Position numbers and translations under genes: made by a program. 64,000 nt of DNA from Streptomyces sp. NK08204. GTDB taxonomy: Bacteria > Actinomycetota > Actinomycetes > Streptomycetales > Streptomycetaceae. The stretch covers positions 682,001-746,000 of the forward strand of contig NZ_JAINVF010000001.1 of NCBI RefSeq assembly GCF_020400585.1, given 5' to 3'. Shown here one piece after another: positions 1-64,000 of the stretch. The notes under the pieces are model-generated. The model was given only the letters and a program-made list of their open reading frames with translations. It made no database searches and had not been told where the DNA came from. Every line of letters begins with the position of its first letter. Position 1 is the stretch's first letter.

Positions 1-366
1 GTCTCGGTCGGCGAGCAGAACAACTACGGCTTCGAGGTGCACGGCACCAAGGGTGCGGTGTTCTGGGACTTCCGGCGGATGAACGAACTCGGCGTCAGCC
101 GCGGCACGCGGTACCAGGACCAGCCGGTGTGCACGGTGTACGTCGGTCCGGGCGCGGGCGAGTTCGCCGCGTTCCAGCCGGGCGCGGCCAACGCCATGGG
201 CTACGACGACCTGAAGGTCATCGAGGCGTACCGGTTCCTGCGCTCCGTCGCGGAGGGCACACCGTACGGCGCCACGCTCGCGGATGCGGTGCGCAGTGCC
301 GCCGTACTGGAGGCGATGGCGGTCTCGGCCGAGAGCGGAGCATGGGTCAACCTGCCGGTGGCGTAG
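1..366 (+). CDS. Gfo/Idh/MocA-family oxidoreductase, C-terminal part (5' end outside window)
   Basis: The reading frame is open from the first base and ends at TAG 364-366, so only about 121 C-terminal residues are present. The stretch NNYGFEVHGTKGAVFWDF, with a later YDDLKVIEAYRF segment and an A-V-LEAM helix near the end, is typical of the C-terminal alpha/beta domain of inositol 2-dehydrogenase-like NAD(P)-dependent sugar/cyclitol dehydrogenases. The Rossmann domain lies upstream of the window. The gene converges with the LacI-type regulator on the opposite strand and their 3' ends overlap by 20 bp. A second Gfo/Idh gene sits 1.2 kb away, so this is probably part of the same cyclitol or sugar catabolic locus. 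The substrate cannot be read from this fragment. Confidence 0.85.
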   Translation, partial: VSVGEQNNYGFEVHGTKGAVFWDFRRMNELGVSRGTRYQDQPVCTVYVGPGAGEFAAFQPGAANAMGYDDLKVIEAYRFLRSVAEGTPYGATLADAVRSAAVLEAMAVSAESGAWVNLPVA

Positions 367-1378
367 GCGTGTTGTACGGCGTGACGACCTGGATCGGCGA
401 CGGCAGCAGTGGCCCGGCCGGTGGCAGGGCGCCGTGGAACCGCATCATCTCGTGGCAGGCCTCGCGCAGGTCGTGGCGCAGATCGTGGTGGAGGACGGCG
501 GAGAGGCGGTGCTCGCGCAGCAGCCGGATGTTGTCGTGGTCGAGGTCGTGGGCGATGAACACCGCGCAGTCGCGGCCGAGGTCGGCGAAGGCCCGCAGGG
601 TGGCGTTGTTGCCGCCGCCGATGGAGTAGACGGCCCGGATCTGCGGGTCCCGTTCCAGGGCGGCGCGGACGAGGTCGTACTGCGTGGCGTCCAGGCCGTG
701 CCCCTCGGTGACCTCCACCAGCGCGCGCCGGGGGTGTCCGGCCCGCAGCACCGCGCGGAAGCCCATCTCGCGCTCCTCCTCATTGCGGAAGAAGCCACTG
801 CTGAGGCTGGTCAGGACGTTGCCGGGCCGGTCGCCGAGCCACTGGCCGAGCAGGTAGGCGGCGGTGGCGCCCGCGGCCCGGTTGTCGATGCCGACGTAGC
901 CGAGCCGGCCGCTGGCGGGCAGGTCGGTGACGAGGGTGACGACCGGGATGCCGGCAGCGGTGAGGCGGCCCACCGCGGCGGTCACCTCGGGGACGTCGGG
1001 CGCCTTGAGGATCACCCCCTGTGAGCCGCGCCGGGCGATCCGGTCCAGGGTGGCGACCTGCTCGGCTGTCGGACCGGTCTCGCGGAAGTGGAAGCGGGAG
1101 CGGACCACGGCCGGGCGCAGTGCGGGCAGTTCGGCTTCCAGGGCGGCGCGGACGGCGGTGGTGAACCGTTCGGGTGCCTGCACCACGATGTCGACCATGA
1201 AGGTACGGCCGGCCAGCCGGACCTGGGTGCGCTGCCGGTCCAGGTCGGCGATGGCCCGGCGCACCTCCTGGGCGGTGCTCTCCCGCACCCCTCCCCTGCG
1301 GTTGAGCACACGGTCCACGGTGGCCTCGCTCAGGCCCGCCTGACGTGCGATCTCCCGGATCGGGAAGGGATGGCCCAC
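347..1378 (-). CDS. LacI-family transcriptional regulator with sugar-binding domain
   Basis: 343 residues from a GTG start. That start was chosen because GAGGAGG lies 8 nt upstream, and the longer open frame has no other credible signal. The N-terminus (PIREIARQAGLSEATVDRVL, then NRRGGVRESTAQEVRRAI) is a LacI helix-turn-helix plus hinge. Residues from about 60 onward form a periplasmic-binding-protein fold of the Peripla_BP_4 type (DIVVQAPERF, GVILKAPDVPEV, YVGIDNRAAGATAAYLLG, YSIGGGNNA). It is divergent from the Gfo/Idh gene at 1532 and convergent with the one ending at 366, so it most likely represses the surrounding sugar or cyclitol genes, with the imported sugar or a catabolite as inducer. 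A candidate operator lies at 1441-1452 and similar motifs lie upstream of the transporter. Confidence 0.92.
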   Translation of the reverse strand: MGHPFPIREIARQAGLSEATVDRVLNRRGGVRESTAQEVRRAIADLDRQRTQVRLAGRTFMVDIVVQAPERFTTAVRAALEAELPALRPAVVRSRFHFRETGPTAEQVATLDRIARRGSQGVILKAPDVPEVTAAVGRLTAAGIPVVTLVTDLPASGRLGYVGIDNRAAGATAAYLLGQWLGDRPGNVLTSLSSGFFRNEEEREMGFRAVLRAGHPRRALVEVTEGHGLDATQYDLVRAALERDPQIRAVYSIGGGNNATLRAFADLGRDCAVFIAHDLDHDNIRLLREHRLSAVLHHDLRHDLREACHEMMRFHGALPPAGPLLPSPIQVVTPYNTPTPPAG

Positions 1379-1440
1379 GGGGACGGCCTCCTCGGGTTCA
1401 TGAGGGGTTTTTGATGGCTTGTTGCTGATTGTTCGAGGGG

Positions 1441-1452
1441 TTTGTACGGACA
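1441..1452. promoter_or_regulatory. Candidate operator, TTTGT-N4-ACA
   Basis: TTTGTACGGACA lies between the LacI-type regulator and the divergent Gfo/Idh gene. The core TGT-N4-ACA is an inverted repeat. The same pattern occurs twice in the promoter region of the associated sugar transporter (6859-6870 and, inverted, 6893-6904). Sharing among three sites at the locus of one LacI regulator is the reason for the call. The motif is short and could be coincidental. Confidence 0.35.
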
Positions 1453-1531
1453 AGAATGGCACCACGACCTCGCCCCACGGGCCGCGGCCCCGCAGTGAAG
1501 ACGGAACCACGCACCAGGAGCAGTGGAGCAC

Positions 1532-2536
1532 ATGCGCATCGGAATCCTCGGCCTCGGCCGTATCGGCGCCTTCCACGCCGGGACCCTCTTCGGACTCGGC
1601 GTCGTCGAGTCCCTCGTCGTCGCGGACCCGTTCGCGGACGCGGCCAAGGCCGCCGCCGAGCGGTTCGGGGCCGAGGTCGCCGACTCCCCGGAGGCGGTGC
1701 TGGCCGCCGGGATCGACGGGCTGGTGATCGCGGCGGCCACCGACGCCCATCCGGCGCTGATCCGGGCCGGTGTCGAGGCGGGCGTGCCGGTGTTCTGCGA
1801 GAAGCCCGTCGCCCGCACCATGGTGGAGGGCATCGAGGTGCTCGGGGCCGTCCAGGGCAGTGACGTGCCGGTCCAGATCGGCTACAACCGCCGTTTCGAC
1901 GCGGGTTTCATGGCCGCGCGGGCCGCCGTGCGCGGCGGCGAGCTGGGCAGGCTGCACACGGTCCGCTGCACCACTTTGGACCCGGCGCCGCCGCCGGCCG
2001 CGTACATCGCCGCCTCCGGTGGCATCTTCCGGGACTGTTCCGTGCACGACTTCGACATCATCCGCTGGGTCACCGGCCGCGAGGTCACCGAGGTGTACGC
2101 GGTCGGCGGCAACCGGGGCGCCGACTACATCGCGGAGGCGGGCGACGCCGACACCACCGGCGCGATCCTCACGCTGGACGACGGCACGATCGCGATGGTC
2201 TCCAACTCCCGTCACAACGCGCGGGGGTACGACGTCCGCATGGAGCTGCACGGCTTCGCCGACGCCGTTGCCGTCGGCCTGGACGACAAGCTGCCGCTGC
2301 GCTCGGTCGAGCCCGGGACGGCCTTCCCCGCGGGCGCCCCGCACGACTTCTTCATGGACCGCTTCGCCGATGCCTACCGGGCCGAACTCACCGCCTTCAC
2401 GGAGGTGGTGGCCGGCACCCGGCCCTCGCCCTGCACGATCGAGGACGCGCTGGAGGCCGGCTGGATCGCGCAGGCCTGCACCCTGTCCCTGCACGAGCAC
2501 CGCCCGGTGACCATCGCGGAGGTACGGCAGGGGTGA
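1532..2536 (+). CDS. Gfo/Idh/MocA-family oxidoreductase (inositol 2-dehydrogenase-like)
   Basis: 334 residues. ATG 1532 is preferred over the in-frame GTG at 1523, because AGGAG at 1516-1520 is 11 nt from the ATG but only 2 nt from the GTG. The N-terminus IGILGLGRIGAFHAGTL is a Rossmann NAD(P)-binding loop, and CEKPVARTM carries the EKP motif whose lysine contacts the substrate in this family. DCSVHDFDIIRWVTG is the expected D-x-x-x-H-D-F-D motif of inositol dehydrogenase-type enzymes, with the catalytic histidine. It probably oxidises a cyclitol or sugar in the cytoplasm. It is transcribed away from the LacI regulator and converges with the small gene at 2583. The exact substrate is unknown; inositol or an inositol isomer fits the neighbours. 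Confidence 0.9.
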   Translation: MRIGILGLGRIGAFHAGTLFGLGVVESLVVADPFADAAKAAAERFGAEVADSPEAVLAAGIDGLVIAAATDAHPALIRAGVEAGVPVFCEKPVARTMVEGIEVLGAVQGSDVPVQIGYNRRFDAGFMAARAAVRGGELGRLHTVRCTTLDPAPPPAAYIAASGGIFRDCSVHDFDIIRWVTGREVTEVYAVGGNRGADYIAEAGDADTTGAILTLDDGTIAMVSNSRHNARGYDVRMELHGFADAVAVGLDDKLPLRSVEPGTAFPAGAPHDFFMDRFADAYRAELTAFTEVVAGTRPSPCTIEDALEAGWIAQACTLSLHEHRPVTIAEVRQG

Positions 2537-2582
2537 GTCCGCTGCGGCGCCGGACCGCTGTCCGGCGCCGGCGCCGTGCGCC

Positions 2583-2762
2583 TCAGCCGCAGTAACGCAC
2601 CAGCCACTCGTCCGCGTCGTAGGTGTCACGCGCGGGGTCCGGCAGCGTCGCCGGCCTCGTCTCCACGGTGTCCTGCGGGTGTATGCGCTCGGGCAGCGTC
2701 CCGAAGCGGGCCCGACGGTGGGCAGCTTCCGTGGTCTGCCCGTCCTGCTCGCTGTGCGTCAT
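2583..2762 (-). CDS. Small conserved-looking hypothetical protein (59 aa)
   Basis: A 59-residue ORF starting at ATG 2762, with GGGGGAGG just upstream as a strong ribosome binding site. The sequence is acidic/polar: MTHSEQDGQTTEAAHRRARF at the start and DTYDADEWLVRYCG at the end. It has no membrane segment. It follows the isomerase gene on the same strand with an 89-bp gap, so it could be the last cistron of the transporter operon. I do not recognise a family. The good Shine-Dalgarno site and third-position G/C pattern are the support for a real gene. Confidence 0.6.
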   Translation of the reverse strand: MTHSEQDGQTTEAAHRRARFGTLPERIHPQDTVETRPATLPDPARDTYDADEWLVRYCG

Positions 2763-2851
2763 GCCGTCCTCCCCCTCTTCGTGGACACCCTCCTGCACCG
2801 TGCAGAACGCCCGGGAGCCACCGATGGTTCCCGGGCCGGCGGATCCCCTGC

Positions 2852-3754
2852 TCAGGCCCCGCACGAGCGCAGGAACCGGCGGGTGCGCACCGCGATCGGC
2901 AGCGGCCTGTCCTGCTCGCACGGGTACATGTCCTGCTCGACGATCGCGAACAGCTGCGCCCCGAGCCGCTGCGCGGCCTCCAGCACCGGCCCCAGTTCCG
3001 GGACCCCGGACGGCGGTTCGCACATCACGCCCTGCGCGACGGCCGGGCCGAACGGGGTGCCCTTGGCCCGCACCTCCGCCAGGATCTGGGGGTCGACCTG
3101 CTTGAGGTGCAGGTAGCCGATCCGCTCGCCGTAGGTCTCGATCAGTTTGACGCTGTCCCCGCCGCAGTAGGCGTAGTGCCCGGTGTCCAGGCAGAGGTTG
3201 ACCAGCTCGGAGTCGGTGGAGTCGAGGAACCGTTCGACGTGCTCCTCGGTGTCGATGTGGGTGTCGGCGTGCGGGTGGACGACGATGTCGAGGCCGTAGG
3301 TCTCCCTGACCTCGTGGCCGAGCCGCTCCATGCCCTCGGTGAGGTGGGTCCACTGTTCTGCGGTCAGCTCCGGCGGTTCCAGGATCTCGGCGGTCCTGTC
3401 GTCCCGCCAGAAGGAGGGGATGACGACGAGGTGCCGGGCGCCCATGGCCTGGGTGAGCGCGGCGACCTGGCCGACGTGTTCCCAGGTGGCCTCCCACACG
3501 GAGGGACCGCGGTGCAGCCCGGTGAAGACCGTGCCCGCCGAGACCTTCAGGTTCCGCCGGCCCAGCTCGTCCGTCAGCCGGGCCGGGTCGGTGGGCAGGT
3601 AGCCGTAGGGGCCGAGTTCGATCCAGTCGTAGCCGGCCTCGGCGACCTCGTCCAGGAAGCGTGGCCAGGGCACCTGCCGCGGGTCGTCGGGGAACCAGAC
3701 GCCCCAGGAGTCGGGGGCCGAGCCGACCCGGATGCGGTCGAGGGCGTGGGGCAT
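2852..3754 (-). CDS. Sugar phosphate isomerase/epimerase, TIM barrel (IolE/xylose-isomerase-like)
   Basis: 300 residues, starting at ATG 3754, two bases after the stop of the ATP-binding gene, hence translationally linked to it. GSAPDSWGVWFPDD near the start, DWIELGPYGYLPTDP, HPHADTHIDTEEHVERFLD, LCLDTGHYAYCGGD and YLHLKQVDP are the strand-end motifs of the AP-endonuclease-2/xylose-isomerase TIM-barrel family. Their Glu/Asp/His residues bind the divalent metal. The opening G-x-A-P-x-x-W resembles inosose dehydratase IolE and related ketose isomerases. With two Gfo/Idh genes and a sugar importer it probably catalyses the second step of a cyclitol or rare-sugar pathway. Inosose dehydratase is plausible but unproven. 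Confidence 0.85.
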   Translation of the reverse strand: MPHALDRIRVGSAPDSWGVWFPDDPRQVPWPRFLDEVAEAGYDWIELGPYGYLPTDPARLTDELGRRNLKVSAGTVFTGLHRGPSVWEATWEHVGQVAALTQAMGARHLVVIPSFWRDDRTAEILEPPELTAEQWTHLTEGMERLGHEVRETYGLDIVVHPHADTHIDTEEHVERFLDSTDSELVNLCLDTGHYAYCGGDSVKLIETYGERIGYLHLKQVDPQILAEVRAKGTPFGPAVAQGVMCEPPSGVPELGPVLEAAQRLGAQLFAIVEQDMYPCEQDRPLPIAVRTRRFLRSCGA

Positions 3755-3756
3755 GG

Positions 3757-4668
3757 TCAGGACGTCCCTTCGGGAGGATGGGCCACAGGTGCGGTGAGGT
3801 CGTTCTCCTCGGGGAGTTCTTCCACGTCGGCCCCGCGGACCTGGGCCAGTTCGTGCTTGAGCGCGGCGAGTTCGGCGCCGCCCGCCATGTGGTCGGTCAG
3901 CTCCTCCAGGGTGATGTCGCCGCGGCCGGCGCTGAGTTCGAGGGTGCCCAGACGCAGCACGGTGAAGTGGTCGCCGACCATGTAGGCGTGGTGCGGGTTG
4001 TGGGTGATGAAGATGACGCCGAGGCCGCGGTCGCGGGCGGCGGCGATGTACTTCAGGACGACTCCGGACTGCTTGACACCGAGGGCGGCGGTGGGTTCGT
4101 CCAGGATGAGGACGCGGGCGCCGAAGTGGACCGCGCGGGCGATCGCCACGCACTGGCGCTGGCCGCCGGAGAGGGTGCCGATGGGCTGTTCCAGGTCGTC
4201 CAGGACGATGCCCATGCGGCGCAGTTCCCGGTCGGCCGTCTCCTTCATCCGGGCGATGTCCAGGCGGCGCAGCGGCCAGGTGCCCTTGGTCATCTCCGAG
4301 CCGAGGAAGAAGTTGCGCCACACCGGCATCAGGGGGATGGTGGCGAGGTCCTGGTAGACCGTGGCGATGCCCTGGTCGAGGGCCTCGCGCGGGGTGCTGA
4401 AGCGCACCGGCCGCCCGTCGACGAGGAAGTCTCCCTCGGTGTGCCGGTGCAGCCCTGAGATGATCTTGATGAGGGTGGACTTGCCGGCACCGTTGTCGCC
4501 CAGGACGCACGTCACCCGGCCTGCGTGGACGGTGAGGTCGACGCCGTGCAGGGCGCGGAGGTTGCCGTAGGACTTGCCTGCGCCGCGCAGTTCCACGAGC
4601 GGGTCCTCGCCCGGGGGCACGGTGTCCTCGAGGACGGCGCCGTGGATGCCGGTTCCCTTACTGGTCAT
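3757..4668 (-). CDS. Sugar ABC transporter ATP-binding protein (single NBD, RbsA/FrcA-like)
   Basis: 303 residues from ATG 4668. Walker A is GDNGAGKST, the Q-loop is [11 protein letters not shown], the signature is LSGGQRQ, Walker B is [12 protein letters not shown] and the H-loop is ITHNPHH. There is a single nucleotide-binding domain, unlike the tandem-domain RbsA; single-domain CUT2 ATPases of the FrcA type are common in actinomycetes. The C-terminal 50 residues (an acidic helix ending in the EELPEEND region) are poorly conserved. It lies 4 bp downstream of the permease stop and 2 bp upstream of the isomerase, so it is a middle cistron of the operon. It energises import of the sugar or cyclitol bound by the 5749-6768 lipoprotein. 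Confidence 0.95.
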
Positions 4669-4672
4669 GGGG

Positions 4673-5749
4673 TCACCTCCGGGTCGCCGTGCGCTGGACC
4701 CACAGATTGATCAGAACGGCGCCGAGCAGCATCACGCCGAGGAACGCCTTGAACCAGTCGGGGTTCCAGCCGGCGTACACGATCCCCTGGTTGACCATGC
4801 CGAACATGAACGCGCCGAAGACGGGACCGATCGCGGAGCCGTAGCCGCCGGTGAGCAGACAGCCGCCGATGACGGCCGCGGCGATGTAGATCAGCTCCTG
4901 GCCGACGCCCTCGCCGGACTGCACGGTGTTGAAGGAGAACAGGTTGTGCATGCCGAGGAACCAGGCGCCGAAGCCGACCAGCATGAACAGCGTGATCTTG
5001 GTGAAGGTCACGGGCACACCGACGGCGCGGGCGCTCTCCTTGTCGCCACCGACCGCGAAGACCCAGTTGCCGTACTTGGTGCGCAGCAGCACCCAGGTGG
5101 CGAGGGCGGCGAAGACCAGCCACCAGACCACGGTGATCTTCACCTGGACGCCCCCGACGTCGAAGGAGGAGGCGAATACTTTCCTCGCCTGGTCGAAGCC
5201 GTCCATGTCACTGATGTCGTCGGTGGCGACGTTGCCGGTGACCAGCTTGGTCACGGCGAGGTTGACGCCCTGGAGGATCAGGAAGGTGCCGAGGGTGACC
5301 AGGAAGCTCGGCAGCCCGGTTCTGACCACCATCCAGCCGTTGAAGGCGCCGATGGCGAGCGAGACGACGAGGGCGGCGATCACACCGGTCCACACGTTCA
5401 CGGTCAGCTGGTAGCTGAGCATGCTCGCGGTGAGAGCGGAGGTGATCACGGCGACGCCGGAGGACAGGTCGAACTCGCCGCCGATCATGAGCAGGGCCAC
5501 CGGGAGGGCCATGATGCCGATGGTCGAGGACTGGTACAGGACCGTCGCCATCGAGCTGCCCTGACGGACCGTGGGCGCGGCGATCAGGAAGAAGACCAGT
5601 ACGGCGACGGCGCCGAGGAAGACGCCCACCTCGGGCCGGGCCAGCAGCCGCAGCACCAGCGGGCGCCGGGCGGTGCGGCCGTCCCGCTGGCCGGGGCCGG
5701 AGCCCGGCGGTGTGCCCACCGCCGGACCGGCGTGCTGGGCCATGCTCAT
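4673..5749 (-). CDS. Sugar ABC transporter permease (CUT2/RbsC type)
   Basis: 358 residues starting at ATG 5749. The A of this ATG is the last base of the upstream stop codon (TGATG), so it is translationally coupled to the binding protein. About nine to ten hydrophobic segments are visible, for example [38 protein letters not shown] and [11 protein letters not shown]. The sequence [11 protein letters not shown] is the conserved motif of branched-chain/ribose-type permeases (BPD_transp_2), and [14 protein letters not shown] is the cytoplasmic EAA-like coupling helix. It forms the transmembrane pore together with the adjacent ATPase. Confidence 0.94.
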
Positions 5750-6768
5750 CACCGGGTGCCCTTCGCGGCGAACCGGGCGACCCTGTCGACGTTGGACTTG
5801 TCGACGAAGGCCGGGCCGGTGAGCACCGGCTGGACGCCGCCGCCGCTGTAGTTGCCGTTGTTCTTGTAGAGCCACAGGGAGTCGACCGCCAGATAGCCCT
5901 GCAGATAGGGCTGCTGGTCGACGGCGAACTCGATGGAGCCGTTCTGCACGGCCTTGACCAGGTCCTTGTTGAGGTCGAACGTGGCCACCTCGGCCTTGCT
6001 GCCCGCGTCGCCCACCGACTGCACCGCGGTCAGCGCGAACGGGGCGCCGAGGGTGACGACGGTGTCGACGGAGCGGTTCTGCTTCAGCTTCGCGGTGATG
6101 GTCGACTTCACCGACGGCATGTCGGCGCCGTTCACGTACAGCGTCTCGGTCGTGCCCTTGAACGTCTTCTTGACGCCGTCGCAGCGCTGGGTGAGGCCGA
6201 CGTTGCCCTGCTCGTGGATCACACAGACGACGTTCTTGGCGCCGGTGGAGTTCAGCTTGTCGCCGAACGCCTCGCCCGCCACGCTCTCGTCCTGCCCGAA
6301 GAACTCCAGCAGCCCCATCTTCTTCCAGTCGCTCAGTCCCGAGTTCAGGCCGACCACCGGTATGCCCGCCTGCTCCGCCTTGCCGATCACGCTCCGCATG
6401 GCGTCGGGCTTGGCGAGGGTGACCGCGATGCCGTCGACCTTCTGGTCGATGGCGTTCTGCACCAGGTTGGCCTGGATGCCGGCGCTCGGGTCGGCGGAAT
6501 AGAGGAGCTTGATGTTGTCCTTGGCCGCCGCCGCCTGCGCACCCTTGCGGACGGTGTCCCAGAAGGTGTCGCCGGGCGACTGATGGGTGACCAGCGCGAT
6601 TGTCATCCGGGGGGTGTCGGCCTTGCCCGCGGAGGCGTTCGCCGCTCCCTCCTCGGCCTTCTTGCCGCCGGAGCTGCTGGAGCAGCCGGCGAGGGCGAGG
6701 GCCGCCGCAGCGGCCACGGCCACGACAGGGGCCAGTCTGCGGGAGCGGGAGTGGGAAGAGCAGTCCAT
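5749..6768 (-). CDS. Sugar ABC transporter substrate-binding lipoprotein
   Basis: 339 residues from ATG 6768, with AGGA a few bases upstream. The N-terminus has a basic stretch, a hydrophobic AAAAALALAGC core and a lipobox (LAGC), then a Ser/Gly/Lys linker, so it is exported and lipid-anchored. The mature part is a type I periplasmic binding protein (MTIALVTHQSPGDTFWDTV, KVDGIAVTLAKPDAM, GIPVVGLNSGLSDWKKMGLL). This is close to the Peripla_BP_4 proteins that bind ribose, inositol or related polyols. It is the first gene of the five-cistron minus-strand operon and has a promoter and two operator-like motifs in the 300 bp upstream. Confidence 0.93.
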   Translation of the reverse strand: MDCSSHSRSRRLAPVVAVAAAAALALAGCSSSSGGKKAEEGAANASAGKADTPRMTIALVTHQSPGDTFWDTVRKGAQAAAAKDNIKLLYSADPSAGIQANLVQNAIDQKVDGIAVTLAKPDAMRSVIGKAEQAGIPVVGLNSGLSDWKKMGLLEFFGQDESVAGEAFGDKLNSTGAKNVVCVIHEQGNVGLTQRCDGVKKTFKGTTETLYVNGADMPSVKSTITAKLKQNRSVDTVVTLGAPFALTAVQSVGDAGSKAEVATFDLNKDLVKAVQNGSIEFAVDQQPYLQGYLAVDSLWLYKNNGNYSGGGVQPVLTGPAFVDKSNVDRVARFAAKGTR

Positions 6769-6826
6769 CTTTTCCTGCACCTCACTGTGCGACGGGGCGG
6801 AGCGGGACCTGTTGCGTTGGGACCGG

Positions 6827-6855
6827 ATCCAAGTCCCTGCGGGGCCTGCTGTCAA
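6827..6855 (-). promoter_or_regulatory. Candidate sigma-70-type promoter for the sugar transporter operon
   Basis: On the minus strand TTGACA (6855-6850) is followed after exactly 17 nt by TTGGAT (6832-6827), about 60 bp before the binding-protein start. A second TTGACA (6866-6861) lies 11 bp further upstream. The -35 is a perfect consensus, while the -10 is weak at position 2. A candidate operator (6859-6870) abuts the -35, which would suit repression. Confidence 0.4.
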
Positions 6856-6858
6856 TGC

Positions 6859-6904
6859 TTTGTCAAGACATTATTTCACCATGAGATCCGAATGTAAGGA
6901 CAAA
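6859..6904. promoter_or_regulatory. Pair of candidate LacI-type operators
   Basis: TTTGTCAAGACA at 6859-6870 and, inverted, the complement of TTTGTCCTTACA at 6893-6904 both fit TTTGT-N4-ACA. The same pattern lies beside the LacI regulator at 1441-1452. They lie between the divergent transporter genes, close to the minus-strand promoter. The spacing between centres is 34 bp, about three helical turns. Confidence 0.35.
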
Positions 6905-6972
6905 TTACCCATAGACGCGGCTGCCGCTCGTACGCTTCCCATCCGCCGTGCACACCGAAACGACCGCACCTA

Positions 6973-7001
6973 TTGACGGGGAGCCCACGCGGGGCTGTTA
7001 T
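6973..7001 (+). promoter_or_regulatory. Candidate promoter for the second sugar importer
   Basis: TTGACG at 6973-6978 and TGTTAT at 6996-7001 are separated by 17 nt and lie about 65 bp before the start of the binding-protein gene at 7067. The -35 box is good and the -10 box is weak. Confidence 0.35.
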
Positions 7002-7066
7002 TACGCCCACGCTGTTCGGTCGAGTTGGTTTCTGATCGGTTTCGAAAACCTTCGTTGGGAGCCGTC

Positions 7067-8380
7067 ATGCGCCTGTCCCCGTCCGGTCTCTCCGTCCCGC
7101 GTCCCAGCCGCCGCTCCCTGCTGCGCGGAGCCGGCGGCGCCGCCCTGCTCGCCGGTGCCGGAATCCCCCTGCTGGCCGCCTGCGGCGGCAGCGGATCCTC
7201 CTCAGACCCGAAGACCGTCACGCTCGGCTCCAACGCCTCGGACGCGGTGCCGAAGAAAGCCTTCGCAAGCGTCTACGCGGCTTTCAAGCAGAAGTCCGGC
7301 ATCACCGTCGACGTGAACACGAAGGACCACAACACCTTCCAGGAACAGATCAACTCCTACCTCCAGGGCACACCCGACGACGTGTTCAACTGGTTCGCCG
7401 GGTACCGCATGCAGTTCTTCGCGGCGAAGAGGCTGGCCACGCCGATCGACGACGTATGGCAGAAGATCGGGGACAACTTCCCCGAGGCGATGAAGAAACT
7501 CAGCAAGGGCGAGGACGGCAAGTACTACTTCGTGCCGCTCACCACCTACCCCTGGGCGATCTTCTACCGCAGGAGCGTCTTCCGGCAGCACGGCTATCAG
7601 ATCCCCACCACCTGGGACCAGTTCACCGCCCTGTGCCGGCAGATGAAGAAGGACGGCCTGGTCCCGCTCGCCTTCGGCGACAAGGACGCCTGGCCCGCGA
7701 TGGGCACCTTCGACCAGATCAACTTCCGCCTCAACGGCTACGACTTCCACGTGCAGCTGATGGCGGGCAGGGCCGCCTGGACGGACGCCAGGGTGAAGGC
7801 CGTCTTCGACCACTGGTCCGAGATCCTGCCCTACCACCAGGACGGCGCCATGGGCCGCACCTGGGAGGACGCCGCCCAGGCGCTGGTGGCGAAGAAGGCC
7901 GGCATGTATCTGCTGGGAAGCTTCGTGGCCCAGCAGTTCACGAACAAGGCCGACCTCGACGACCTCGACTTCTTCGCCTTCCCGGAGATCAACTCCGCCT
8001 ACGGGCAGGACACCGTGGAGGCACCGACCGACGGTTTCATGGTCAGCAAGGCCCCGAAGAACCACGCCGGCGTCCTGAAGCTGCTGGAGTACCTGGGCTC
8101 GCCGCAGGCCGAACAGCTCTACCTCAAGACCGATCCGAGCGTGGTGGCCGCCTCCGACAAGGCCGACACCTCCCCGTACTCCGCGCTGCAGAAGAAGGCG
8201 TTCACGATGATCGGCGGCGCCAAGAGCCTCACCCAGTTCATGGACCGCGACAGCCGCCCCGACTTCACCTCCACGGTGATGCAGCCGGCACTGCAGAAGT
8301 TCGTCCAGAACCCCAAGGGCGTGGACGGGCTGCTGTCGTCGATCGAGCGGCAGAAAAAGACGATCTTCGCATCCTCGTGA
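7067..8380 (+). CDS. Carbohydrate ABC transporter substrate-binding lipoprotein (Tat signal)
   Basis: 437 residues. ATG 7067 is chosen because GGGAG lies 6 nt upstream and the signal peptide begins there; the longer frame adds 14 residues without a signal. The N-terminus has a twin-arginine motif (SRRSLLRGAGG), a hydrophobic run and a lipobox LAAC, so it is probably a Tat-exported lipoprotein. The body is an SBP_bac_1/extracellular family 1 fold (ITVDVNTKDHNTFQEQINSY, DVFNWFAGYRMQ, SVFRQHGYQIPTTWDQF). It heads a three-gene operon with two permeases and no ATPase. Streptomyces CUT1 systems of this kind share the general ATPase MsiK. The ligand is probably an oligosaccharide but cannot be named. 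Confidence 0.93.
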   Translation: MRLSPSGLSVPRPSRRSLLRGAGGAALLAGAGIPLLAACGGSGSSSDPKTVTLGSNASDAVPKKAFASVYAAFKQKSGITVDVNTKDHNTFQEQINSYLQGTPDDVFNWFAGYRMQFFAAKRLATPIDDVWQKIGDNFPEAMKKLSKGEDGKYYFVPLTTYPWAIFYRRSVFRQHGYQIPTTWDQFTALCRQMKKDGLVPLAFGDKDAWPAMGTFDQINFRLNGYDFHVQLMAGRAAWTDARVKAVFDHWSEILPYHQDGAMGRTWEDAAQALVAKKAGMYLLGSFVAQQFTNKADLDDLDFFAFPEINSAYGQDTVEAPTDGFMVSKAPKNHAGVLKLLEYLGSPQAEQLYLKTDPSVVAASDKADTSPYSALQKKAFTMIGGAKSLTQFMDRDSRPDFTSTVMQPALQKFVQNPKGVDGLLSSIERQKKTIFASS

Positions 8381-8389
8381 GCGGGTGCC

Positions 8390-9373
8390 ATGACCACCGA
8401 CCTGCCGACGCACACGACCCGGGAGGAGGCCGAGGTGCCGCCTGCGGGCCCCACACCCTCGAAGAAGCGGGCCACGCAGGGCCATCGGCGCCTGCTGACC
8501 CGCCGCGACCGCGTCACGCTCGCCCTGATGGTGGGCGTGCCGACGGTCCTGCACGTGACCCTCGTCTGGGTCACCGCCCTGGCCTCGGTCCTCCTCGCCT
8601 TCACCACCTGGGACGGCATCGGGTTCGACTCGATCAGATGGGTGGGCCTGGACAACTTCCGGCAACTGTTCAGCGACAACCCGCAATTCTGGCCCGCCGT
8701 CCAGCACAACGTCATATGGTTCGTCGTCCTGATCCTCGTCCCGACCCCGTTCGGCCTGTTCCTCGCCGTCCATCTGGACAAGCGGATCCGGTTCAGCCGG
8801 GTCTACCAGACGGCGTTCTTCCTGCCGGTCGTCATCTCGATGGCGTGCATCGGTTTCGTCTGGCAGCTCGTCTACAACCCGGACACGGGCCTGCTCAACA
8901 GCATCACCGGCGCCAACAAGCCGGGGCACTACATCGACTGGATCGGCGACCCGAAGCTCAACCTGTGGGCCGTCCTCGTCGCCGCGTCCTGGCGGCACAC
9001 CGGTTACATGATGATCCTCTACCTGGCCGGCCTCAAGAGCGTCGACCCGTCCCTGCGGGAGGCGTCCGCGCTGGACGGCGCGAACGAGTGGCAGACGTTC
9101 AGGAACGTCATCTTCCCGACCCTGCGTCCGACCAACACGGTCGTCCTGGTCGTCACCGTCATCGAGGCGCTGCGCGCCTTCGACCTGGTCTTCGTCTTCA
9201 ACAAGGGCGCCCAGGGCACCGAGTTGCTGTCGATCCTGGTGACGAACAACATCATCGGCGAGTCCAGCCGCATCGGTTACGGCTCCGCCATCGCCGTCGT
9301 CCTGCTGGTGATCTCCCTCGCGGTGATCATCCCGTACCTGGTGGCCACCTTCCGGAAGGAGCGGCGCGCATGA
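8390..9373 (+). CDS. Sugar ABC transporter permease (MalF/CUT1 type)
   Basis: 327 residues from ATG 8390, nine bases after the binding-protein stop. Six hydrophobic segments are visible (for example VTLALMVGVPTVLHVTLVWV, FFLPVVISMACIGFVW and AIAVVLLVISLAVIIPYLV). The EAA loop for the ATPase is present as EASALDGANEWQTF with the following IFPTLRP. The N-terminal ~35 residues are polar and cytoplasmic. Its stop overlaps the next start (ATGA). Confidence 0.94.
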   Translation: MTTDLPTHTTREEAEVPPAGPTPSKKRATQGHRRLLTRRDRVTLALMVGVPTVLHVTLVWVTALASVLLAFTTWDGIGFDSIRWVGLDNFRQLFSDNPQFWPAVQHNVIWFVVLILVPTPFGLFLAVHLDKRIRFSRVYQTAFFLPVVISMACIGFVWQLVYNPDTGLLNSITGANKPGHYIDWIGDPKLNLWAVLVAASWRHTGYMMILYLAGLKSVDPSLREASALDGANEWQTFRNVIFPTLRPTNTVVLVVTVIEALRAFDLVFVFNKGAQGTELLSILVTNNIIGESSRIGYGSAIAVVLLVISLAVIIPYLVATFRKERRA

Positions 9374-10257
9374 GCGGCTCCGCTGTCCCGCTGAAACGGC
9401 GCGCCCCGGTCCGCCCCGCCCGGATCGTGCTGCACGTCTTCCTCACCGGCACCGCCCTGGCCTGGCTGGCCCCGCTGCTGTGGGCGGTCTTCTCCGCGCT
9501 GCGGCCGTACAGCGAGACCAGCACCAAGGGGTACGTCTCCTGGCCGGACAAGCTGAGCCTGGACAACTTCCGGAACGCGTTCACGCAGTCGGACATGACG
9601 CACTACTTCGGCAACACGCTGCTGATCGCGGTGCCGGCCGTGCTGCTGACGCTGTTCCTGTCGTCGATGGTCGCCTTCCACGTCAGCCGTTTCGACTTCC
9701 GCCTCAACCTCGCGCTGCTGCTGGTCTTCACGGCGGGCAACCTGCTGCCGCAGCAGGTCATCATCACCCCGCTGTACCGGATGTACCTGCTCACCGACCT
9801 CCCGGGCATCACGACGAGCGGGAAGCTGTACGACTCCGCGCTCGGCCTGGTCCTGATCCATGTGGCGTTCCAGTCCGGCTTCTGCGCGTTCGTGCTGAGC
9901 AACTACATGCGCTCGCTGCCCCACGAGCTGACGGAGGCCGCGCTCGTCGACGGCGCCTCGGTGTGGCGGCTGTACTGGCAGATCACGCTGCCACTGTGCA
10001 AACCGGCCATGGCGGCCCTGGCCACGCTGCTGTCCATCTGGATCTACAACGATTTCTTCTGGGCGCTCGTGCTGATCTCCACCGGCGAGAACATGCCGAT
10101 CACCTCGGCGCTGAACAACCTCTCCGGCCAGTACTTCACCGATCCCAACCTGGTCGCGGCCGGCTCCCTGCTGACCGCCGTCCCGACCCTGGTCGTGTAC
10201 TTCGTGCTCCAGCGCCAGTTCGTCAGCGGCCTGACCCTGGGCTCCGGCAAGGGCTGA
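9370..10257 (+). CDS. Sugar ABC transporter permease (MalG/CUT1 type)
   Basis: 295 residues starting at ATG 9370, which overlaps the upstream TGA. The coupling motif EAALVDGASVWRLYWQITLP is the EAA-x3-G-x9-I-x-LP signature of MalG-type permeases. The membrane segments include VLHVFLTGTALAWLAPLLWAV and LFLSSMVAFHVSRF. It pairs with the 8390-9373 protein to form the pore. No ATPase gene follows, consistent with use of a shared MsiK-like ATPase encoded elsewhere. Confidence 0.94.
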   Translation: MSGSAVPLKRRAPVRPARIVLHVFLTGTALAWLAPLLWAVFSALRPYSETSTKGYVSWPDKLSLDNFRNAFTQSDMTHYFGNTLLIAVPAVLLTLFLSSMVAFHVSRFDFRLNLALLLVFTAGNLLPQQVIITPLYRMYLLTDLPGITTSGKLYDSALGLVLIHVAFQSGFCAFVLSNYMRSLPHELTEAALVDGASVWRLYWQITLPLCKPAMAALATLLSIWIYNDFFWALVLISTGENMPITSALNNLSGQYFTDPNLVAAGSLLTAVPTLVVYFVLQRQFVSGLTLGSGKG

Positions 10258-10275
10258 ACATATCGCTGCGCAAAG

Positions 10276-10291
10276 CATGCGAAAACGCATG
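10276..10291 (+). terminator. Small hairpin after the importer operon
   Basis: CATGCG-AAAA-CGCATG is a perfect 6-bp stem with a four-base loop, about 20 bp after the permease stop. It lacks a U-tract, so it could act as an RNA-stabilising or weak terminator structure, or be an operator for the following permease gene. Confidence 0.25.
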
Positions 10292-10416
10292 TCTTACGCG
10301 AGGGGAAAGGCCTGACAGGACAAGAAACGGCGATTTGTCCGCAAGCCGGGGCGTACCCGACCATGGGCCCGTCCCGGCGATCCCTGGACAACCGTTCGAT
10401 GAGAGGCGCACCACCC

Positions 10417-11817
10417 ATGCACGTCACCGGAACCGCCACGCAAACGGCTCCGGCCCCGTCGGAAACCCACGCGGTACCCGCCGGGGACCCCCAAGGCGAC
10501 ACCGGCAGGCATGCCCGCCGCTTCGGACTGCCCGTCGCCACCGCCCTGGTCATGGGCAACATCATCGGCGGTGGCATCTTCCTGCTCCCCGCCTCCGTGG
10601 CCCCCTACGGCACGGTCAGCCTGGTCGCCTTCGGCGTGCTGACCGTCGGCGCCATCGCCCTGGCCCTCGTGTTCGGCCGGCTCGCCGAACGTGACCCGCG
10701 CACCGGCGGACCGTACGTGTACGCCCGCGAGGCCTTCGGTGACTTCGCCGGCTTCCTCGCCGCATGGGCCTACTGGATCACCACCTGGGTGTCGAACGCC
10801 GCGCTCGCGGTCGCCGCCGTCGGGTACCTCGACGTACTGATACCGGTGAGCGGTCACCGCTGGAGCGCGTGCCTGGCCGCGCTCGCCATCCAGTGGCTGC
10901 CCGTGCTCGCCAACTTCGCGGGCAGCCGCTACGTGGGAGCCGTCCAGCTCGTCTCCACGGTGCTGAAGTTCGCACCCCTGCTGCTCGTCGCCGTCGGCGG
11001 GCTGTTCTTCTTCGACCCGCACAAGCTCGGCCCGTTCCACGCGGGCGGTGGCAGCACGGCCGGCGCGGTGTCCGCCTGCGCCGCACTCCTGCTCTTCTCC
11101 TACCTCGGGGTGGAGTCGGCCGCCGTCAGTGCGGGCGAGGTGAAGAACGCCCGCCGCAATGTCGGCCGGGCCACCGTCATCGGCACCGCGGGGGCCGCGC
11201 TGGTCTACCTGCTGGGCACGCTGTCCGTGTTCGGCACGGTGGCGCACGACCGGCTGGTGACGTCCACCGCGCCGTTCTCGGACGCTGTGAACGCCATGTT
11301 CGGCGGCTCCTGGGGCGGCTGGGCCGTCGCACTCGCCGCGCTCGTGTCGATCGCCGGCTGCCTCAACGGCTGGACGCTGCTGAGCGCCCAGACCCCGTAC
11401 GCCGCCGCGCAGGACGGCCTGTTCCCGGCCGCCTTCACGCGCCGCCGCCGAGGCGTGCCGACGGTCGGCGTCGGGGTCACGGTCGCCCTCGCGTCGCTGC
11501 TCACCGTCTACAACTACCTGGCGGGCTCGGCGAAGGTGTTCGACATGCTGGTCCTCGTCACCACCTTCACCGCGACCGTGCCCTACCTCCTGGCCACCTC
11601 CGCCCAGGTCTTCCACCTCGTCTCCGGCCACCACGACCGCGTCGACCGGACCCGCCTGGTACGCGACTGCGTGGTCACCGCGATCGCGGTCGCCTTCTCG
11701 GTCTGGCTGGTCGCGGGCGCCGGGTACGCGGCGGTGTACCAGGGCGTGCTGTTCCTGTTCGCCGGGATCGTCGTCTACGCGGTGATGGCGGGCCGGAGGC
11801 GCGGGGCCCGCGCATGA
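10417..11817 (+). CDS. APC-family amino acid permease/antiporter (AdiC-like)
   Basis: 466 residues from ATG 10417. The open frame extends 18 codons upstream, but the better-spaced AGAGG precedes this ATG. The N-terminal ~45 residues are polar and cytoplasmic. Next comes the TM1 unwound region VMGNIIGGGIFLLPAS, characteristic of AdiC/PotE-type APC transporters, and about twelve hydrophobic segments in total. The stretch NGWTLLSAQTPYAAAQDGLF matches the TM8 gate region of arginine/agmatine-type antiporters. It is a single gene with its own 160-bp upstream gap. It probably exchanges a basic or neutral amino acid; the substrate cannot be assigned. Confidence 0.9.
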   Translation: MHVTGTATQTAPAPSETHAVPAGDPQGDTGRHARRFGLPVATALVMGNIIGGGIFLLPASVAPYGTVSLVAFGVLTVGAIALALVFGRLAERDPRTGGPYVYAREAFGDFAGFLAAWAYWITTWVSNAALAVAAVGYLDVLIPVSGHRWSACLAALAIQWLPVLANFAGSRYVGAVQLVSTVLKFAPLLLVAVGGLFFFDPHKLGPFHAGGGSTAGAVSACAALLLFSYLGVESAAVSAGEVKNARRNVGRATVIGTAGAALVYLLGTLSVFGTVAHDRLVTSTAPFSDAVNAMFGGSWGGWAVALAALVSIAGCLNGWTLLSAQTPYAAAQDGLFPAAFTRRRRGVPTVGVGVTVALASLLTVYNYLAGSAKVFDMLVLVTTFTATVPYLLATSAQVFHLVSGHHDRVDRTRLVRDCVVTAIAVAFSVWLVAGAGYAAVYQGVLFLFAGIVVYAVMAGRRRGARA

Positions 11818-11921
11818 CGGGTGCACGCTGAGGGCCGCGACACTGCGTCGCGCTGATGCGGGCGGGCCGGCGGCGGTGTGGCGTGGCGGTCCGGGCGGGG
11901 CTCGGCGGCTTCGGCTGTCGG

Positions 11922-12818
11922 TCAGGACCGGGTGGAGGTCAGCCGTTCAATGGCCTCCAGGACCCCCTTGCGATGCGCGTGCGTGCGCTCGTATCCCTCC
12001 AGGACGTGCAGGTCGGCCCCGGACAGGGTGGGGAGGCGCCGCTCGATCTCCTCGACGCTGAGCTGGCTGAAGCCGATGATGGGCAGGCTCTCCTCGCTGC
12101 TGACCGCTCCTTGGATCTGCTCGGCCGCGGCGGTCGCTTCCAGCTCCTGCGCCACCGGCTCCTCGGCGCCGGGGTGCTGTCCGGGGCGTACCATCTGGCG
12201 CAGCCGGTCGGCGACGGCACGCAACGGGCGGGTGGCCGCATCGGCAAGGCTGCCGTACGCCGTCTGTTCCACACGGAAGCCGTCGCTCGCGGCGGCCACC
12301 GATCGGGCCTGCCAGGCAAGGCTGTCCTCCAGCAGGGCCAGCAACTCCTGATCCTCACCGCGGATCTCCCGGAGCAGTTCGAGGGACGCGCGGTCATGGG
12401 CCTGGTCGGCGAGGACCTCGCCGGCCCGAGTGGTGGCCAGGGCCCGGGCCGCGACGGCGTACTCGTCCTCGGCGTTCCTCAGCAGATGCCGCTCGTCGGC
12501 CGGGCCACGGGCGCGCATCACCCCGGTCACCACCTTCTGCCCCATGGTCAGCGGGAGCGTGACCGTCCTCCACGTGGTGCGGGCGGCGAAGACCGCCATG
12601 TCGGCCGCGTCGTCGAGCAGGCCGCGGGGCCGCAGTCCGCGGACATGGCGTTCGATGCGGTCCACTCGGTCCTGCATGTCGTCGGCCTGACGCTCGAGCA
12701 TCTGCCGGTGTGGGCCGGGCGGCACAAGAGCCGCATCCGCCCGCAGTCGGTCGCGTGCGACCTCGTGGGCGTGGTGGGCATCCTCGAGCGCCGGTATCAG
12801 GGTCTGCGTCGTCACCAT
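11922..12818 (-). CDS. Helical hypothetical protein with a DUF8129-like C-terminal tail
   Basis: 298 residues from ATG 12818, predicted almost entirely helical with coiled-coil character (LERQADDMQDRVDRIERHV near residue 45 and LELLREIRGEDQELLALLED near 150). It has no signal peptide or membrane span. The last ~40 residues (the LSVEEIERRLPTLSGADLHV segment, then LEGYERTHAHRK and VLEAIERL) form a compact helical module. I have seen this module at the C-terminus of many short actinobacterial proteins and believe it is called DUF8129. It lies beside the heat-shock island, so a stress role is possible but only by association. Confidence 0.75.
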   Translation of the reverse strand: MVTTQTLIPALEDAHHAHEVARDRLRADAALVPPGPHRQMLERQADDMQDRVDRIERHVRGLRPRGLLDDAADMAVFAARTTWRTVTLPLTMGQKVVTGVMRARGPADERHLLRNAEDEYAVAARALATTRAGEVLADQAHDRASLELLREIRGEDQELLALLEDSLAWQARSVAAASDGFRVEQTAYGSLADAATRPLRAVADRLRQMVRPGQHPGAEEPVAQELEATAAAEQIQGAVSSEESLPIIGFSQLSVEEIERRLPTLSGADLHVLEGYERTHAHRKGVLEAIERLTSTRS

Positions 12819-13116
12819 GGGGGGCTGCTCCCTGCATGCGGGGTCGGCTGGCGTTCAGCGGCTGCCCTGCCGACCGTCCTCCTCCGGCTGAGCAGCCGGG
12901 ATCATCCTGCAGGGGCCGTGCCAAGATCACCCGCCGGGAGCCTTGCGCGCCCACGAGCAGTGACGGTGCCGGAACCCGGCCCGCCCTGCGCTGTCACGGG
13001 CACGGAGGCACTCCACGGGGGTTCAGCCGTCCGGGTGACGGCCCGCGGCGCGACCGACGGCGATGCGGGGAGGGTGTAACGGCGACAGCGCACCGTGCGT
13101 GCGCCGGGCGCGCCGG

Positions 13117-13269
13117 TCAGGATCGGCCCGGGTACTCCGGCTCCCCGCCGTCGGCGTCGAACACCTTGGTGAAGGTGGCACCGCACCGGCAGCGCGAGTA
13201 CTCGACCAGTTCTCCTTCTTCCGACACGCTCAGCCCCTGGCTGAGTCGCACATGCACATGATCACCCAT
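13117..13269 (-). CDS. Small CxC-containing hypothetical protein (50 aa)
   Basis: A 50-residue ORF from ATG 13269. A longer TTG-initiated version of 72 residues from 13335 is possible; neither start has a clear Shine-Dalgarno site. The sequence VEYSRCRCGATFTKVFDADG contains a CxC pair in a zinc-ribbon-like context, and the protein is acidic overall. It lies between the helical protein and hsp20 on the same strand. No function can be assigned. Confidence 0.45.
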   Translation of the reverse strand: MGDHVHVRLSQGLSVSEEGELVEYSRCRCGATFTKVFDADGGEPEYPGRS

Positions 13270-13457
13270 GAGGAGCTGCTTTCCTTGAAGCCGGTCGTCC
13301 GCCTCATCGTGGCGGCTTCCCGCTCCCGTCGGCAATGCCGCAGCTCACACGGTCCAGCCGACGACGCTGACCCCGGGCCGCCGCACACGCGGCGCGCTCC
13401 GGTGGGTGCGGCGGCTCACGGCCATGTCGTCGATGCTGTGGTCCGCAGTGGTGTATC

Positions 13458-13566
13458 TCCTCCCTCCGTCTCCTCTTCTTCCGTCCGCTTCCTCCGCCGT
13501 CCGCTTCCGCCGTCCGCTTCCTCCTCCGTCCGCTTCCGCCGTCCGCTTCTTCCCTCCGCTTCCGCG
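13458..13566. repeat. Polypyrimidine tandem repeat 3' of hsp20
   Basis: About six imperfect copies of a 12-15 bp unit around TCCGCTTCC(T/G)CC(G) fill the gap directly behind the hsp20 stop codon. On the hsp20 sense strand the tract is purine-rich (GGAAGCGGA-type), so it would lie in the 3' untranslated RNA and carries many Shine-Dalgarno-like GGA runs. No ORF of interest covers it. Confidence 0.7.
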
Positions 13567-13575
13567 CGCGGTGGG

Positions 13576-14007
13576 TCAGCTCTCGATCTGCTTCGCCTCT
13601 GCGTCTCCTCGGCTGATCTCGATGCGGCGAGGCTTGGCCTCCTTCATCACCGGGATGTTCAGGGTGAGCACGCCCGCGTCGTAGTGGGCGGTGATCTTCT
13701 CAGGGTCGAGCGAGTCGCCCAGCAGGAGCTGGCGGCTGAAGACACCGTGGGGTCGCTCGGCGACCAGCAGGTCGACCTCGTCAGCGTCCGGGCCGGGCCG
13801 CTCGGCTCGCACGGTCAGCACGTTGCGCTCCACGTTGAGGTCAACGGTGTCGGGATCGACGCCGGGCAGGTCGAAGTGGACGACGAAGGCGTCGCCCATC
13901 TGGTAGGCGTCGATCGGCATGACGGCCGGCCGGGCGAGGGTGCCGAACATCTGCTGGGTGAGCCGGTCGAGGTCCCGGAAGGGGTCCGTACGGATGAGCG
14001 CAGCCAT
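13576..14007 (-). CDS. Hsp20/alpha-crystallin small heat-shock protein
   Basis: 143 residues. Two adjacent ATGs exist (14010 and 14007); the second lies 6 nt after AAAGGAGG and is preferred. The alpha-crystallin domain runs from about residue 37 to 130: [20 protein letters not shown], then [25 protein letters not shown] and the signature [15 protein letters not shown] short basic/acidic tail follows. It is an ATP-independent holdase. It is transcribed divergently from the J-protein/dnaK/grpE operon, and a HAIR-like operator lies between them, so both should be induced by heat through loss of HspR repression. Confidence 0.95.
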
Positions 14008-14092
14008 CATGCGCCTCCTTTCGCCTGGTCGGGACCGCCTGCCGGCGGTCTGCCCACCCGGGCTCCGGGAGCCCGGAATGCCTCTGACAACC

Positions 14093-14122
14093 CCTATACC
14101 TCCCCGGAGCAATCCTTGACAA
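14093..14122 (-). promoter_or_regulatory. Candidate hsp20 promoter
   Basis: On the minus strand TTGTCA (14122-14117) is followed after 18 nt by TATAGG (14098-14093), about 85 bp before the hsp20 start. Its -35 lies inside the HAIR-like operator 14115-14135. Confidence 0.4.
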
Positions 14123-14135
14123 GATGGGGCTCAAG
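14115..14135. promoter_or_regulatory. HAIR-like operator (HspR binding site)
   Basis: The left arm CTTGACA and right arm GCTCAAG are separated by 7 bp, giving the 21-bp geometry of the HAIR consensus CTTGAGT-N7-ACTCAAG that the repressor HspR recognises in Streptomyces. Five of seven left-arm and six of seven right-arm bases match. It lies between divergent chaperone genes and overlaps the -35 of both candidate promoters, exactly where a repressor should bind. No hspR gene is present in the window. Confidence 0.7.
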
Positions 14136-14144
14136 TTTTATTTC
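14116..14144 (+). promoter_or_regulatory. Candidate promoter of the J-protein/dnaK/grpE operon
   Basis: TTGACA at 14116-14121 is followed after 17 nt by TATTTC at 14139-14144, 60 bp before the J-protein start. The spacer is largely occupied by the HAIR-like operator. Confidence 0.45.
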
Positions 14145-14203
14145 AGGACTAGAGGCAAGAACAGGGTGAAACCGCAGTTCATACAGGCGGGGAGGTGGCT
14201 GGG

Positions 14204-14572
14204 ATGCAGGCGCGGGATCAAGGAGCGGACCTGTATGCGGTGCTGGGGGTGGAGCCCTCGGCGACCGCCGAGGTGATCACCTCGGCCTTCCGCGCCCGGG
14301 TACGGGAACTGCGCCCCGACACCCGCGTGGACGCGGCGACCGCCGGGCGGTTCGGCGAGGTGCGGGCGGCGTACGAGACGCTCCGTGATCCGGTACTGCG
14401 TGCGGCCTACGACCAGACGTACGAACGGATGGCCGAGCGGGCATACGGCCGCGGGCCCGGCCTGACACGGCCGGTCAGCCCCGCGCGGCCGTACCTCGTG
14501 GTGCTCGGGACCGCCCGCCCCGAGCCGCCGCTGCGCGCCGGTCCCGTCCGGTGGGAGCGGAGGTCCCGCTGA
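14204..14572 (+). CDS. J-domain protein with altered HPD motif (RPD)
   Basis: 122 residues. ATG 14204 is preferred because GGGGAGG ends about 8 nt before it; the in-frame GTG 14195 lies within that site. Residues 8-65 form a J domain (LYAVLGVEPSATAEVITSAF, then FGEVRAAYETLRDPVLRAAY). The invariant HPD tripeptide that stimulates DnaK ATPase is RPD here, at residues 37-39. There is no G/F-rich or zinc-finger region, and the C-terminal half is short and Pro/Arg-rich. It is the first cistron of the dnaK/grpE operon. Without the histidine it may bind DnaK without full stimulation, or have another role. Confidence 0.85.
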   Translation: MQARDQGADLYAVLGVEPSATAEVITSAFRARVRELRPDTRVDAATAGRFGEVRAAYETLRDPVLRAAYDQTYERMAERAYGRGPGLTRPVSPARPYLVVLGTARPEPPLRAGPVRWERRSR

Positions 14573-14629
14573 GGACCGGACAAAAAGGTGTGAAGCTGAG
14601 TCGGAGCATGGGTGAGGAGGGAGAACCAA

Positions 14630-16492
<1,863 letters not shown>

Positions 16493-16494
16493 CG

Positions 16495-17178
16495 ATGACC
16501 GGGAGCGGGTCGCGGAGCACCGAACTGGAACAGCTGCGGCGCCTGGTGGAGGAGCGGACCGCCGACCTGCAGCGGGTGAAGGCTGAGTACGACAACTACC
16601 GCAGGCGGGTGCGGCGGGACCGCCTGGCCGTACGCGAGATCGCGGTGGCCAACGTGTTCCGGGCGCTGCTGCCCGTGCTGGACGCTGTCGACCGGGCGTG
16701 CGCGCACGAGCCGCTCACGCCGGGCCTGAAGGACATCGCCGGGAGCCTGAAGGACCAGCTCGGCTCGCTGGGAGTCACGTCGTTCGGCGAGGTGGGCGAT
16801 CCGTTCGACCCCACCTGTCACGACGCATTGGCCCACAACGTCCGCCAAGACGCCGAGAGCCTGGTCTGCTCGACTGTCCTGCGGCCCGGCTACCGCCTCG
16901 GCGACCATCTGCTGCGTCCGGCCACCGTGGAAGTCACCGGGCCGGCTCCGCCGGCGCGGAACCCGCTCGAAGGCGAGCAACACCCTTGCGTCCGGGATGT
17001 AGACGGTTCCGTCCGGCCGGATGTGCGCGGCCCTTCCTTACGGCGCGAAGAGAGCGTCAGCGCAGGGGCAGCTCTCCACGTTCTGCCACCGGCGGCACGA
17101 ACGCGCCCTGCTGCTCGGCGGACGAGACCATCCGGACCGGACAAGGACACCCATTCCACGCCACTGCCGCCCCCTTGA
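16495..17178 (+). CDS. grpE: GrpE nucleotide exchange factor with unusual C-terminal extension
   Basis: 227 residues, ATG 16495, two bases after the dnaK stop. An N-terminal coiled coil (ELEQLRRLVEERTADLQRVK) leads into the GrpE signature YDNYRRRVRRDR and the helical bundle, then the beta domain (FDPTCHDALAHN, TVLRPGYRLGDHLLRPATVE). A normal GrpE would stop soon after PATVEVTG, around residue 150. Here about 75 further residues follow, rich in Arg/Pro and without recognisable structure. This tail looks like read-through of former non-coding DNA after loss of the original stop. The core should still release ADP from the neighbouring DnaK. Confidence 0.9.
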   Translation: MTGSGSRSTELEQLRRLVEERTADLQRVKAEYDNYRRRVRRDRLAVREIAVANVFRALLPVLDAVDRACAHEPLTPGLKDIAGSLKDQLGSLGVTSFGEVGDPFDPTCHDALAHNVRQDAESLVCSTVLRPGYRLGDHLLRPATVEVTGPAPPARNPLEGEQHPCVRDVDGSVRPDVRGPSLRREESVSAGAALHVLPPAARTRPAARRTRPSGPDKDTHSTPLPPP

Positions 17179-17223
17179 CACCAGCGGGCATCCGTCGGTG
17201 GCCGACCACAGCGGGAGGACGTC

Positions 17224-17619
17224 ATGCGCATGCACTGGGACGCCTTCATCACCGCGGTCCAGGAACGCGGTGAATATCCTTCGCAGCAGGAAGCAGAACG
17301 AGCCTCGCGGGTCGTCCTGGCGCTGCTGGGCGCGCATCTGGTGGGCGAGGTGCGCGCCGAGCTGGCCGCACGGCTTCCTGAAACGCTGGCGTTCGTCCTG
17401 CTCAATCCGCTGCAGGCGCATGAACCGCTGACACCCGAGCGGTTCGTCCGGGCAACCGCCGCCTGGATCGAAGGCGCCACGGAGAAGACCGCCACGTGGG
17501 ACGTCGGCGCGGTACTCAGCGTCGTCACCGATGTCGCGGGCGAGGACCTGACGAACCGCGTCCTGCTCCAGCTCCCGCCGGGCTACGACCTGCTGTTCGG
17601 ACACCCGCGGCCAAGCTGA
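17224..17619 (+). CDS. DUF2267 domain protein
   Basis: 131 residues from ATG 17224, with GGGAGG 6 nt upstream. The sequence WDAFITAVQERG, AERASRVVLALLGAHLVGEV and LAARLPETLAFVLL is the N-terminal half of the DUF2267 helical domain, and ERFVRATAAWI plus a second helical set completes it. The family is often found near stress or membrane-homeostasis genes in actinobacteria, but its biochemical role is not known to me. It may be co-transcribed with the chaperone operon 45 bp upstream. Confidence 0.8.
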   Translation: MRMHWDAFITAVQERGEYPSQQEAERASRVVLALLGAHLVGEVRAELAARLPETLAFVLLNPLQAHEPLTPERFVRATAAWIEGATEKTATWDVGAVLSVVTDVAGEDLTNRVLLQLPPGYDLLFGHPRPS

Positions 17620-17721
17620 TCAGCACGCGGTTTCCAACCGGCACCGAAGGGACGCCGGTTCGCCGACGGCGGCGCCGGCAGCTTCGTGCCCGGCGCCGCC
17701 TCAAGGGACCCGCATCCCTCT

Positions 17722-18148
17722 CGTTCAGGCCGAGACACTCGACGTCATCGCGGCCCTGACCCACCGGCAAGGACGACCCGACCAGCCCCACGACGTCTTC
17801 CACCACGTGTTCTGCAGCGCCATCGTCATCGACAGCCACGACCGGGTGCTCCGCCTCCGGCACAACGCCACAGGCAACGCCCTCGCACCGGGCGGCCACA
17901 ACGAGCCGGGCAACCAAGCCCCCCTGCCGGCGCCGCCCTGCGTGAACCGCACGTCTCGGCATCTCCCCCGGGACCCGCTGCGACCCACCGAAGACGTGGA
18001 GACGCTGCGCTTCATCGAACACGGCCACGGCGTACGCATGCTCGGCGTCGCGGACGAAGGTTTGGCGGTCGGCACTCCCGAGGACCTCGCGAGGGCCGGC
18101 ACCTTGGTGCGCACTCACACCGAGCGTGCGACCTCCACCTCCTCTTGA
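17722..18148 (+). pseudogene. Chimeric relic: Nudix N-terminus joined to a KdsB-like nucleotidyltransferase tail
   Basis: A single open frame reads first like the start of a Nudix hydrolase (HHVFCSAIVIDSHDRVLRLR, then ALAPGGHNEPGN, the beginning of a Nudix box). It breaks off exactly where the R-E-x-x-E-E helix should follow. After ~20 nondescript residues it reads like the C-terminus of a CMP-KDO-synthetase-type nucleotidyltransferase (EDVETLRFIEHGHGVRM, DEGLAVGTPEDLARA). Neither half has its catalytic core. There is no good ribosome binding site at the GTG 17807. I read it as two truncated genes fused by deletion, probably non-functional. Confidence 0.6.
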
Positions 18149-18354
18149 GGGCCGCGGACGACGACCGCGGCCCAAGTCCGGTGCTCTGCGCGCACGCTCC
18201 CACGAGACCGCGCCCCGGCCCAGGGCGCCGGAACCAACGGCACGCTCGGCGTTTTGGCCATCACCGCTCCAGCCCCTGGCCCATGCACCGCAAGGGTCGA
18301 TGCAACCCGCATGTTCCGGCGCGCGCTCAATCCCGGGGCCACCGACGCGACCGA

Positions 18355-18366
18355 AACACATGTGTT
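18355..18366. promoter_or_regulatory. Perfect 12-bp palindrome upstream of the ABC exporter
   Basis: AACACATGTGTT is its own reverse complement and lies 64 bp before the small ORF at 18430, in a gene-free 280-bp gap. Its position suits an operator for the small ORF/ABC exporter unit. There is no regulator gene next to it. Confidence 0.35.
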
Positions 18367-18429
18367 CGAAATTCCGGCTGCCTCGTTGAGCCACACGAAC
18401 CAGCCGCACAACCGTGAAGGGGCACCACG

Positions 18430-18615
18430 TTGACTTCGGCCACCCGACAAGCCCAACCGGCTCCCGACAACCTCGCACAGGGCGGCGAGCGCCCGTACCG
18501 CGACGAGTCCAGCCGCAGGACCCCCGTGTCGATGAGCACGACCACCACGGCGCGGCGGCTGCCCCCGCCCGCTGTCCGCGCGCTGAGCTGGTCCGGGCCG
18601 GGAGGCGCCCTGTGA
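18430..18615 (+). CDS. Small ORF (61 aa) translationally coupled to the ABC exporter
   Basis: Starts at TTG 18430 with AAGGGG about 8 nt upstream; a shorter version could begin at ATG 18532. It ends in a GTGA overlap with the start of the ABC transporter. The product is polar, with a TTTT run near residue 38 and the C-terminus LSWSGPGGAL. Size, composition and coupling to an exporter would suit a peptide precursor or transporter partner. No leader motif, cysteine or other family hallmark supports that, and it may just be a coupling leader. Confidence 0.4.
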   Translation: MTSATRQAQPAPDNLAQGGERPYRDESSRRTPVSMSTTTTARRLPPPAVRALSWSGPGGAL

Positions 18616-20600
18616 AGAGGTTCCTCGGACGTGTGCAGATGGCCGAGCCGGAGGTCTCCGACGCCGAGAAGGAGCTTTTCGGCGGTCCTTTGCGCTACGA
18701 CTTCGGCTGGTCGGAACACGAGCGTGCCCGGCTCGACTTGACGATGATGTCGGCTCTGCGCTCCATGCCGAGGCTGGTCGGGGCGGCCTTGCGGATGGCG
18801 TGGCAGGCGGACCGCCGCGCTCTGCTCACGGTCGCGCTCAGCGAGATCGGGCAGGGTGTTGCTGCGGCCGTCGGGTTGCTCGCGGTCAACGCCGTCATGC
18901 ACGCGCTGCTCGGTTCGGGTCCCCCCGGGCAGCGGTTGCACGCGGTGCTCCCTGGCTTGTCCGCCGCCGCCGGAGCGGCCGTGGTCAACTCGGGCCTGGC
19001 CGGATGGTCCACCTCGCGTGCGGGCCGGCTGGAGCCGCTGGTCGAGCGGATCGCCACGACCCAGTACCTGGCCGCCGCCGCGTCGGTGGAGCTCGAGGCC
19101 ATCGAGGACCCGGAGTTCCGGCGGCTGATCGACGTCGCCCAGTACGGCGCGGGATCCGCCCGCCGTATGATCGGCGCCTGCGTGGCCGCGCTGAACGGGA
19201 CCATCTCCCTGATCTCCACGGCCGGCGTCCTCACCATCCTCCACCCGCTCCTCCTGCCGATGCTGATCCTGATCGCGGTGCCGCGCGGCTGGGGTGCGAT
19301 GCGGGTGGCGCAGGAACGGTACGTGTCGGTGATGAGCTGGATCGAGCATGTGCGGGCCAGCCGCCTCATCGGCAACCTGCTCACGGAGCGCACCGCCGCA
19401 CAGGAAGTGCGCATCCACGCCGTCGGACCGTTCCTGCTCAGCCGTTACGAGCGGATGGCCGAGAGCGCCGAGGCCGAGCAGGAGCGCCTCGCCTCCAGCA
19501 AAGCCGTCACCGAGTGGGTGGCCGCCTCGCTGTCCGGCCTCGCCATGGCGGCGACCTACGCGGCCATGTTCTTGCTGATCACGAGCGGCCACATGAGTCT
19601 GGCCGTGGCCGGTACCGCCGTCATCGCCGTCCGGTCCGGCTCGGCGAGCCTGGGCGCGCTGGTGATGAACGTGAACCAGCTGCACGAGGAGTCCCTCTAC
19701 GTCCGCGACCATGCCCGGTTCCTGGACGAGGCGGCACGACGCACCACTCCCAGCGGGGGCGATCCCGTTCCGGCACGGGTGAGGCAGATCGTCCTCGACC
19801 GGGTCGGCTACCGCTACCCGGACCGCGAGGCCGCCGCCCTGGACGGGGTGTCACTCACGCTGCCCATGGGCTCGGTGACCGCCGTGGTCGGCGAGAACGG
19901 CTCCGGCAAGAGCACTCTGATGAAGGTGTTGTCGGGCCTGTTGCTGCCGCAGAGCGGAACCGTGCGGTGGGGTGATGCCGACGTCGCTTCCCTGGACCGC
20001 GCCGAAGTCTTCGACCGCGTCGCACTGCTCACCCAGGACTTCCAACGCTGGCCCGTGACCGCAGCGTTGAACATCCGGATCGGCCGGCCGGCCCGGGAAG
20101 CCGGTCTCGAGGACCTTCAGCCGTCCGTCGACTACGCCGGTGCCGGTCCGGTCGTCGCGAAGCTTCCCGACGGCCTGCACAGCCTGCTGGCCCGGATGTT
20201 CCGCGGTGCCAGTGAACTGTCCGGCGGCGAGTGGCAGAAGATCGGGCTCGCTCGAACCCACTGGCGCAGCTCCACCTCGGATGCCGACGGTGTGCTCATC
20301 GTGGACGAGCCCACCTCCGCCCTCGACCCGGAAGCGGAGATCGCCGCTTTCGACCGCATCCGCCGGCTCGCCGCCCCGAACCGCGCCGTCGTCCTGGTCA
20401 CCCACCGCATGTCCGGCGTCCGCCACGCCGACCGCATCTACGTCCTGCACCACGGTCGGCTCGTCGAGCACGGCAGCCACGACGAACTCATGGCCGCCAA
20501 GGGGCGCTACGCCTCGATGTTCGACGCGCAGGCCGCTCAGTACGCCCCCTCCGGCACCATCCCCCGCCCCGGCTCCCGCACGGTCGCAGATCCCGCATGA
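18612..20600 (+). CDS. ABC transporter, fused permease and ATPase (exporter half-transporter)
   Basis: 662 residues from GTG 18612, with GGAGG 6-7 nt upstream, overlapping the small ORF stop. A polar N-terminal region of about 60 residues is followed by a membrane domain to about residue 320, with spans such as VGLLAVNAVMHALL and SLISTAGVLTILHPLLLPML. The ATPase domain has Walker A GENGSGKST near residue 427, Q-loop LLTQDFQRWP, signature ELSGGEWQK, Walker B GVLIVDEPTSALD and H-loop VTHRMSG. There is no N-terminal C39 peptidase. This class exports peptides, lipids or drugs as a dimer. It is followed by a truncated methyltransferase (ATGA overlap). Confidence 0.93.
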   Translation: MKRFLGRVQMAEPEVSDAEKELFGGPLRYDFGWSEHERARLDLTMMSALRSMPRLVGAALRMAWQADRRALLTVALSEIGQGVAAAVGLLAVNAVMHALLGSGPPGQRLHAVLPGLSAAAGAAVVNSGLAGWSTSRAGRLEPLVERIATTQYLAAAASVELEAIEDPEFRRLIDVAQYGAGSARRMIGACVAALNGTISLISTAGVLTILHPLLLPMLILIAVPRGWGAMRVAQERYVSVMSWIEHVRASRLIGNLLTERTAAQEVRIHAVGPFLLSRYERMAESAEAEQERLASSKAVTEWVAASLSGLAMAATYAAMFLLITSGHMSLAVAGTAVIAVRSGSASLGALVMNVNQLHEESLYVRDHARFLDEAARRTTPSGGDPVPARVRQIVLDRVGYRYPDREAAALDGVSLTLPMGSVTAVVGENGSGKSTLMKVLSGLLLPQSGTVRWGDADVASLDRAEVFDRVALLTQDFQRWPVTAALNIRIGRPAREAGLEDLQPSVDYAGAGPVVAKLPDGLHSLLARMFRGASELSGGEWQKIGLARTHWRSSTSDADGVLIVDEPTSALDPEAEIAAFDRIRRLAAPNRAVVLVTHRMSGVRHADRIYVLHHGRLVEHGSHDELMAAKGRYASMFDAQAAQYAPSGTIPRPGSRTVADPA

Positions 20601-20806
20601 CCCGCTCGAAAGGCCCAGCGCGACGACTCCCTCCCACCACCGCCCAGGACCACGGTCCCAGCACCCTGCGGCACCGGCTCGTCGATCAGCTCCTCGCGGC
20701 CGGACACCTCCGCACCGCCGCTGACGAGGCCGGCCTGCGCAGAGTGCCCCGCCATGCTTTCGCACGCACCGGAAGTGCCCGTGCAGACCGTACGCCGAAG
20801 ACATGA
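20597..20806 (+). pseudogene. Truncated PCMT-like methyltransferase (N-terminal 69 aa only)
   Basis: ATG 20597 overlaps the ABC transporter stop (ATGA). The sequence STLRHRLVDQLLAAGHLRTA, then DEAGLRRVPRHAFA, matches the N-terminal helix of protein-L-isoaspartate-methyltransferase-like enzymes, a group that includes RiPP-tailoring methyltransferases. The frame ends at TGA 20806, long before the SAM-binding motifs. The next 130 bp read partly as LGISPAEAQTLTAGWSVVR and, after a one-base shift, as RRGIDVLRCYALRP then stop. I do not recognise that second fragment. The intact ancestor was evidently coupled to the exporter. Confidence 0.6.
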
Positions 20807-20935
20807 TCCCTGCCAGCACCTCGGGATCAGCCCCGCCGAGGCCCAGACCCTTACCGCAGGCTGGTCCGTCGTACGCGCCGCGGCATCGACGTACTGCGCT
20901 GCTACGCCCTCCGCCCCTGAACATCGGAGCCGACA

Positions 20936-22108
20936 TTGGACATGGAACGGCAGACCCGCCTCACCTGGGAGGCATACGGCGAACACCACCTGCGGCGGGG
21001 TACGCCCCTCACGGAAGTGGACCGGTTCACCTGGGGCCCCACGGCGAACGGGCCGGGGGACGACATCCTCGGGGACCTCAGCGGCCTGCGTGTCCTGGAC
21101 ATCGGCTGCGGACCCGCCCGCCACGCCGCCCACCTGGCCCGCATCTACGGCGCACACGTGGACGCCGTCGATGCCTCCCGCAGCCAGATCGAGCGGGCCC
21201 GCGCCCGCTACCCCGATGTGCCGGGCCTGCGGCTGCTCCACGCCGACGCCGTCGACCACCTGGGCACCGCAGCGCCGTACGACATGATCTACGGCCTCAG
21301 CACCTTCCACTTCCTCGACCCGCACCGACTCCTGCCCGCCCTGGCGACCGCCCTCAAGCCGGGCGGACGGCTGTTCTTCACCGTGCTGCACACCAACTCC
21401 GCCGGCGACGGCCCGACGTCAACCGTCACGCCGCGCCCGGAGACCCTGCGCCTGGCCGGCGGCGAGGACCTCACCGTGCACATGTGGGTGCTCACACCCG
21501 AGTTGTGGGAGGACCTGCTCGTGCAGTACGGGCTCCGCGTGCGAAGCGTCACCGTCCTCGACGCTCCGGAGGAGCACAACCACGCCTCCTACCGGCTGTT
21601 CCAGGTCCACCGGCCGGCCCGGATCACCGCCCGTCCCCGTACCACGAGACCGCCCGCCGCCCACGCGGCCGTCGGCGTCGGCGCCGTGCTGCTCGGGCCC
21701 CGGGGGCTGCTCCTGGGCCGGCACCGGCTGGGCACACGAGAACTGCCCGGCGGCACTGTGGAGCCGGACGAGTCACTGCAGGAGGCAGTCGTGCGCGAAC
21801 TCGCCGAGGAGACCGGTCTGTACGCCGACCCAGCCGACGTCCGTCTTCTCGGCATGCTCCTCGACCGGGTCGGCGACGTCGTCCGCGTCACCTTCGGCGC
21901 CCTCGTCACCCGTTGGCGCGGAGAGCCGGCCGACCAGCCCGACGAGAGCGTCGGCGACTGGCGCTGGTGGCCGCTGGACGCCCTGCCGCCGGACCTGTTC
22001 GAGTGCAGCGCCCAGATCCTCACCGCCTGGCGTCCCGATCTGCCCCTCGACCACGCACCCGCCCGCTTCACCCCCGTCACCGACCCGCACACGACCCCCC
22101 GCGCGTGA
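20936..22108 (+). CDS. Fusion protein: class I SAM-dependent methyltransferase plus Nudix hydrolase
   Basis: 390 residues. The TTG at 20936 has GGAG six bases upstream and is preferred over ATG 20942, which has a 12-nt spacing. Residues ~45-220 are a Rossmann methyltransferase: [15 protein letters not shown] is motif [19 protein letters not shown] is motif II, and [14 protein letters not shown] is a later strand. Residues ~240-380 are a Nudix domain with a complete box ([11 protein letters not shown], then [11 protein letters not shown]) from about residue 272. The two domains are joined by a Pro/Arg-rich linker ([10 protein letters not shown]). The methyl acceptor and the nucleotide substrate are unknown. 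The gene precedes the GNAT-MazG fusion. Confidence 0.88.
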
Positions 22109-22173
22109 TCCCAGCCCTGAACGGGCGGGACCGCACGGGCACCCCGACGCCGAGACGACAAGGACGGACCCCC

Positions 22174-23010
22174 GTGACCACTCCACGCCGTGCAACGCCC
22201 GCCGACGCCGAAGGCATCACCCTCCTGCGATCGGAGCTGATTCTCTCCCGACCGCTCGACGCGACCTGGCTGACCCTGTGCCGAGACCAGCTGGCCGAAC
22301 GCCTCCAGTCCGGTGGTGACGCCCGGGCCTACGTCGTCGACGCACCCGGGGGTGGACTCGCCACCTGCGCCCTGGCCCTGGTCAGCCCCGTACTGCCCGC
22401 GCCCCGATACCCACAGGGACTGGCCGCACGCATCCAGGCCGTCGCCACCCGACCCGGCTACAGAAGCCGTGGCTACGCCAAGGCCGCCCTCAGCACACTC
22501 CTCGACGACCTGGAGCAGGAAGGCATCACCCTCTTCGAACTGCACGCCAGCAATGAATCAAGGCCCCTGTACGAGGCCCTGGGATTCGCCGGCGACCCGG
22601 CACTCATGCGCAGAACCGCAGTGCCCCAGCAATCCCGCGAGCATCACGCGCGCGCCGCTGCCACCGACGACTGGGACACGATCCAGCGCCTGGCCGACAC
22701 GTTCAGCCGCCTCGACACCGGGAACGGTCTCCAACACGAGGAGCAATGGACCCTGCAGGTGCTCAAACTCGCCGAGGAGGTGGGCGAGGCCGCACAGGCC
22801 GTCATCGGCGCCCGCGGCACCAATCCCCGGAAAGGGCACAGCCACACGTGGACAGACGTCCAGGACGAGGTGGCCGACGCCGTCATCACCGGCATGGTCG
22901 CGCTGGCACGACTGCGCCCCGACGCACGTGAACACTTCACTTCCGTCCTGGCCCGCAAAGCCGTGAAGTTCCTTCACCCGCACGACTCCAGCGACGAGAC
23001 GCTTCGCTGA
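22174..23010 (+). CDS. Fusion protein: GNAT acetyltransferase plus MazG-like nucleotide pyrophosphohydrolase
   Basis: 278 residues from GTG 22174, with AAGGA about 9 nt upstream. Residues ~5-150 are a GNAT domain: AVATRPGYRSRGYAKAALST is the acetyl-CoA-binding motif A, and FELHASNESRPLYEALGF is motif B. From about residue 160 a MazG-like four-helix domain follows, with the metal-binding acid motifs KLAEEVGEAAQAVIG and DVQDEVADAVITGMVAL. MazG-like enzymes clear aberrant NTPs. The acetyltransferase substrate is unknown. It lies 65 bp downstream of the methyltransferase-Nudix fusion, probably in one operon. Pairing a small-molecule-modifying domain with a nucleotide-hydrolysing domain in both genes is notable. 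Confidence 0.85.
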   Translation: MTTPRRATPADAEGITLLRSELILSRPLDATWLTLCRDQLAERLQSGGDARAYVVDAPGGGLATCALALVSPVLPAPRYPQGLAARIQAVATRPGYRSRGYAKAALSTLLDDLEQEGITLFELHASNESRPLYEALGFAGDPALMRRTAVPQQSREHHARAAATDDWDTIQRLADTFSRLDTGNGLQHEEQWTLQVLKLAEEVGEAAQAVIGARGTNPRKGHSHTWTDVQDEVADAVITGMVALARLRPDAREHFTSVLARKAVKFLHPHDSSDETLR

Positions 23011-23344
23011 CCGTCCTCACCAGCCCTGCCACCGCGCTTCCCGTACCGGGCAGGCGCGGGGCGGGTTCCCCACGGAGACCCATCTGCGTGTCGGTCCGCG
23101 ATTCGAGCCGGTCATGGAGGCGGTCAGGGTGCCCGGGGAACGACGAAGGAAATCCGCCCCTCGTCGCGCCACGCATCTTGTCCGCCGGCCCCGCCCCCAT
23201 GCACAAGATCACTGCAGCCGGCGCGGCCCTCTCGGCGCACCTGAGTGTGCTGCGTGCCCCGCACGCCCTGCCGAGCCCGATCGTCGTGACCCGCCAGGGC
23301 CGGTCAAGGCCGCTGGTCCCCCCACTGGCCCCCAAGAACGATCA
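23011..23344. other. Gene-free interval between accessory genes and tRNA-Pro
   Basis: No convincing coding frame. Its right part contains a ~48-bp sequence (23285-23332) repeated beside the second tRNA-Pro. This is the 3' side of the tRNA gene, the usual insertion side for integrative elements, but no att core or integrase could be recognised. Confidence 0.5.
23285..23332. repeat. Long-range repeat, copy 1 (3' flank of tRNA-Pro)
   Basis: Begins CGTGAC, then CCAGGGCCGGTCAAGGCC and a GGTCCCCCC/ACTGG stretch. It matches 45712-45757 with only a few substitutions and indels, in the same order and orientation relative to terminator and tRNA. On the tRNA strand the second copy can be read as GDQWGTSGP, which could be a decayed protein C-terminus. 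Confidence 0.6.
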
Positions 23345-23378
23345 AGGGCCGGTTTCGGAATCCTCCGAAACCGGCCCT
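23345..23378 (-). terminator. Strong terminator hairpin for tRNA-Pro (copy 1)
   Basis: A perfect 15-bp inverted repeat, AGGGCCGGTTTCGGA and its complement, with a four-base loop ATCC. It starts 20 bp after the 3' end of the minus-strand tRNA gene. There is no long U-tract, as is usual in streptomycetes. Confidence 0.8.
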
Positions 23379-23397
23379 GACCTGCGACTCTCACAAG

Positions 23398-23471
<74 letters not shown>

Positions 23472-23576
23472 ATACGCTCACTCACGGTGACCCGCGTGAT
23501 CGCGTGAACAGCACTTTACCCCACCTGCGCGGCTGTTCCGAAGTGGGCCCCGCGGGGGCGGGGGACAATCGGTCGC

Positions 23577-24074
23577 ATGGGAGACGTGGACGCCAGGGAC
23601 CGGGACGTGGAGGGGCGGGCGCGCAGCGCACGGCCCCGGGACGGGCTGGGCAGGCCCCTGCCCTACGGCGCGCAGGGGGTGCCCCGGCAGCCCGAGGGTG
23701 TCGTACGCACCCCGCAGGAGACGGTCGCCGAGGCCCAGACGCTGCTGGACGCCGGGAAACCGTTCCACGCGCACGAGGTGTTCGAGGACGCCTGGAAGTC
23801 GGGTCCCGGAAGGGAACGCACGCTGTGGCGGGGGCTGGCCCAGCTGGCGGTGGGGCTCACGCACGCGGCCCGCGGCAACGCCACCGGCGGCGCCCGGCTG
23901 CTACGGCGCGGCGCGGACGCCGTCGAGGAGTGGGCGGCGGACAGCGGCGAGCGCCGGCCGTACGGGATCGATCTCGGCTCGGTCGCCGGGTGGGCGCGGG
24001 AGCTGGCCGGGCGGGTGGAGCGCGGGGCCGGGCCCGTCGACGCGGAGGCCGAGGCGCCGCGGCTCACCGCGTAG
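23577..24074 (+). CDS. DUF309 domain protein
   Basis: 165 residues from ATG 23577. The core LLDAGKPFHAHEVFEDAWK, then LWRGLAQLAVGLTHAARGNA and GGARLLRRGADAVEEW, is the DUF309 helical domain. Its conserved F-x-A-H-E-x-x-E/D-x-x-W motif looks like a metal or ligand site. The N-terminal ~50 residues are charged and variable. It stands alone between tRNA-Pro and cobF. The function of the family is not known to me. Confidence 0.88.
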   Translation: MGDVDARDRDVEGRARSARPRDGLGRPLPYGAQGVPRQPEGVVRTPQETVAEAQTLLDAGKPFHAHEVFEDAWKSGPGRERTLWRGLAQLAVGLTHAARGNATGGARLLRRGADAVEEWAADSGERRPYGIDLGSVAGWARELAGRVERGAGPVDAEAEAPRLTA

Positions 24075-24140
24075 CACCCTCCCCCGGGACACATGGAGGC
24101 GGTGGGTGCGCCGTCAGTGGCATGCGGCAGACTCGGGGCC

Positions 24141-24914
24141 GTGCGAAAGATTCATGTCATCGGTATCGGCGCGGGCGACCCCGACCAGCTGACCCTGCAG
24201 GCGGTCAAGGCGCTGCGGAGCACGGACGTGTTCTTCCTGCTCGACAAGGGCGAGGTGAAGAGCGACCTGACCCAGCTCCGCCGGGACATCCTGGACGCAC
24301 ACCTGCCCCCGGGGTCGTACCGGGTGGTCGAGGCCCGCGACCCGGACCGGGACCGCCGGGCGGGCGGCGCCGCGTACTCGCCGGCCGTCGGGGACTGGCG
24401 CAGCGCCCGCGCCGGGATCTACGAGCGGCTGATCGCCGAGGAGTTGGGCGAGGACGGCACGGGTGCCTTCCTGGTGTGGGGGGATCCTTCGCTGTACGAC
24501 AGCACGCTCGGGATTCTTCAGGAGGTGCTGGAGCGCGCGGCGGTGGCGTTCGAGTACGACGTGGTGCCCGGCATCAGCAGCGTCTCCTCACTGGTCGCCC
24601 GGCATCGCACGGGGCTGAACCGGGTGGCGCGGCCGGTGCAGATCACCACCGGGCGGCGGCTGGCCGAGGGCTTCCCGGAGGGGGTGGACGACGTGGTGGT
24701 GATGCTCGACGCGCACCAGACCTTCCGGCAGTACGCCGACCAGGACATCGACATCTACTGGGGGGCCTACATTGGCACTCCGGACGAGATCCTGGTCTCC
24801 GGCCCGATCGGGGAGGCGGGGCCGCGTATCGAGCGGGTGCGGGCCGAGGCGCGGGAGCGCAAGGGCTGGATCATGGACACGTATCTGCTGCGCAGGCACC
24901 CCGGCGAGCAGTGA
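24141..24914 (+). CDS. cobF: Precorrin-6A synthase (deacetylating), CobF
   Basis: 257 residues from GTG 24141, which places KIHVIGIGAGDPDQLTLQAV at the very N-terminus as in other tetrapyrrole methylases. A longer frame from 24093 would add a non-conserved leader. GAFLVWGDPSLYDSTL, VPGISSVSSLVARH and YWGAYIGTPDE are the SAM- and substrate-binding loops of the TP_methylase fold. LLDKGEVKSDL is typical of CobF rather than CobI/CobM. CobF methylates C1 and removes the acetyl group in the aerobic cobalamin pathway. It converges with cobK, which acts on its product; the rest of the cob genes are outside the window. Confidence 0.92.
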   Translation: MRKIHVIGIGAGDPDQLTLQAVKALRSTDVFFLLDKGEVKSDLTQLRRDILDAHLPPGSYRVVEARDPDRDRRAGGAAYSPAVGDWRSARAGIYERLIAEELGEDGTGAFLVWGDPSLYDSTLGILQEVLERAAVAFEYDVVPGISSVSSLVARHRTGLNRVARPVQITTGRRLAEGFPEGVDDVVVMLDAHQTFRQYADQDIDIYWGAYIGTPDEILVSGPIGEAGPRIERVRAEARERKGWIMDTYLLRRHPGEQ

Positions 24915-24941
24915 CGGCGCCGGTGAGGGCCTGCTGCGGGC

Positions 24942-25688
24942 CTACGACCGGCCGAGGCCCAGCCGGTCCAGTACGGCTGCCACGTCCGGCACCGGTGTGA
25001 CGCCTGCCGGCAGGGCGGGGCGTCGCACGACGACCACGGGCAGGGCGAGTTCGCGGGCGGCCGTCAGCTTGGCGGCCGTCGCCTCGCCGCCGCTGTCCTT
25101 CGTCACCAGCACCTCGATGCGGTGGGCGCGCAGCAGCGCCGTCTCGTCGGCGACCGTGAACGGGCCGCGGGCCAGGACCACGTCGGTGTGCGGGGGCAGG
25201 GGCGGCTCGGGCGCCTCCACCGAGCGGACGACGAAGTGCTGGTCCGTCAGGTGGGCGAAGCAGGACAGGCCGAGGCGGCCGGTGGTGAGGAAGACCCGGG
25301 TACCCAGGGCGGGCAGCATCCCGGCAGCCGCGTCCAGGGACGCCGCCTCGTGCCAGCGGTCACCGGGGCCCGGCCGCCAGCCGGGGCGGCGCAGGACGAC
25401 CGCGGGCACTGCGGCGGCCTTCGCCGCGCGGGCCGCGTTCGCCGTGATCGACGCGGCGAAGGGGTGGGTCGCGTCGACCAGGGCGTCCACCCGGTGCTCG
25501 CGCAGCCAGTCGGTCAGGCCCTCCGCCCCGCCGAAGCCGCCGGTCCGGACCTCGCCGGCGAGCGCCCCTGGACGGGCCACGCGGCCCGCGAGCGAGGTGG
25601 TGACGCGGATGCCGGGACGGGCGGCGAGGTCCGCGGCGAGGCGGCGGGCCTCGGTGGTGCCGCCGAGGATCAGGACGTGCGGGGACAT
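24942..25688 (-). CDS. cobK: Precorrin-6A reductase, CobK
   Basis: 248 residues from ATG 25688. HVLILGGTTEARRLAADL is the N-terminal nucleotide-binding loop, GFGGAEGLTDWLREHRVDAL and DATHPFAASITANA are the hallmark CbiJ/CobK segments, and VLVTKDSGGEATAAKLTAA is the C-terminal signature. It reduces precorrin-6A to 6B with NADPH. It is convergent with cobF (27-bp gap) and divergent from the HAD gene at 25750. It lacks an obvious Shine-Dalgarno site and may be translated from a near-leaderless mRNA. Confidence 0.93.
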   Translation of the reverse strand: MSPHVLILGGTTEARRLAADLAARPGIRVTTSLAGRVARPGALAGEVRTGGFGGAEGLTDWLREHRVDALVDATHPFAASITANAARAAKAAAVPAVVLRRPGWRPGPGDRWHEAASLDAAAGMLPALGTRVFLTTGRLGLSCFAHLTDQHFVVRSVEAPEPPLPPHTDVVLARGPFTVADETALLRAHRIEVLVTKDSGGEATAAKLTAARELALPVVVVRRPALPAGVTPVPDVAAVLDRLGLGRS

Positions 25689-25749
25689 GGGGGTGAGCGT
25701 ACGAGGTCGTACGGGCCGTTTCGGAGACCGGGTCGCTACCGTCGGGGGC

Positions 25750-26538
25750 ATGGAATCCACGCGTGCCGTGCTCATCGACATCGACGGGGTGCTCACCGTC
25801 TCCTGGAAGCCGCTGCCGGGAGCGGTTCAGGCGCTGCGGGAGATCAGGGCGGCCGGGCTGGGTGTGGCTCTGGTGACCAACACGACGTCCCGTACGCGGG
25901 CGTCGATCGCCGAGACGCTGTCGGGGGCCGGGTTCGAGGTGAGCGCGCAGGACGTGCTCACGGCGCCCGCGGTCACCGCCGCCCATCTCGCCGAACACTT
26001 TCCGGGCGCCCGCTGTGCCCTCCTGAACAGCGGGGACATCGCGGAGGACCTCGGGGACATCACGCTGGTCGACGAGGACGAGGTCCGTCCGGACGTGGTC
26101 GTCGTCGGGGGCGCCGGGCCCGAGTTCGACTACGCGGCGCTCAACCGGGCCTTCGGTCACCTTCAGCGGGGGGCGCGGCTGATCGCCATGCACCGCAACC
26201 TGTACTGGCGGACCGACACCGGACTGCAGTTGGACTCGGGTGCTTTCCTGCTCGGGCTGGAGCGGGCCGCGCGGGTCGAGGCGGAGGTCACGGGCAAGCC
26301 GTCCCCGGCGTTCTTCGCGGCGGCATTGGCCCGGCTGGGCGTGGACGCGGACCGGGCGCTGATGGTGGGCGACGACATCGAGTCCGACGTTCTCGCGGCA
26401 CAGCGCGCAGGGATCACGGGGGTGCTGGTCAGGACCGGGAAGTATCAGCGGCAGACCGAGGAGAGCGCCGACGGTGCTCCGGATCATGTCGTGGACTCGT
26501 TCGCCGGTCTGCCCGAGCTGCTGGGACTGACGCGTTGA
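25750..26538 (+). CDS. HAD-superfamily IIA hydrolase (NagD/PGP-like)
   Basis: 262 residues from ATG 25750. Motif I is LIDIDGVLTVSWKPLPGAV with the nucleophilic Asp and a second acid two residues later, motif II is VALVTNTTSRT, motif III includes GKPSPAFF, and motif IV is MVGDDIESDVLAAQRAG. The C2 cap (DVVVVGGAGPEFDYAALNRA, then MHRNLYWRTDTGLQLDSGAF) places it in the NagD/HDHD2 group. It is a Mg-dependent phosphatase for a small phosphorylated metabolite, substrate unknown. Its 61-bp divergent gap with cobK may hold back-to-back promoters. Confidence 0.92.
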   Translation: MESTRAVLIDIDGVLTVSWKPLPGAVQALREIRAAGLGVALVTNTTSRTRASIAETLSGAGFEVSAQDVLTAPAVTAAHLAEHFPGARCALLNSGDIAEDLGDITLVDEDEVRPDVVVVGGAGPEFDYAALNRAFGHLQRGARLIAMHRNLYWRTDTGLQLDSGAFLLGLERAARVEAEVTGKPSPAFFAAALARLGVDADRALMVGDDIESDVLAAQRAGITGVLVRTGKYQRQTEESADGAPDHVVDSFAGLPELLGLTR

Positions 26539-26738
26539 CGTGCTCCCTGGCCTGAGATCCAGGGAACCCATGTCACCACGCGAGCCCGGTTCGTCGCGGA
26601 CCAGGCGGTGCGGCCTGGCTCACACCGGGGCCTTCGTCCACGCGGTGGACCTGCGGTGGGCCGTTGTCCCGGACGGCCGGACGACGCCGACGGCAGCTGC
26701 TGCCACATGCCGCCCGACGTGACCCGCTGGAGCTGGGG

Positions 26739-27512
26739 CTAGCGCAGCAGCAGCTGAACGCCGCCCACGATCGTCGCCGCGATCACGAGTTGCTCGAACA
26801 ACCGCTGGTTGATCCTGTTCACAGCCCATTTGCCGAAGAGCGCGCCGGGTACGACGAACACGACGAGCGCGGCGTCAAGGAACAGGGAGCGGCCGTCGAT
26901 CAGGCCGAGGCCGGCACTGAAGGGCACCTTCGACACGTTCACGATGAGGAAGAAGAAGGCCGATGTGCCGAGGAAGCCGAGCTTGCGGAAGCCTGCGGAG
27001 AGGAGGTACATCGACATCACCGGGCCGCCCGCGTTGGCGACCATCGTCGTGAACCCGCCGAGCACGCCGTACGAACGGGCCCTGACCCGGCCGGCCCGTG
27101 TCGTCACCGCCTCCGGCCCGTCCCCCGCTTCCGTCCGGCGTCGCCGCCACAGCGTGACCCCGGCCATCAGCAGCAGGATCGCGCCGATCGAGGTCCGTAC
27201 GACCCCGTCGTCGGCCCACAGCAGGAACAGCGTGCCGGCCACCACCCCGGCCGCCACCGCCGGGAACAGCCGCCACAGTGTGGGCCAGTGGGCGTGCCGC
27301 CGGTAGGTGAGCACGGCGAGCACGTCGCCGGCGATCAGGACCGGCAGCAGCACACCGGTGGAGGCGCGGGCGGGCAGCACGGCCGCGAAGATGGCGAGGC
27401 TGACCGTGTTGGCGCCGCTCACCGCGGACTTGGAGAAGCCCACGAGCAGGGCCGCGAAGGCGAGGGCGGCGAACTCCCAGCCGGTGATGTGCCAGAGCGT
27501 CATCGTGTTCAT
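26739..27512 (-). CDS. TauE/SafE-family sulfite/anion exporter-like membrane protein
   Basis: 257 residues from ATG 27512; an alternative ATG lies three codons in. About seven to eight hydrophobic segments are visible. GFSKSAVSGANTVSLAIFAA near the N-terminus and GGFTTMVANAGGPVMSMYLL in the middle are the paired re-entrant motifs of the TauE/SafE family (PF01925). Family members move sulfite, sulfoacetate or other organic anions; nothing here tells which. It is monocistronic. Confidence 0.92.
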   Translation of the reverse strand: MNTMTLWHITGWEFAALAFAALLVGFSKSAVSGANTVSLAIFAAVLPARASTGVLLPVLIAGDVLAVLTYRRHAHWPTLWRLFPAVAAGVVAGTLFLLWADDGVVRTSIGAILLLMAGVTLWRRRRTEAGDGPEAVTTRAGRVRARSYGVLGGFTTMVANAGGPVMSMYLLSAGFRKLGFLGTSAFFFLIVNVSKVPFSAGLGLIDGRSLFLDAALVVFVVPGALFGKWAVNRINQRLFEQLVIAATIVGGVQLLLR

Positions 27513-27675
27513 GCGGACACCGATGCTATGCGCACGCGTCCGGGGCGCGTGATCGCCTCCCGCCCGGTGGCCCCGGATCCGGGAGACGGCCCGCCGACGG
27601 TGCCCCGGCGCCGGCGTGTCCGTGAACCCACGCGCCGGGGGCACCTGTGGGGCAGGTGGGAGTTCGACGACAGGT

Positions 27676-28863
<1,188 letters not shown>

Positions 28864-28903
28864 GGATTGGACTCCTGACCTACGACGCTGTGGATCAGCA
28901 ATT

Positions 28904-28920
28904 AATTAGCACTGCTAGTT
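28904..28920. promoter_or_regulatory. Candidate operator between thiolase and lipase genes
   Basis: AATTAGCACTGCTAGTT is an almost perfect palindrome (TAGCA-C-TGCTA core, 7 of 8 arm positions paired), lying 41 bp before the thiolase start and about 85 bp before the lipase. It sits in the only AT-rich patch nearby. TetR-type repressors of acyl-CoA genes bind sites of this size, but no regulator gene is adjacent. Confidence 0.4.
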
Positions 28921-29003
28921 TTCGACTATAGACCTCTCACCGGCTCCCTGGGAAGATCCTCACGGACCTTCACCCAGGCAGGCCGAGGCACGCTGGAGGA
29001 AAC

Positions 29004-29813
29004 ATGGCCGAGATCCGCGAGCACACCCTCGCCGGCACCCGGGGCGCCCTCGCCGTCCGCGAGTGGCCGCACGCCGACCCCCACTACCTCGCCCTGCTGG
29101 TGCACGGCTACGGCGAACACGCCGGCCGGTACGACGGGCCGGCCGGCGTCCTCAACGGGCACGGGGCCGCCGTGTACGGACCGGACCACGTCGGGCACGG
29201 GAAGTCGGCCGGCGAACGCGTGGTGATCGAGGACTTCGAGGACGTCGTCTCGGATGTGCACCGCGTCGCCGAGCTGGCCCGCGCGGCGCACCCCGGTCTG
29301 CCGCTGGTCATGGTCGGCCACTCGATGGGCGGCCTGATCGCGGCGCGTTACGCCCAGCGTCACGGCGACGAGCTGAGCGCGCTGGTGCTCTCCGGCCCCG
29401 TGATCGGCGCCTGGGAGCTGCCGGGCCGGCTGCTGGCCCTGCCGGAGATCCCGGACGTCCCCGTCAGCCCGGCCGCGCTCTCCCGCGACCCGGCGGTGTG
29501 CGCCGCGTACGCCGCCGATCCCCTGACATGGCACGGGCCGATGAAGCGGCCGACGCTGGAGGCGTTCGTCCGCACCCTGGAGGCCGTCGCCGAGGGCGGT
29601 GACGTGGGCACGCTGCCCGTGCTGTGGCTGCACGGGGACGACGACCGGCTGGTACCGCTGTCCGGAAGCCGGATCGGCGTGGAGCGGCTCAGCGGCGGCC
29701 GGCTCACCGAGCGGATCTTCACCGGAGCCCGGCACGAGGTGTTCCACGAGACGGACCGGGCGGCCGTCTTCGCGGAGCTGATCCGCTTCCTGGACACGGC
29801 CCTGCCGCGCTGA
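29004..29813 (+). CDS. Alpha/beta hydrolase, monoacylglycerol-lipase-like
   Basis: 269 residues from ATG 29004, with GGAGG 4-5 nt upstream. ALLVHGYGEHAGRYDGPAGV is the oxyanion-hole HG motif, VGHSMGGLIAARYAQ holds the nucleophile Ser, LWLHGDDDRLVPLS supplies the acid, and ARHEVFHETDR supplies the catalytic His. The layout matches bacterial monoacylglycerol lipases/lysophospholipases (Hydrolase_4). There is no signal peptide, so it acts in the cytoplasm. It is divergent from the thiolase, and together they suggest lipid degradation. Confidence 0.92.
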   Translation: MAEIREHTLAGTRGALAVREWPHADPHYLALLVHGYGEHAGRYDGPAGVLNGHGAAVYGPDHVGHGKSAGERVVIEDFEDVVSDVHRVAELARAAHPGLPLVMVGHSMGGLIAARYAQRHGDELSALVLSGPVIGAWELPGRLLALPEIPDVPVSPAALSRDPAVCAAYAADPLTWHGPMKRPTLEAFVRTLEAVAEGGDVGTLPVLWLHGDDDRLVPLSGSRIGVERLSGGRLTERIFTGARHEVFHETDRAAVFAELIRFLDTALPR

Positions 29814-29902
29814 CCGGGCGCACCAGCGGCCGATCATGTCACACTGCTGCCCGTGCGCGCCCCGAGTCGAGGGCCGGGGCCGGCCCAGCGGAGGAGCAGG
29901 AC

Positions 29903-30703
29903 GTGACCGGAAACGAGCCGACCGCGCAGCACATCGACACCACCCGGCCGCATCCGGCCAGGGTCTACGACTGGTTCCTCGGCGGCAGGAACAACTACCC
30001 CGTCGACGAGCAGCTCGGCCGCCGGATCACGGCGATCGACCAGGACGTCGCACGGCAGGCGCGCGCCAACCGCGCCTTCATGCGCCGGGCCACGCGCGTG
30101 ATGGCCGCGGAGCGGGGCATCCGCCAGTTCCTGGACGTCGGCACCGGCATTCCGACCGAGCCCAACCTCCATCAGGTCGCCCAGTCCGTCGCCCCGGACG
30201 CCCGCGTGGTCTACGTCGACAACGACCCCATCGTGCCGGCCCACGCGGACGCGCTGCTGCGCGGCACCCCCGAGGGTGTGACGCGGTACGTGCAGGCCGA
30301 CGCCCGCGACCCGCACGCCGTCCTCGAAAAGGCCGCGGACGTCCTGGACTTCGACCGCCCCGTCGCCCTCTCCCTCATCGCCCTGCTGCACCTGGTCGCC
30401 GACGAGGACGGCGCCCACGACATGGTCACCACGCTGGTCGAGGCGCTGGCCCCGGGCAGCTGTCTGGTGCTGTCGATGATGACGGCAGACCTGGAACCGG
30501 AGAAGGTGGCGAAGGGCATAGCGGCGTACCAAGCGGACGGTGTGACCCTGGTGGCCCGCTCCCGCTCCGAAGTGGCCGGGTTCTTCCGGGGGCTCGAGCT
30601 GCTCGACCCGGGCATCGTGTCGGTGGTGGACTGGCGCCGCGAGGACGACGCCGACGGGGACGGGCCGGTCTCGCTGTACGGCGCGGTGGGGCTCGCGTCC
30701 TGA
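29903..30703 (+). CDS. SAM-dependent methyltransferase of the Streptomyces DUF574/Methyltransf_19 family
   Basis: 266 residues from GTG 29903, with GGAGGAG upstream. HPARVYDWFLGGRNNYPVDE is the N-terminal hallmark of this actinobacterial family, FLDVGTGIPTEPNLHQVAQ is motif I and VVYVDNDPIVPAHADAL is motif II. Dozens of paralogues occur in streptomycete genomes and none that I know has an assigned substrate. It stands between the lipase and the glutamine-synthetase-like gene, with its own ribosome binding site and no coupling. Confidence 0.93.
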   Translation: MTGNEPTAQHIDTTRPHPARVYDWFLGGRNNYPVDEQLGRRITAIDQDVARQARANRAFMRRATRVMAAERGIRQFLDVGTGIPTEPNLHQVAQSVAPDARVVYVDNDPIVPAHADALLRGTPEGVTRYVQADARDPHAVLEKAADVLDFDRPVALSLIALLHLVADEDGAHDMVTTLVEALAPGSCLVLSMMTADLEPEKVAKGIAAYQADGVTLVARSRSEVAGFFRGLELLDPGIVSVVDWRREDDADGDGPVSLYGAVGLAS

Positions 30704-30823
30704 ACGGCTCGCCCGGCGGCGGTGCCGCAGTTCGGTGCGGTGGCCGTGAAAACCTGGCCCCGACCACCCTGTGCCCGTCGAGGAGGACCCTCGACCATCC
30801 CGTGGGTTTGCCGTGGAGGACGT

Positions 30824-32227
30824 ATGACCACCCTTGCCGACCCCGTGCCCGGAGGGCGCCCCGGCGACCTCGACCGGGTCGCCTCGCTCACCGCCGAACT
30901 CGCCGCGCGCGGCGTACGCGGGATCGTGCTCGCGTACGTGGACACGGCAGGCGTCACCCGGGTCAAGACGGTCCCGACGGCGCGTCTGGAGGCGGCCGTG
31001 TCCTGGGGTGTCGGGATGTCGCCGGTGTTCGACACGTTCCTCGCGGACGACTCGGTCGTCACCACCGACGTCCTCGGCTCCCCGGACGGCGATCTGCGGC
31101 TCTATCCCGACCTCGACCGGCTGACGGTGCTGGCCGCCCAGCCCGGCTGGGCCTGGGCGCCCGTCGACCGGATCACCCAGGAGGGTGCCCGGCACCCCGG
31201 CTGTGCCCGGACCTTCCTGCGCCGGACGGTCACGGAGGCCGCCGAACGGTACGGCCTCGACTTCCGGGCGGCCATCGAGGTCGAATGGGCGCTCGGGCTC
31301 GGCTCGGCGCCCGCCGGGGAGTTCGCCCCGGCCGTCTCGGGACCCGCGTACGGCGCGATCCGGCAGATCGAGCTGAGCGACTTCACCGCCGACCTGCTGA
31401 CCGCGTGCACGGAACAGGACGTGGACGTCCACCAGATCCATCCCGAGTACGCGGCCGGGCAGTTCGAGATCTCCGTGGCCGCCCTCGACCCGGTGGCGGC
31501 GGCCGACCTGAGCGTGCTGATCCGCCAGACGATCCGGGCGGTCGCCCGGCGGCACGGTCTGAGGGTGTCCTTCGCGCCCGCCGTGTCCGCCGACGGTGTC
31601 GGCAACGGCGGCCATCTGCACCTGTCCTGCCGGCGCGCCGGGGTCAACCTGCACGCCGGCGGTCCGGGCCGGTACGGCATGACGGCCGAGGCCGAGTCGT
31701 TCGCGGCCGGGGTGCTCGCCCGTCTGCCCGCCCTGACCGCGGTCACCGCGCCGAGCCCGGCCAGCTATCTGCGGCTCAGGCCCTCCCAGTGGGCGGGGGT
31801 GTTCACCGCCTGGGGCCGGGAGACCCGCGAGGCCGCGCTGCGGGTGGTGACCGGCTCGGCGGGCCGCCAGGACCAGGAGGCCAACATGGAGATCAAGCCG
31901 GTCGACCTGGCCGCCAACCCGTACCTGGCGCTCGGCTGCGTCATCGCCGCCGGGCTCGACGGGCTGACGGCGGCGCTGCCGCTGCCGCGGGAGATCACCG
32001 GGGACCCGGCCCGGTACGGCCCCGAGGAGGCGGCGGCCCTGGGGGTACGGCGGCTGCCGGTGACCTTGTCGCAGGCCGTCGAGGAGTTCCGTGCCGATCA
32101 GGTGCTGCGGGCAGCGCTCGGCCCGGTCCTGGCGGACGCGGTGACCGCCGTACGGCTGGGGGAGGCCGCCGCCGTGGAGGGTCTCGACGACGCGCGGGTG
32201 GCGGCGGCCTACCGCTGGCGGTACTGA
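30824..32227 (+). CDS. Glutamine synthetase-like gamma-glutamyl ligase (GlnA paralogue)
   Basis: 467 residues from ATG 30824, with GGAGG 6 nt upstream. The N-terminal beta-grasp part is VRGIVLAYVDTAGVTRVKTV. The catalytic domain includes DFRAAIEVEWALGL, QFEISVAALDPVAAADL, NGGHLHLSC and EANMEIKPVDLAANPYLALG (the Glu/Asn metal- and ammonia-site region). It lacks the Tyr adenylylation loop of true GlnA, so it is more likely a ligase joining glutamate to an amine. Streptomyces GlnA3 (polyamines) and GlnA4 (ethanolamine) are precedents. The amidohydrolase next door starts two bases after its stop, the same two-domain partnership as fungal FluG. Confidence 0.88.
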   Translation: MTTLADPVPGGRPGDLDRVASLTAELAARGVRGIVLAYVDTAGVTRVKTVPTARLEAAVSWGVGMSPVFDTFLADDSVVTTDVLGSPDGDLRLYPDLDRLTVLAAQPGWAWAPVDRITQEGARHPGCARTFLRRTVTEAAERYGLDFRAAIEVEWALGLGSAPAGEFAPAVSGPAYGAIRQIELSDFTADLLTACTEQDVDVHQIHPEYAAGQFEISVAALDPVAAADLSVLIRQTIRAVARRHGLRVSFAPAVSADGVGNGGHLHLSCRRAGVNLHAGGPGRYGMTAEAESFAAGVLARLPALTAVTAPSPASYLRLRPSQWAGVFTAWGRETREAALRVVTGSAGRQDQEANMEIKPVDLAANPYLALGCVIAAGLDGLTAALPLPREITGDPARYGPEEAAALGVRRLPVTLSQAVEEFRADQVLRAALGPVLADAVTAVRLGEAAAVEGLDDARVAAAYRWRY

Positions 32228-32228
32228 C

Positions 32229-33377
32229 ATGCCGGCACCGGGACCGGTCCACGAGGCGCTCGCCGCGCTGCCGCTGGTGGACCATCACTGCCACGGCGCC
32301 GTCACCGCCGACCTCACCCCCGAGCGGTTCGAGTCGCTGATCACCGAAGGCGCGGCCTGGCCCGGCGTCTCGCCCTTCGACAGCCCGGTCGGCACGGCCG
32401 TACGCCGCCACTGCGCACCTCTGCTGGACCTCCCGCGCCACGCGCCGCCCGCCGACTACCTGGCCCGGCGCGCCGCGCTCGGCTGGCGGGAGGTCAACCG
32501 GCGCTTCCTGCGGGCATCCGGCACGCAGGTGTTCTGCGTGGACACCGGCTACGCCCCGCACCCGTTCACCTCCCCCGCCGAACTGGCGCGGGCCGCCGGA
32601 GCCGCCGCCTACGAGGTCGTACGGCTGGAGCAGGTCGCGGAGGCGGTGGCGGCGCGAGGCGTGGAGGCGGGCGAGTACGCGGCGGTGTTCCGGGCCGCGG
32701 CCGAGGAGGCCGTCCGCCGGCCGGGCGTGGTGGCCGTGAAGTCGGTCGCCGCCTACCGCACCGGCTTCGCCCTGGACCCGGCCCGCCCCACCGACGCCGA
32801 GGTGACCGGGGCGGCCGGGCGGTGGCTCGCGCGCAAGAGCCGGATGGCCGACCCCGTGCTGGTACGGCACCTGCTGTGGACCGCCGTCGACCTCGGCCTG
32901 CCGCTGCAACTGCACACCGGGTTCGGCGACGCCGACGTACGGCTGCACCGCGCCGATCCCGCGCTGCTGACCGACTGGCTGCACCGGACCGCGGGCACGA
33001 TCCCGGTGCTGCTGCTGCACTGCTGGCCGTACCAGCGTCAAGCCGCCTACCTGGCGACCGTCTTCGAGCAGGTGTACCTGGACGTCGGGCTGGCCCTGCA
33101 CTACACCGGACCGGCCCGCGCGCGGGCGGTGCTGGAGGAGGCGATGGAGATCACCCCGTACCGCAAGCTGCTGTACAGCTCTGACGCCTGCGGTGTGGCC
33201 GAGTTCCACCACCTTGGCGCGCTGTCCTTCCGGCAGGGACTGGCCGGGCTGCTCCAAGCCCGCGTGGAAGCCGACGAGTTGAGCCTGTCCGACGCCCTGC
33301 GGATCGCGGCCTGGGCGGGCCGCGACAACGCCCGCCGACTGTACGGACCGCCCGTATCCGAACCGGCCCGTCACTGA
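32229..33377 (+). CDS. Amidohydrolase-family protein (FluG N-domain-like)
   Basis: 382 residues, ATG 32229, one base after the glutamine-synthetase stop. LPLVDHHCHGAVTADLT is the HxH metal motif of the amidohydrolase superfamily. GLPLQLHTGFGDADVRL and LLLHCWPYQRQAAYLATVF supply further histidines, and LLYSSDACGVAEFHHLGAL the final Asp. The arrangement resembles amidohydrolase_2/FluG-type enzymes. In fungi and plants this domain is fused to a glutamine-synthetase-like domain (FluG, NodGS). Here the same pair is encoded as adjacent genes, so the product probably hydrolyses an amide or gamma-glutamyl compound handled by its neighbour. Confidence 0.88.
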   Translation: MPAPGPVHEALAALPLVDHHCHGAVTADLTPERFESLITEGAAWPGVSPFDSPVGTAVRRHCAPLLDLPRHAPPADYLARRAALGWREVNRRFLRASGTQVFCVDTGYAPHPFTSPAELARAAGAAAYEVVRLEQVAEAVAARGVEAGEYAAVFRAAAEEAVRRPGVVAVKSVAAYRTGFALDPARPTDAEVTGAAGRWLARKSRMADPVLVRHLLWTAVDLGLPLQLHTGFGDADVRLHRADPALLTDWLHRTAGTIPVLLLHCWPYQRQAAYLATVFEQVYLDVGLALHYTGPARARAVLEEAMEITPYRKLLYSSDACGVAEFHHLGALSFRQGLAGLLQARVEADELSLSDALRIAAWAGRDNARRLYGPPVSEPARH

Positions 33378-33410
33378 GCGGGCGCCCCACCTGGAAAGTA
33401 TGATCAAGCA

Positions 33411-33947
33411 ATGTCTGACATGACCGAAACCACTCCCGGCTGGCTGACCTCCGACGAGCTGGAAATGGCCAGGGCCCGGATGCCGATCCTGTACGTCGAG
33501 GCCGTGCCCGTGCGCGTGGACGACAGCGGTGAAGTCACCAGCGTCGGGCTGCTCTTGCGCATCGGCCCGGACGGAACGGTCAGCCGGACCCTGGTCTCCG
33601 GCCGCGTCCTGCACCACGAGCGGGTCCGCGACGCGCTGCTGCGCCACCTGGAGAAGGACCTCGGCCCGGTCGCCCTGCCACGCGTCCCGGCCTCCCTGCA
33701 GCCCTTCACCGTCGCGGAGTACTTCCCGACCGCGGGCATCACGCCGTATCACGACCCGCGCCAGCACGCGGTGTCCCTCGCCTACGTCGTCCCGGTGACC
33801 GGCGACTGCCGGCCCCGGCAGGACGCGCTGGACCTGGTGTGGTTCACCCCGCAGGAGGCCGCCTCACCGGCGGTGCAGAGCGAGATGCCGGGCGGGCACG
33901 GGGCGCTGCTGAAGCAGGCCCTCGCGCATGTCGGCGTGGTCGCCTGA
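33411..33947 (+). CDS. Nudix-fold protein with degenerate Nudix box (DUF4916-like)
   Basis: 178 residues from ATG 33411. The order of segments (PILYVEAVPVRVDDSGEVTS, GLLLRIGPDG, HERVRDALLRHLEKDLGP, EYFPTAGITPYHDPRQHAVS, DALDLVWFTPQEA) follows a Nudix fold. The canonical G-x5-E-x7-REUxEE box is replaced by a sequence with few acids. This matches the DUF4916 group found in many streptomycetes. It may not hydrolyse nucleotides. It lies 33 bp after the amidohydrolase gene, possibly co-transcribed. Confidence 0.8.
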   Translation: MSDMTETTPGWLTSDELEMARARMPILYVEAVPVRVDDSGEVTSVGLLLRIGPDGTVSRTLVSGRVLHHERVRDALLRHLEKDLGPVALPRVPASLQPFTVAEYFPTAGITPYHDPRQHAVSLAYVVPVTGDCRPRQDALDLVWFTPQEAASPAVQSEMPGGHGALLKQALAHVGVVA

Positions 33948-34123
33948 CACCGCGCAACTGATCTTCGTACCAGCTTTGCCGCGGCTGTGACCAGGCGATT
34001 TTGGTAAGCGTTCGGGTTGCGTACGGGCTCGCACCGGGCTTTGGCAACACCTGCACCACAAGCGCCAAAACAATGGCAAAGGGGACTGGGGGAAAGGCAT
34101 GTGGCCGTGCGAGGGTTCGACGC

Positions 34124-34978
34124 ATGAGCGCAGAGCACGTCCTCGACCACCGGCCCGGTGGCCATGTCCCCGGCCACGCCCGCGATCGCGTCCGCGCGGG
34201 CGCGAACAAGGTGCCGGAGGTGACCGTCTACTTCTGGATCATCAAGGTGCTGACCACGGGCATGGGTGAGACGGCGTCCGACTTCCTGGCCCATCTGTTC
34301 GGCGCGATTCCGGCGGTCGGTCTCGGCGGTCTCGCGTTCGTGGCCTCGCTCGTGCTCCAGTTCGCCGTCCGCCGGTACGTGGCCTGGGTGTACTGGACGA
34401 CGATCGTGATGGTCAGCGTGTTCGGCACGATGGCCGCCGACGTCCTCCACGTGGGCATCGGTGTCCCCTACGCCCTGTCCACGCCGCTGTTCCTGACCGC
34501 TCTGGCGGCCACCTTCGCCCTCTGGTACGCGAGCGAGCGGACCCTGTCGATCCACGGCATCCGCACCCGGCGGCGCGAGTTCTTCTACTGGGCGGCCGTA
34601 CTGGCCACGTTCGCCCTCGGCACCGCGGCGGGCGACCTCACCGCGACCACCGGCCTCGGCTACCTGGGCTCGGTCGTCCTGTTCGCGGTGGCGATCTGCG
34701 TGCCGGCCCTCGCGCACCGGGCGGGTGTCCTCGGCGCCGTGACCGCGTTCTGGACGGCGTACGTCCTCACCCGCCCGCTCGGCGCCTCGATCGCCGACTG
34801 GATGGCCGTACCCGCCTCCCGCGGCGGACTGGCCTGGGGCCTCGGCCCGGTCACCGTGTCCTGGACGGTGGCGATCCTGGGCTTCGTCGCCTATCTGGCG
34901 GTGTCACGGCGGGACGTCGAGCCGGCCGTCCGACCGCACGACGGGCAACACTCGGGCGGACGTGCCGCCCGGCCTTGA
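34124..34978 (+). CDS. COG4705-type integral membrane protein
   Basis: 284 residues from ATG 34124. After ~35 polar residues comes a duplicated membrane unit: KVPEVTVYFWIIKVLTTGMG, then ETASDFLAHL, recurs as the motif FFYWAAVLATFALGTAAGDL in the second half. About eight hydrophobic segments are visible. Proteins with this K-V-P-E-x-T-x-x-F-W signature are widespread in actinobacteria and proteobacteria and have no established function, though a transport role is usually assumed. It is monocistronic. Confidence 0.85.
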   Translation: MSAEHVLDHRPGGHVPGHARDRVRAGANKVPEVTVYFWIIKVLTTGMGETASDFLAHLFGAIPAVGLGGLAFVASLVLQFAVRRYVAWVYWTTIVMVSVFGTMAADVLHVGIGVPYALSTPLFLTALAATFALWYASERTLSIHGIRTRRREFFYWAAVLATFALGTAAGDLTATTGLGYLGSVVLFAVAICVPALAHRAGVLGAVTAFWTAYVLTRPLGASIADWMAVPASRGGLAWGLGPVTVSWTVAILGFVAYLAVSRRDVEPAVRPHDGQHSGGRAARP

Positions 34979-35014
34979 GGAACCGGCCGGGCGGCAGGTC
35001 GCTGTCGCAAGCGG

Positions 35015-35863
35015 TCACACGGCCGCGGGCCGGCGGGCCGTCACGATCAGGTAGCCCACCTCGGGCATTTCCAGGTTCTGCCCCTCGGCCGGCTTCAGCT
35101 TGGCGAGGACCTCCGGGTCGACCTTGGCGGCGAACTGCTCCATGTTCTTGGCGAGCGCCTCGCCGAGCCGCTTGACGGACTGCCGGGTGGTGTTCTCGCT
35201 GACGTCGATGATCTCGGCACAGCGCAGGCCCGCCTCGCGCAGCATGGAGGGGTACGCCTCGAAGGACGCCGGCGACTGCGTGAGGTACTGCTTGAGGATG
35301 CCCTCGATCACCGGGCGCCGCTCCGGCGAGATGGTCTCCCGCTCGTAGTTGTCGGTGAGCGCGAGCCGGCCGCCCGGCCGCAGCACGCGGGCCGCCTCGC
35401 TGAGCGCCGCCGTCCGGTCGGGCATCTGCATGACGGACTCCAGCATCCACACGGCGCTGAACGAGGCGTCGTCGAACGGCAGGTTCATCGCGTCGCCGTG
35501 CTGGAAGCTGACCTTGCCGCTCAGACCGGCCGCCTCGGCCAGCTCGTTGGCCTTCTCGACCTGCTTGCGGCTGACGCTGACGCCGACCACCTCGGCACCC
35601 GTCGCCTGGGCGAGCCGGAGCGCCGGTCCGCCGACACCACAGCCGATGTCCAGCACACGGTCACCGGGGCCGACCTGCAGCCGCTCGATCATCATGTCCG
35701 TGAGCCGGTTGGCAGCGTCCTCCAGCCCAGTGGCGTCGTCCTGGCTGTTCCAGAAGCCGACGTGGATGTTCGGGCCGTACAGCGCGGCGTCGAACGCCCC
35801 CACCAACTGGTCGTAGAACTGGCCGACCTGCTCGCCGACGGGGGTGATGTTCGAAGACGTCAC
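35015..35863 (-). CDS. Class I SAM-dependent methyltransferase (secondary-metabolite type)
   Basis: 282 residues from GTG 35863, with GAGGAG about 6 nt upstream. A longer frame to 36034 lacks any such signal. Motif I is VLDIGCGVGGPALRLAQ, motif II is VVGVSVSRKQVEKANELA, then FQHGDAMNLPFDDASFSAVW and AARVLRPGGRLALTDNYERE. The N-terminus (EQVGQFYDQLVGAFDAALYG, then NIHVGFWN) resembles RebM/Rif-Orf14-like small-molecule O- or C-methyltransferases. It is downstream of thioesterase relics on the same strand, so it may be the last surviving gene of a lost polyketide or peptide pathway. Confidence 0.88.
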   Translation of the reverse strand: MTSSNITPVGEQVGQFYDQLVGAFDAALYGPNIHVGFWNSQDDATGLEDAANRLTDMMIERLQVGPGDRVLDIGCGVGGPALRLAQATGAEVVGVSVSRKQVEKANELAEAAGLSGKVSFQHGDAMNLPFDDASFSAVWMLESVMQMPDRTAALSEAARVLRPGGRLALTDNYERETISPERRPVIEGILKQYLTQSPASFEAYPSMLREAGLRCAEIIDVSENTTRQSVKRLGEALAKNMEQFAAKVDPEVLAKLKPAEGQNLEMPEVGYLIVTARRPAAV

Positions 35864-36017
35864 TTCTTCTCCTCTTTCTGAAACTGCAAATCTGCAATCG
35901 GTCATCGACGGACCCTGAAGGGACACTGCGGCCCAAGGACTACAGACGTCCTTCCGGCTTCCGTCTTTTCTCTCGCGACGAGCGATGCGGCACACGGCAC
36001 ACGGCCACGGGCTCACC

Positions 36018-36370
36018 TCACACGTTCTCCGCAAGCCGGTCGAGGACGGCTCCGGCGGTGACGACGGCGTGGTCCTCCGTCATCGTGGAGTGGTCGCCGG
36101 TCACGGCGAGCCGGGTGAGCCGGTCGCCCCACGCCGACTCCTCATCCGTGAAGAGAGGCATGGAGCCGCCCCTCGCGGTGGACCGGACCTCGTCCACCCC
36201 GTCGAACGTCTTCTCACGCTGGAACATCTGTCCGGACATCACGACTGTGGACACGACCGTGCCGCGCTCCTCCAGCCACCCGGCACCGCGCGGCGATCCA
36301 GCCATCCGACGACCGGCCGACGAGCACGACCGGGTCGTCCCCCGGGCACCGGAGCGTGACCTCGGTCTGC
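36018..36370 (-). pseudogene. Type I thioesterase domain relic (frameshifted)
   Basis: The upstream half reads DDPVVLVGRSSDGWIA, the nucleophile-elbow region of a PKS/NRPS-terminal thioesterase. After a frameshift near 36300 the frame reads AGWLEERGTVVSTVVM, then GDRLTRLAVTGDHSTMTEDHAVVTA, whose GDH-S-MM-x-x-HA-like end carries the catalytic histidine. The N-terminal part and any upstream synthase modules are gone. This is a decayed fragment on the same strand as the methyltransferase at 35015. Confidence 0.6.
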
Positions 36371-37051
36371 ATCTCCGCAGTCTTCGGCGATTACGTCGGC
36401 GATTTCCGAGAACGGCCGCCGCTTGGCGAATGGCACCGACTCCCTGGCCGTACTCCTGTCCCGGTTCTCTTTGTTCATCGAAGATTCACTGAACGCCGAT
36501 ACCGGTCCAGTCAGCCATGTGCGCACAGGTGCGCTGCACACTCGGAAACAGCTCGTACAGCTCGCCGCCGCCGAGGACATAGTCAAGTACCACTCAGAAC
36601 CCCCGTTCTTCCCTCTCCCGGCCAGGAGAGGGCAACCACCGCATGGCGGTGATCGTTTGCTCCGGCTCCCGCATGGGGTGCCGTCCCCAGGTGCAGTTAC
36701 ATCTACCTGCGAGTCCCTTGGCCGAATTTCATCCAACCCCCGTCGGTGATCTCGTGTCAAGCAAGGACTTGCAGGTAGGCAGCTGACGGTGCATCAACCA
36801 TGCGCACGCTACTGGCGGTTACAGCAGCAGGATCACCGGGCCTGGTCGTCCCGAAAGCAACTTGCCGCATCTCGCGCCCAGTTCAACCCCGGCCTTCGTC
36901 GAAACGGACCCCTTGGGCGTTCAAGCATGAAATAAGGACGGTGTAAGAGCTGCTCGGCCACGATCGCGTCCGCCTGTGTCCCTTCCCGCAATCACGGCCG
37001 GGATATGGCGCGTGGCCGCCATGGAAACCGACACGTTCTCAGAAATCATCG
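36371..37051. other. Gene-poor spacer, lower GC
   Basis: I see no frame with coding character over this ~680 bp. The third-position GC bias seen elsewhere breaks down and the base composition is visibly less GC-rich. Short open frames on both strands show no recognisable motif. It separates two thioesterase relics and is probably decayed coding DNA. Confidence 0.5.
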
Positions 37052-37391
37052 TCATTCCTCCGTCGTGCGGCAGCACGCGACGGGGCCAGCGCCCGGATCA
37101 GCGGTCGGTGCGCTGATCCGGGAGCGTGCCTGGAACCCGGCCACCTCCTCGAGCAGTGCCGCGGTCACCCACTCGCTCTGGTCGGCGAGACAGAAATGCC
37201 CGCCGCTGAAGGTCCGGATCCGGAACTCCGCGCTGGTGTGCTCGGCCCGTTCTCGCGCCCCGGCCCCCGGGACCTGGGCATCGGAGTCGCCGGTGCAGAC
37301 GCCAGATGGTCCAGTGCCTGACTCCGGCGGCACGCAGGGCGTCGGTGAGCTCCTTCGGGACCTCGTGGTGGGCAGCCTCGTACTGCCGCAC
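37052..37391 (-). pseudogene. Two fused relics: L-rhamnose mutarotase piece and type II thioesterase tail
   Basis: Reading on the minus strand from 37391, QYEAAHHEVPKELTDALRAA, then GVRHWTIW, matches the N-terminal part of L-rhamnose mutarotase-type proteins (YiiL family). About 30 residues in, a second frame takes over. It reads GDSDAQVP, AEHTSAEFRIRTFSGGHFCL and ADQSEWVTAALLEEV, the C-terminus of a type II thioesterase with the GGHF catalytic histidine. Neither gene is complete. The junction also abuts a binding-protein relic on the other strand, marking a deletion or rearrangement point. Confidence 0.55.
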
Positions 37392-37950
37392 TGGGCAACC
37401 CCGGCCTGTTCAGCCCGCTCAACCTCACCGGTCTGGACTCCACCACCCAGGGCAAGTGGATCGCACCCGAGTACGCCGGTGCACAGCAGCCCGGCCCCGA
37501 CTCGCCAAGGCCGCCGCTGCGTTCGCCAAGGCCGGCTACACGAAGAAGAACGGCAAGCTCGTCGGCCGCGACGGCAAGCAGCTGTCCTTCACCATTCTGG
37601 AGGTGTCCGAGTGGGCGGACGCGATCCAGCGCGACAAGGTGATCGCCCAGGAGCTCAAGGCAGCCGGCATCGACGTGCAGGTGAAGCCGATCGCCTCCGC
37701 CCAGATCGACGCCAAGCGCAAGAGCGGCGACTTCGACGTGGTGGTGGGCGGCGCCGTCTACTACGACACCCCGTACAACTTCTTCAGGGACATGCTCTCA
37801 GCGGCAATGCCGGGCTGTGGACCAACTACGGGCACTACAAGAGCAAGCAGACGGACGACCTGCTCGCCCAGATGGCCAACGCGGCTGACGAGGCGACCGT
37901 CAAGAAGTACTCCGCGAAGCTGGAGAAGCTGACTGTCGCCGAGCGCCATC
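37391..37950 (+). pseudogene. Peptide/oligosaccharide ABC substrate-binding protein relic (SBP_bac_5)
   Basis: Three consecutive frames together give a C-terminal SBP_bac_5 sequence: NPGLFSPLNLTGLDSTTQGK (37391-37510), AKAAAAFAKAGYTKKNGK and ELKAAGIDVQVKPIASAQID (to ~37797), then NAGLWTNYGHYKSKQTDDLL (from ~37800). Two frameshifts and loss of the signal peptide and N-terminal half make it non-functional. It runs directly into a permease lacking its start. The binding protein's own end, a DppB-type gene and the beginning of DppC have therefore been deleted. Confidence 0.75.
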
Positions 37951-37965
37951 GACACGGCGCAGGCG

Positions 37966-38757
37966 ATGCGCCCGCCCAGCGCCGCGCACCCCTTCGGCAC
38001 CACCGCCACCGGTGAGGACGTGCTCGCCCAGATGGTCGTCGGCAGCCGTGTCTCGCTGCTGGTCGGTCTCATCGCCGGAGCCGTCACCACCAGTGTGTCG
38101 GTGGTGGTCGGGGTCGCCGGCGGATACCTCGGCGGCAGGACCGACGCGGTCCTCACCGCCCTGACCAACGTCAGCCTCGTCATCCCGGGTCTGCCCCTGC
38201 TCATCATCATCGCCAGCTACGTGCAGGGCCGCGGCGGCCCGCTGACCACCGCTCTGATCATCTCGCTGACCTCCTGGCCCTGGGGGGCACGCCAGAAGCG
38301 CGCCCAGACCCTGTCGCTGCGCGGCCGGGACTTCGTCACCGCGGCCGAGATGACCGGCGAGAGCCGCTGGGGCATCATCACCCGCGAGCTCATCCCGCAA
38401 CTCGCGCCGATCATCTCCGTCAGCTTCCTCTCCGCCGTCGTCCTGTCGATGTTCGCCGACGCGGGACTGTCCTTCATCGGCCTGGGCGACATCAACTCCG
38501 TCAGCTGGGGCTCGATGATGTACTGGGCCCAGAACGGCTCCGCCCTCACCCTGGGAGCGTGGTGGTGGTTCGTCCCGCCCGGCGCGTGCATCGCCCTCAT
38601 CGGCGTCGCGGCCGGCCTCGTCAACTTCGGCATCGACGAGATCTCCGATCCCCGGCTGCGCCAGCCCGCCAGGAAGGTGCGTGAGCAGGCCCGGGCGGCG
38701 CGCCTTGGCCGTACCACCGCCCAGCCGTCATCCACCGCCCGGGGGGCAGCCTCATGA
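37966..38757 (+). CDS. Oligopeptide-type ABC permease (DppC-like), N-terminally truncated
   Basis: 263 residues if started at ATG 37966. AHPFGTTATGEDVLAQMVVG is the periplasmic HPLGTD-x-x-GRD motif that normally follows TM1, so TM1 and the cytoplasmic N-terminus (about 60-80 residues) are missing. The rest is well preserved: five hydrophobic segments and the EAA loop (AAEMTGESRWGIITRELIPQ). No ribosome binding site is evident. Its stop overlaps the ATPase gene start (ATGA). It is probably the end of a deletion and unlikely to be functional without DppB and a binding protein, though it may still couple translation of the ATPases. Confidence 0.7.
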   Translation: MRPPSAAHPFGTTATGEDVLAQMVVGSRVSLLVGLIAGAVTTSVSVVVGVAGGYLGGRTDAVLTALTNVSLVIPGLPLLIIIASYVQGRGGPLTTALIISLTSWPWGARQKRAQTLSLRGRDFVTAAEMTGESRWGIITRELIPQLAPIISVSFLSAVVLSMFADAGLSFIGLGDINSVSWGSMMYWAQNGSALTLGAWWWFVPPGACIALIGVAAGLVNFGIDEISDPRLRQPARKVREQARAARLGRTTAQPSSTARGAAS

Positions 38758-39779
38758 GCGAACCGCTCCTGACCGTCCGCGGCCTGCACGTCGACTACTT
38801 CGACCGGACCGACCCCGTGCACGCCGTGCGAGGGGTCGACCTCACGCTGCACCGCGGTGAGACCCTGGGCGTCGTCGGTGAGAGCGGCTGCGGCAAGTCC
38901 ACCCTGATCACCGCGCTGACCCGGCTGGAGCGCCCGCCCGCCGTCACCACGGCCGGGTCCGTGCTCTTCCACGGCACACCGGACGGCCGCCCGGTCGACC
39001 TGCTCCGCCTCACCGACCGCGAACTGGCCGAACTGCGCTGGGAACACCTGGCCATCGTGTTCCAGAGCGCCATGAACGCCCTCAACCCGGTGCTCCGGAT
39101 CGGCGCCCAGTTCGCCGACGTCCTCGGACGGCACCGGGGGCTCGCGCGCCGCGCGGCCTGGGAACGCGCGGGTGAGCTGCTGGCCATGGTCGGTATCCCG
39201 ACCGACCGACTGCGCTCCTTCCCGCACGAGCTGTCCGGCGGCATGCGGCAGCGCGCCACCATCGCCCTCGCCCTGGCGTGCCAACCTGACCTCATGGTGA
39301 TGGACGAACCCACCACAGCCGTGGACGTCGTGATGCAGCGCCAGATCCTGCGTCAGGTGTCCCGGCTCAAACGCGAACTGGGTTTCTCCGTCGTCTTCGT
39401 CACCCACGACCTGTCCCTGCTGATCGAGATCGCGGACCGGATCATGGTCATGTACGCGGGGCAGGTCGTCGAGACCGCGCCGGCCCGGCGGATCCACAGC
39501 GATCCCAAGCATCCCTACACCGCTGCGCTGCGCAACGCGTTCCCGCCGGTACGGGGCCCGCGCCGGGAGATCACCGGCATCCCCGGGTCCCCACCGGGAC
39601 TGCGCACACCGCCGACGGGCTGCGGCTTCCACCCACGGTGCCACAGCCGCTTCGAGCCCTGCGCGCACACGGCCCCACCGCTGCTGGCCCTCGACGACGG
39701 CGAGGTCGCCTGCCATCTGCACACCGGCCGCGGTCCTGCCGGAAGCCAACGTGAGGAGAACACCCATGCCGGCACCTGA
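38754..39779 (+). CDS. Oligopeptide/dipeptide ABC transporter ATP-binding protein (DppD-like)
   Basis: 341 residues from ATG 38754, overlapping the permease stop. Walker A is GESGCGKST, the Q-loop VFQSAMNALNP, signature LSGGMRQR, Walker B LMVMDEPTTAVD and H-loop VTHDLSLL. The C-terminal oligo_HPY domain (HPYTAALRNAFP, with CGFHPRCHSRFEPC) has the cysteines often found in DppD/OppD iron-sulfur-type tails. The gene is intact although its membrane partners are damaged. Confidence 0.93.
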   Translation: MSEPLLTVRGLHVDYFDRTDPVHAVRGVDLTLHRGETLGVVGESGCGKSTLITALTRLERPPAVTTAGSVLFHGTPDGRPVDLLRLTDRELAELRWEHLAIVFQSAMNALNPVLRIGAQFADVLGRHRGLARRAAWERAGELLAMVGIPTDRLRSFPHELSGGMRQRATIALALACQPDLMVMDEPTTAVDVVMQRQILRQVSRLKRELGFSVVFVTHDLSLLIEIADRIMVMYAGQVVETAPARRIHSDPKHPYTAALRNAFPPVRGPRREITGIPGSPPGLRTPPTGCGFHPRCHSRFEPCAHTAPPLLALDDGEVACHLHTGRGPAGSQREENTHAGT

Positions 39780-40803
39780 GGAGCCGCCCGAGGCGGTCGC
39801 CGACGCCGCGCTGGTGGCCCGCCAGGTCGTCAAACGCTTCCCGCGGCACGGCCTCGGACAGCACGGCAAGCAGGTTCACGCCCTGGAACCCACCACGCTC
39901 GCCCTGCACCCCGGCAGGATCACCGCACTGGTCGGCGAGAGCGGCAGCGGCAAGTCGACCCTCGCCCGGCTGCTGGCCATGGTCCACACGCCCACCGAGG
40001 GCGAGATCCTGCTGGGCGGCACGGTGGTCCGGCGGGCCCGGACGACCAAGGCCCGACGCGCCTACTACCGCCAGGTCCAGATGATCTTCCAGGACCCGTT
40101 CTCCTCGCTCAACCAGGTACACCGGCTGCGCTACATCCTCAGCCGCCCGCTCAAGCTCCACGGCCACGCACGCGGCCGGGCGGAACTGGAGCGGCACGTC
40201 CTGGAGCTCCTGGAACGGGTGGAGCTCACCCCTGCCGAGCAGTTCATCGACAAGTTCCCGCACGAGCTGTCCGGCGGACAGCGCCAGCGCGTCGCCATCG
40301 CCCGCGCCCTGGCCGCCCGGCCCAGGATCCTGCTGGGCGACGAGCCCATCTCCATGCTCGACGCCTCGATCAGGCTGGACATCCTCAACCTCCTGCGCAG
40401 ACTCCGCGACGACGAGGACCTCGCGATCCTCTACATCACCCACGACATCGCCAGTGCCCGCTACTTCGCCGACGAGATCAAGGTGCTGTACGCCGGCCAG
40501 CTCGTGGAGTCCGGGCCGCCCGACGCCGTCGTGGAACAGCCCAGGCATCCGTACACCCGACTGCTGCTGGACTCCGCCCCCGACCCCGACCGCGGCGGCT
40601 TCCTCGACGGCGCCGCGGACCTGGCCGAGGAGGAGCCGCTGGGCGAGCCCCCGGACCTCGTCGCCCCGCCCGCCGGCTGCCGCTTCCACCCGCGGTGTCC
40701 CCTCGCCCGGCCGGAGTGCACCACCGCCTTCCCGCCCCGCACAGAGGCCGGCGACGGTCACTGGGTGCATTGCTGGTCCCACGGCCAGGACTCCGGCGCC
40801 TGA
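39766..40803 (+). CDS. Oligopeptide/dipeptide ABC transporter ATP-binding protein (DppF-like)
   Basis: 345 residues. ATG 39766 has GAGGAG 7 nt upstream and is chosen over GTG 39751; it overlaps the DppD-like stop by 14 bases. Walker A is GESGSGKST, Q-loop IFQDPFSSLNQ, signature LSGGQRQR, Walker B ILLGDEPISMLD and H-loop ITHDIASA. The oligo_HPY tail has CRFHPRCPLARPEC. Downstream, with a 39-bp gap, come the glycosidases, which suggests that the system once imported glycans or glycopeptides rather than plain peptides. Confidence 0.93.
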   Translation: MPAPEEPPEAVADAALVARQVVKRFPRHGLGQHGKQVHALEPTTLALHPGRITALVGESGSGKSTLARLLAMVHTPTEGEILLGGTVVRRARTTKARRAYYRQVQMIFQDPFSSLNQVHRLRYILSRPLKLHGHARGRAELERHVLELLERVELTPAEQFIDKFPHELSGGQRQRVAIARALAARPRILLGDEPISMLDASIRLDILNLLRRLRDDEDLAILYITHDIASARYFADEIKVLYAGQLVESGPPDAVVEQPRHPYTRLLLDSAPDPDRGGFLDGAADLAEEEPLGEPPDLVAPPAGCRFHPRCPLARPECTTAFPPRTEAGDGHWVHCWSHGQDSGA

Positions 40804-40842
40804 CCGCCACCGTCCGGAAGACCCACTGACTGGAGCCTTGTC

Positions 40843-43800
40843 ATGCATGACGACCGTACTCTGGTCGAGGCCCGCCTCAAGCGCGTGCTCGACGAACGCA
40901 TCCGCCCGGCGGTCTACCCGCACTCCGTGCCGCTGCGGGCCGGCATCTGGACCGCACCCGACGAGCCCGTCCCGGTCGCCGAGGGCCTGGCGGCACCGCG
41001 AACCCCCATCGAGGCGGGCGAGGAGTGGGGCCCGCCATGGGGGACGAGCTGGCTGACCGTGTCCGGCACGGTACCCGCCGAGTGGGCCGGCAGGACCGTG
41101 GAGGCGCTGCTCGACCTCGGCTTCGACGAGAACATGCCCGGCTTCCAGTGCGAAGGGCTGGTCTACCGTCCCGACGGCACGCCGGTGAAGGGAATCAACC
41201 CGCGCAACCAGTGGGTGCGCATCGCCTCCGAGGCGGTCGGTGGCGAAGAGGTGCTGCTGCACGTGGAGGCCGCCTCCAACCCGGTGGTCTTCGATTGGCC
41301 GGCCTTCGCCCCCACCGGACTCGGCGACAAGGAGACGGCCGGCACCCGGCCGCAGTACCGGCTGGCCCGGATGGACCTCGCCGTCTTCGACGAGACGGTG
41401 TGGCAGCTGGTGCAGGACCTGGAGGTGCTGGGCGAGCTGATGCCCGAGCTGCCCGTCGAGGGTGCCCGGCGCTGGGAGATCCTGCGCGCCGTGGAGCGGG
41501 CGCTGGACGCGATCGACCTGCAGGACGTGAGCGGTACCGCGGCCGGCGCCCGCGAGCAGCTCGCCGGGGTGCTGGCGACGCCCGCCGCGCCGTCGGCGCA
41601 CCGCATCAGCGCGGTCGGCCACGCGCACATCGACTCCGCCTGGCTGTGGCCGCTGCGGGAGACGGTGCGCAAGGTCGCGCGGACCACGGCCAACATGACG
41701 GCGCTGCTGGAGACGGAGCCCGACTTCGTCTACACCATGTCTCAGGCCCAGCAGTACGCCTGGATCAAGGAACACCGGCCGGAGGTGTACGCGCGGGTCA
41801 AGAGGGCCGTGGCCGAGGGCCGGTTCGTGCCGGCCGGCGGTATGTGGGTGGAGTCGGACACCAACATGCCGGGCTCGGAGGCGATGGCCCGTCAGTTCGT
41901 GCACGGCAAGCGGTTCTTCCTGGAGGAGTTCGGCATCGAGAACGAGGAGGCGTGGCTGCCGGACACCTTCGGCTTCGCGGCCGGGCTGCCGCAGATCATC
42001 AAGGCGGCCGGCACCAAGTGGCTGCTGACCCAGAAGATCTCCTGGAGCCAGGTCAACTCCTTCCCCCATCACACCTTCTGGTGGGAGGGCATCGACGGAA
42101 CCCGGATCTTCACCCACTTCCCGCCCGTCGACACCTACAACTGCTCGATGCAGGGCCGTGAAATCGCCCATGCGGCACGCAACTTCAAGGACAAGGGGGT
42201 GGCCCGGCACTCGCTGGCGCCGACCGGCTGGGGCGACGGCGGAGGCGGCACGACCCGGGAGATGGTCGCGAAGGCCGCGCGGATGCGGGACCTCGAGGGC
42301 TCGGCGCGGGTGGTGTGGGAGCGGCCCGCGGACTTCTTCACCAAGGCGCAGGCCGAGTACCCGGATCCGCCGGTGTGGGTGGGCGAGCTGTACCTGGAAC
42401 TGCACCGGGGCACGCTGACCAGCCAGGCGAAGACCAAGCAGGGCAACCGGTGCAGCGAGCACCTGCTGCGGGAGGCCGAGCTGTGGTCGGCCACAGCCGC
42501 CGTACGGTCCGGACTCCCCTACCCGTACGAGGAGTTGGACCGGATCTGGAAGACGGTGCTGCTGCACCAGTTCCATGACATCCTGCCGGGCTCGTCGATC
42601 GCCTGGGTGCACCGGGAGGCCGTGCGGACGTACGCCGCCGTCGCGGAGGAACTGGAGGACATGATCGGCCGGGCCCAACAGGCCTTGGCCGGTGACGCGT
42701 CGGGCGGTGGCACGGTGGTGTTCAACGCCGCACCGCACGAGCGCGGGGGCGTACCGGCGGGAGCAGGCCGTGCGCTCGCCGCCGGCGAGGCCCCTGGAGG
42801 CTGCACGGTCTCGGCCCTGCCCGGCGGTGGCCTGCAGCTCGACAACGGCCTGCTGCGCGTCGTCGTGGACGAGCGGGGGCTGGTGCCGTCGGTCCGCGAC
42901 CTCGTCAGCGGCCGCGAGACCATCGCCCCGGACAAGGCGGCCAATCTGCTGCAGATCCACCCGGACTTCCCCAACACCTGGGACGCCTGGGACGTCGACC
43001 GCTTCTACCGCAACACCGTCACGGACCTGACCGACGCCGACGAGATCACGGTCGTCTCCGACTCCCCGCAGGCCGTGTCCGTGCGGGTGGTGCGCTCCTT
43101 CGGGCAGTCCCGGGTCACGCAGACCCTCACCCTGACGGCGGGGGCCGGACGGCTCGACATCGACACCGAGGTCGACTGGCACGAGACCGAGAAGTTTCTC
43201 AAGGCGGCCTTCCCGCTCGACCTGCACACCGACCGCTACGCCGCCGAGACGCAGTTCGGTCACCTGCACCGGCCCACGCACACCAACACCAGTTGGGAGG
43301 CAGCCAAGTTCGAGGCCTGCAACCATCGCTTCGTGCATCTCGAGGAGCCCGGCTGGGGCGTGGCGCTGGTCACCGCCTCGACGTACGGGCACGACGTGAC
43401 CCGTACCGTGCGCGCGGACCGCGGCACCACCACGACGGTCCGGGTCTCCCTGCTGCGGGCTCCGCGGTTCCCCGACCCGCACACCGACCAGGGGGTGCAC
43501 ACCTTCCGCCACGCGCTCGTCCCCGGAGCGGGGATCGGCGACGCCGTACGCGAGGGCTACCGGATCAACCTGCCCGAACGGCGTGTCCCCGGTGACACGG
43601 ACGTCGCCCCGCTGGTGGCCCTGGACGACGACGGCGTCGTGGTCAGCGCCGTCAAGCTCGCCGACGACAAGAGCGGCGATGTGATCGTGCGGCTGTACGA
43701 GGCCGGGGGCGGGCGCGCCGAGGCCCGCCTGACGACGTCCTTCGCCTTCACCGGGCTGCGGACCTGTGACCTGCTGGAACGCCCCTGCGGCGACGAGACG

Positions 43801-43890
43801 GCAGGTCCCGCCGAGGTCACCGGGGACACCGTCCGGCTCCGGCTGCGCCCCTTCGAACTGGCCACCCTCCGCTTCGTCCGCCCCGCGTGA
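40843..43890 (+). CDS. Glycoside hydrolase family 38 alpha-mannosidase
   Basis: 1015 residues from ATG 40843, with GGAG 8 nt upstream. After a ~250-residue N-terminal beta domain, GHAHIDSAWLWPLRETVRK supplies the HxD zinc ligands, GMWVESDTNMPGSEAMARQF carries the probable nucleophile Asp, and LLHQFHDILPGSSI contains a conserved His. The C-terminal half holds the GH38 beta-sandwich (ETQFGHLHRPTHTNTSWEAA, then KFEACNHRFVHL). There is no signal peptide, so it works on imported mannosides. It is located between oligopeptide-type ATPases and a GH3 enzyme, a set suited to degrading N-glycan-like material. Confidence 0.95.
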   Translation: MHDDRTLVEARLKRVLDERIRPAVYPHSVPLRAGIWTAPDEPVPVAEGLAAPRTPIEAGEEWGPPWGTSWLTVSGTVPAEWAGRTVEALLDLGFDENMPGFQCEGLVYRPDGTPVKGINPRNQWVRIASEAVGGEEVLLHVEAASNPVVFDWPAFAPTGLGDKETAGTRPQYRLARMDLAVFDETVWQLVQDLEVLGELMPELPVEGARRWEILRAVERALDAIDLQDVSGTAAGAREQLAGVLATPAAPSAHRISAVGHAHIDSAWLWPLRETVRKVARTTANMTALLETEPDFVYTMSQAQQYAWIKEHRPEVYARVKRAVAEGRFVPAGGMWVESDTNMPGSEAMARQFVHGKRFFLEEFGIENEEAWLPDTFGFAAGLPQIIKAAGTKWLLTQKISWSQVNSFPHHTFWWEGIDGTRIFTHFPPVDTYNCSMQGREIAHAARNFKDKGVARHSLAPTGWGDGGGGTTREMVAKAARMRDLEGSARVVWERPADFFTKAQAEYPDPPVWVGELYLELHRGTLTSQAKTKQGNRCSEHLLREAELWSATAAVRSGLPYPYEELDRIWKTVLLHQFHDILPGSSIAWVHREAVRTYAAVAEELEDMIGRAQQALAGDASGGGTVVFNAAPHERGGVPAGAGRALAAGEAPGGCTVSALPGGGLQLDNGLLRVVVDERGLVPSVRDLVSGRETIAPDKAANLLQIHPDFPNTWDAWDVDRFYRNTVTDLTDADEITVVSDSPQAVSVRVVRSFGQSRVTQTLTLTAGAGRLDIDTEVDWHETEKFLKAAFPLDLHTDRYAAETQFGHLHRPTHTNTSWEAAKFEACNHRFVHLEEPGWGVALVTASTYGHDVTRTVRADRGTTTTVRVSLLRAPRFPDPHTDQGVHTFRHALVPGAGIGDAVREGYRINLPERRVPGDTDVAPLVALDDDGVVVSAVKLADDKSGDVIVRLYEAGGGRAEARLTTSFAFTGLRTCDLLERPCGDETAGPAEVTGDTVRLRLRPFELATLRFVRPA

Positions 43891-43971
43891 CAGCGGCGCC
43901 GGGCCGGACGGGTCCGTCCCCTCCGTCCGGCCCGGCGCCGACCGGCACGACTTCCCCGCACAGAAGGAACC

Positions 43972-45555
43972 ATGTCTTCCTCCCACACGGAAAGCGCCGC
44001 GCTCCTCGCCGACGCCGGAACCGTCCTCCAGCCTGGCTTCACCGGGCTGACCGCACCCGACTGGGTCCGCCGCCACCTGGGCGAGGGCAACCTCGGCGGT
44101 GTCGTCCTGTACGGCCGCAACATCTCCGGACCCGAGCAAGTCGCCCAGCTCACCGCCGATCTGTACACAGTCCGCTCCGAGGTGCTGATCGCCACCGACG
44201 AGGAGGGCGGCGAGGTCACCCGCGTGGGCGCGGCCGGCGGCTCTGTGTCCCCGGGCAACCGTGCCCTCGGCGAGGTCGACGACGTGGGCCTGACCGAACG
44301 GGTGGCCCGCTCCATCGGCCTCGACCTGGCGGCCTCGGGCGTCAACCTGGACTACGCCCCCGACGCCGACGTCAACTCCAACCCGGACAACCCGGTGATC
44401 GGTGTGCGGTCCTTCGGCGCCGACGGCGAGCGGGTCGCCCGGCACACCGCCGCCTATGTGCGGGGCCTGCAGTCGGCCGGGGTGGCGGCCTGTGCCAAGC
44501 ACTTTCCGGGGCACGGCGCCACCTTCGAGGACTCCCATCTCGGCCTGCCCCGGCTGGAGCTGGACGACGAACAGCTCGGGCAGCATCTGCTGCCCTTCAG
44601 GGCCGCCGTCGAAGCCGGCGTGAAGAGTGTCATGACCGCCCACATCCTCTTCCCCGCGTACGACGAGCAGCGCCCCGCCACGATGTCCCGCACGATCCTG
44701 ACCGGGCTGCTCCGTGAGGAGCTGGGCTTCGCCGGCCTGATCGTGACCGACGGCATCGAGATGGGAGCGATCTCGGGCACCTACGGCGTGGCCGCCGGCG
44801 CGGTCGAGGCCATCGCGGCAGGTGCGGACACCATCTGCGTCGGCGGCGGGCTGCGGGACGAGGAGGCGTACCTCTATCTGCGTGATGCGCTGGTCTGGGC
44901 CGTGCGTGAGGGCCGGCTGTCCGCCGAACGGCTTGACGAGGCAGCCGAACGCAATCGGGCACTGGGCCGCTGGGCCGCCGCCGCCCGGCGGTTCCCGGTG
45001 GCCGGGGACCCGGACCGCGGCCTCGGCCTCGACGTGGCCCGTCGTGCCTTGCGGATCGACGGTGAACTGCACGCGATCAGTGGCGTTCCGCACGTCGTCG
45101 AACTCTTCCCGACCCCCAACATCGCCGCGGGTGACCCCCCTTGGGGCGTCGCCAGGCCGCTCGCCGAGCTGATCCCCGGGACCACCGTCTCCCGTTCCGG
45201 TGAACCGGCCACCCGGATGGAGGGGGCGGGGCTGTTCCACGCGCCGGTCGCCGACGAAGGCGCCGAGGTGGACATCGCGCCGCTGCTGGGCGCGGCCGTC
45301 GGGCGCCCCCTGGTGGTCGTGGTACGCGACCCGCACCGCCATCCCTGGATGCGCAGGGCCGCGATGGCCCTGACGCAGGCCCGCCCGGACGCGGTGGTGG
45401 TCGACGTCGGCGTCGGACACGGCGTGCGCGAGATCTTCGGCTCACGGGGAGTGACCTCGCTGGCCACTCACGGTGGCTCCCGCCTGAGCGGCATCGCCGC
45501 CGCCGAGGCCCTGGCCGGCCGTGAGGCTTCCGTGGTCCGAGAGGGTGGCTCGTGA
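43972..45555 (+). CDS. Glycoside hydrolase family 3, NagZ-like beta-N-acetylhexosaminidase
   Basis: 527 residues from ATG 43972, with AAGGA 4-5 nt upstream. EEGGEVTRVG is the substrate-binding loop, CAKHFPGHGATFEDSHLGLP is the NagZ KHFPGHG motif with the Asp-His general acid/base dyad (Asp in EDSH), and IVTDGIEMGAI carries the nucleophile Asp. It has a long C-terminal domain (from about residue 340) beyond the NagZ barrel, as in two-domain actinobacterial GH3 enzymes. There is no export signal. It follows the GH38 gene by 81 bp and probably removes N-acetylglucosamine from the same glycans. Confidence 0.92.
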   Translation: MSSSHTESAALLADAGTVLQPGFTGLTAPDWVRRHLGEGNLGGVVLYGRNISGPEQVAQLTADLYTVRSEVLIATDEEGGEVTRVGAAGGSVSPGNRALGEVDDVGLTERVARSIGLDLAASGVNLDYAPDADVNSNPDNPVIGVRSFGADGERVARHTAAYVRGLQSAGVAACAKHFPGHGATFEDSHLGLPRLELDDEQLGQHLLPFRAAVEAGVKSVMTAHILFPAYDEQRPATMSRTILTGLLREELGFAGLIVTDGIEMGAISGTYGVAAGAVEAIAAGADTICVGGGLRDEEAYLYLRDALVWAVREGRLSAERLDEAAERNRALGRWAAAARRFPVAGDPDRGLGLDVARRALRIDGELHAISGVPHVVELFPTPNIAAGDPPWGVARPLAELIPGTTVSRSGEPATRMEGAGLFHAPVADEGAEVDIAPLLGAAVGRPLVVVVRDPHRHPWMRRAAMALTQARPDAVVVDVGVGHGVREIFGSRGVTSLATHGGSRLSGIAAAEALAGREASVVREGGS

Positions 45556-45867
45556 GCGTTCGAGCGGTTCTGGCGTCGCCCGAAGGTGTCGTCTCGACTC
45601 CGGCGCCAGGCAGAGCCCCGACGCTGGAGCCGCACGCCCGGGAACGCGAAGAGGCCGTGCCGACTTCCCGTGAGAGAAGCGGTCGTAGCCCGGTCGGCCG
45701 CAGGCGCACTTCGTGACACCAGGGCCGGTCAGGGCCGCTGGTCCCCCACTGGTCCCCCTCCACGGGGTACGGCGTCAACGGACCGGACAGCCCAGGAGGG
45801 CCCGATCATGGTCGCCCTCGGACGCGGTAAAGGCGCGTTGCCCCCCATGGTCCGCAAAACGATCAAA
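45556..45867. other. Gene-free interval before the second tRNA-Pro
   Basis: No supported gene. It contains the second copy of the tRNA-flank repeat (45712-45757) and about 110 bp that are absent from the equivalent place near the first tRNA-Pro. A possible decayed C-terminus (GDQWGTSGP on the minus strand) is too short to identify. Confidence 0.5.
45712..45757. repeat. Long-range repeat, copy 2 (3' flank of tRNA-Pro)
   Basis: Begins CGTGAC, then CCAGGGCCGGTCAGGGCC and GGTCCCCCACTGG. It matches 23285-23332 in sequence, order and orientation. The pair suggests that tRNA-Pro and its 3' flank were duplicated together, or that both flanks descend from related integrated elements. Confidence 0.6.
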
Positions 45868-45897
45868 GGGCCGTTTCAGATCTCTCTGAAACGGCCC
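45868..45897 (-). terminator. Terminator hairpin for tRNA-Pro (copy 2)
   Basis: A 13-bp perfect stem, GGGCCGTTTCAGA and its complement, with loop TCTC, 20 bp after the tRNA 3' end. It is clearly related to the 23345-23378 hairpin, but stem positions have changed in compensated pairs, so selection maintains the structure. Confidence 0.8.
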
Positions 45898-45917
45898 CTG
45901 ACTGCGACTTTTGCAAG

Positions 45918-45991
<74 letters not shown>

Positions 45992-46269
45992 ATGCCGTCT
46001 GACCTGGAGTTTCCCTGGTCGAAACGTGCAGGGAAACAATACCGCACCCGGGTCGGTGGTCGCGCACCCTTATCGGCAGCCCGGCCACCCTGGGCGACAC
46101 CGGCTGGTCGTCCGCTCCCTCTGCGCCGGGTTCCTCTTCGCCTGGCATCGACATTGCCGGGACCGGTGACCGGCGCCGTGCGTCCGCGCCGGTCACCGCG
46201 GCCGCTCCCCTCCCCCGTCGTCCCTCTGGGTGCGCGGTCCACGCCTCCTTCGGACCTGCCGAGGGGTTT

Positions 46270-46629
46270 TCAGTGCCTGTCCGGGAGGCCCAACTCCGGG
46301 TGGGCTTCCAGGAGCCGGGGCGGGGCCGCCTGCCGCCAGGAGTCGGCGAGGATGTCCCGCAGCTCGTCCTCGTCCTCGAGCGCGGCGAGTCGCGCTCTCA
46401 CCCAGGCGAACTGGGCCTCGTGACCGGCGATCCAGAACTTCTCCGGCTCGGCCATGACCAGTTCGTCGCGCTCCTCCTTGGGGCAGCGCACGGCGATGGA
46501 CGTCTCGTCCTCGGGCAGGGTGGCGAACATCTTCCCCGCCACCCGGAACGTGGGCATGTTCCACGCGGTCTTCTCCGTGGTGTCCGGCAGGGACAGGGCG
46601 ATACGGCGTGCGTCTTCAGCGTCCGGCAT
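46270..46629 (-). CDS. MmcQ/YjbR family protein
   Basis: 119 residues from ATG 46629; a slightly longer GTG start at 46653 is possible. ALSLPDTTEKTAWNMPTFRV, then GKMFATLP, CPKEERDELVMAEPEKFW and WVRARLAAL follow the YjbR fold, a DNA-binding-like alpha/beta domain. The cellular role is not established. It is next to the LysR regulator on the same strand. Confidence 0.85.
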   Translation of the reverse strand: MPDAEDARRIALSLPDTTEKTAWNMPTFRVAGKMFATLPEDETSIAVRCPKEERDELVMAEPEKFWIAGHEAQFAWVRARLAALEDEDELRDILADSWRQAAPPRLLEAHPELGLPDRH

Positions 46630-46659
46630 GGCACGCACCGTAACGCGCGGCACTGACAG

Positions 46660-47562
46660 TCAGCCCTGGGCGGCCTCGCCCAGCGCCTCCAGTACCGGGC
46701 GGATCAGCGGGTGTCCCTCGGCGCCGCGCCGCACGGCCGCGAAGACCCGCCGGGTGGGGGCCACGCCGTCGACGGGACGGACGACCACGCCCGTGAGGTC
46801 CATGCCGCGCAGCGCGGAGCGGGGCACGAGGGCCACACCCGCATCGGCGGACGCCAGGGCGACGACGGCACGGAAGTCGTCGGAGGAGTGCTCGAGGCTG
46901 GGCTGGAAGCCGGCGCTCTCGCAGGCGAGGACGACCACGTCGTGGCAGGGGTTGCCGGGGTACGGTCCGATCCACGGGTCCTTGGCCAGCTCGGACAGGG
47001 GCACCTCGGGGGCGTCCGCGAGGCGGTGGCCGACCGGGACGACCGCGTCGAAGGGCTCCGCGTACAGCGGGACGTGGGTGAGGCGGGGGTCGTCGGCGGG
47101 CGGCGCGCCCCGGTACTCGACGGCCACGGCCACGTCCACCTGCCGGTCCAGGACCATCGGCAGGCTGGCGTCGCCCTCGGCGTCCCGCACCCGGATGCGT
47201 ATGCCGGGCGAGGCGGCGGCCAGGCGGGCCACGGCCGGGGCCACGACCTCGGCGATGCCGGTCGCGAAGGCCGCCACGGTGACCGTGCCCGCCTCTCCCG
47301 AGCCGTAGGCGGCCAGCTCCGCCTCCGCGCGCTCGAGCTGGGCGAGGACCGCGTTGGTGTGGCTGAGCAGGATCTCACCGGCCGGGGTGAGCCGGACGCC
47401 CTTGGCGCCGCGCTCGACCAGACGGTGGCCGGTCTCCTGCTCCAGGGCCGTCAGCTGCTGCGAGACGGCCGAGGGGGTGAGGTAGAGCGCGGCGGCTGCC
47501 GCGGTGACCGTGCGGTGGTCGGCCACCGCCCGGAGGATGTGGAGCCGCCGTGCTTCGATCAT
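46660..47562 (-). CDS. LysR-family transcriptional regulator
   Basis: 300 residues from ATG 47562. The N-terminal winged helix-turn-helix is RRLHILRAVADHRTVTAAAA, then TPSAVSQQLTALEQETG. From residue ~90 there is a type II periplasmic-binding effector domain (VTVAAFATGIAEVVAPAVAR, VDVAVAVEYRG, LVPRSALRG). It starts 30 bp after the kbl stop on the same strand, so it is probably co-transcribed with threonine catabolism genes and may regulate them. The lack of a divergent target gene is slightly unusual for the family. Confidence 0.93.
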   Translation of the reverse strand: MIEARRLHILRAVADHRTVTAAAAALYLTPSAVSQQLTALEQETGHRLVERGAKGVRLTPAGEILLSHTNAVLAQLERAEAELAAYGSGEAGTVTVAAFATGIAEVVAPAVARLAAASPGIRIRVRDAEGDASLPMVLDRQVDVAVAVEYRGAPPADDPRLTHVPLYAEPFDAVVPVGHRLADAPEVPLSELAKDPWIGPYPGNPCHDVVVLACESAGFQPSLEHSSDDFRAVVALASADAGVALVPRSALRGMDLTGVVVRPVDGVAPTRRVFAAVRRGAEGHPLIRPVLEALGEAAQG

Positions 47563-47592
47563 GCCTGGATTATCGCAAACCGGACGGGTGGA

Positions 47593-48792
47593 TCAGCTCT
47601 CCAGCTCCGCGCGCGCCGCGACGAACGCGTCCACGGCCCGGTTGACGTCGTCCGTCGAGTGCGCGGCGGACAGCTGGACGCGGATACGGGCCTGACCCTG
47701 CGGAACGACCGGGTAGGAGAAGCCGATCACGTAGACGCCGCGCTCCAGCAGCAGTTCGGCCATGCGGGCCGCCTTCGCCGCGTCGCCGATCATGACCGGC
47801 GCGATGGCGTGGTCGCCGGGGAGGATGTCGAAACCCTCCTCGGTCATCCGGCGGCGGAACAGCGCGGTGTTCTCGGTGAGGCGCACGCGCAGGTCGTCGG
47901 CCGACTCCAGCAGGTCGAGGACCTTGAGCGAGGCCGCCGCGATCACCGGTGCGAGCGTGTTCGAGAAGAGGTACGGCCGGGAACGCTGACGCAGCAGCGC
48001 GACGATCTCGGCGCGGGCGGCGACGTAGCCGCCGGAGGCGCCGCCGAGCGCCTTGCCGAGGGTGCCGGTGATGATGTCGACGCGGTCCATGACGCCGTGC
48101 AGCTCGGGGGTGCCGCGGCCGGTGGGGCCGACGAAGCCGACGGCGTGCGAGTCGTCGACCATGACCATGGCGTCGTGGCGGTCGGCGAGGTCGCAGATCT
48201 CGCTCAGCGGGGCGACGTAGCCGTCCATGGAGAAGACGCCGTCGGTGACGATCAGCTTGCGGCGCGCGCCGCCCTCGGTGGCCTCCTTGAGCTTCGCCTC
48301 CAGGTCGGCGAGGTCGCGGTTGGCGTAGCGGAAGCGCTGGGCCTTGGACAGGCGGATGCCGTCGATGATGGAGGCGTGGTTGAGGGCGTCGGAGATCACC
48401 GCGTCCTCCTCGCCGAGCAGCGTCTCGAAGACGCCGCCGTTGGCGTCGAAGCAGGAGGAGTACAGGATCGTGTCCTCCTGGCCGAGGAAGGCCGAGAGGC
48501 GCGCCTCCAGTTCCTTGTGCACCTCCTGGGTGCCGCAGATGAAGCGCACGGAGGCCATGCCGTAGCCCCAGCGGTCCAGGGCCTGGTGGGCGGCGGCGAT
48601 CACCTCGGGGTGGTCGGCGAGACCGAGGTAGTTGTTGGCGCAGAAGTTGAGGACCTCGCCGGGCAGGCCGCCGGCGGTGACGTTGACGGTCGCGGACTGC
48701 GGGGTGCCGATGACGCGCTCGGGCTTGTGCAGTCCGGCGGCGCGGATCTCGTCGAGGGTGGCGCGCAGGTCGTCGCGGACGGTCTCGAACAT
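47593..48792 (-). CDS. kbl: Glycine C-acetyltransferase (2-amino-3-ketobutyrate CoA ligase)
   Basis: 399 residues from ATG 48792, with AGGAGCTCTTCCC-type spacing upstream. [20 protein letters not shown] is the substrate-binding start, [20 protein letters not shown] and [16 protein letters not shown] (PLP phosphate/pyridine contacts) follow, and [16 protein letters not shown] holds the PLP lysine. This alpha-oxoamine synthase splits 2-amino-3-ketobutyrate into glycine and acetyl-CoA. It lies directly after tdh, which makes its substrate. Confidence 0.96.
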
Positions 48793-48855
48793 GGGAAGAG
48801 CTCCTGGGATGTCCTGGGATATGCGTGCGGCTGAGGGGGTTGCGCGGTCCGCGTC

Positions 48856-49884
48856 TCAGGCGGTCCAGTCGAGGATGACCTTGCCGCCCTTGCCGCTGGC
48901 GGCGTCGGCGAAGGCCGCCTCGTAGTCGCGGTAGTCGTAGCGGCCGGTGATCACGGGGGCGAGGTCGAGGCCGCCCTCCAGCAGCACCGACATCGCGTAC
49001 CAGGTCTCGAACATCTCGCGGCCGTAGATGCCCTTGATGGTGATCATCGAGGTGACGATGCGGGCCCAGTCGACCGGGAACTCCTCGGCGGGCAGGCCGA
49101 GCATGGCGATCCGGCCGCCGTGGGTCAGGTTGGCGATCATGTCGCGCATGGCCTCGGGCCGGCCGGACATCTCCAGGCCGATGTCGAAGCCCTCGCGCAG
49201 GCCCAGCTCCCGCTGCCCGTCGGCGATCGAGGTCCGGGAGACGTTCAGGGCGAGGCTCACACCGATCTTGCGGGCCAGCTCCAGTCGCTCCTCGCTGACG
49301 TCGGTGATGACGACGTTGCGGGCGCCGGCGTGCCGGGCCACTGCGGCGGCCATCAGGCCGATGGGGCCGGCGCCGGTGATCAGGACGTCCTCGCCGACCA
49401 GCGGGAAGGACAGCGCGGTGTGCACGGCGTTGCCGAACGGGTCGAAGATCGCGGCGATGTCCAGGTCGACGGGGACGCGGTGCACCCAGACGTTGGACGC
49501 GGGCAGCGCGACGTACTCGGCGAAGGCGCCGTCGCGGCCGACGCCGAGGCCGACGGTGGCCCGGCACAGATGGCGGCGCCCGGCCAGGCAGTTGCGGCAC
49601 TTGCCGCACACCAGGTGCCCCTCGCCGCTGACCCGGTCGCCGATCCCGATCTCGGTGACGTCACGTCCGACCTCGACGACCTGCCCGACGAACTCGTGGC
49701 CGAGCACGAGCGGGGTGTTGATCGCCTGCTGCGCCCAGCCGTCCCAGGCCCGGATGTGCAGGTCCGTGCCGCAGATACCGGTCCGCATGACCTTGATCAG
49801 CACGTCGCCGGGACCGATGGCGGGCTCCGGGACGTCCGTGAGCCAGAGTCCCGGCTCCGCCTTCTCCTTGACCAGCGCCTTCAA
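48856..49884 (-). CDS. tdh: L-threonine 3-dehydrogenase
   Basis: 342 residues from a TTG start at 49884, supported by AGGAG 8 nt upstream and by the position of [14 protein letters not shown] at the N-terminus as in E. coli Tdh. The catalytic zinc site is GICGTDLHI with GHEFVGQV, the structural zinc is [15 protein letters not shown], the NAD fold is [18 protein letters not shown], and the characteristic [12 protein letters not shown] segment is present. It oxidises threonine to 2-amino-3-ketobutyrate for Kbl. The rare TTG start may limit expression. Confidence 0.96.
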
Positions 49885-50068
49885 CGCTACGGCTCCTGTG
49901 GGTGAGGTCCCGGGGCGCGGGCGAGTCGAGGCGGCCCGCACCGGGAAGAGGGGGTGGAATCACCCCGCAATCTGCCGTATGCGCGGGCCAGGGTCCATCG
50001 AGCTTTTCTTAACCGCCGCCTCAGCTTTGCTTCATGCCTGCCTGCCCCCAGGCGGCTCGGCCTTCGGA

Positions 50069-50641
50069 TCACAGGGGTAGCCCGTCCGCGGCGCCGCGTT
50101 CGAGGCGCACGACGAGGTCGGCGGCGAGCGTCTTGACGGTGTCCAGGACGTTTCTCCCCCACGCCCTGGGCGCCGTGTCGGCCACGCACAGGGTGCCGAG
50201 CGCCATGCCGGAGCTGTCGATGAGCGGGGCGCCCAGATAGGCGTGGATCCCGAACTCGTCGACGACCGGGTTCCCGGCGAACCTCGGGTAGTCGCGGACG
50301 TCCTCCAGCACCAGTGCCTTGCGGCGGACCACCACATGGGGGCAGAACCCGTGCTCGCGCGGGAGCACCCGGCCCACCACGGCGCTGCTGCCGTCCTCCC
50401 GCACGGGCGGGACGGCGGGGGTGACGAGGCCCGCGAAGAACTGCTGGTCCTCGCCGATGAAGTTGACCATGGCGTACGGCGCCGCGACGAGCCGGGCGAG
50501 GTGGTCCGCGAAGGCGTCGAGCGCGGGTTGGGGCCGGTCCACCAGGCCGAGTCGGCGCAGTCGGTGGATCCGGGCGGGGGCTTCCTTGTCCTCCGGGGTG
50601 AGCAGCAGGCCCCGGACCGGCCGGGGCGGCTCGTAGCTCAT
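50069..50641 (-). CDS. GAF domain protein associated with a conservon
   Basis: 190 residues; ATG 50641 overlaps the GTPase gene stop (ATGA). The GAF domain covers residues ~45-185: VAAPYAMVNFIGEDQQFFAG, REHGFCPHVVVRRKALVLED and GIHAYLGAPLIDSSGMALGT, then LCVADTAPRAWG. The Cys in HGFCPHVV is typical of GAF sensors in actinobacteria. As the last gene of the conservon operon it may sense a small ligand or redox signal and feed it into the GTPase system. Confidence 0.9.
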   Translation of the reverse strand: MSYEPPRPVRGLLLTPEDKEAPARIHRLRRLGLVDRPQPALDAFADHLARLVAAPYAMVNFIGEDQQFFAGLVTPAVPPVREDGSSAVVGRVLPREHGFCPHVVVRRKALVLEDVRDYPRFAGNPVVDEFGIHAYLGAPLIDSSGMALGTLCVADTAPRAWGRNVLDTVKTLAADLVVRLERGAADGLPL

Positions 50642-51237
50642 GGCCGTGCTCCGTGGCTGGGTGCGGGCTCGGGGGTGTGGGCGAGGAGGTGGCGTACGAG
50701 GGTGAGCAGGGTCTGGACGCCGGAGCTGGAGATCCGTGCGTCGCAGCGGACGACCGGGACCTCCGGGGCGAGGCCGATGGCGGCGCGTACCTCTTCGGGG
50801 TCGTAGCGGTGGGCGCCCTCGAACTCGTTGACGGCGATGATGAAGGCGAGGCCGCGTTCCTCGAAGAAGTCCACGGCGGCGAAGCAGTCCTGCAGGCGCC
50901 GGGTGTCGGCGAGGATCACAGCGCCGAGCGCGCCCTCGGACAGCTCGTCCCACATGAACCAGAACCGCTCCTGTCCCGGCGTGCCGAACAGGTAGAGCAC
51001 GTGTTGCGCGTCGAGGGTGATCCGGCCGAAGTCCATGGCGACCGTCGTCTCGAGCTTGTTCTCGATGCCGTCGAGGCTGTCCGTCGCGGCGCTGACCGTG
51101 GTGAGCAGTTCCTCCGTGCTGAGCGGGGCGATCTCGCTGACCGCGCCCACGAAGGTGGTCTTGCCGACCCCGAACCCGCCCGCCACCAGGATCTTGAGCG
51201 CGGTGGGGAACGGGTCAGAGCTGTCGTCGTAGTCCAT
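50638..51237 (-). CDS. cvnD: Conservon small GTP-binding protein, CvnD type
   Basis: 199 residues from ATG 51237, overlapping the 3' end of the preceding gene by 23 bp. The P-loop is GGFGVGKTTFVGAVSE, the G3-like segment is YLFGTPGQERFWFMW (PGQERF in place of DxxG), and G4-like VNEFEGAHRY lacks the usual NKxD, as in other CvnD/MglA-like proteins. It is predicted to switch between GDP and GTP under control of the Roadblock and DUF742 partners. Confidence 0.95.
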   Translation of the reverse strand: MDYDDSSDPFPTALKILVAGGFGVGKTTFVGAVSEIAPLSTEELLTTVSAATDSLDGIENKLETTVAMDFGRITLDAQHVLYLFGTPGQERFWFMWDELSEGALGAVILADTRRLQDCFAAVDFFEERGLAFIIAVNEFEGAHRYDPEEVRAAIGLAPEVPVVRCDARISSSGVQTLLTLVRHLLAHTPEPAPSHGARP

Positions 51238-51586
51238 CGAGCACTGCCTCCAGCAGGGACCGGTCGGTGGGGTTGTGGTGGTACGCGGGCGCCTTGGTGG
51301 TGAGCGCCCCGCAGTCGACGAGGTCCGACAGCAGCACCTTGGTGACCACCGCGGGCAGTCTCAGCTGCGCGGCGACCTCGGCGACCGAGACGGGGCCCCG
51401 GCACAGGTCGAGCGCGTGGGCGTGCTCGGGGCCGAGGTAGCCGAGCGGGGTGACGCCGGTGGCCATCACCTGTGACATCAGGTCGAGGGCGACGCTGGGC
51501 TCGGTTCGGCCGTTGCTGACCGTGAACGGGCGCACCAGCCGGCCGGCCGCGTCGTCCAGCCAGGGTCCGTCGCCGGCTGCGGCCAC
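51215..51586 (-). CDS. cvnC: Conservon DUF742 protein, CvnC type
   Basis: 123 residues from GTG 51586, where GAGG lies 8 nt upstream. The TTG at 51592 overlaps the previous stop (TTGA) and is an alternative start. RLVRPFTVSNGRTEPS and VAEVAAQLRLPAVVTKVLLS, then DLVDCGAL, are the DUF742 signature, a winged-helix-like fold. In conservons it links the sensor kinase-like protein with the GTPase. Confidence 0.93.
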   Translation of the reverse strand: MAAAGDGPWLDDAAGRLVRPFTVSNGRTEPSVALDLMSQVMATGVTPLGYLGPEHAHALDLCRGPVSVAEVAAQLRLPAVVTKVLLSDLVDCGALTTKAPAYHHNPTDRSLLEAVLDGLRRQL

Positions 51587-51588
51587 CT

Positions 51589-52023
51589 TCAAGGCCTCAT
51601 CGCGGTCTGTTCGACGGCGTGCTGCCGGGGTGCGGTCGTCAGACAGGGGCGGACGCTCTTGACGAGCATCGCCATCTCGTAGCCGAGGACGGCCGCGTCG
51701 GCCTCGCGGCCGGCGAGGACGGCGAGACAGGTGCCGGAGCCTGCGGTGGTGACGAACAGCAGTGTCGAGTCGAGTTCGACGACGACCTGCCGTACGTCCC
51801 CGCCGTCACCGAACCGGGCGCCCGCGCTGCGGCCGAGGGAGTACAGGCCGGAGGCCAGCGCCGCCATGTGGTCGGCGCTGTCGGGATCGAGGCCGTGCAC
51901 GGACTTCACCAGTCCGTCGCAGGACAGGAGCACCGCGCTGCTGGTGTGCGGTACGCGCTGCACGAGGCCGCTCAGCAGCCAGTCGAGGTCGGATGCCTGA
52001 ACGGTCGGCGCATCGCTCGCCAT
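51589..52023 (-). CDS. cvnB: Conservon Roadblock/LC7 protein, CvnB type
   Basis: 144 residues from ATG 52023. LDWLLSGLVQRVPHTSSAVL, LLSCDGLVKSVHGLDPDSAD and VELDSTLLFVTTAGSGTCLA form the Roadblock fold. Such proteins act as GTPase-activating partners or scaffolds, by analogy with MglB. It is the second gene of the conservon, followed immediately by cvnC. Confidence 0.94.
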   Translation of the reverse strand: MASDAPTVQASDLDWLLSGLVQRVPHTSSAVLLSCDGLVKSVHGLDPDSADHMAALASGLYSLGRSAGARFGDGGDVRQVVVELDSTLLFVTTAGSGTCLAVLAGREADAAVLGYEMAMLVKSVRPCLTTAPRQHAVEQTAMRP

Positions 52024-52179
52024 GGTGGATCGACTCCTTGGTCACGAAGGTCTGCCGGAGCGCGGGTGAGGGGGACGGGGGTGGGATGCAGGGGTCGACC
52101 GGCCGGTGCGCTCCTGGGGCGGCCGGTGCGTGGCCGCCGTCGGACGGGGCACAGGGACGTGTGGCTTCAGTACGGGGGA

Positions 52180-53892
52180 CTACTCCAACTGCTGCTGGGC
52201 CTCGGCGAGTCCGATTCCGCGTTGGAAGGCGGCCATCAGTCCGGGGTCGTGGCCCGCGACGGTGTCGCAGTCCTGGCGCGGGACGGGTCCGCCGCGGAGC
52301 TGGGGCGCGAGGTGCTGCTGGGCACGGCGGCGCGGCAGTCGGGGCTTGTCCGTGGTGTCCTGCACCGTCTCGCCGCGCGGGCTGGGCAGGATGCCCGTGC
52401 CCGCGTGTGCGTCGGCCAGGGCCCGGTCCTCGGGTCCGGTACCGGGCACGGCCTCGGCGGGGTTGCGCCGGTCGTCGTGGACCCCGCGCACGGGCAGCGG
52501 CGCCGGAGCGCCTCCGGGCGGTCGCGGCACCGGGGCGGGTACGGAGGAGTGCGGCTGCGGCTGCGGTCGCTGCCGCGGTTGCCGGGGGGCGCGTTGCCTC
52601 TGGTGCTCGGAGGGCGGTGACGCCGGCGACGAGGCCCCGGCCGTCCCCGCCGCGGAAGCGGAGCCCTGTGTGTCCACAGCGTCCCCAGCCGTGCCCAACA
52701 GCGCCTGCGGGACGACGAGTACGGCCTGCACGCCGCCGTAGATATTGGTCTGGAGCCGCACGTCGATGCCGTGCCTCTGGGCGAGTTGGGAGACGACGTA
52801 CAGGCCGATGCGGCCGTCGGCCAGCAGGCGTGCGACGTTCACCTGGTCGGGGTGGGCGAGCAGGGCGTTCATCCGGCTCTGCTCGTCGACGGGCATGCCG
52901 AGCCCTCGGTCCTCGACCTCCACGGCGAGCCCGGAAGTGACGAGGGTGGCCCGCAGCAGCACCTGGGTGTGCGGAGCGGAGAACACCGTGGCGTTCTCGA
53001 TGAGTTCGGCAAGCAGGTGGATGACGTCGGCGACGGCGTGTCCGCGCAGCTCGCCGTCGACGGGCGGCACCAGTTTCACCCGGGAGTACTGCTCGACCTC
53101 GGCGATCGCGGAACGCAGCACCTCCGTCATGCCGACCGGGTTGGTCCACTGCCGCCGGGAGACGGCACCACCGAGCACGGCGAGGTTCTCGGCGTGCCGC
53201 CGGATGCGGGTGGCGAGGTGGTCCACGTGGAACAGGCCCTTGAGCAGCTCGGGGTCCTCGATCTCGTTCTCCAGCTCGTCGAGGATCGAGATCTCCCGGT
53301 GCACGAGGGACTGAAGCCGCCGCGCGAGGTTGACGAAGACCTCGAGTTTCTGCTCGCTGCCCGCGTGGCTGGAGAGCTGGGCGGCCTGCACGACGGCGGT
53401 GACGGCGCCGTCGTGCGCACGGGCCAGGTCGGCGGCGAGGAGTTCGAAGTCGTCGGCGCCCTCGGGCGGGCGGCGGCGCGTTCTGCGCTGCGGCGGGGTC
53501 TGCCCCTTGCGCAGCGTGTCGACGAGCTCGTGCAGGTCGGCCTCGCCGCGGGCGGCACCGCGGCGCAGCGCGTCGATCCGGTCGCTCACCGAGCGGGCGG
53601 CGCGTTCGGCGGCCACGGCGGCGATGAGGATGCCCGCGACGGTCACCGTGACCGCTCCGGCGAGCACGGCCCACAGCGACGGGTCGCTGGGCACACCGGC
53701 GGAGCGGATGCTGAACAGGACGGCCGCGCCGGCGCTGAGCGCGACGGCGAGCGGCGGCAGCACGGCGAGCCGCATGAGTTGTGGCCGTATGTGCGTCTCG
53801 GGCAGCGCGGGAGCGGGTCGGGCGACCGGTCGGCCGTGCCGGCCGCCCTCGCGGCGGTCGGCACGGGTGGCCGGTGCACGGAGCTGAGACAT
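52180..53892 (-). CDS. cvnA: Conservon sensor histidine kinase-like protein, CvnA type
   Basis: 570 residues from ATG 53892, with GAGG 6 nt upstream. Two N-terminal membrane segments (LMRLAVLPPLAVALSAGAAV and LWAVLAGAVTVTVAGILIAA) have only a short extracytoplasmic loop. Then come a signalling helix, the dimerisation region (LQSLVHREISILDELENEIE) and a HATPase_c domain with N box LAELIENATVFSAPHT and G1 box EVEDRGLGMP. The phosphoacceptor-region Asp-His pattern is that of nitrate/sulfonate-type kinases. The C-terminal ~170 residues are Pro/Gln/Arg-rich and disordered. It is the first gene of the operon. Confidence 0.94.
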   Translation of the reverse strand: MSQLRAPATRADRREGGRHGRPVARPAPALPETHIRPQLMRLAVLPPLAVALSAGAAVLFSIRSAGVPSDPSLWAVLAGAVTVTVAGILIAAVAAERAARSVSDRIDALRRGAARGEADLHELVDTLRKGQTPPQRRTRRRPPEGADDFELLAADLARAHDGAVTAVVQAAQLSSHAGSEQKLEVFVNLARRLQSLVHREISILDELENEIEDPELLKGLFHVDHLATRIRRHAENLAVLGGAVSRRQWTNPVGMTEVLRSAIAEVEQYSRVKLVPPVDGELRGHAVADVIHLLAELIENATVFSAPHTQVLLRATLVTSGLAVEVEDRGLGMPVDEQSRMNALLAHPDQVNVARLLADGRIGLYVVSQLAQRHGIDVRLQTNIYGGVQAVLVVPQALLGTAGDAVDTQGSASAAGTAGASSPASPPSEHQRQRAPRQPRQRPQPQPHSSVPAPVPRPPGGAPAPLPVRGVHDDRRNPAEAVPGTGPEDRALADAHAGTGILPSPRGETVQDTTDKPRLPRRRAQQHLAPQLRGGPVPRQDCDTVAGHDPGLMAAFQRGIGLAEAQQQLE

Positions 53893-54309
53893 CTGCGTCC
53901 TCGTACGGGTCCGTCGGGCCGGAATTGTTCGCGCGGCGTGCGAAGCGGTCACGCGCGACGGACACTCACGGTAGTTGCCCGAACACCATGCGCGGTGGGC
54001 AGTTGCCAAAGTCCCCCGGGGAGCATCCCGCTCTGGTATGAAGCCTCGTACGGCAGAGCGAGAAGAGAGCCGGATTGTCCGTACCGAGGGAAAGCCGTTC
54101 CGGTCTGACTCGCTCAGAAATGGTCAGGAGGGTGAACGCCGAACGAGCGGCCCGCCGTTGTCGAACACCGCGCCGGACTCTCGTGCCGTCGGGAATTCCG
54201 GCAGCCGCGCTCCCGCGCCCGCTCGGGATCACACGCTGTCTGTGAGAATGGAAGCCGTCCTCGGAGCGCCGCGGTACGCGGTGCGCCTCGCCCAACAGGA
54301 GCACGCACG
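53893..54309. other. Divergent promoter region between cvnA and the pentapeptide gene
   Basis: 417 bp without a supported gene. It should hold the promoters for both directions, but I see no strong -35/-10 pair, and no inverted repeat of note. Confidence 0.5.
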
Positions 54310-55377
54310 GTGTCGCCACAGCACGGAGCCCTTCCCTCCCCCGGGGGCCGCAAGCGGTCCTCCGCCGCCGAAGGACGTACGCGGTCCTCTGCCGGGAAGG
54401 CCCGGCAGGCCGGCCGGAGCCGGCCGGACCGCGGGGCCCAGGACCGCAGGGCACCGCAGGACCAGCCGCCGCAGGACCGCAGAGCACCGCAGGACCGGGC
54501 ACCGCAGGACCGGGCACCGCAGGACCGGGCACCGCAGGACCGCAGGGACCTGCAGGCCGACTGCGCCAACTGCTTCGGCCTGTGCTGCGTGGCCCTGCCG
54601 TTCGCCCGTTCCGCCGACTTCGCCGTCGACAAGCGCGCCGGGCAGCCGTGTTCGAACCTCCAGGCGGACTTCCGCTGCGGCATCCACGCGCAGCTGCGCG
54701 ACCGCGGCTACCCCGGCTGCACCGTCTTCGACTGCTTCGGCGCCGGGCAGAAGGTGTCGCAGGTGACCTTCGGCGGCACCGACTGGCGTCGGGCGCCGCG
54801 GACGGCGCGCCCCATGTTCGAGGTCTTCCCCGTCATGCGGCAGCTGCACGAGCTGCTCTGGTACGTCACCGAGGCCCTCGGCCTCGCACCGGCCGCCCCT
54901 GTCCACAAGGAGCTGCGGCGGGCGCTGACCCGCATCGACGGCCTGACCCGCGGCAGCGCCGAGTCGGTCGCCGGGCTGGACGTGAACGCGCTGCGCGGCG
55001 AGGTCAACACGCTGCTGCTGAAGGCGAGCGAGCTCGTCCGGGCCCAGGTACCGGGCCGCAAGAAGAACCACCGCGGAGCCGATCTGATCGGCGCGAAGCT
55101 GTCCGGCGCCGATCTGAGAGGGGCCAGCCTGCGCGGCGCCCTCCTCGTCGCCGCCGACCTCAGCGGGGCGGATCTGCGCGACGCCGACCTGATCGGCGCC
55201 GATCTGCGCGACGCCGACCTGAGCGGCGCGGTCCTGACCGGCGCCCTGTTCCTCACCCAGGCGCAGCTGAACGCCGCCAAGGGCGACGCGGCCACCGAAC
55301 TGCCTCCCACGCTGGGCCGGCCCGCGCACTGGTCGGCCTCCGGCCGGCGTCCGGTCGGCCGGGGGCACGCCTCCTAG
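54310..55377 (+). CDS. Pentapeptide-repeat protein with Cys-rich (CxxC) module
   Basis: 355 residues from GTG 54310, with AGGAG about 9 nt upstream. Residues ~1-80 are Arg/Gln/Pro-rich and include a tandem RAPQD-type repeat. Residues ~82-140 carry eight cysteines (CANCFGLCCVALPF, CSNLQADFRCGIHAQL, CTVFDCFG), resembling the YkgJ-like CxxCC metal-binding pattern. A helical linker precedes a pentapeptide-repeat solenoid at ~255-315 (GADLIGAKLSGADLRGASL, then ADLSGADLRDADLIGADL). The combination suggests a metal- or redox-bearing scaffold. Neighbours give no further hint. Confidence 0.88.
   Translation: MSPQHGALPSPGGRKRSSAAEGRTRSSAGKARQAGRSRPDRGAQDRRAPQDQPPQDRRAPQDRAPQDRAPQDRAPQDRRDLQADCANCFGLCCVALPFARSADFAVDKRAGQPCSNLQADFRCGIHAQLRDRGYPGCTVFDCFGAGQKVSQVTFGGTDWRRAPRTARPMFEVFPVMRQLHELLWYVTEALGLAPAAPVHKELRRALTRIDGLTRGSAESVAGLDVNALRGEVNTLLLKASELVRAQVPGRKKNHRGADLIGAKLSGADLRGASLRGALLVAADLSGADLRDADLIGADLRDADLSGAVLTGALFLTQAQLNAAKGDAATELPPTLGRPAHWSASGRRPVGRGHAS
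54438..54544 (+). repeat. 15-bp tandem repeat inside the pentapeptide gene
   Basis: Four perfect or near-perfect 15-bp units CACCGCAGGACCGGG fill 54485-54544, preceded by degenerate copies from about 54438. Each unit encodes R/P-A-P-Q-D. The unit length is a multiple of three, so copy number could vary without breaking the frame. Confidence 0.8.
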
Positions 55378-55734
55378 ACGCCCTCCTGGCGCTGAGCAGC
55401 GGGCGGGCGGCCACGCCGCCCGCCGCCCCGCTCGATGCCGGCTTCCCTGCAGGAGCGCGTGCCGCGATGACCCGGGACAGGAGTTTCAGTCATTCGGCCG
55501 GCCCTCGGCGTCACGGTCACGTATGACACGGACCCACCAGGTGTGCGGCGACGTCCGGACGGCGGCACGCCGGGTGCCGCCCCGGACGGCCATGGGACAG
55601 ACGAACTGAGCATGGTTGTCCGGTACGTCCACTTGGCGACTTTGCGTACCCGCATCGGCTGCGCCTGCGCCACGGGGCGGGGCGGGGAGCGGACCGTGAT
55701 GCGGCGCGCCACCAGGGTCCGCGGGAAGCCCGGC
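55378..55734. other. Gene-free interval between convergent genes
   Basis: 357 bp between the 3' ends of the pentapeptide gene and the minus-strand HAD gene. No frame has convincing coding character, and only short inverted repeats occur, so nothing else can be called. Confidence 0.5.
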
Positions 55735-56457
55735 TCACACCGTGCGGGTCTGCGCCCCTGACGTGGAGATGGGCGGAGGCGTACGGGTCCTGGAGGACAC
55801 GTCGGTGGTCGCCATCCGGACGGCCTCCAGCAGCGAGTCGACCACGGGCCAGCCCGTGCGGGCCAGGGCGGTCCGGTCCTGTACGCCGCCGGTGTGCAGG
55901 ACGGCACGGACGCCCGCGCGCCGTGCGGCGTCGCCGTCGTCCCCGGTGTCGCCGACCAGGACGATCCGGCCGGCCGTCACGCCCGCCTGGGCCAGCAGGC
56001 CCATGTGGTCCAGCAGACGCCGGTGCTTGCCGCCGGCCGCGTCCCCCGTGCGCCCGGTGACCAGCGCGAACCGTCCCGCCAGCCCATGCTCGGCCAAGGC
56101 CTTGACCAGGGCGTCCTCGGGGTGGAGGGACAGCAGGGACTGGGTCGCTCCACGCTCCTCGGCCAGGGCGAGGGCTTCCCGTGCGTCGGCTGCGAGGGCG
56201 CAGCGCCTGCTCCGGTAGTGCTCGTGGTAGGCGGCCCCCATCCGTTTCATGGTGTCCTGGCCCGGCACCACGCCGTGGGTGCGCTGGATCAGTTCCGTGG
56301 CGGACAGGGAGAAGGCCGCGCGGTAGCGGTCGTGCGAGACGGCGGCCAGACCGGCCGTGCGATAGGCGGCGTTCATGGCGTCCGCGATCAACGCGGCATC
56401 GTCGAGGAGCGTGCCGTTCCAGTCCCACACCACGTGGGGTCGCGCATCTGTGTCCAT
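55735..56457 (-). CDS. HAD-superfamily hydrolase (phosphoglycolate-phosphatase-like)
   Basis: 240 residues from ATG 56457. Motif I is VVWDWNGTLLDD (the second acid of DxD is Asn, a common variant in this HAD subgroup), motif II is FALVTGRTGD, motif III is within GKHRRLL and motif IV is IVLVGDTGDDGDAARRAG. A helical C1 cap (SATELIQRTHGVVPGQDTM) lies between. It is 89 bp downstream of the alpha-glucosidase on the same strand, so it may act on a phosphorylated sugar. Confidence 0.88.
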   Translation of the reverse strand: MDTDARPHVVWDWNGTLLDDAALIADAMNAAYRTAGLAAVSHDRYRAAFSLSATELIQRTHGVVPGQDTMKRMGAAYHEHYRSRRCALAADAREALALAEERGATQSLLSLHPEDALVKALAEHGLAGRFALVTGRTGDAAGGKHRRLLDHMGLLAQAGVTAGRIVLVGDTGDDGDAARRAGVRAVLHTGGVQDRTALARTGWPVVDSLLEAVRMATTDVSSRTRTPPPISTSGAQTRTV

Positions 56458-56546
56458 GCGGGGGAAGTTCCTCACTGCGGCGGGAAGAAGGAGCGGTGGC
56501 GCGACCGGGGGCCGCCCGGTCGCGCCGTGCTCGGGTCGAGGTGCGG

Positions 56547-58232
56547 TCAGACCGTCCACCAGACGGTGGTGTCCGATTCGATCACCGCGGTCGGCCCCTC
56601 CGGACCGGCGCCGGTGGAGGCGAGCAGCACCGTGCCGGGGGCCGCTATCTCGACCGGCGCTCCGGTGATGTTGGTGATGCAGACGAACGAGCCCTCGGCG
56701 CTGTCGCGGCGGAAGGCGACCACGCCCGCAGGGGCGTCCAGCCAGGTGACCTCGTCGCCGGCGCCGAGCGCCGGGTGCTGCCGGCGGATCGCCAGGGCGC
56801 TGCGGTAGAGCTCGAGGGTGGAGGTGGGGTCGCCGGTCTGCGCCTCGACGCTGAGCGAGCCCCACTCGGAAGGCTGGGGCAGCCAGCTGCCACCGCTGCC
56901 GAAGCCGTAGGAACTGCCCTCGACGGTCCACGGGATGGGCACCCGGCAGCCGTCGCGGAAGCCGTCCTGGCCGGAGGCCCGGAAGAAGGAGGGGTCCTGA
57001 CGGACCTCGTCGGGCAGGTCGGTGACCTCGGGCAGGCCGAGCTCCTCGCCCTGGTAGACGTAGGCGGAACCGGGCAGCGCGAGCATCAGCATGGTGGCGG
57101 CGCGGGCGCGGCGCAGGCCGAGTTCGCGGTCGCCCGGGGAGCGCATCTGGGTTCCCTGACCGGGCGGGTTGCCGAACCGGGTGGCGTGCCGGGTGACGTC
57201 ATGGTTGGACAGCACCCAGGTGGCCGGGGCACCGACCGAGCGCATCGCGTCCAGCGAGACGTCGATCACCTCGCGCAGCGCGGCCGCGTCCCAGTCGGTC
57301 CCGAGGTACTGGAAGTTGAAGGCCTGGTGCAGCTCGTCGGGGCGGACGTACTTGGCCGTGCTGGTGACGGTCGGGGTCCATGCCTCGGCGACGAAGATAC
57401 GGTCGCTGCCGTACTCGTTGAGCACACGGCGCCACTCGCGGTAGATCTCGTGGACACCGTCCTGGTCGAAGAACGGCATGGCGTCGTTGCCGAGCAGCTT
57501 GAGCTGATCCCTGCTGCCGATGTCGGGCAGGCCGTCGGCCTTGATCATGCCGTGCGCGACGTCGATGCGGATGCCGTCGATGCCACGGTCGAACCAGAAG
57601 CGCAGGATCGAGCGGAACTCGTCGCGTACGGCCGGGTGTTCCCAGTTGAAGTCGGGCTGCTCGGGGGCGAACAGGTGCAGGTACCACTCGCCGTCCTCGA
57701 CACGGGTCCAGGCGGGACCGCCGAAGATGGACTCCCAGTCGTTGGGCGGCAGTTCGCCGTTCTCCCCCTTGCCCTTGCGGAAGTGGTAGCGCTCGCGCAG
57801 CGGGGAACCGGGACCCTCGCGCAGCGCCTGCTGGAACCACTCGTGCTGGTCGGAGGAGTGGTTGGGCACCAGGTCCACGATCACCCGCAGGCCCAGGGCG
57901 TGGGCGTCGCGGACCAGCGCCTCGGCGTCGGCGAGGTCGCCGAAGACCGGTTCGATCCGGCGGTAGTCGGAGACGTCGTAGCCGGCGTCGACCTGCGGGG
58001 AGGCGAAGATCGGCGAGAGCCAGACGGCGTCGACGCCCAGGTCGCGCAGGTGGGGCAGGCGGGTGCGGACGCCGGGGAGGTCACCGACGCCGTCGCCGTC
58101 GCCGTCGGCGAAGCTGCGCGGGAAGACCTGGTAGATCACCGCACCGCGCCACCACTCGGGGACGGCCGGGGGGCGTGCGTCGGCGGTCGGGCTGGGGGCG
58201 GGTGACAGTGCGTCAGCGACGGTCTGGGTCAC
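56547..58232 (-). CDS. GH13 alpha-glucosidase (AglA-like), catalytically complete
   Basis: 561 residues from GTG 58232, with GGAG upstream. WWRGAVIYQVFPRSFADGDG opens the GH13 barrel. Region I is DLVPNHSS, region II GIRIDVAHG with nucleophile D224, region III FVAEAWTP with the acid/base Glu, and region IV VLSNHDVTRH with the transition-state Asp and His. Domain composition fits oligo-1,6-/alpha-1,4-glucosidases of the Streptomyces maltose system. No signal peptide, so it cleaves imported maltodextrins or isomaltosides. A TTGCAG-type operator lies in its promoter, and the divergent operon begins with a close paralogue. Confidence 0.95.
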   Translation of the reverse strand: MTQTVADALSPAPSPTADARPPAVPEWWRGAVIYQVFPRSFADGDGDGVGDLPGVRTRLPHLRDLGVDAVWLSPIFASPQVDAGYDVSDYRRIEPVFGDLADAEALVRDAHALGLRVIVDLVPNHSSDQHEWFQQALREGPGSPLRERYHFRKGKGENGELPPNDWESIFGGPAWTRVEDGEWYLHLFAPEQPDFNWEHPAVRDEFRSILRFWFDRGIDGIRIDVAHGMIKADGLPDIGSRDQLKLLGNDAMPFFDQDGVHEIYREWRRVLNEYGSDRIFVAEAWTPTVTSTAKYVRPDELHQAFNFQYLGTDWDAAALREVIDVSLDAMRSVGAPATWVLSNHDVTRHATRFGNPPGQGTQMRSPGDRELGLRRARAATMLMLALPGSAYVYQGEELGLPEVTDLPDEVRQDPSFFRASGQDGFRDGCRVPIPWTVEGSSYGFGSGGSWLPQPSEWGSLSVEAQTGDPTSTLELYRSALAIRRQHPALGAGDEVTWLDAPAGVVAFRRDSAEGSFVCITNITGAPVEIAAPGTVLLASTGAGPEGPTAVIESDTTVWWTV

Positions 58233-58306
58233 TGAGGGAGCTCCTCTGCTGGGGACTGCTGTTCGGCAGGACAGTAGTGCCACTTCCCCAGCGCCTGGAA
58301 GATCTT

Positions 58307-58396
58307 GCTGCAAATTTCTGCAACTCACGCGCCAAATGGCCCCGCGTTCGCCCGATTCTTCGGCATCGACCTGCAAGTCCTTGCAGAAAATTGCAG
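58307..58396. promoter_or_regulatory. Two inverted TTGCAG-type operators in the divergent promoter
   Basis: On the plus strand TTGCAGAAAATTGCAG lies at 58381-58396. On the minus strand TTGCAGAAATTTGCAG lies at 58322-58307. The two are 15 of 16 identical and point away from each other. The plus-strand copy overlaps a perfect 16-bp palindrome, CTGCAAGTCCTTGCAG (58371-58386). CTTGCAG-type repeats are associated, as I recall, with LacI-family maltose regulators (MalR/Reg1) in streptomycetes. Confidence 0.6.
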
Positions 58397-58404
58397 GTTG
58401 AGTG

Positions 58405-58434
58405 TTGACGGCTTCAAGATCCATTTCCTAGCCT
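58405..58434 (+). promoter_or_regulatory. Candidate promoter of the five-gene operon
   Basis: TTGACG at 58405-58410 and TAGCCT at 58429-58434 are 18 nt apart, 46 bp before the ATG at 58480. The operator repeats sit directly upstream of the -35, at a position suited to repression or activation. Confidence 0.5.
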
Positions 58435-58479
58435 CGCTGCGGCGCGCCAACTCCTGACCACCGACGATTGGTTCCAGAG

Positions 58480-60099
58480 ATGCAGCATGTCCACAGCAGT
58501 GCGGGAGCTGCCTGGTGGCGGGACACCGTCATCTACCAGGTCTACCCGCGCAGCTTCGCCGACGGGAACGGCGACGGCACGGGCGACCTCGCCGGCTTGC
58601 GTACCCGCCTGCCCTACCTGCGCGACCTGGGCGTCGACGCCCTGTGGATCACACCGTTCTACTCCTCCCCCATGGTCGACGGTGGGTTCGACGTCGCCGA
58701 CCACCGCACGATCGACCCGCTGTTCGGTGACCTCACCGACGCCGAGGCGCTGATCGACGACGCCCACGCCCTGGGCCTGCGGGTGATCGTGGACCTGGTG
58801 CCCAACCACACCTCCGACCAGCACCCCTGGTTCCAGCGGGCGCTGCGCGAAGGGCCCGGCTCCGCGCTGCGCGAGCGGTACCACTTCCGTCCCGGCCGGG
58901 GTACGGACGGCGAACTGCCGCCCAACGACTGGGAGTCGGTGTTCGGCGGGCCGGCCTGGACCCGCACCACCGACCCCGACGGCACCCCCGGCGACTGGTA
59001 TCTGCACCTGTTCGCCCCCGAGATGCCCGACCTCGACTTCGACTCCCCGGCGGTCCAGGACGAGTTCCGCTCGATCATCCGTTTCTGGCTGGACCGGGGC
59101 GCCGACGGTCTGCGGATCGCCGACGCCCACGGCCTGGTGAAGGCGGCAGGGCTGCCCGACCTCGGCCGCACCGCCCAGGCCGGACTGCTGGGCAGCGAGG
59201 CCGTGCCGTACTTCGACCAGGACGGCGTCCACGAGATCCACCGCGCATGGCGCCGGATCCTCGACGGCTACCCGGGCGAACGCATCGCCATCGCCGAGGC
59301 CGTCACCCCCGACGCGGACCGCCTGGCGCGGTACGTCCGCGCCGACGAGCTCCACCACACCCAGAACTTCGACTACCTGTCCGCCCCCTGGGAGGCCGAG
59401 GCGCTCCGCGCCACCATCGAGCGGACCCTGACCGCCCACGGGGCGGTCGGCGCCGTCGCCACCTGGGGGCTCGGCAACGCCGACGTCCACCGCGTGGTCA
59501 CCCGCTACGGCGACGACGCACCGGGCCTGCGCCGGGCCCGTGCCGCAGCCCTGCTCACCCTCGCGCTGCCCGGCGCCGCCTACATCTACCAAGGTGACGA
59601 GCTGGGCCTGCCCGAGGTGCTCGACCTGCCCGAGGAGGCCCTCCGGGACCCGCAGTGGGAGCGCTCCGGGCACACCGAGCGGGGCCGCGACGGCTGCCGG
59701 GTGCCCCTCCCCTGGAACGGCGACGCCGCGCCGTACGGCTTCGGCCCGGACGACGCCGCGCCCACGTGGCTGCCGCAGCCCGAGGCATGGGCCAAGCTGA
59801 GCGTGGCCGCCCAGACGGAAGACCCGGCGTCCATGCTGACCCTGTACCGGGCGGCGCTGCAGATCCGCCGGGAGGAAGAGGGCCTCGGCGACGGTCCCCT
59901 CGACTGGCGGACCGGCCCGCAGGGCACCCTGGTCTTCGGCCGCGGCGACGGCTTCGTCTGCACGGTCAACACCGGCGACCGGGCGGCCGAACTGCCGCGG
60001 CCGGGTGAACTCCTCCTCGCCAGCTCGCCGTTCGACGTCTCGGACGGCGAACGCATCACGCTTCCGGCGGACACGGCCGCGTGGTGGCGGGCCCAGTGA
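58480..60099 (+). CDS. GH13 family protein lacking the catalytic nucleophile (pseudoenzyme candidate)
   Basis: 539 residues from ATG 58480; an in-frame TTG lies 12 nt upstream. It is a clear paralogue of the divergent alpha-glucosidase (WWRDTVIYQVYPRSFADGNG, DLVPNHTS, NDWESVFGGPAWTR). Region II, however, reads GLRIADAHG instead of GIRIDVAHG, putting Ala214 where the nucleophile Asp should be. Region IV reads GLGNADVHRV, with Ala334 replacing the conserved His. The acid/base Glu (about residue 273, IAEAVTP) and Asp335 remain. Frame and length are intact, so the protein is maintained. It may bind rather than cleave a glucoside, or use the shifted Asp215. It leads the operon and overlaps the aminotransferase start (GTGA). 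Confidence 0.92.
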   Translation: MQHVHSSAGAAWWRDTVIYQVYPRSFADGNGDGTGDLAGLRTRLPYLRDLGVDALWITPFYSSPMVDGGFDVADHRTIDPLFGDLTDAEALIDDAHALGLRVIVDLVPNHTSDQHPWFQRALREGPGSALRERYHFRPGRGTDGELPPNDWESVFGGPAWTRTTDPDGTPGDWYLHLFAPEMPDLDFDSPAVQDEFRSIIRFWLDRGADGLRIADAHGLVKAAGLPDLGRTAQAGLLGSEAVPYFDQDGVHEIHRAWRRILDGYPGERIAIAEAVTPDADRLARYVRADELHHTQNFDYLSAPWEAEALRATIERTLTAHGAVGAVATWGLGNADVHRVVTRYGDDAPGLRRARAAALLTLALPGAAYIYQGDELGLPEVLDLPEEALRDPQWERSGHTERGRDGCRVPLPWNGDAAPYGFGPDDAAPTWLPQPEAWAKLSVAAQTEDPASMLTLYRAALQIRREEEGLGDGPLDWRTGPQGTLVFGRGDGFVCTVNTGDRAAELPRPGELLLASSPFDVSDGERITLPADTAAWWRAQ

Positions 60100-61406
60100 C
60101 CACCGATCCCACCCACACCACCGTGACCAGGGACTCCTCGGGCCTCGGTGCCCTCACTGCGGACTCCGCGCTGAGCGGGGACGGCCTGTGGCTGCACACC
60201 CCCGACGGGCGCAGCCTCCTGGACGCCGCGTCCGGCACGTTCAACCTGCCGCTCGGCTACGCCCATCCGCACGTCGTCACCGCGGTGCAGGAGCAGGCCG
60301 GCCGTGTCTCCCACGCCAGCTCGCACTTCACCCGTCCGGCCGGCGCTGCGCTGGCCACCCGGCTGCTCGCGCACGCCCCCGAGCAGCTGTCCCGCGGCTG
60401 GATCCGCGACGTGTCCGGATCCACCGCCAACGAGTGCGCGGTGAAGATCGCCCAGAAGTACACCGGACGCCGGCAGGTCGTCAGCTTCTTCCTGTCCCAC
60501 CACGGGCAGACCATGGCGACCACGGCCATGTCCGGCAACGCCTTCCGCCGCCGCCACTTCCCCGCGACCGCCACCACCGAGACGCTGGTCGTCCCGGGCG
60601 CGTACTGCCACCGCTGCTTCTACAACTCCTCGTACCCGAGCTGCCAGGCACTCTGCGCCACCCGGATCGAGGATTTCCTGGAGTACGCGAGCAGCGGCGA
60701 CGTGGCCGCGGTGCTGGTGGAGCCCGTCCTGGGCAACGGGGGCAACATCGTGCCGCCGCCGGAGTTCTTCCGCGAGCTGCGGCGGATCTGCGACCGGCAC
60801 GGGATCGTGCTGATCGCCGACGAGGTGCAGACCGCTCTCGGCCGCACCGGCCACATGTTCGCCTCGCAGCGGCTCGGCCTGGAGCCGGACGTCATCACCC
60901 TGGCGAAGGGACTCGGCGGCATCGGGCTGCCGATCGGCGCGGTGCTGATGCGCGAGGAACTGGACGTCCTGGACGCCCACGAGCACTCCTTCACCAGCGG
61001 CGCAAGCCTGCTCGGCCTCGCCGCCGCCCACGCCACCCTCGATGTGCTGGAACAGCCCGGTTTCCTGGAGCGGGTGGACGCGCTCGGCGAGACGCTCGGC
61101 GCCAGGCTGCGGGACCTGGCCGACGAGGTGCCGGCCGTCAGCGACGTGCGCGGCCTGGGCTACATGTGGGGCATCGAACTGTCCCGGCCCGATGGCTCCC
61201 CCGACCCGGAGCTCGCCCGGGAGACCATCGCCGCCGCCGAGTCCGGGCACGACCTGGTGGTGCGCGGCTCGCGCTACGGACTGGGCAACGTCGTCAAGGT
61301 CCGGCCCGCCCTCGTCGCCGAGGAGCGGGATCTGGACGACATCTGCGCCCGGCTGCGTCTGGCCCTGCTGGACGCGACCAAGACCCTGGAGAGTGACCGA
61401 CGATGA
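60096..61406 (+). CDS. Class III PLP-dependent aminotransferase (GabT1-like)
   Basis: 436 residues from GTG 60096, overlapping the GH13 stop. DAASGTFNLPLGYAHPHVV is the N-terminal motif, SGSTANECAVKIAQKYTGR binds the PLP phosphate, LIADEVQTALGRTGHMFA contains the PLP-pyridine Asp, and ITLAKGLGGIGLPIGAVLM holds the Schiff-base lysine. Class III enzymes of this kind use glutamate, alanine or GABA as amino donor and act on keto acids or keto sugars. In azasugar clusters, GabT1 of the same class aminates a ketose phosphate. Its stop overlaps the dehydrogenase start (ATGA). Confidence 0.92.
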   Translation: MTTDPTHTTVTRDSSGLGALTADSALSGDGLWLHTPDGRSLLDAASGTFNLPLGYAHPHVVTAVQEQAGRVSHASSHFTRPAGAALATRLLAHAPEQLSRGWIRDVSGSTANECAVKIAQKYTGRRQVVSFFLSHHGQTMATTAMSGNAFRRRHFPATATTETLVVPGAYCHRCFYNSSYPSCQALCATRIEDFLEYASSGDVAAVLVEPVLGNGGNIVPPPEFFRELRRICDRHGIVLIADEVQTALGRTGHMFASQRLGLEPDVITLAKGLGGIGLPIGAVLMREELDVLDAHEHSFTSGASLLGLAAAHATLDVLEQPGFLERVDALGETLGARLRDLADEVPAVSDVRGLGYMWGIELSRPDGSPDPELARETIAAAESGHDLVVRGSRYGLGNVVKVRPALVAEERDLDDICARLRLALLDATKTLESDRR

Positions 61407-62458
61407 AGGCCCTCGTCTACCACGGCCCCTTCGATCTGCGGGTGGAGGAGCGCCCCCGGCCCCGGGCCCTCGGACCCGACGATGTCGTGGTGCGGGTGCG
61501 GCGCACCGGCATCTGCGGCACCGACATCGGGATCGCCACCGGGAAGTACTCCGCCAAGCCGGGCGTCGTCCTCGGTCACGAGAGCGTCGGCGAGGTCGCC
61601 GAGACCGGCCCGGGGGTGACCGACCTGCCGGTCGGCACCCAGGTGGTGGTCAACCCGACCTTCTTCTGCGGCTCCTGCGCGCCGTGCCGCTCGGGCCGGG
61701 AGAACCACTGCGCACGCAAGCACGAGACCGAGGCGGGGGTGTCGGCCGACGGCCTGTTCGCCGAGTACTACCTGACCTCGCGCACGTTCGTCCATCCGCT
61801 CCCGGCAGGCACCGACCGCGCCGGGATGGTGCTGAGCGAACCGCTGTCCTGCGCGCTGACGGGCGTACGCCGGCTCCGGCTGACCCCGCAACTGCGCGCG
61901 GCCGTCCTGGGCGGCGGCCCGATGGGCGTGATGTACGCGTCCCTGCTGGCCCAGCAGGGCCTCACCGGTGTGCTGGTGGAGGCCTCGGCCGCACGGGCCG
62001 AGGTACTGCGCACCACGCTGCCGGGCCTGTGGCCCGTGGTGGAGAACCTGCCCGAGGCGGTGGACCGGCTGGCCCGGCCGGGCAGCGGCCTGGACGTGGT
62101 GGTGGACACCACCGGCGTCCTGCTGGAGCAGGCGCTCCCCCTGCTGAATCCGGGTGGCCAGCTGCTGCTCGTGGGGCTGAGCGGCGGCAGCGCCACCATC
62201 GATCCCGCGTGGATCGCCGACAACAGCATCCAGGTGCTCGGCTCCATCGACTCGCTCGGCACCTTCGGCGACGCGGTGGAGTTGCTGGCGGCCGGCGCGC
62301 TCCCGCTGGACGGGGCCGTGACGGCCGAGGTCCCCCTCGAGGAGTTCGCCCGCGCCTTCGCCCTGCTGGGCGTGGACCTGGCAGCCGGATGCCGTACCGA
62401 GCCCACCGGCCACCTCAAGGTGTGCCTGACCCCGGCGTCCGCCGGAGAGGAGCTGTGA
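61403..62458 (+). CDS. Zinc-dependent medium-chain dehydrogenase (GutB/Tdh-like)
   Basis: 351 residues from ATG 61403. The catalytic zinc ligands are in GICGTDIGI and GHESVGEVAE, the structural zinc site is CGSCAPCRSGRENHC, and the nucleotide-binding loop is VLGGGPMGVMYASLLAQQGL. The Zn-site organisation is that of sorbitol/threonine/polyol dehydrogenases. In nojirimycin-type pathways GutB1 of this family oxidises an amino-polyol to the cyclising aldehyde. Gene order here (aminotransferase then dehydrogenase, overlapping) fits that logic. Confidence 0.93.
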   Translation: MKALVYHGPFDLRVEERPRPRALGPDDVVVRVRRTGICGTDIGIATGKYSAKPGVVLGHESVGEVAETGPGVTDLPVGTQVVVNPTFFCGSCAPCRSGRENHCARKHETEAGVSADGLFAEYYLTSRTFVHPLPAGTDRAGMVLSEPLSCALTGVRRLRLTPQLRAAVLGGGPMGVMYASLLAQQGLTGVLVEASAARAEVLRTTLPGLWPVVENLPEAVDRLARPGSGLDVVVDTTGVLLEQALPLLNPGGQLLLVGLSGGSATIDPAWIADNSIQVLGSIDSLGTFGDAVELLAAGALPLDGAVTAEVPLEEFARAFALLGVDLAAGCRTEPTGHLKVCLTPASAGEEL

Positions 62459-62460
62459 CC

Positions 62461-63372
62461 ATGACCGGCAGCGATGTGATCGTGATCGGTTTCAACACCA
62501 TGGACCTGGTGTTCACCGGCCGGGAGGCACTGCGCCCCGACCATAAGGTCTACGCCGACAGCCTGACCCAGCACGCGGGCGGGCAGGGATCGAACGTCGC
62601 TGTGGACCTGGCCGGACTGGGGCTGGCCGTCCACTACCTGGGGATGTTCGGCGACGACGCCTGGGGGGAGCAGGTCCGGGCCTCGATGACCGACGCCGGC
62701 ATCAGCGTGGAGGGCTCGGTGACCGTGCCGGACTGTCCCAACCACGTTGCGGTGGTGGCGGTCGCCACCACCTCCGGCACCCGGTCGATCGTGATGTGCA
62801 AGGATCCGCGGCTGACCGCCGGCGCCGACCTGGTCCCGGCCGATGCACTGCGCCGCACACGTGCCTTCTACACCGACGGGCACGAGTTCGAGGCCTCCGT
62901 GGCCGCCGCCGAACTGGCCCGCTCCCTGGGTGTACGGGTCTTCGCGGACCTGGAGGTCGCCCGCGAGGACGCGGCCCGTCTGCTCGCCCACGTGGACGAG
63001 CTGGCCGCCCCTCTGGAGGTGATCCGCACCCTGGCCGGCACGGACGACGAGGCCAAGGCGCTGGCGTACGTCCGCGCGCTCGGGCCGGCCGTCGTGGTGG
63101 CCACCAAGGGCGCCGAGGGCTGCGCCGGCCTGGACGAGCAGGGGCGGCACTTCACCGTGGCGGCCTTCCCTGCCGAGGTCGCCGACAGCACCGGCGCGGG
63201 GGACGCGTTCCACGCCGGCTTCCTCGCCGCCCGGCTGCGCGGCGCCGACGTCCGCGAGGCCGCGGCCTGGGGCAACCGCGCCGGCGCCGTCAAGTGCGGG
63301 CACCCCGGGCCGCGTGTGCCGCTCGCGGCGATGGCGCGGCTGCGGGAGGAGATGGAAGGGCCCGCGGCGTGA
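62461..63372 (+). CDS. PfkB/ribokinase-family sugar kinase
   Basis: 303 residues from ATG 62461, two bases after the dehydrogenase stop. AGGQGSNVAVDLAGLGLAVH is the substrate-binding N-terminal motif (GG-x-x-N-x-A), and DSTGAGDAFHAGFLAARLRG is the C-terminal PfkB signature with the catalytic Asp and anion hole. It probably phosphorylates a sugar or amino-sugar. A kinase together with a phosphatase in one operon could supply and later remove a phosphate during biosynthesis, or confer self-protection. Its stop overlaps the HAD start (GTGA). Confidence 0.92.
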   Translation: MTGSDVIVIGFNTMDLVFTGREALRPDHKVYADSLTQHAGGQGSNVAVDLAGLGLAVHYLGMFGDDAWGEQVRASMTDAGISVEGSVTVPDCPNHVAVVAVATTSGTRSIVMCKDPRLTAGADLVPADALRRTRAFYTDGHEFEASVAAAELARSLGVRVFADLEVAREDAARLLAHVDELAAPLEVIRTLAGTDDEAKALAYVRALGPAVVVATKGAEGCAGLDEQGRHFTVAAFPAEVADSTGAGDAFHAGFLAARLRGADVREAAAWGNRAGAVKCGHPGPRVPLAAMARLREEMEGPAA

Positions 63373-64000
63373 GGGATCTGTTCGAACCGGGCAGGCGGCC
63401 GGCGGCGGCGCTCTTCGACTGCGACGGCCTGCTGGTGGACAGCGAGCCGCTGTGGGGCACCGCCATGGAGCTGGTGCTGCGCTCGTTCGGCCGGGAGACC
63501 GACACGGCGGCGCTCACGCACGAGCTGACCGGGGCGTCCATCGCCCGGACCGTGGAACGCCTGCACGAGCTGGTGGACGTCCCCGGGCTGACGCAGCGCG
63601 AGGTCGAGGGGCGGCTGCTCGACCGGTACGCCGAGGCGGTGGCCCGGGAAGGGGTGCGCCCCATGCCGGGCGCGGTGGAGCTGGTGCAGGCGCTCGCCGA
63701 GGAGCTCCCGGTCGGCGTGGTGTCGAACAGTCCGGAAACGGCGGTCCGCGCCGTGCTGCGGGCCACGGGCCTGGCGGACCGGGTCTCGGCCGTGGTCGGC
63801 GCGCACGGCTCCTGCCGGCCCAAGCCCGACCCGGAGCCGTACCTGACGGCTTGTGCCCTGCTCGGGGTCGAGGCGTCGGCGTGCGTCGCCTTCGAGGATT
63901 CGGTGACCGGTGCGCAGGCGGCGGTGAGCGCGGGACTGCGGCTGCTGGTCGTCCCGGCGCCGGGTGTGCCGGCAGCCGCCTATCCGGCGGGCGCGAAGCT
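63369..64000 (+). CDS. HAD phosphatase, beta-phosphoglucomutase-like subgroup (3' end outside window)
   Basis: GTG 63369 overlaps the kinase stop, and the frame is open to the window edge (about 210 residues). Motif I is LFDCDGLLVDSEPLWG with both catalytic Asps, the C1 cap follows (LTGASIARTVERLHELV), then motif II VGVVSNSPETAV, motif III RPKPDPEPYLTACALLG and motif IV FEDSVTGAQAAVSAGL. Such enzymes dephosphorylate sugar or polyol phosphates, or act as phosphomutases. In this operon it could remove the phosphate from an aminated sugar intermediate, the step done by Yktc1 in known azasugar clusters. Confidence 0.9.
   Translation, partial: MRDLFEPGRRPAAALFDCDGLLVDSEPLWGTAMELVLRSFGRETDTAALTHELTGASIARTVERLHELVDVPGLTQREVEGRLLDRYAEAVAREGVRPMPGAVELVQALAEELPVGVVSNSPETAVRAVLRATGLADRVSAVVGAHGSCRPKPDPEPYLTACALLGVEASACVAFEDSVTGAQAAVSAGLRLLVVPAPGVPAAAYPAGAK

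What the first reader, a model, noticed from the sequence alone, without database searches (positions are those of the whole stretch)
58480..64000. Candidate azasugar (nojirimycin-type) or amino-sugar biosynthetic operon next to an alpha-glucosidase
Seen: five genes in one direction linked by GTGA, ATGA, 2-bp and GTGA junctions, encoding a GH13 paralogue, class III aminotransferase, Zn-dependent dehydrogenase, PfkB kinase and HAD phosphatase. Known: the azasugar signature in Bacillus is GabT1 (class III aminotransferase), Yktc1 (phosphatase) and GutB1 (Zn dehydrogenase), which convert fructose-6-phosphate to a nojirimycin-type iminosugar. Inference: the same three activities are here, with a HAD enzyme in place of Yktc1 plus a kinase. 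The divergent gene encodes an intact alpha-glucosidase, the usual target of such inhibitors. A catabolic amino-sugar pathway is an alternative.
Basis: partly seen in the sequence, partly recalled or inferred. Interest (0 to 1): 0.85.

Follow-up and report, generated by a model that had tools for sequence, protein, structure and literature searches.

The report
Azasugar-peptide operon with dead glucosidase
One bacterial operon holds relatives of the enzymes that build sugar-mimicking glycosidase inhibitors, next to genes of peptide-joining families and a glucosidase lacking its catalytic residue, so it likely makes a sugar mimic carrying amino acids, with the inactive glucosidase possibly serving as the producer's protection.

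Summary
The aminotransferase and the zinc dehydrogenase fall inside the azasugar clades (100/100 and 100/99 support), beside the Paenibacillus lineage that uses a HAD phosphatase. The 14 class III aminotransferase paralogues found in the genome lie outside, as do the 11 dehydrogenase paralogues put in the tree. The operon is eleven genes long (58480 to about 71971). After the HAD gene come a free-standing NRPS condensation domain, a lantibiotic-dehydratase-like (PEARL-type) protein, an adenylation domain, a carrier protein, an ATP-grasp ligase and an MFS exporter. The best reading is therefore an azasugar or aminopolyol joined to amino acids; the product is untested. The first gene encodes a GH13 pseudoenzyme: the nucleophile Asp is Ala214 and a conserved His is Ala334, while Glu273 and Asp335 are kept. 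It belongs to a small group (4 of 120 listed proteins, itself included; 97/90 support with the diagnostic columns removed). I classify it as a new variant of a known kind.

The parts
56547..58424 (-). Divergent GH13 alpha-glucosidase, catalytic motifs intact; likely true start GTG 58232
   Evidence: Pfam PF00128; DGIRIDVAHG, AEAW, SNHD motifs; start candidates
58233..58479 (.). Shared intergenic region with five TTGCAG/CTGCAA hexamers incl. perfect palindrome CTGCAAGTCCTTGCAG 58371-58386
58480..60099 (+). GH13_30-like pseudoenzyme: nucleophile Asp->Ala214, His->Ala334; acid/base Glu273 and Asp335 kept
60081..61406 (+). Class III aminotransferase of the azasugar (GabT1-type) clade; coupled start may be GTG 60096
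61403..62458 (+). Zn-dependent aminopolyol dehydrogenase (GutB1-type clade)
62461..63372 (+). PfkB-family sugar kinase
63369..64000 (+). HAD phosphatase, hexitol-phosphatase (HxpB)-like; gene runs to 64058 (outside the window). Beyond it, in window numbering: C domain 64055-65350, LanB/PEARL-like 65347-67668, A domain 67655-69115, PCP 69121-69405, ATP-grasp 69402-70691, MFS 70688-71971

Best explanation
An eleven-gene operon joins an aminotransferase-dehydrogenase pair of the azasugar clades with a HAD phosphatase, a PfkB kinase, single-domain NRPS proteins, a PEARL-like protein, an ATP-grasp ligase-family protein and an MFS transporter, and it is predicted to make an azasugar (or its aminopolyol precursor) linked to one or more amino acids. 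Shown from sequence: gene content and order, coupling, the clade membership of the aminotransferase and dehydrogenase, and the loss of the GH13 nucleophile. Inferred: the aminotransferase aminates C2 of a ketose phosphate (fructose-6-phosphate in the known pathway), the HAD enzyme removes the phosphate, and the dehydrogenase oxidises the freed alcohol so that the amine closes the ring. The A domain loads an amino acid on the carrier protein; the C domain, the PEARL-like protein (aminoacyl-tRNA dependent by homology) and the ATP-grasp ligase make the amide bonds; the MFS protein exports. The kinase either feeds the ketose phosphate or phosphorylates the product for protection, as AcbK does with acarbose. 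The dead GH13 likely binds the sugar mimic or its glycan without turnover, as protection or as a sensor.
For: Aminotransferase in the 37-row azasugar clade at 100/100 and in the Paenibacillus/Chitinophaga sub-clade at 100/99, with the 14 own-genome class III paralogues outside. Dehydrogenase in the matching clade at 100/99, same sub-split. Motif SGNAFRRRHFPATATTETLVVPGAYCHRC against the published consensus. Aminotransferase and dehydrogenase lie together in 5 of 5 Paenibacillus loci and 15 of 18 genus loci, and in 0 of 30 other class III loci. An aminotransferase-dehydrogenase fusion exists, P0340. HAD closest to a 2-deoxyglucose-6-P phosphatase. The junctions run on without a break into the NRPS genes. 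PEARL-like relatives sit by A and/or carrier domains in 10 of the 11 loci fetched. ATP-grasp closest to an L-amino acid ligase. Orthologues of GH13, aminotransferase and PEARL-like protein in Streptomyces sp. NPDC004126, each listed with contig length 119517.
Against: No metabolite data. GabT1 and GutB1 sequences themselves were not available for the trees. The motif departs from the published consensus at two fixed positions and is one residue shorter; 9 of the 18 genus loci also fail its first half. In the 53 loci around aminotransferase relatives, no relative of this operon's kinase, LanB-like, carrier, ATP-grasp or MFS protein was found at E 1e-8, and A or C domain matches in only four, L068, L071, L073 and L074. 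None of the 11 loci around PEARL-like relatives holds the aminotransferase or dehydrogenase. So the combination rests on two strains, one of them only by equal contig length. No thioesterase domain was found among the operon proteins, and A-domain specificity could not be read. The epimerase and reductase of the deoxynojirimycin route are unidentified according to PMC8382821, so their presence could not be tested.
Confidence: 0.6

Rival explanations
1. Two neighbouring clusters: a plain azasugar cluster (GH13 to HAD) followed by an unrelated small-peptide NRPS cassette that merely reads on from the same promoter.
For: NRPS + LanB-like cassettes without azasugar genes exist elsewhere (10 of 11 loci; L115 also has an ATP-grasp match).
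Against: HAD and C genes overlap by GTGA and all eleven genes are co-directional. The single MFS gene, the usual azasugar partner (PMC8382821), stands after the NRPS part.
Confidence: 0.15
2. The amine is acylated by the NRPS part before any ring can close, so the product is an N-acyl aminopolyol or an amino-sugar-peptide, not a cyclic azasugar.
For: Proteins of three amide-forming families follow the amine-forming enzyme.
Against: The dehydrogenase is in the same clade as those found beside azasugar aminotransferases and a HAD phosphatase is present.
Confidence: 0.15
3. A C7N aminocyclitol cluster of the validamycin type, since ValM falls in the same aminotransferase network cluster as GabT1.
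For: ValM is in aminotransferase cluster 7 of PMC8382821.
Against: No sugar-phosphate cyclase among the operon proteins; the genome's three strong and one weak PF01761 hits are elsewhere (C19, C91, C53, and C1 about 476 kb away). The dehydrogenase is of the azasugar kind, whereas PMC8382821 reports ValN as only 23% similar to GutB1.
Confidence: 0.05
4. A catabolic amino-sugar or polyol operon next to alpha-glucosidase genes.
For: Zn dehydrogenase, PfkB kinase and HAD phosphatase also occur in sugar catabolism; nearest solved kinase is sulfofructose kinase.
Against: Azasugar-clade placement; NRPS/PEARL-like/ATP-grasp/MFS genes follow; a GH13 without its nucleophile would be of little catabolic use (inference).
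Confidence: 0.04

Closest known systems
Azasugar three-gene cluster of the Paenibacillus/Chitinophaga kind (aminotransferase - dehydrogenase - HAD phosphatase, MFS nearby; PMC8382821)
   Same: Same aminotransferase sub-clade (52-58% identity to five Paenibacillus loci) and dehydrogenase sub-clade (44-45%); L014 has MFS - aminotransferase - dehydrogenase - HAD
   Different: Adds PfkB kinase, dead GH13, C, A, PCP, PEARL-like and ATP-grasp genes in one operon
Canonical Bacillus/Streptomyces gabT1-yktC1-gutB1 nojirimycin cluster (PMC8466323)
   Same: Same aminotransferase and dehydrogenase superclades as genus loci such as L066
   Different: Phosphatase is HAD, not inositol-monophosphatase type; gene order differs; aminotransferase only 47-51% identical to the 18 genus members found
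sna (threopeptin) cluster: PEARL-like SnaE with NRPS (PMC11212132)
   Same: LanB-like PF04738 protein without a PF14028 elimination domain in the operon, beside NRPS domains
   Different: C domain here has canonical HHLTCDG, not the ureido signature EHHXXHDG; domains are free-standing; azasugar genes present
Acarbose cluster self-resistance kinase AcbK (PMC9854587)
   Same: A kinase inside a glycosidase-inhibitor-type cluster; the acarbose 7-phosphotransferase is among this kinase's PDB matches
   Different: Weak match (49 bits against 94 for sulfofructose kinase); role here unproven
GH13_30 alpha-glucosidase CmmB (PDB 8yif/8yie)
   Same: Same fold, best sequence and structure match of the operon GH13
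   Different: Operon GH13 lacks the nucleophile Asp and the NHD His

Membership tests
Azasugar three-gene cluster | Aminotransferase of the GabT1 clade with the published motif | tested here: met
   Clade 100/100 (GabT1 itself not in the tree); motif present with two substitutions and the 29-residue spacing also seen in Paenibacillus
Azasugar three-gene cluster | Aminopolyol Zn dehydrogenase clustered with it | tested here: met
   Adjacent gene, clade 100/99 with dehydrogenases of other azasugar-type loci
Azasugar three-gene cluster | Clustered sugar phosphatase (IMPase or HAD) | tested here: met
   HAD family PF00702/PF13419, closest solved 1te2 2-deoxyglucose-6-P phosphatase
Azasugar three-gene cluster | Production of an azasugar | not testable with these tools
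   Needs metabolite analysis
Canonical gabT1-yktC1-gutB1 nojirimycin cluster | IMPase-type phosphatase between aminotransferase and dehydrogenase | tested here: not met
   Dehydrogenase follows directly; phosphatase is HAD; L066 shows the canonical order, its phosphatase read by eye from a DPIDGT motif
PEARL (peptide aminoacyl-tRNA ligase)-like | PF04738 glutamylation-type domain without PF14028 elimination domain nearby | tested here: met
   Only PF04738 found; no operon protein matched PF14028 (genes outside the operon not scanned for it); model of 91.4 mean pLDDT matches the TbtB glutamylation domain
PEARL (peptide aminoacyl-tRNA ligase)-like | ATP- and aminoacyl-tRNA-dependent amide formation | not testable with these tools
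   Needs enzyme assay; the PEARL-specific ATP residues were not checked
Ureido-forming C domain | EHHXXHDG motif | tested here: not met
   FHHLTCDG read from the translation printed
Active GH13 alpha-glucosidase | Catalytic nucleophile Asp in the DGxR(I/V)D motif | tested here: not met
   Ala214; Asp in 116 of the 120 listed proteins
C7N aminocyclitol cluster | Sugar-phosphate cyclase gene in the cluster | tested here: not met
   PF01761 hits only far away; none among operon proteins

The most novel reading that the evidence does not exclude
A new class of natural product, an azasugar-peptide assembled by free-standing NRPS parts plus a tRNA-dependent PEARL-like ligase, whose producer shields itself with a conserved nucleophile-less alpha-glucosidase acting as an inhibitor-binding decoy or sensor.
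Probability: 0.3. Interest if true: 0.85.

Novelty: new variant of a known kind. Interest (0 to 1): 0.62.

Why it matters
Azasugars are drug scaffolds, and the bacterial routes described in the papers read here are mostly short three-gene clusters with simple products. An operon that couples the core to proteins of three amide-forming families would open a route to azasugar conjugates. The conserved dead alpha-glucosidase gives a specific, testable idea about self-protection or sensing in glycosidase-inhibitor producers.

Tried and rejected
Rejected readings: catabolic operon, aminocyclitol cluster and ureidopeptide C domain (see the rivals and the membership test). A-domain specificity: only the conserved Asp of alpha-amino-acid codes could be placed by eye from the alignment; no substrate is claimed. 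Kinase function from sequence: inconclusive. Regulatory site: CTTGCAGNNNNTTGCAG occurs once in the genome, so no link to another promoter was found; one search used a wrong spacer and is void. PHROGs search of the LanB-like protein: no match; PDB sequence search of it: no match. The second genus-wide aminotransferase search from another centre drew largely the same sample and added no new locus. The alpha-glucosidase fold model has only 72.6 mean pLDDT, so no pocket analysis was made.

Literature: the held open-access library was searched for azasugar or iminosugar with NRPS terms, GabT1/GutB1 with NRPS terms, kifunensine biosynthesis, GH13 pseudoenzymes, and azasugar with lantibiotic dehydratase. 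Only the listed titles and abstract openings were seen: 3 of 3 and 2 of 2 papers, but 20 of 4,895, 20 of 3,114, 20 of 34 and 20 of 25. None of those seen described an azasugar-NRPS hybrid or a dead GH13 in such a cluster. The library lacks most subscription papers, so this is weak evidence of novelty. PMC8466323 reports 58 of 114 gabT1-yktC1-gutB1 clusters inside antiSMASH-predicted clusters; which types these are I did not see, so an NRPS link may already be present in that set.
Full report
What is there. The window is G000:C1:682001-746000. The five genes and junctions of the finding are real. Reading on past the window edge shows six more genes in the same direction with the same coupling: HAD/C by GTGA, C/LanB-like by GTGA, LanB-like/A by a 14-bp overlap, A/PCP by a 5-bp gap, PCP/ATP-grasp by ATGA, ATP-grasp/MFS by ATGA. 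The unit is eleven genes, 58480 to about 71971 in window numbering, and is followed by a convergent ORF. Pfam gives Condensation, Lant_dehydr_N, AMP-binding, PP-binding, ATP-grasp-type and MFS domains. To the left, beyond the divergent GH13, the genes look unrelated by eye, apart from a HAD-like gene at 55735-56346 whose relation is unknown.

The azasugar core. Beal and Horenstein (PMC8382821; abstract, introduction, results and part 1 of 2 of the discussion read) define the bacterial signature as aminotransferase, phosphatase and dehydrogenase, give a motif for the aminotransferase, and report that Chitinophaga and Paenibacillus use the order aminotransferase-dehydrogenase-phosphatase with a HAD phosphatase, and that an MFS gene is commonly associated. 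Here the order is aminotransferase-dehydrogenase-kinase-HAD with an MFS gene at the end. The motif is present with two substitutions and one residue fewer; the shorter spacing is also that of the five Paenibacillus proteins. The first half of the motif (SGNxFRxxxFP) is found in 5 of 5 Paenibacillus loci, 9 of 18 genus loci and 0 of 30 other class III loci; a loose form of the whole motif is found in 59 of the 120 listed homologues, and YCxRC in 108 of 120. A relative of the dehydrogenase lies in the same locus (up to about 21 kb) in 5 of 5, 15 of 18 and 0 of 30 of these loci, and a HAD relative in 3 of 5, 2 of 18 and 0 of 30. In a 78-row tree the aminotransferase falls in the 37-row azasugar clade at 100/100 and in its 20-row part with Paenibacillus and Chitinophaga at 100/99; the 14 other class III places found in the genome are outside. 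For that tree I took 15 of the 119 other listed homologues and 3 of the 5 Paenibacillus loci, and dropped three outgroup rows for odd length. The dehydrogenase tree has 33 rows; of 29 other PF08240 places in the genome 14 matched the dehydrogenase and 11 were kept, three being dropped for length. It gives the matching clade at 100/99 and the matching sub-split; no characterised catabolic dehydrogenase was in it. Aminotransferase and dehydrogenase thus seem to share one history. A fusion of the two, P0340, is known. GabT1 and GutB1 themselves were not at hand; L066, which reads aminotransferase - phosphatase with a DPIDGT motif (IMPase motif recalled, no family scan) - dehydrogenase, stands for the canonical clusters. 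The HAD enzyme is nearest to a solved 2-deoxyglucose-6-phosphate phosphatase, and NCBIfam's hexitol phosphatase HxpB is its best but sub-threshold model.

How rare. In a sample of 392 genus genomes drawn from a larger group, 18 others have an aminotransferase at E 1e-100 or better, at 47-51% identity. In the 53 loci around aminotransferase relatives, no relative of the kinase, LanB-like, carrier, ATP-grasp or MFS protein was found at E 1e-8; A or C matches occur in L068, L071, L073 and L074, and a GH13 match in L082. The protein database holds orthologues at 89% (aminotransferase), 86% (GH13) and 84% (LanB-like), each named Streptomyces sp. NPDC004126 and each listed with contig length 119517. 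That they share a contig is inferred from the equal length. Further aminotransferase relatives at 74-85% (P0243-P0246) come from contigs whose context I could not read.

The peptide part. The C domain carries the canonical HHxxxDG motif, not the ureido signature of PMC11212132 (abstract, introduction and discussion read). The LanB-like protein has only PF04738, is confidently folded (91.4 mean pLDDT) and matches MibB and the TbtB glutamylation domain; a 2026 review states that no PEARL crystal structure was reported (PMC12945691, passages). In the 11 loci of its relatives that I fetched, 10 have A and/or carrier domains within about 10 kb, and none has a match to the aminotransferase, dehydrogenase, kinase or HAD. 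PMC11212132 showed such a protein extending a nonribosomal peptide. The ATP-grasp protein exceeds the cut-off of NCBIfam NF005543 and is closest to a solved L-amino acid ligase. So proteins of three amide-forming families follow the amine-forming core. The inference that they act on one product rests on the operon structure and the second strain.

The dead glucosidase. The first gene's product is about 60-67% identical to its nearest intact GH13 relatives, but has Ala214 for the nucleophile Asp, Asp215 for Val, Val275 for Trp and Ala334 for His (one search printed 215 beside the label by an off-by-one, the Ala is 214); Glu273 and Asp335 are kept. Of the 120 listed proteins, itself included, 116 have the Asp; the four without are this protein, P0122, P0123 and P0143. 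Among the 30 loci returned by a 394-genome family search only this one lacks it; lower-ranked matches were not read, and the row for the divergent neighbour (L165) is void because it picked up the overlapping operon gene. With ten diagnostic columns removed, the four still form one group at 97/90 against 33 others (32 of the 116 intact listed proteins plus the divergent GH13), although P0143 is a long branch; the divergent GH13 sits elsewhere, so the two GH13 genes are not a recent local duplication. Divergence like that of its operon partners (86% against 84-89%) suggests that the protein is kept for use. Solved structures include MutB D200A with glucose (that D200 is the nucleophile is recalled), so binding without turnover is plausible. 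Whether it protects, senses or does something else is open. The gene context of P0143 (Streptacidiphilus cavernicola) is not known.

The kinase. Its nearest solved relative is sulfofructose kinase; the acarbose 7-phosphotransferase is a weaker match. AcbK is described as acarbose self-resistance in PMC9854587 (passages read). In one other genus locus, L081, a PfkB gene stands head to head with a HAD-aminotransferase pair, though it is not close to this kinase (no match at 1e-8); PMC8466323 (abstract and section 3.4 read) reports other kinase families interleaved in Streptomyces azasugar clusters.

Verdict. The azasugar core is well supported; the hybrid product is the best reading but untested; the pseudoenzyme is the most surprising part.

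Noticed in passing
window 58308-58396: Five of the window's eleven TTGCAG/CTGCAA hexamers lie here, with the perfect palindrome CTGCAAGTCCTTGCAG. It looks like an operator between the two divergent GH13 genes; CTTGCAG repeats as maltose-regulator sites in Streptomyces are recalled, not tested.
   Followed up: partly
G000:C91:82872-85166: A second LanB-like protein (38% identical) elsewhere in the same genome.
   Followed up: no
L081:7521-9511: In another genus genome a PfkB kinase gene is head to head with a HAD-aminotransferase azasugar-type pair.
   Followed up: partly
L072:12911-14842: A GH35-like protein directly follows the dehydrogenase of an azasugar-type locus; a glycosidase-family gene beside the core may recur.
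   Followed up: no
L068:14974-19872: A 731-residue protein with a partial class III aminotransferase match lies downstream of the azasugar pair, followed by an A-domain and a C-domain match: another possible azasugar-NRPS neighbourhood.
   Followed up: no
P0340: 770-residue fusion of azasugar-type aminotransferase and dehydrogenase in the protein database.
   Followed up: partly
window 55735-56346: HAD-like gene on the minus strand just downstream of the divergent GH13, of unknown relation to the cluster.
   Followed up: no
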